Below, one piece after another: positions 1-11,246 of a stretch of DNA of 11,246 bases (position 1 is the first letter of the stretch; each line of letters opens with the position of its first letter). Source of the stretch: a bacterium (lineage in GTDB: Bacteria; Desulfobacterota; DSWW01); contig JAUWSZ010000030.1 in NCBI GenBank assembly GCA_030609865.1, forward strand, positions 1 to 11,246. Reading direction: 5' to 3'. The notes under the pieces were generated by a model, which saw only the letters and a list, made by a program, of their open reading frames with translations, was not told the origin of the DNA and did no database searches. The translations under genes were made by a program, and so were the position numbers.

Positions 1-11
1 CTCTTGGCGGT

Positions 12-28
12 CTGGCATGGGAGTTGCT
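12..28 (+). promoter_or_regulatory. Candidate sigma-54 (-24/-12) promoter
   Basis: The sequence CTGGCATGGGAGTTGCT matches the sigma-54 consensus YTGGCACGRNNNTTGCW at all positions but one (T for the C of CAC). The invariant GG (14-15) and GC (26-27) are separated by exactly 10 bases, the spacing this promoter class requires. Transcription would start near base 38-40, giving a leader of about 45 bases before the first gene. Sigma-54 promoters need an upstream-bound AAA+ activator; its site would lie outside the window. This is a sequence match only. A chance match is possible, but the spacing and the position just before the operon favour it. Confidence 0.6.
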
Positions 29-72
29 TTTCACAGAATCGTGTCGGATTGGGTTGAGGGCCACGTGTATCC

Positions 73-80
73 AAGGAGGT
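73..80 (+). promoter_or_regulatory. Strong ribosome binding site of the receiver gene
   Basis: AAGGAGGT is a near-perfect anti-16S complement, four bases before the ATG at 85. It fixes the start of the first gene and suggests efficient translation. Confidence 0.85.
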
Positions 81-84
81 CAGT

Positions 85-489
85 ATGGACAAGAAAGCCG
101 AGATTCTCGTCGTGGACGATGATCCGGACATCCAGGACTCCCTGCGGATCATTCTGGAGAGCAACGACTATGCGGTCCGGACCGCAGCCAATGGTCGTGA
201 GGCCATGGAAGAACTCGAGATTCGACTGCCAGACCTGATGATTCTGGACATCATGATGGCCACTGACACCGAGGGCTTCGATCTGGCGTACAAGCTGAGG
301 GATGATCCCGCGTTCAAGAACCTGCCCATCGTGATGCTGACCTCTTTTCTCAACAAGGTCCGCGAGGAAGGACCAGGTAAGTTCGAATACATCCTGGGCG
401 AGCAGTGGCCGGCCCACTGGCTGTTGGAGAAACCCGTGGACAGCAAGAAGCTCCTGGCAAAGATCGAAGGAATCCTGGGCGAAAGCTGA
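85..489 (+). CDS. Single-domain response regulator (CheY-like receiver)
   Basis: This 134-residue protein is a receiver domain and nothing else. The acidic pocket is D11/D12, the phospho-acceptor is D55 (in LMILDIMM), the switch threonine is T86 and the conserved lysine is K116 followed by P117. The T-to-K spacing is 30 residues against about 22 in CheY, so the beta4-alpha4-beta5 region carries an extra loop of about eight residues (around GPGKFEYILGEQWPAHW). There is no DNA-binding, AAA+ or enzymatic output domain, so it should signal by protein contact or as a phosphorelay intermediate. The start is set by AAGGAGGT at 73-80. The kinase gene follows after 20 bases and is the obvious partner. 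Identification as a receiver is firm; its target is unknown. Confidence 0.93.
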   Translation: MDKKAEILVVDDDPDIQDSLRIILESNDYAVRTAANGREAMEELEIRLPDLMILDIMMATDTEGFDLAYKLRDDPAFKNLPIVMLTSFLNKVREEGPGKFEYILGEQWPAHWLLEKPVDSKKLLAKIEGILGES

Positions 490-509
490 GCTCTTCGGAG
501 GTTCACGAG

Positions 510-2483
510 ATGACGATGGACGCAACCTCCATGGAGACAGAAGAGCGATACCTGCCTGAGGATCTCAGCCGGAGAAAGCGGGTCATCCTGCGAGAGTTGA
601 GGGAAAGATCCTTCTGGTTTGTCCGACTGCGATGGTGGGTTCCTCCCTTCATTGTAGCCGGAATCCTGGCGGCCCGGCTGATGGGCGTCGAGTTTGCCAT
701 CAGGCAGGTATTGCTGGTGGCCGCGTTTGTCTTGGCTTACAACATCGTCTTTTTTGCCTTGGGCCGCCGATTCCGTGAGGAGCGCCTCCCAGAGGAACGC
801 CGCTTCCACCGCTTTGCGTACTGGCAGGTGGCCCTGGATTACGCTGCCATGTTCCTCCTCATCCACTTCACGGGCGGGGCGGCGAGCCCTCTGATCTTCT
901 TTTTTATCTTCCACATCATCTTCGCCTCGATCCTTCTTCCCCCGCGTTCGGCGTATGGTTTTTCCGTACTCGTTGTGGTCGGCATGGGACTGATTGCGCT
1001 GACAGAGTATCTCGGCTGGATTCCGCATCATCCTCTCCTGTTCCAGGGCAGATCCACCGATTTGGCTCAACAACCCTTCCACATGGTGGTGGCGTTGGGT
1101 TTTTTCGCCGCCTCGGTGTTCATCACAGCCTTTTCAACCACGGCCATCATGAGGATGCTTCGAAAACGAATCGTGGATCTAGGCGAGCTTTCTGAATCGG
1201 TATCCATCCTCAACAACAGGCTCCAATCCCTGTTCTTGATGATCCAGGCGATCGGGTCGGCCCATCGACTCGAACAGGTGCTGCCCGTTGTAGCCAGCGA
1301 GCTGGGGAGTGTGATGGAGGTGAAAGGCATTTCGGTCAAGCTCCTCAGCGACGACGGAAAATTCCTGAGATTTGCTGCTGCGTACGGCCTCCCCGAGGAG
1401 TTTACCAGTGAGAAAGAGGTGGAGGTGGAAAAGAGCCCCCTCAACCGACGCATCATTGAGGGCGAGCCTTACGTGACCGGCGAACTGACGGCAAGAGAGC
1501 TTTTCCAGTTCGGGGAGGCCCTGGCGGCAGCGCAGATTCGCTCCGTGCTCTTCGTCCCGCTTACCGTCGAGGGCCGAGTGATCGGGACCCTTGGCGCCTA
1601 CTGCGTAGACCCCGACAGGTTCAGCACCGAAGACGTGGACTTCTTCCGGATGGCTGCGGGCTTGGTGGCGATTGCCCTGGAGAATGCGCGAGCCTACGAG
1701 GCGATCGAGCAGTTCGTTCAGGAGAGGTCCTGGTACATGATGCGGGTGACGCACAACCTGCGGGCCCCCCTGGCCGCCATGCTCAGTATGATCGACGTGG
1801 TTCGAGGAGGGTATTTGGGGGAGTTGAACGACGAGCAACGAGAGTACCTCCGCCGGCTGGATCGCCGTTCACGCACCATGCTCTCCATGATCAATGAACT
1901 GATGACCCTGGCGGAGAACCGCAGCGAAAAAGGAGAGGTCGCCCGCGAGCCCGTTGACCCCGCCACGATCGCCAACCGGATTCGACGGACCTTTCAAGAC
2001 GAGGCCAAGGAAAAAGGGGTCGATTTCAAGGTGGTCGTTCCGGAGGACCTGCCGCCGATTCACGCGGATGCGGGGATGATCGAGCAAATGTTCGAGAATC
2101 TCGTTTCCAACGCCATCAAATACACGCCGGCGGAAGGGTGCGTGTGCGTGAACTTCGGGCGGGCGACCCACACGCTGCGTATCGAGGTGAGTGATACAGG
2201 AATTGGAATTTCCCAGGCGGACAGGTCAAAGGTATTCGATGATTTCTTTCGCGCAGAAAACGCCAAGGCGGTGGAGGGAGACGGTACGGGCCTCGGCCTG
2301 GCCATCGTCAAGGAAATCGTCCACAAACATGGCGGCAGGATCATGGTGGAGAGTGAAGAAGGGTTCGGTACCATCTTCGTCGTCCACCTGCCGCTTGTTG
2401 GGCAGGAGGGCGCACATCCTTCGAACCTCGCATCCGACGGCGGGGAGAACAGCCGAGGAGGAGGAGTACGCATAAACACGTAA
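510..2483 (+). CDS. Membrane sensor histidine kinase, RegB-like membrane domain plus GAF
   Basis: This is a 657-residue sensor kinase. About six hydrophobic segments lie at roughly 42-58, 65-84, 107-121, 127-145, 149-168 and 190-212. The loop between the third and fourth carries TGGAASPL (121-128), similar in sequence and place to the GGxxNPF quinone/redox motif of RegB/PrrB kinases, with S for N and L for F. A GAF domain spans about 250-395. The HisKA box contains H415 in THNLRAPL, with N where most kinases have E or D. The catalytic domain has the N box (NLVSNAIKYTP, from 530), G1 (DTGIGIS, 562-568) and G2 (GDGTGLGLAIVK, 590-601). The ATG at 510 is chosen because GGAGGT sits seven bases upstream; the frame stays open further upstream but only inside the preceding gene. 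It probably phosphorylates the adjacent receiver. The signal is inferred to be redox or quinone state, not shown. Confidence 0.92.
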   Translation: MTMDATSMETEERYLPEDLSRRKRVILRELRERSFWFVRLRWWVPPFIVAGILAARLMGVEFAIRQVLLVAAFVLAYNIVFFALGRRFREERLPEERRFHRFAYWQVALDYAAMFLLIHFTGGAASPLIFFFIFHIIFASILLPPRSAYGFSVLVVVGMGLIALTEYLGWIPHHPLLFQGRSTDLAQQPFHMVVALGFFAASVFITAFSTTAIMRMLRKRIVDLGELSESVSILNNRLQSLFLMIQAIGSAHRLEQVLPVVASELGSVMEVKGISVKLLSDDGKFLRFAAAYGLPEEFTSEKEVEVEKSPLNRRIIEGEPYVTGELTARELFQFGEALAAAQIRSVLFVPLTVEGRVIGTLGAYCVDPDRFSTEDVDFFRMAAGLVAIALENARAYEAIEQFVQERSWYMMRVTHNLRAPLAAMLSMIDVVRGGYLGELNDEQREYLRRLDRRSRTMLSMINELMTLAENRSEKGEVAREPVDPATIANRIRRTFQDEAKEKGVDFKVVVPEDLPPIHADAGMIEQMFENLVSNAIKYTPAEGCVCVNFGRATHTLRIEVSDTGIGISQADRSKVFDDFFRAENAKAVEGDGTGLGLAIVKEIVHKHGGRIMVESEEGFGTIFVVHLPLVGQEGAHPSNLASDGGENSRGGGVRINT

Positions 2484-2502
2484 GCGACAAAGGAGTGGGG
2501 AG

Positions 2503-2976
2503 ATGACTGAGGAAGAAACACTCGATCTTGCTCCGCTTGACGAGGTGCTCGAAGAGTACCGAGGACAGCGCGGTGCCGTGATTCCCGTCTTGCAGAAGGC
2601 TCAAGAAATCTATGGTTATCTGCCACCGGAGGTCCTCAAGCGGGTCGCGGAAGGGATGCGCGTGCCGATCGGTCAGATTTACGGTGTTGTGACCTTCTTC
2701 TCCCAGTTCTACCTGACCCGACGCGGCCGCCACATTGTTCGTCAGTGCGACGGGACTGCGTGCCACGTACGCGGTGCTGCCAGGATCATCGACAAGATAG
2801 AACAAGAACTCGGCGTCCGAATGGGGGAGACAACCCCGGATTACAAATGCACCTGTGAGCTGGTGTATTGCCTTGGATCCTGTGGTCTCGCACCGGTAGC
2901 GGTGGTGGATGGAAATATAGTGGGCAAGCTGGTGCCGGAGAAGATGGTCTCGATTTTACGTGATCTGGACTCGTGA
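2503..2976 (+). CDS. hoxE: NuoE/HoxE/HndA-like [2Fe-2S] hydrogenase subunit
   Basis: This 157-residue protein is the thioredoxin-fold [2Fe-2S] subunit of NAD(P)-linked hydrogenases and complex I (NuoE, HoxE, HndA, HydC). An N-terminal helical part (about 1-75) includes the family signature IYGVVTFFSQFY (59-70). The cluster ligands are C82 and C87 (CDGTAC) and C123 and C127 (CLGSC). Two further cysteines, C116 and C118, lie just before the second pair. In this family the cluster sits beside the FMN subunit and takes part in electron exchange or tuning at the NADH site. Length is normal for the family. AAAGGAG at 2489-2495 supports the ATG. It starts 19 bases after the kinase stop, so it is probably co-transcribed with it. 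The alternative names hydC and hndA apply equally; the sequence alone does not choose among them. Confidence 0.93.
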   Translation: MTEEETLDLAPLDEVLEEYRGQRGAVIPVLQKAQEIYGYLPPEVLKRVAEGMRVPIGQIYGVVTFFSQFYLTRRGRHIVRQCDGTACHVRGAARIIDKIEQELGVRMGETTPDYKCTCELVYCLGSCGLAPVAVVDGNIVGKLVPEKMVSILRDLDS

Positions 2977-3548
2977 GAGAACTGTCGCTCCACATATTGG
3001 ATGTTTTGCAGAACGCAAGGGAGGCGGGAAGCAGGGTGGTATGGTTGACCATCGATGAGAACATCGCAGAAGACAGGCTGACCATCGAAGTGAAGGACAA
3101 TGGCCCAGGCATGGAAGCAGAAGACATGAGGAAGGTCACGGATCCATTCTTTACCACCCGAACAACCCGGCATGTGGGGCTCGGGCTCCCGCTGTTTGCA
3201 GCGGCCGCCGAGCGTTGCAATGGAGGCCTGAAGGTAGAGGGCTCTCCAGGACAGGGTGTGCGGGTCATGGCCTCCTTTCAGTATGGCCACATCGACCGAG
3301 CCCCCCTGGGTGATATGACCCGCACCCTCTTGTCCTTTCTCATGGGCGAGCCCTCGTGTGATCTCGTGTATGTCCACCATCGCGATGGAGACACGTTTTC
3401 GATGGATACGCGCGTTGTGCGCAGAGAACTCGATTCGATCTCTCTTTCGCACCCGGCGGTCCGGGAATGGCTGGAGGGCTACATTTCGGAGGGTGAGGAA
3501 GGTCTCGAGGCGGTTTCAAGGATCTCACTCAGGAGCAGGGAGGTTTGA
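2973..3548 (+). CDS. Small HATPase-domain protein of hydrogenase operon
   Basis: This 191-residue protein has a GHKL/HATPase ATP-binding domain at about 1-105: an N box (LQNAREAG, 12-19, with N14 and E17), a G1 motif (DNGPGM, 42-47) and a G2-like region (TTRTTRHVGLGLPL, 61-74). There is no HisKA domain and no candidate phospho-histidine box, so it is not an ordinary sensor kinase. The C-terminal 85 residues match nothing I recognise. Proteins of this kind occur beside hydrogenase and NuoE/NuoF-like genes in anaerobes, but I know of no settled function; anti-sigma-like kinase or assembly ATPase are possibilities. It starts with GTG, and its start overlaps the hoxE stop by four bases (GTGA), which implies translational coupling. 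Its stop lies just before the HndB-like gene. Confidence 0.85.
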   Translation: MRELSLHILDVLQNAREAGSRVVWLTIDENIAEDRLTIEVKDNGPGMEAEDMRKVTDPFFTTRTTRHVGLGLPLFAAAAERCNGGLKVEGSPGQGVRVMASFQYGHIDRAPLGDMTRTLLSFLMGEPSCDLVYVHHRDGDTFSMDTRVVRRELDSISLSHPAVREWLEGYISEGEEGLEAVSRISLRSREV

Positions 3549-3550
3549 AA

Positions 3551-3931
3551 ATGCCGAAACTCAAGAGCCTTGAGGATCTGAAGAGTCTCCGCGAACAGGC
3601 CCAGCGGGACATCCAGGTCCGGCTGGATACGGGGACGCGGATCACGGTGGGAATGGGAACCTGTGGCATCGCTGCGGGGGCAAGGGAAACGATGCACGCG
3701 ATCCTGGAAGAGCTGAAGAAGAGGGACATCGAGGCGCATGTGACGACGGTCGGGTGTATCGGCATGTGCTCGCACGAACCCCTCGTGGATATCGAACAGG
3801 CAGGAAGTGCCCGCATCACGTACGGCGGGCTGAAGCCCGACATGGTGTCCCGTCTGATCGAGGAGCACCTCATCAATGGTCGCGTGGTCCATGAATGGGT
3901 CGTGGGTCGGCTGACGAGAGAAAGCGCCTAA
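3551..3931 (+). CDS. hndB: HndB-like [2Fe-2S] ferredoxin-fold protein
   Basis: This 126-residue protein has a thioredoxin-like ferredoxin fold similar to HndB of NADP-reducing hydrogenases and to the N-terminal domain of HndC/HydB. The N-terminal 30 residues are helical and charged; the core follows from GMGTCGIAAGA (35-45). Candidate ligands are C38, C69 and C73 (CIGMC). The fourth position of the usual C-x4-C pair is G43, so cluster binding is incomplete by the standard pattern; I believe this GTCGIAAGA form recurs in the family, but cannot check. ATG 3551 is preferred because GGGAGGT (3538-3544) lies six bases upstream. A TTG at 3545 is in frame but directly abuts that site. Its place between the NuoE-like and NuoF-like genes suggests an accessory redox or structural subunit of the diaphorase module. 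Confidence 0.85.
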   Translation: MPKLKSLEDLKSLREQAQRDIQVRLDTGTRITVGMGTCGIAAGARETMHAILEELKKRDIEAHVTTVGCIGMCSHEPLVDIEQAGSARITYGGLKPDMVSRLIEEHLINGRVVHEWVVGRLTRESA

Positions 3932-3945
3932 AGAGGGAGGGGCCA

Positions 3946-4410
3946 ATGGCTACGGAAGAGATGAAGGGGATCATCGAAAGGGCGATCAAGTTCGAGGAGG
4001 ACTCTTACAAGCTCTACACTTCTGCGAGCCGGCGCGTGAAGGATCCGGGGGCCAGGGCAGGCCTGGCGGAGTTGGCGGGGGAAGAGAAGAAGCACAAGGC
4101 CAAGCTGGAGGGGATGCTCGCAGGGAATCTCGACTGGGCGGTCAGCGTTGGCCGCAGGGCGAATGTGAAAGATCTCGAGATCGGGGGCCCGCTCGAGGCA
4201 AAGCCGATCACCGAACAGTCGTCCCTTCAGGACGTGCTCGCAGTGGCCATCAAACGGGAGGAGGCAACAGGCGCCTTCTATTCGCAGATGGCTGCGCTGG
4301 TGGATCCGGGTCCGGCGAAGGATCTCTTTGAGATGCTCGCGAAGGAAGAGGCCCGGCACAAGCAGTACGTAGAGAGCATTTACGAAGAGGATGTGTACAA
4401 GGAATTCTAA
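3946..4410 (+). CDS. Ferritin-like diiron protein (rubrerythrin-type, no rubredoxin domain)
   Basis: This 154-residue, strongly helical protein is a ferritin-like four-helix bundle. Two similar halves can be seen. The first has IKFEEDSYKLY (15-25) and EEKKH; the second has IKREEATGAFY and EEARH. That is the E...ExxH double pattern that binds two irons in rubrerythrins and related proteins. No CxxC rubredoxin domain is present, so it is shorter than classical rubrerythrin and would need an external electron donor. Family members reduce peroxide or handle O2 or iron. The ATG at 3946 has AGGGAGG at 3934-3940; an upstream in-frame start would overlap the preceding gene. Placed inside the hydrogenase operon, it could protect the oxygen-sensitive enzyme, but this is inference from position. 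Confidence 0.88.
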   Translation: MATEEMKGIIERAIKFEEDSYKLYTSASRRVKDPGARAGLAELAGEEKKHKAKLEGMLAGNLDWAVSVGRRANVKDLEIGGPLEAKPITEQSSLQDVLAVAIKREEATGAFYSQMAALVDPGPAKDLFEMLAKEEARHKQYVESIYEEDVYKEF

Positions 4411-4466
4411 AACTCTTGGGTGAGTCGTGCTTGAAGAGCTCATCCGGGCGACAGGAGGGACCCATC

Positions 4467-7400
4467 ATGGCAGAACCCTTGTATAGGGCCAACGTGCTGA
4501 TTTGCGGGGGTACCGGATGTACGGCCTCGGGCTCAGAGAGCGTGCTCAAAGTCATGAAGGACGAGATCATCCATCGCGGCCTGGACAAAGAGGTCCGTGT
4601 GGTTCAGACGGGCTGCCGCGGTTTCTGTGCCATGGGTCCGGTGATCATGATCTACCCCGAAGGGATCTTCTACTGCCAGGTGCAGCCTGAAGATGTGCCC
4701 CTGTTGGTCGAGGAAACCCTGGTGAAAGGGCGGGTCGTGGAACGTCTCGTCTACAAGGAGCCTGCAGAGCACAAGGCCATCGCGCACTATAGCGAGATAC
4801 CCTTCTACAAAAAGCAGCTGCGCATCGCCCTGGCAAATTGCGGCATGATCGATCCTGAGAAAATCGATGAATACATCGCCCACGACGGCTATGCGGCCCT
4901 GTCCCAGGCCATCACGGGGATGACGCCGGACGAGGTCATCGCCCAGGTGAAGGACTCGGGCCTCCGCGGGCGTGGTGGAGCAGGTTTTCCGACCGGCCTC
5001 AAATGGGAGTTTACGCGCCGTACCCCGGCTGAGCCCAAGTATGTGATCTGCAATGCCGACGAGGGGGACCCTGGCGCGTTCATGGACCGGAGCATCATCG
5101 AGGGGGATCCGCACAGCGTGATCGAGGGCATGGCAATCGCGGCCTATGGCATCGGTGCCCGGGACGGGTACGTCTATTGCCGTGCCGAATACCCGCTGGC
5201 CATCAAACGCCTTGAGGTGGCTATTGAGCAGGCAGAGTCATTGGGATTGCTCGGGGAGAATATCCTGGGGAGCGACTTCACGTTCCATCTCCATATCAAG
5301 GAGGGGGCAGGGGCTTTCGTATGCGGGGAAGAAACGGCGCTGATGGCCTCGATCGAGGGAAGGCGGGGTGAGCCTCGCCCCCGTCCCCCCTTTCCCGCTG
5401 TTTCGGGTCTCTGGGGCAAGCCCACGAACATCAACAACGTGAAAAGCTATGCGAATGTGCCCCGGATCATCCTGAAGGGATCCGAATGGTTCGCCGGGAT
5501 CGGCACGGCTCGCAGCCCGGGGACGGCGATCTTTGCCATCACCGGAAAGATAAACAACACGGGTCTTGTTGAGGTGCCCATGGGGATCACCCTGGGCGAG
5601 ATCGTTTTTGACATCGGGGGCGGAATCCCCGGCGGGAGGAAGTTCAAGGCCGTCCAGACCGGTGGGCCCCTGGGAGGCTGCCTCTCTGCCGAGCATCTGA
5701 ACGTGAAGGTGGATTTCGATTCCCTTCGGGATGTAGGGGCCGTGATGGGTTCGGGTGGGATGATCGTGGTGGACGAAGACACATGCATGGTCGAGTTCGC
5801 CAAGTTCTTCCTGACCTTTGCCACAGCGGAGAGCTGCGGGAAGTGTATCCCCTGCCGTGCCGGCGGAAAGCGCATGCTCGAGATCCTGACGCGGATCTGT
5901 GAGGGGAATGGCCGGATGGAGGATCTCGACCAAATCCGGAAGATTGCCGCAGGCATGGAATCAGGCGCCCTGTGTGCGCTGGGCCAGCTCACGCCTGGGC
6001 CGGTGATGTCAGCCCTTCGCTATTTCGAGGACGAATTCATCGCGCACATCGAGGATAAACGATGCGAGGCCGGCTCCTGCCAGGCGCTGGCTCCGGCCCG
6101 GTGCCTGAATGCCTGTCCGGCAGGTGTGGATGTTCCCAACTATGTGAGCCTTGTGGCAGAGGGGAGATATGGGGAGGCCCTGGAGGTGCATCGCGAGCGA
6201 AACCCCTTTGCCATGATCTGTGGCCGCGTCTGCCCGGCCTTCTGTGAGAGTCGATGTCGCCGGGGCGACATCGATGAGCCGGTCGGAATCCGCGCGATCA
6301 AGCGATTCATGGCGGACCACGAGGCAGGACAACCTTGGACGCCTGACCGATTCGGGGAGCCGAAACAGGAAAAGGTGGCCGTGGTGGGTTCCGGCCCGGC
6401 AGGCCTGACTTCGGCCCTGCGCCTTGCCCAGATGGGATACCCGGTGACCGTGTTCGAGGCCCTGCCCGTACCGGGAGGGATGATGGCGGTGGGCATCCCG
6501 GAATATCGACTCCCGCGTGATGTCCTGAATCAGGAGATCGACAACATCCGGCGGGCAGGTGTGGAGATTGTCTGCAACAAGGCACTGGGACGCGACTTTA
6601 CCGTGGACGATCTCATGAACGGTCAGGGGTACAAGTCGATCGTCCTGGCCATCGGCGCCCACAAGGGCATGCGGCTCGGCATCCCCGGGGAGGACAGGGG
6701 AGGGGTCTACGAGGGCATCGACTTCCTGCGCGAAGTGGCACTCGGCAAGGTGCCGGACATGACGGGCAAACGTGTCGCAGTGGTGGGAGGGGGCAACGTG
6801 GCGATCGACGCTGCGCGTACCGCCTTGCGTCTGGGCGCCTCCGAGGTACACGTGATCTACCGCCGCACTCGCCAGGACATGCCTGCCTACGGAGACGAGA
6901 TCGAAGCCGCCGAGCAAGAGGGGGTCATCTACCACTTCCTCTCCAACCCGGTGCGGGTGCTGGGCCCTGCCAAGGTTACTGCGATCGAGGTACAGCACCA
7001 GGAATTGGGGGAGTTCGACCGGAGCGGCCGCCGCAGGCCGGTTCCGGTGGAAGGGTCCGAGTTCCCTCTGGCCGTGGATCTTCTCATCCCGGCCATCGGG
7101 CAGCAACCCGACAGCGCATGCGCGGACGGAGCGGGGATTGAGATCAACCGAAACGGCACCTTGAAGGCAAGCAAGGAGCTGGCTACCTCGAGACCGGGTG
7201 TGTTTGCTGCAGGGGATGCCGTGTCCGGCCCGGCTTCTGTGGTCGAGGCCGTGGCACACGGAAACCGGGTGGCCAGGGTTGTGGATGCCTACCTGCGTAC
7301 GGGGGAGATCGAGAGTTTTGTTTCTCGACTGGATGTTCACCTCCCAGCCCTCACCTGTGTCATGGAGGATTACGGTGAGACCGCCCGGATCCGGCCCGTG

Positions 7401-7571
7401 TTTCTGGATGCGGAAAAGCGCAGGGCCAACTTCCAGGAAGTGGAATTGCCCCAAGAGGAGGGGGTGATCCGTGAGGAGTGCAAGCGTTGCCTGCGATGCG
7501 ATCTTGAATGGCAGGAGAGCCGTGAGCGGGCCGGGAAGGAACAAGCAACGAGGGCGGTGGCAGGGGGTTGA
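4467..7571 (+). CDS. hoxF: HoxF/HydB/HndC-like diaphorase fused to GltD/NfnB-like NADPH module
   Basis: This 1034-residue fusion has two halves. The first (about 1-530) is a NuoF/HoxF/HndC-type NADH dehydrogenase subunit: a thioredoxin-like [2Fe-2S] domain (C13, C18, C50, C54), the FMN loop GLRGRGGAGFPTGLKW (165-180), the nucleotide region GEETALMASIEG (287-298), an SLBB-like section and an N3-type [4Fe-4S] site (C457, C460, C463, C503). The second (about 531-1011) resembles GltD, NfnB and dihydropyrimidine dehydrogenase: two cysteine groups (C533, C538, C546, C550; C585, C589, C593, C597), an FAD motif (VVGSGPAG, 639-646), an NAD(P) motif (VVGGGNVAIDAA, 772-783) with YRRTRQDMPA (798-807) typical of NADPH binding, and the FAD-closing GVFAAGDA (911-918). 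A short tail has C1005, C1008 and C1011. The C-terminal two-cluster ferredoxin domain common in HydB is absent. AGGAGG at 4453-4458 sets ATG 4467. Confidence 0.93.
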   Translation: MAEPLYRANVLICGGTGCTASGSESVLKVMKDEIIHRGLDKEVRVVQTGCRGFCAMGPVIMIYPEGIFYCQVQPEDVPLLVEETLVKGRVVERLVYKEPAEHKAIAHYSEIPFYKKQLRIALANCGMIDPEKIDEYIAHDGYAALSQAITGMTPDEVIAQVKDSGLRGRGGAGFPTGLKWEFTRRTPAEPKYVICNADEGDPGAFMDRSIIEGDPHSVIEGMAIAAYGIGARDGYVYCRAEYPLAIKRLEVAIEQAESLGLLGENILGSDFTFHLHIKEGAGAFVCGEETALMASIEGRRGEPRPRPPFPAVSGLWGKPTNINNVKSYANVPRIILKGSEWFAGIGTARSPGTAIFAITGKINNTGLVEVPMGITLGEIVFDIGGGIPGGRKFKAVQTGGPLGGCLSAEHLNVKVDFDSLRDVGAVMGSGGMIVVDEDTCMVEFAKFFLTFATAESCGKCIPCRAGGKRMLEILTRICEGNGRMEDLDQIRKIAAGMESGALCALGQLTPGPVMSALRYFEDEFIAHIEDKRCEAGSCQALAPARCLNACPAGVDVPNYVSLVAEGRYGEALEVHRERNPFAMICGRVCPAFCESRCRRGDIDEPVGIRAIKRFMADHEAGQPWTPDRFGEPKQEKVAVVGSGPAGLTSALRLAQMGYPVTVFEALPVPGGMMAVGIPEYRLPRDVLNQEIDNIRRAGVEIVCNKALGRDFTVDDLMNGQGYKSIVLAIGAHKGMRLGIPGEDRGGVYEGIDFLREVALGKVPDMTGKRVAVVGGGNVAIDAARTALRLGASEVHVIYRRTRQDMPAYGDEIEAAEQEGVIYHFLSNPVRVLGPAKVTAIEVQHQELGEFDRSGRRRPVPVEGSEFPLAVDLLIPAIGQQPDSACADGAGIEINRNGTLKASKELATSRPGVFAAGDAVSGPASVVEAVAHGNRVARVVDAYLRTGEIESFVSRLDVHLPALTCVMEDYGETARIRPVFLDAEKRRANFQEVELPQEEGVIREECKRCLRCDLEWQESRERAGKEQATRAVAGG

Positions 7572-7585
7572 TCAGGGGTCAGGTC

Positions 7586-7608
7586 GTGGACTCCCTCAGG
7601 GAGTGCAC
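7586..7608 (+). other. Hairpin in the hoxF-hoxU gap
   Basis: The gap holds an inverted repeat: GTG-G-ACTCCC, loop TCA, GGGAGT-G-CAC. That gives six perfect pairs, a G-G mismatch and three more pairs. It is followed by GGGGTGAAAAAAG, an A run and not a T run, so it does not look like an intrinsic terminator on this strand. It could be an RNA processing or stability element that separates translation of the diaphorase from the later subunits. Function is not established. Confidence 0.45.
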
Positions 7609-7654
7609 CGGGGGTGAAAAAAGAAACGACTGGTAACGGTAGGGAGGAGTTCAC

Positions 7655-9439
7655 ATGGCTTCGATAAACCTGACGATCAACGAGCAGAAGGTCACAGCCC
7701 GCGCCGGCCAGACAATCCTGGAGGCGGCCCGGGAGGCGGGCATTGACATCCCAACCCTTTGTCACCACCCCGCACTGAAGCCGATCGGTGCATGCCGCAT
7801 GTGTCTGGTGGAAGTGTCCGGGCAAAGGGCCCTTCAGCCGGCCTGTACGTTCCCGGTGGCGGAAGGCCTGGAGGTGCAGACCGAATCCCCGAAGGTGATC
7901 GAGGCGAGGAAGTTCGTGCTCGAGCTGATCTTCTCGGAAAGAAACCACTTCTGCATGTATTGCGAGATGAGCGGCGATTGCGAACTCCAGGCCCTGGCCT
8001 ATCGATACGGGCTCGACCACATGATCTACCCGACATACACAAAGGGGTTTCCTGTGGACGCAACGCCCAAGTACTTCCTTCTTGACCACAATCGTTGCGT
8101 CCTGTGCAGGCGGTGCGTGCGGGCATGCAGTGAAGTGGTGGCCCATCACACGCTGGACATGCGCCAGCGGGGGGCGGACACGATGATTCACGCGGACATG
8201 AACCTGCCGATCGGAGAGTCCTCTTGCATCTCCTGCGGCACGTGCCTGGACGTATGCCCAACCGGTGCGCTGATCGACAAACGCAGCGCCTTTATGGGGC
8301 GGGAGGTGGAAACGGAGATTGTCAAGAGCGTTTGCAGCCAGTGCAGCCTGGGTTGCGGGATCGAGATCGTAACGCGGGGGGGCAATGTGTTGCGGATCCA
8401 GGGGGACTGGGATGCCCGGGTCAACGGTGGGGCCCTCTGTGAGATGGGTCGCTTCGAGCCCCTCTATGACAAACGGCCAAGGATCCTGGGCCCCCTTGTC
8501 CGAGACAGGGGCAAGCAAGAAGAGGTGGACTGGGACCGAGCCCTTCAAGTCGCAGCCGGTCGTATCAGTGAGACCCTTCCCGACCGGCTGGGTGTCCTCG
8601 CCTCCACCCATGCCACCAACGAGGCCTTGTACCTGGTGGGCAAACTGTTCCGCGGGGAACTCCAAACCACGCAGATCGGGCTGCTCAACGCCTCTGCGCC
8701 GGTCCTTGCCTCGGGATCAGAGGGCTCTCTGGCAGACGTGGCGAAGAGTGACTGCATCCTCGTGGTCGGTGCAGACCCGGCCAAAGAGCAGCCGGTTGCC
8801 TCGTTCATCGTCAAGCGGGGTGTGGACACCGGTGCGCAGCTCATCCTCGTCGACGGACAGGAGACGGCTCTGGCCCCATTCGCACACATGAACGTCACTT
8901 CGTCGAATATCGACCAGGCCGTTGAGACGGCGCAACGTTCCGAATCTCCGACCGTCGTCTATGGTGCGGGCGTAACGGACGAGGTCGGAAATTCGCTGGG
9001 AAAGCTGAACGGGAAGGCTCTCTTCGTGGCGCTTCAGCCCGGGGTGAACACCCGTGCGGCAAAGAAGGTTGGATTGGAAAACGATCTCGATCCTTCAGGG
9101 CTCGAGGTGTTGTACGTTCTGGCGGGCGAAGAGGAGTGGGACAGCGAGGAGACCATGAAGCGAGTCCGTGAAGGGACCTTTCTGATCGTACAAGCCAGCT
9201 ATGCCTCGCCCCTGACCGAAAGGGCGGACGTGGTGATGCCCATGGCTATCTGGTCAGAGAGGTCGGGAACGCTGACGAACACCGAAGGCCTCGTGCAGCA
9301 AGCCCACAAGGCCACGGAACCCTTGGGAGAAGCAAGACCGGACTGGGAGATCCTCTCCCTGCTCGGAGAAAAACTCGGGAAGAGATTGGGTGCCTCCCTG
9401 GACGAGATCGCGGAGAGGGCAACCCAACAGCTCCAGTGA
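7655..9439 (+). CDS. hoxU: HoxU/NuoG-like iron-sulfur subunit with truncated molybdopterin-type tail
   Basis: This 594-residue electron-transfer subunit starts like HoxU and the front of NuoG or HydA. It has a plant-type [2Fe-2S] domain (C36, C47, C50, C64), a His-Cys [4Fe-4S] site (H98, C100, C103, C109; the HxC spacing as in HoxU) and two [4Fe-4S] ferredoxin motifs (C148, C151, C154, C158 and C191, C194, C197, C201). HoxU proteins normally end near 240 residues. This one continues with a further [4Fe-4S] site (C227, C230, C234, C262) and about 330 residues resembling the molybdopterin-oxidoreductase domain of NuoG and formate dehydrogenases. It lacks a full catalytic and cofactor-capping domain and is shorter than NuoG (about 900). 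It likely wires HoxYH to the flavin subunit. AGGGAGGAG at 7641-7649 supports ATG 7655. HydA-like is an equally fair label. Confidence 0.9.
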   Translation: MASINLTINEQKVTARAGQTILEAAREAGIDIPTLCHHPALKPIGACRMCLVEVSGQRALQPACTFPVAEGLEVQTESPKVIEARKFVLELIFSERNHFCMYCEMSGDCELQALAYRYGLDHMIYPTYTKGFPVDATPKYFLLDHNRCVLCRRCVRACSEVVAHHTLDMRQRGADTMIHADMNLPIGESSCISCGTCLDVCPTGALIDKRSAFMGREVETEIVKSVCSQCSLGCGIEIVTRGGNVLRIQGDWDARVNGGALCEMGRFEPLYDKRPRILGPLVRDRGKQEEVDWDRALQVAAGRISETLPDRLGVLASTHATNEALYLVGKLFRGELQTTQIGLLNASAPVLASGSEGSLADVAKSDCILVVGADPAKEQPVASFIVKRGVDTGAQLILVDGQETALAPFAHMNVTSSNIDQAVETAQRSESPTVVYGAGVTDEVGNSLGKLNGKALFVALQPGVNTRAAKKVGLENDLDPSGLEVLYVLAGEEEWDSEETMKRVREGTFLIVQASYASPLTERADVVMPMAIWSERSGTLTNTEGLVQQAHKATEPLGEARPDWEILSLLGEKLGKRLGASLDEIAERATQQLQ

Positions 9440-9453
9440 AAGGAGATTCCGTC

Positions 9454-9999
9454 ATGGCCAAGGTAACCGTCGCCACGGACTGGCTGGCCGCCTGTGCAGG
9501 ATGTCACATGTCCTTCCTGGACATCGATGAACGGCTCGTTCCATTGCTCGAATTGGTGGAGTTTACTTCGAGCCCGGTCACAGACCTCAAGCATCCTCCC
9601 GAGGAGGGTGTTACCGTGGGCATCCTGACGGGCGCCATCAGCAACACGCACAATGTAGAAGTGGCCAAAAGGATGCGCGAGAGGTGCAAGATCCTGATCG
9701 CACTCGGCGACTGCGCTACCTTTGGGGGTATCGTGGCGACGCGCAATCTGGTCGGTACGCAGGCAGCCCTGAGGCGGGCCTACATCGAGTCGGAGAGCAC
9801 CGTGGACGGGCTGATCCCCAACTCCCCGGAACTGGGAGTCCCGCTCGACCATGTGACGGGAGTGAGCGACGTGGTAAAGGTAGATCTCTTTATCCCGGGC
9901 TGTCCGCCGAGTGCCGATGCCATCTACTTCGCCTTGTCGGAGCTGCTCGCCGGGCATGTGCCCGTCGTCCTGCCCGCCGAATATTTTCGGTACGATTAG
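9454..9999 (+). CDS. hoxY: [NiFe] hydrogenase small subunit HoxY
   Basis: This 181-residue protein is the small subunit of a cytosolic group 3 [NiFe] hydrogenase. The proximal [4Fe-4S] ligands are visible: C14 and C17 (CAGCH), C87 (GDCATFGG) and C150 (PGCPPSAD). No medial or distal cluster domain and no twin-arginine signal peptide are present, which fits a soluble HoxY-type subunit and not a membrane-bound uptake enzyme. It passes electrons between the Ni-Fe site in HoxH and the HoxU clusters. ATG 9454 is chosen with AGGAG at 9441-9445 eight bases upstream. An in-frame GTG at 9436 overlaps the hoxU stop and would place the Shine-Dalgarno site inside the gene. It is followed after 12 bases by hoxH. 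In the bifurcating HydABCSL nomenclature it would be HydS. Confidence 0.95.
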   Translation: MAKVTVATDWLAACAGCHMSFLDIDERLVPLLELVEFTSSPVTDLKHPPEEGVTVGILTGAISNTHNVEVAKRMRERCKILIALGDCATFGGIVATRNLVGTQAALRRAYIESESTVDGLIPNSPELGVPLDHVTGVSDVVKVDLFIPGCPPSADAIYFALSELLAGHVPVVLPAEYFRYD

Positions 10000-10011
10000 A
10001 GGAGAACCGTC

Positions 10012-11246
10012 ATGGAAGTCCGCAAAATCACGATCGAGCCGGTTACGAGGATCGAGGGGCATGCACGCGTTACCATCCACCTGAACGAGGAGGGGGGCGT
10101 CGAGCAGACCTTCTTCCATGTCGATGAATTCCGGGGCCTTGAGAAATTCTGCGAAGGCCGGCCCTACTTCGAGATGCCGCAGATCACGCAGCGCATCTGC
10201 GGCATCTGTCCGGTGAGCCATCACCTGGCATCGGCAAAGGCCTGCGACGAGATTGCGGGCGTCGAGCCCCCGCGGCCGGCAAAGCTGCTGCGTGAATTGA
10301 TGCATATGGGGCAGGTCGTCCAATCCAACGCGATGCACTTCTTCCACCTGGCGGCGCCGGACCTGATCTTCGGATTTGACGCCGATCCGGCCACGAGGAA
10401 CATTTTCGGCATCATCAAGGCGAACCCGGAGCTGGCGCTCAAGGCGGTCAACCTGAGACGGTACGGGCAGCAGATCATCGAGAGGTTGGGCTCGAAGCGC
10501 ATACATCCCTACTTCACCGTGCCCGGCGGGGTGAACGCGCCGCTTGACCCCAAAGACCGTGATGCCATTGCCGAGGAACGAGAGACCATGGTGGGTTACG
10601 CACAGGACGCGATCGGCATCGCCAAACAATGGCTCGAGGAAAACAGGGATCTGGCAGAGACGTTCGCAGCCTTCCCTTCGAATTACATGGGATTGGTGGA
10701 CGAAGAAGGGGGCCTGCAATTCTACGACGGAGAAATCCGCGTCCGGGACGCCGAGGGCGGCATGTTGGCGCAATTCAGGCCCACCGACTACCTGGAATAT
10801 GTGGCAGAGCACGTCGAGCCCTGGTCTTTCTTGAAGTTCCCTTACTACAAGAAGCAGGGATGGCCGGAAGGGCCCTATCGCGTGGGCCCGCTCGGACGGC
10901 TGAACGCGGTGGACAAGATCGGTACACCCCTGGCACAGGAGGAGTTCAAGCTTTTCAAGCAGATTCGCAACGGCAAGCCCGTCGAGGGGTCCCTCTACTA
11001 TCACTACACACGGGTCATCGAGGTCCTGTATGCGATCGAGCGTATCGGGCAGCTTCTTGATGATCCCGATATCCTGTCAAAGGATGTACGGTCCTACGGT
11101 ACGGTACAGCTCAGCGGACACGGAGTGGGCGTGATCGAGGCTCCGAGGGGTACGCTCTTCCACGACTACTCCACGGATCCGGACGGCCTGCTGACCCGTG
11201 TAAACCTGATTGTGGCCACCGGTAACAACAACTGGGCCATGAACAA
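10012..11246 (+). CDS. hoxH: [NiFe] hydrogenase large subunit HoxH (3' end outside window)
   Basis: The reading frame is open from ATG 10012 to the window end, giving 411 complete codons of a protein that is usually about 420-490 residues. The start has the family signature EPVTRIEGHARV (9-20) and the N-terminal nickel-binding motif RICGICPVSHH (61-71, ligands C63 and C66). The C-terminal DPCxxC motif and the maturation-protease tail lie beyond the window, so completeness of the active site cannot be judged here. This subunit holds the Ni-Fe(CN)2CO centre where H2 is cleaved or formed. AGAGGAG (9998-10004) overlaps the hoxY stop and sits eight bases (10004-10011 region) before the ATG. In HydABCSL naming it is HydL. 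Maturation genes (hyp, protease) are not in view. Confidence 0.95.
   Translation, partial: MEVRKITIEPVTRIEGHARVTIHLNEEGGVEQTFFHVDEFRGLEKFCEGRPYFEMPQITQRICGICPVSHHLASAKACDEIAGVEPPRPAKLLRELMHMGQVVQSNAMHFFHLAAPDLIFGFDADPATRNIFGIIKANPELALKAVNLRRYGQQIIERLGSKRIHPYFTVPGGVNAPLDPKDRDAIAEERETMVGYAQDAIGIAKQWLEENRDLAETFAAFPSNYMGLVDEEGGLQFYDGEIRVRDAEGGMLAQFRPTDYLEYVAEHVEPWSFLKFPYYKKQGWPEGPYRVGPLGRLNAVDKIGTPLAQEEFKLFKQIRNGKPVEGSLYYHYTRVIEVLYAIERIGQLLDDPDILSKDVRSYGTVQLSGHGVGVIEAPRGTLFHDYSTDPDGLLTRVNLIVATGNNNWAMN

Follow-up and report, generated by a model that had tools for sequence, protein, structure and literature searches.

The window, by which we mean the entire stretch of 11,246 nucleotides that was analysed, carries genes for the HydA, HydB, HydC, HydS and HydL subunits of a [NiFe]-hydrogenase together with hisK and hydD counterparts in one operon, the hydD match being weak (Table 1). 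The hydB gene at its center is a fusion: a single unbroken frame of 1034 codons, with AGGAGGG immediately 5' of its ATG, encodes in Pfam order 2Fe-2S_thioredx (residues 3-83), Complex1_51K (161-333), NADH_4Fe-4S (444-527), Fer4_20 (531-620) and Pyr_redox_2 (636-932). This agrees with an earlier sequence-only reading of the locus, which had placed a NuoF half and a GltD/NfnB-like half in one frame. A search for homologues scored 8000 matches; among the 120 listed, which include the window's own entry, the proteins are 979-1054 aa long, cover 94-100% of the query and, that entry aside, are 69-98% identical to it. The near-equal lengths and coverage of these listed matches rule out an assembly error or a frameshift, which that reading had named as possible refutations, and also a chance fusion; in addition, both halves place the window in one clade. 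The fusion is a real gene joining a bifurcating-type HydB (NuoF) to a GltD-like FAD/NADPH module. Where its relatives are named, their labels vary widely (Anaerolineae, Chloroflexi, Actinobacteria, 'bacterium', Hyphomicrobiales, Desulfobacterales and Syntrophales).

Table 1. Genes and predicted features of the window, with the domain matches and residues that define them
Feature	Coordinates	Strand	Matches and residues
hydC (NuoE-like, BfuC), thioredoxin-like [2Fe-2S] subunit	2503..2976	+	PF01257, 161.6 bits
HATPase gene at the hisK position of the A. mobile operon	2973..3548	+	PF02518
hydD-like short 2Fe-2S ferredoxin-like protein	3545..3931	+	PF01257, 23.7 bits (cut-off 24.8); NF041612 weak
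Rubrerythrin/ferritin-like gene, between hydD and hydB	3946..4410	+	PF02915, 50.5 bits
hydB-gltD fusion (NuoF/BfuB + StnC-type GltD), 1034 aa	4467..7571	+	
Fusion: N-terminal thioredoxin-like domain	4467..4796	+	PF01257 at residues 3-83
Fusion: FMN/NADH-binding domain	4947..5465	+	PF01512, 157.8 bits; bifurcating-type DPGAFMD and GAGAFVCGEE
Fusion: four-helix bundle with B1 and B2	5784..6080	+	PF10589, 100.2 bits
Fusion: Fer4_20 two-cluster unit	6057..6326	+	PF14691, 78.6 bits; C546, C550, C589, C593, C597, K612
Fusion: FAD and NADPH Rossmann domains	6372..7262	+	PF07992, 135 bits; GSGPAG, GGGNVAID
Fusion: C-terminal segment EKRRANFQEVEL...RCLRC	7413..7502	+	C1008, C1011
hydA (NuoG-like, BfuA), 594 aa	7655..9439	+	
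hydS, NiFe small subunit	9436..9999	+	PF01058
hydL, NiFe large subunit, cut by window end	10012..11246	+	PF00374; 7t2r_D, 507 bits

The HydB half has both the Nuo51 FMN-binding and the NADH_4Fe-4S domains that Schut et al. 2022 require of a BfuB. The third expected domain, SLBB, scores only 22.2 bits against PF10531 (cut-off 27); model residues 115-540 fit 7t2r_B at 1.6 Å, and judged by this fit the domain is present despite the low score. The BfuC and BfuA domains (IPR002023; IPR001041 and IPR017896) are likewise represented through their Pfam counterparts (PF01257; PF13510, PF12838 and others). For residue counts we used 64 fusions, with 6 further cut or broken ones excluded. The B1 [4Fe-4S] ligands are C457, C460, C463 and C503, and the B2 site (four Cys and one His) comprises C440, C478, H527, C533 and C538, which align two positions on from the B2 ligands given for A. 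mobile HydB (C438, C476, H525, C531 and C536; PMC8880783). The B1 ligands and C440/H527/C533/C538 of B2 are kept in all 64 fusions. The B5 [2Fe-2S] ligands are C13, C18, C50 and C54. In an alignment of 17 close rows, Cys fills these columns in 16, 16, 17 and 17 rows, with a gap at each exception; across the wider set all four are present in 41/64 fusions, the window among them. With the candidate C1 ligands of hydC (C82, C87, C123 and C127), the residues for B1, B2, B5 and C1 are all found in the window.

The residues that Losey et al. 2020 associate with bifurcation, an Ala/Glu and a Met on the NADH side and a Phe on the FMN side, are A204, M206 and F284; the first two are matched in 64/64 fusions and the Phe in 63/64. 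Their SLBB-region motif GGPSG reads GGPLG in the window and 119 of the 120 matches listed, and in 8 of the 64 fusions, all of the window's clade; the remaining 56 have GGPSG. The same gene clusters also contain 13 NuoF copies of non-bifurcating type (EPGTFKD), in which T/K and Tyr occupy the diagnostic positions, copies shorter than 500 aa (e.g., the second NuoF of locus L120) being omitted from these counts. Eight of the 13 keep C440/H527/C533/C538 and five lack B2 ligands; thus, B2 ligands alone are no mark of bifurcation. The HydB half of the fusions stays of bifurcating type across many changes of partner. A bifurcating-type HydB in one NiFe locus (L158) ends just past B2, with neither a ferredoxin domain nor GltD.

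Beyond B2, the Pfam scan found Fer4_20 (PF14691) as the sole Fer4 family of the fusion and no B3/B4 two-cluster ferredoxin domain of the HydB type, which Schut et al. 2022 expect in a BfuB (IPR017896), confirming the earlier observation that this domain of HydB/HndC is missing. The two-cluster Fer4_20/GltD unit occupies its place: its first Cys lies 8 residues past the last B2 Cys, as compared with 13 residues for the ferredoxin domain of Acetomicrobium hydrogeniformans HydB (L049). An AlphaFold2 model built from 99 sequences (pLDDT 91, pTM 0.86) superposes on HydB and on StnC at 1.6 Å each; an earlier model from 17 close sequences (pLDDT 61.7, pTM 0.46) was set aside. In VIA-align, the rows for 9n5v_B, 9mqx_B and 9bp5_B extend to model residues 601-609; these rows give end residues only, and the hint that Fer4_20 overlaps the ferredoxin domain of those structures is too slight to build on.

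The FAD motif, the second nucleotide motif and the YRRTRQDMPA segment (encoded at 6858-6887) were all recovered as previously read. That reading had also recognized two four-cysteine groups, the first of which (C533, C538, C546 and C550) is probably two half-sites. C533 and C538 align with B2 ligands; we assign them to B2, and set the group aside as one cluster site, because the C-terminal RCLRC (C1008/C1011) fills the missing GltD ligands, as in StnC. Alignment of the C-terminal segment to 9n5u_A, 9bov_A, 8oh5_C, 4ylf_B and 5jca_L indicates that this ligand segment is circularly permuted, being C-terminal here and ahead of the GltD unit in NfnL. K612 (codon 6300-6302) corresponds to StnC K170, and C585 is variable. 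The ligand position of the proximal cluster is Lys in 53, His in 10, Arg in one and Glu in none of the 64 fusions, all of which have an Arg at R681, in the place of NfnB R201 and StnC R239. Going by these residues, the GltD module is StnC-like, with a Lys ligating its FAD-proximal cluster and a C-terminal RCLxC, a combination that makes a linear NADPH wire likelier than an Nfn-type bifurcating FAD.

As for the operon partners, the HATPase gene overlaps hydC by 4 bases and recurs in 6/7 relatives from the window's clade, and the hydD-like gene lies ahead of the fusion in all seven; the account of the A. mobile operon in PMC8880783 names hisK and hydD as outside the enzyme. The rubrerythrin-like gene had no tblastn match at E 1e-5 across the fetched loci. 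HydA carries a molybdopterin-like remnant and has Cys sufficient for clusters A1-A5, and HydS has five Cys in total, enough for one [4Fe-4S]. HydL carries RICGICPVSH, and a 99% identical homologue of 475 aa (P0121) has DPCLSCSTH close to its end. Among solved structures, the A. mobile NiFe-HydABCSL is the closest to the HydB half, to HydA and to HydL alike. The pairing with HoxYH proposed from the sequence holds insofar as the partner is a NiFe hydrogenase; the subunits are, however, HydS and HydL with a long HydA rather than classical HoxUYH. Sequence and model also support the expectation of the same reading that one NiFe site is combined with two flavins and two sites for pyridine nucleotides, here in one predicted complex.

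From a genome scan that listed at least 589 stretches we kept 80 loci; 50 of these have a fusion of at least 800 aa in a single frame, though contig ends truncate some of them. In this first scan, 19 of the 50 adjoin [FeFe]-hydrogenase motifs, and the fusion was also found with Glu_synthase-domain proteins. The pairing with NiFe hydrogenases recurs in separated clades and in several phyla, and the cluster is present in Chloroflexota, Desulfobacterota and Acidobacteriota. A HydL relative occurs in 59 Chloroflexota genomes, of which 15 were examined for the upstream region, plus the short G001 contig. The sequence-only reading placed the fusion in some anaerobes and singled out its NiFe pairing: the fusion proves widespread and the pairing recurrent, both less unusual than supposed. 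The open-access literature searched and read contains no description of a NuoF-GltD fusion with a NiFe hydrogenase. PMC7325909, on Actinobacteria of a serpentinizing system, contains the words hydrogenase, HoxF and GltD, and might hold an earlier description.

Sequence or model shows which subunits and ligand residues are present, how they are predicted to fold and that a StnC-type GltD replaces the ferredoxin domain. On this basis our preferred reading, held tentatively and at somewhat less than an even chance, is a NiFe-HydABCSL-type enzyme in which FMN-centered bifurcation sends H2 electrons to NAD+ and NADP+, with GltD as the low-potential outlet. Electrons from H2 would leave the NiFe site of HydL by way of HydS and then the clusters of HydA, arriving at B1 and FMN, where FMN with C1, B1, B2 and B5 would bifurcate them as proposed for HydABC. 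One pair would reduce NAD+ at FMN, and the other would move through C1/B2 to the GltD distal cluster (C1008, C1011, C546 and C597), then to the Lys-liganded proximal cluster (C550, C589, C593 and K612), FAD and NADP+. The net reaction, 2 H2 + NAD+ + NADP+ = NADH + NADPH + 2 H+, would be reversible.

Against FMN bifurcation stand the change of GGPSG to GGPLG, a B5 that is complete in only 41/64 fusions, the existence of the L158 HydB with no outlet domain at all and, because Schut et al. 2022 describe all six core clusters as invariant among bifurcating members, the absence of B3/B4 from the window. The altered motif, the loss of B3/B4, the truncated L158 protein and the B2 ligands kept by 8/13 non-bifurcating-type copies (hence no proof of bifurcation) would fit a non-bifurcating enzyme of dual specificity, in which the FMN site reduces NAD+ and the FAD site, independently of it, NADP+, or which serves as an uncoupled reversible equalizer of H2, NADH and NADPH. 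We consider this unlikely, if a serious contender, given the near-invariance of the Ala/Met, Phe and B2 residues across the 64 fusions, the divergence of the 13 non-bifurcating-type copies at the Ala/Met and Phe positions, and of five of them at B2, and the bifurcating-type HydB half that persists through so many partner changes. Alternatively, ferredoxin could still be the low-potential partner, docking on the Fer4_20/GltD clusters with NADP(H) as a further port, in a hydrogenase-transhydrogenase hybrid linking H2, NADH, NADPH and ferredoxin. The clusters of the homologous unit in Nfn are described as passing electrons to ferredoxin, the Stn transhydrogenase is described as using the same modules to connect ferredoxin with NADPH and NADH, and the window retains the ligands of the Bfu core. 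Yet the ferredoxin-docking domain itself is missing, and the GltD resembles that of StnC, which is portrayed as a linear path with ferredoxin placed at a StnB C-terminal domain absent here, so that we regard this possibility, too, as rather improbable.

The likeness to StnC, which reaches down to the ligand K612, raises a further arrangement, patterned on Stn, in which NADP(H) would be a mid-potential port: the FMN core could be fed by NADPH or H2, and GltD would donate into it, as StnC is reported to do, rather than draw off its low-potential electrons. This is quite improbable: the GltD of Stn is placed on the NuoG-like input side, but here it sits on HydB just past B2, with HydSL already occupying HydA on the input side. 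Nfn-like bifurcation at the FAD of GltD, which the sequence-only reading had also entertained, could draw on the fold homologous to NfnB and on the Arg at R681 of 64/64 fusions; nevertheless, it is very improbable. Lys, His or Arg replaces the Glu of NfnB in 64/64 fusions, the equivalent Arg of StnC is described as making no contact with FAD N5 and the FAD there is judged non-bifurcating, and a Pfam scan of the 10 window proteins showed none of NfnA/NfnS type.

Schut et al. 2022 propose that NAD(H), ferredoxin and a third substrate are common to every enzyme of the HydABC type (Bfu). If NADP+ can indeed replace ferredoxin, as our preferred reading of NAD+/NADP+ bifurcation would have it, bifurcation in the Bfu family would need no partner near -500 mV. 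With the approximate physiological potentials quoted in that paper (NAD -280, NADP -380 and Fd -500 mV), the computed equilibrium H2 pressures, themselves approximate, are ~15,000 Pa for NAD with ferredoxin, ~145 Pa for NAD with NADP and ~3 Pa for NAD alone. The middle value would, if true, be well matched to bacteria that turn over H2 in syntrophy or in sediments. Having exchanged B3/B4 but kept B1, B2, B5 and C1, the enzyme would also offer a natural test of the cluster set that bifurcation at the FMN core requires. A bolder reading, only slightly less probable than the preferred one, is that this is a ferredoxin-independent bifurcating [NiFe]-hydrogenase passing H2 electrons to NAD+/NADP+ and that the same swap in [FeFe] enzymes would make it a whole Bfu branch, tuned near 100 Pa H2.

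Of the known systems, the A. mobile NiFe-HydABCSL (7t2r/7t30, PMC8880783) shares the A/B/C/S/L subunits, hisK and hydD in the operon, and the ligands of B1, B2 (4Cys+His) and B5. It is described with a C-terminal B3/B4 domain on HydB, a putative ferredoxin site, where the window has Fer4_20 with FAD/NADPH domains; the window further differs in its shorter HydA (594 versus 692 aa), the inserted rubrerythrin-like gene and GGPLG for GGPSG. Group 3d Hox enzymes (HoxFUYH, 5xf9) also join a NuoF-type diaphorase to the small and large subunits of a NiFe enzyme, but have a short HoxU-type subunit in place of a 594-aa HydA with Cys enough for A1-A5, and HoxF is described as lacking clusters B2-B5. The StnABC transhydrogenase of Sporomusa ovata (Nfn-Bfu type 1; 8oh5/8oh9; PMC10482914, PMC7483475) shares the Lys ligand at the FAD-proximal cluster (K170, here K612). 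Its GltD is placed in the NuoG-like subunit, whereas that of the window is joined to the NuoF-like subunit and HydA has no GltD domain by Pfam; as portrayed in those two papers, StnB keeps a ferredoxin domain and Stn has no hydrogenase, the opposite of the window on both counts. NfnAB (NfnL/NfnB; 4ylf, 5jca) has the GltD fold, two [4Fe-4S] clusters and the FAD and NADPH motifs, but differs in the Glu at its proximal cluster, its N-terminal RCLxC and, as described, a FAD that itself bifurcates; it is also described with an NfnA/NfnS partner, a type not seen among the 10 window proteins scanned. The Hyt/formate dehydrogenase complex of Clostridium autoethanogenum (PMC6288185) is a bifurcating hydrogenase using NADP+; it is an [FeFe] enzyme, reported there with FMN and without FAD, whose coupled acceptors are NADP+ and ferredoxin, not NAD+ and NADP+. 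Group A2/A3 [FeFe] clusters with a glutamate-synthase-like protein (HydDB, PMC5037454) similarly set hydrogenase genes beside GltD domains, though the hydrogenase of the window is of the NiFe kind. The HydDB rule for [FeFe] group A, as given there, assigns a downstream NuoF to A3 and GltD without NuoF to A2, which leaves the fusion without a separate class. Taken together, these comparisons point to a variant of the Bfu/HydABC kind in which GltD has replaced the ferredoxin domain.

The fusion gene encodes 1034 aa in one uninterrupted reading frame, in which Pfam recovered thioredoxin-like [2Fe-2S], Nuo51 FMN, NADH_4Fe-4S, Fer4_20 and Pyr_redox_2 domains in that order, bearing out the sequence-only reading of one unbroken NuoF–GltD frame. 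Each half also matches an NCBIfam model, NuoF scoring 502.7 bits over residues 130–528 and a GltD-like family scoring 474.8 bits over residues 512–1011, both below their curated cut-offs. A protein search scored at least 8000 candidates, and the 120 matches listed are 979–1054 aa long with 94–100% query coverage; such near-full-length homologues identify an established gene and rule out an artefactual fusion.

The gene lies in a co-directional operon (see table) resembling that for NiFe-HydABCSL of Acetomicrobium mobile, and chains of its structure 7t2r are the top-scoring PDB entries for the fusion (7t2r_B, 861 bits), HydA (7t2r_A, 331 bits) and HydL (7t2r_D, 507 bits). A full-length HydL 99% identical to that of the window has both NiFe motifs, HydA has sufficient cysteines for clusters A1–A5, and the five cysteines of HydS are enough for one [4Fe-4S] cluster. 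The A. mobile operon includes hisK and hydD, neither an enzyme component according to PMC8880783. The two-component gene pair upstream of hydC is possibly a regulator of the operon. The rubrerythrin-like gene had no tblastn match at E 1e-5 in any fetched locus; rubrerythrin-linked Bfu enzymes (Rub-Bfu) have already been proposed (Schut et al.).

Coordinates of genes in the window and of selected genes in loci of relatives (L-handles)
Sequence	Feature	Coordinates	Orientation or remark
Window	response regulator and GAF/HisKA sensor kinase genes	85-2483	same direction; directly upstream, 19 bases before hydC
Window	hydC	2503-2976	co-directional with fusion
Window	HATPase gene	2973-3548	co-directional with fusion
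Window	short 2Fe-2S protein gene	3545-3931	co-directional with fusion
Window	rubrerythrin/ferritin-like gene	3946-4410	co-directional; between hydD and fusion
Window	hydB-gltD fusion	4467-7571	single open frame
Window	hydA	7655-9439	co-directional with fusion
Window	hydS	9436-9999	co-directional with fusion
Window	hydL	from 10012	co-directional with fusion; cut by window end
L020	Glu_synthase (GltB-like) neighbour of fusion	13763-15406	
L027	Glu_synthase (GltB-like) neighbour of fusion	13704-15386	
L035	Glu_synthase (GltB-like) neighbour of fusion	4526-6136	
L037	Glu_synthase (GltB-like) neighbour of fusion	6983-8758	
L120	second NuoE/NuoF pair	4523-6227	(-)
L147	second NuoE/NuoF pair	8720-10755	(+)
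L158	bifurcating-type HydB in NiFe locus	9800-11446	549 aa; stops right after B2 site
L136	bifurcating-type HydB in NiFe locus	5517-7694	726 aa; unrelated-looking C-terminal stretch

The B2 [2Fe-2S] ligands of A. mobile HydB (Cys438, Cys476, Cys531, Cys536 and His525, with Cys476 termed semi-conserved; PMC8880783) correspond, in an ungapped alignment, to C440, C478, C533, C538 and H527. We compared 64 fusions of at least 800 aa, namely that of the window, 50 from the first genome scan and 13 from other genomes. C440, C533, C538 and H527 are kept in all of them, while position 478 varies (T, 37; C, 13; S, 11; V, 2; A, 1); the B5 four-cysteine set is complete in 41, the window included. Among the three residue criteria of Losey et al. 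for bifurcating beta subunits, A/E + M occurs in 64/64 and Phe in 63/64, including the window, which has GGPLG instead of GGPSG. The eight of the 64 with GGPLG make up the clade of the window, and 119 of the 120 listed homologues share the motif, a departure that weighs mildly against bifurcation. Nine Chloroflexota NiFe-HydABCSL loci with conventional HydB (L121–L124, L126–L130) have GGPMG at this site, likewise departing from the published criteria, so the change tracks NiFe lineages and not the fusion. HydB of L126 and L127 also departs from them in having AA where AM is expected. As a control, the clusters examined also contain 13 second copies of NuoF that are non-bifurcating by type (T/K + Tyr at diagnostic sites), and C440/H527/C533/C538 are kept in eight of these and lacking in five; hence, B2 alone is a poor basis for bifurcation.

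The two-cluster ferredoxin domain (B3/B4) of ordinary HydB is absent, as the sequence-only reading had also held: Fer4_20 stands there instead, starting directly after the B2 region. Its first cysteine, C546, is eight residues past C538; in Acetomicrobium hydrogeniformans HydB, the first ferredoxin-domain cysteine lies 13 residues past the equivalent. In alignments, the NfnL segment R..NF.EV...RCLQC, N-terminal to its GltD unit, corresponds to the C terminus of the fusion (residues 983–1012), a placement shared with StnC, the GltD-bearing subunit of the Sporomusa ovata transhydrogenase StnABC, and with the NfnABC A chains of Caldicellulosiruptor (9bov) and Thermococcus sibiricus (9n5u). This permutation indicates that C1008 and C1011, present in 61/64 fusions with gaps in the other three, are ligands supplied from the far end; with C546, C550, C589, C593 and C597 they make seven candidate cysteines. 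C585 is Cys in only 52/64, as would be expected of a non-ligand. Following the ligand assignments of dihydropyrimidine dehydrogenase, we take the distal cluster to use C1008, C1011, C546 and C597, and the proximal one C550, C589, C593 and K612. K612 is the predicted eighth ligand: it aligns with StnC K170, a reported ligand of the FAD-proximal cluster with Glu as its NfnB counterpart (PMC10482914), and among the 64 the residue is Lys 53 times, His 10 times, Arg once and never Glu. The NADPH motif YRR is kept in 63/64.

Partners were surveyed around the 50 fusions of the first scan, which kept 80 of at least 589 listed loci. H-cluster motifs lie near 19 and NiFe large-subunit motifs near five (L003, L028, L029, L045, L051; in L028 and L029 a distant HydL of ~30% identity adjoins the fusion); a Glu_synthase-domain protein is beside four tested fusions and a molybdopterin-type protein beside one (L010), the remainder being cut by contig ends or unclassified. 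The Glu_synthase pairing is possibly a bifurcation-linked glutamate synthase. Relatives of HydL occur in 59/301 Chloroflexota genomes at 1e-110, and in 14/297 Desulfobacterota and 2/199 Acidobacteriota genomes at 1e-140, the phyla being those of the named loci used as search centres; a second Desulfobacterota search from another centre gave 13/247, largely the same genomes. Among 31 HydL-bearing genomes searched for the diaphorase region (15 Chloroflexota, 14 Desulfobacterota, 2 Acidobacteriota), the fusion was found in 14 (5, 8 and 1, respectively) and another HydB form in 11 (nine Chloroflexota with a conventional HydB of 593–594 aa, plus L136 and L158, in which the visible HydB shows no ferredoxin or GltD domain); six gave no HydB gene. 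A second NuoE/NuoF pair stands beside the first in L120, L147, L121–L124, L126, L127, L006 (upstream of the fusion), L013, L016, L017 and L050, its NuoF of non-bifurcating type (EPGTFKD) neighbouring a bifurcating-type HydB or fusion.

In both half-trees (HydB half, quick method, 106 rows; GltD half, 62 rows) the window falls in a clade of eight, with SH-aLRT 100 and UFBoot/SH-aLRT 100/99, respectively; NiFe genes are in view in six members, the other two being short contigs. Its neighbours in the HydB tree are conventional HydBs of A. hydrogeniformans, a Synergistaceae bacterium and Halanaerobium (support 91). Rows combining NiFe and fusion are scattered over several clades, and starred branches force at least nine label changes for this group in the HydB tree and at least six in the GltD tree, numbers somewhat inflated by labelling rows with partners out of view as 'other'. 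The pairing was thus probably gained or lost repeatedly.

In the scheme proposed for HydBC/StnAB cores, NAD+ is reduced at FMN, and electrons of low potential leave through C1 and B2 for B3/B4 and then ferredoxin (Schut et al.; PMC8880783; PMC10482914). Here the core ligands are retained, and the part exchanged would be the low-potential outlet, replaced at the same point in the chain by a GltD module; its known relative, StnC, acts as a linear NADPH wire with an FAD judged non-bifurcating (PMC10482914). The simplest reading is that NADP+ would serve as low-potential acceptor in place of ferredoxin, with the net reaction 2 H2 + NAD+ + NADP+ = NADH + NADPH + 2 H+. If the potentials are taken as -280 (NAD), -380 (NADP) and -500 mV (ferredoxin) from Schut et al., the computed balancing H2 pressure is ~145 Pa for NAD/NADP; the NAD/ferredoxin pair gives ~15,000 Pa, and NAD by itself ~3 Pa. 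There are two main rivals to NADP+ as low-potential acceptor. Ferredoxin may dock on the GltD clusters, although its usual docking domain is absent; alternatively, the enzyme may have double specificity without bifurcation, toward which GGPLG and the poor diagnostic value of B2 lean, with the conserved A/E + M and Phe on the other side.

No earlier account of this fusion paired with a NiFe hydrogenase turned up in the literature searched, outside which lies the possibly relevant PMC7325909; within that scope, we regard it as a previously undescribed form of the Bfu/HydABC enzyme. BfuB as defined by Schut et al. comprises four InterPro domains, one of ferredoxin type, which the fusion lacks in the Pfam scan; their sampling would therefore probably have passed it by. 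In the sections consulted, they assign soluble NiFe-Bfu to Synergistetes and Halorhabdus, report a membrane-bound Mbh-Bfu for Dehalococcoides, and locate the NADP module of Nfn-Bfu on BfuA. The HydDB rule for [FeFe] group A, as given in PMC5037454, assigns any enzyme with a NuoF neighbour to A3. NADP+ is also used by Hyt, a bifurcating complex of C. autoethanogenum, but jointly with ferredoxin (PMC6288185).
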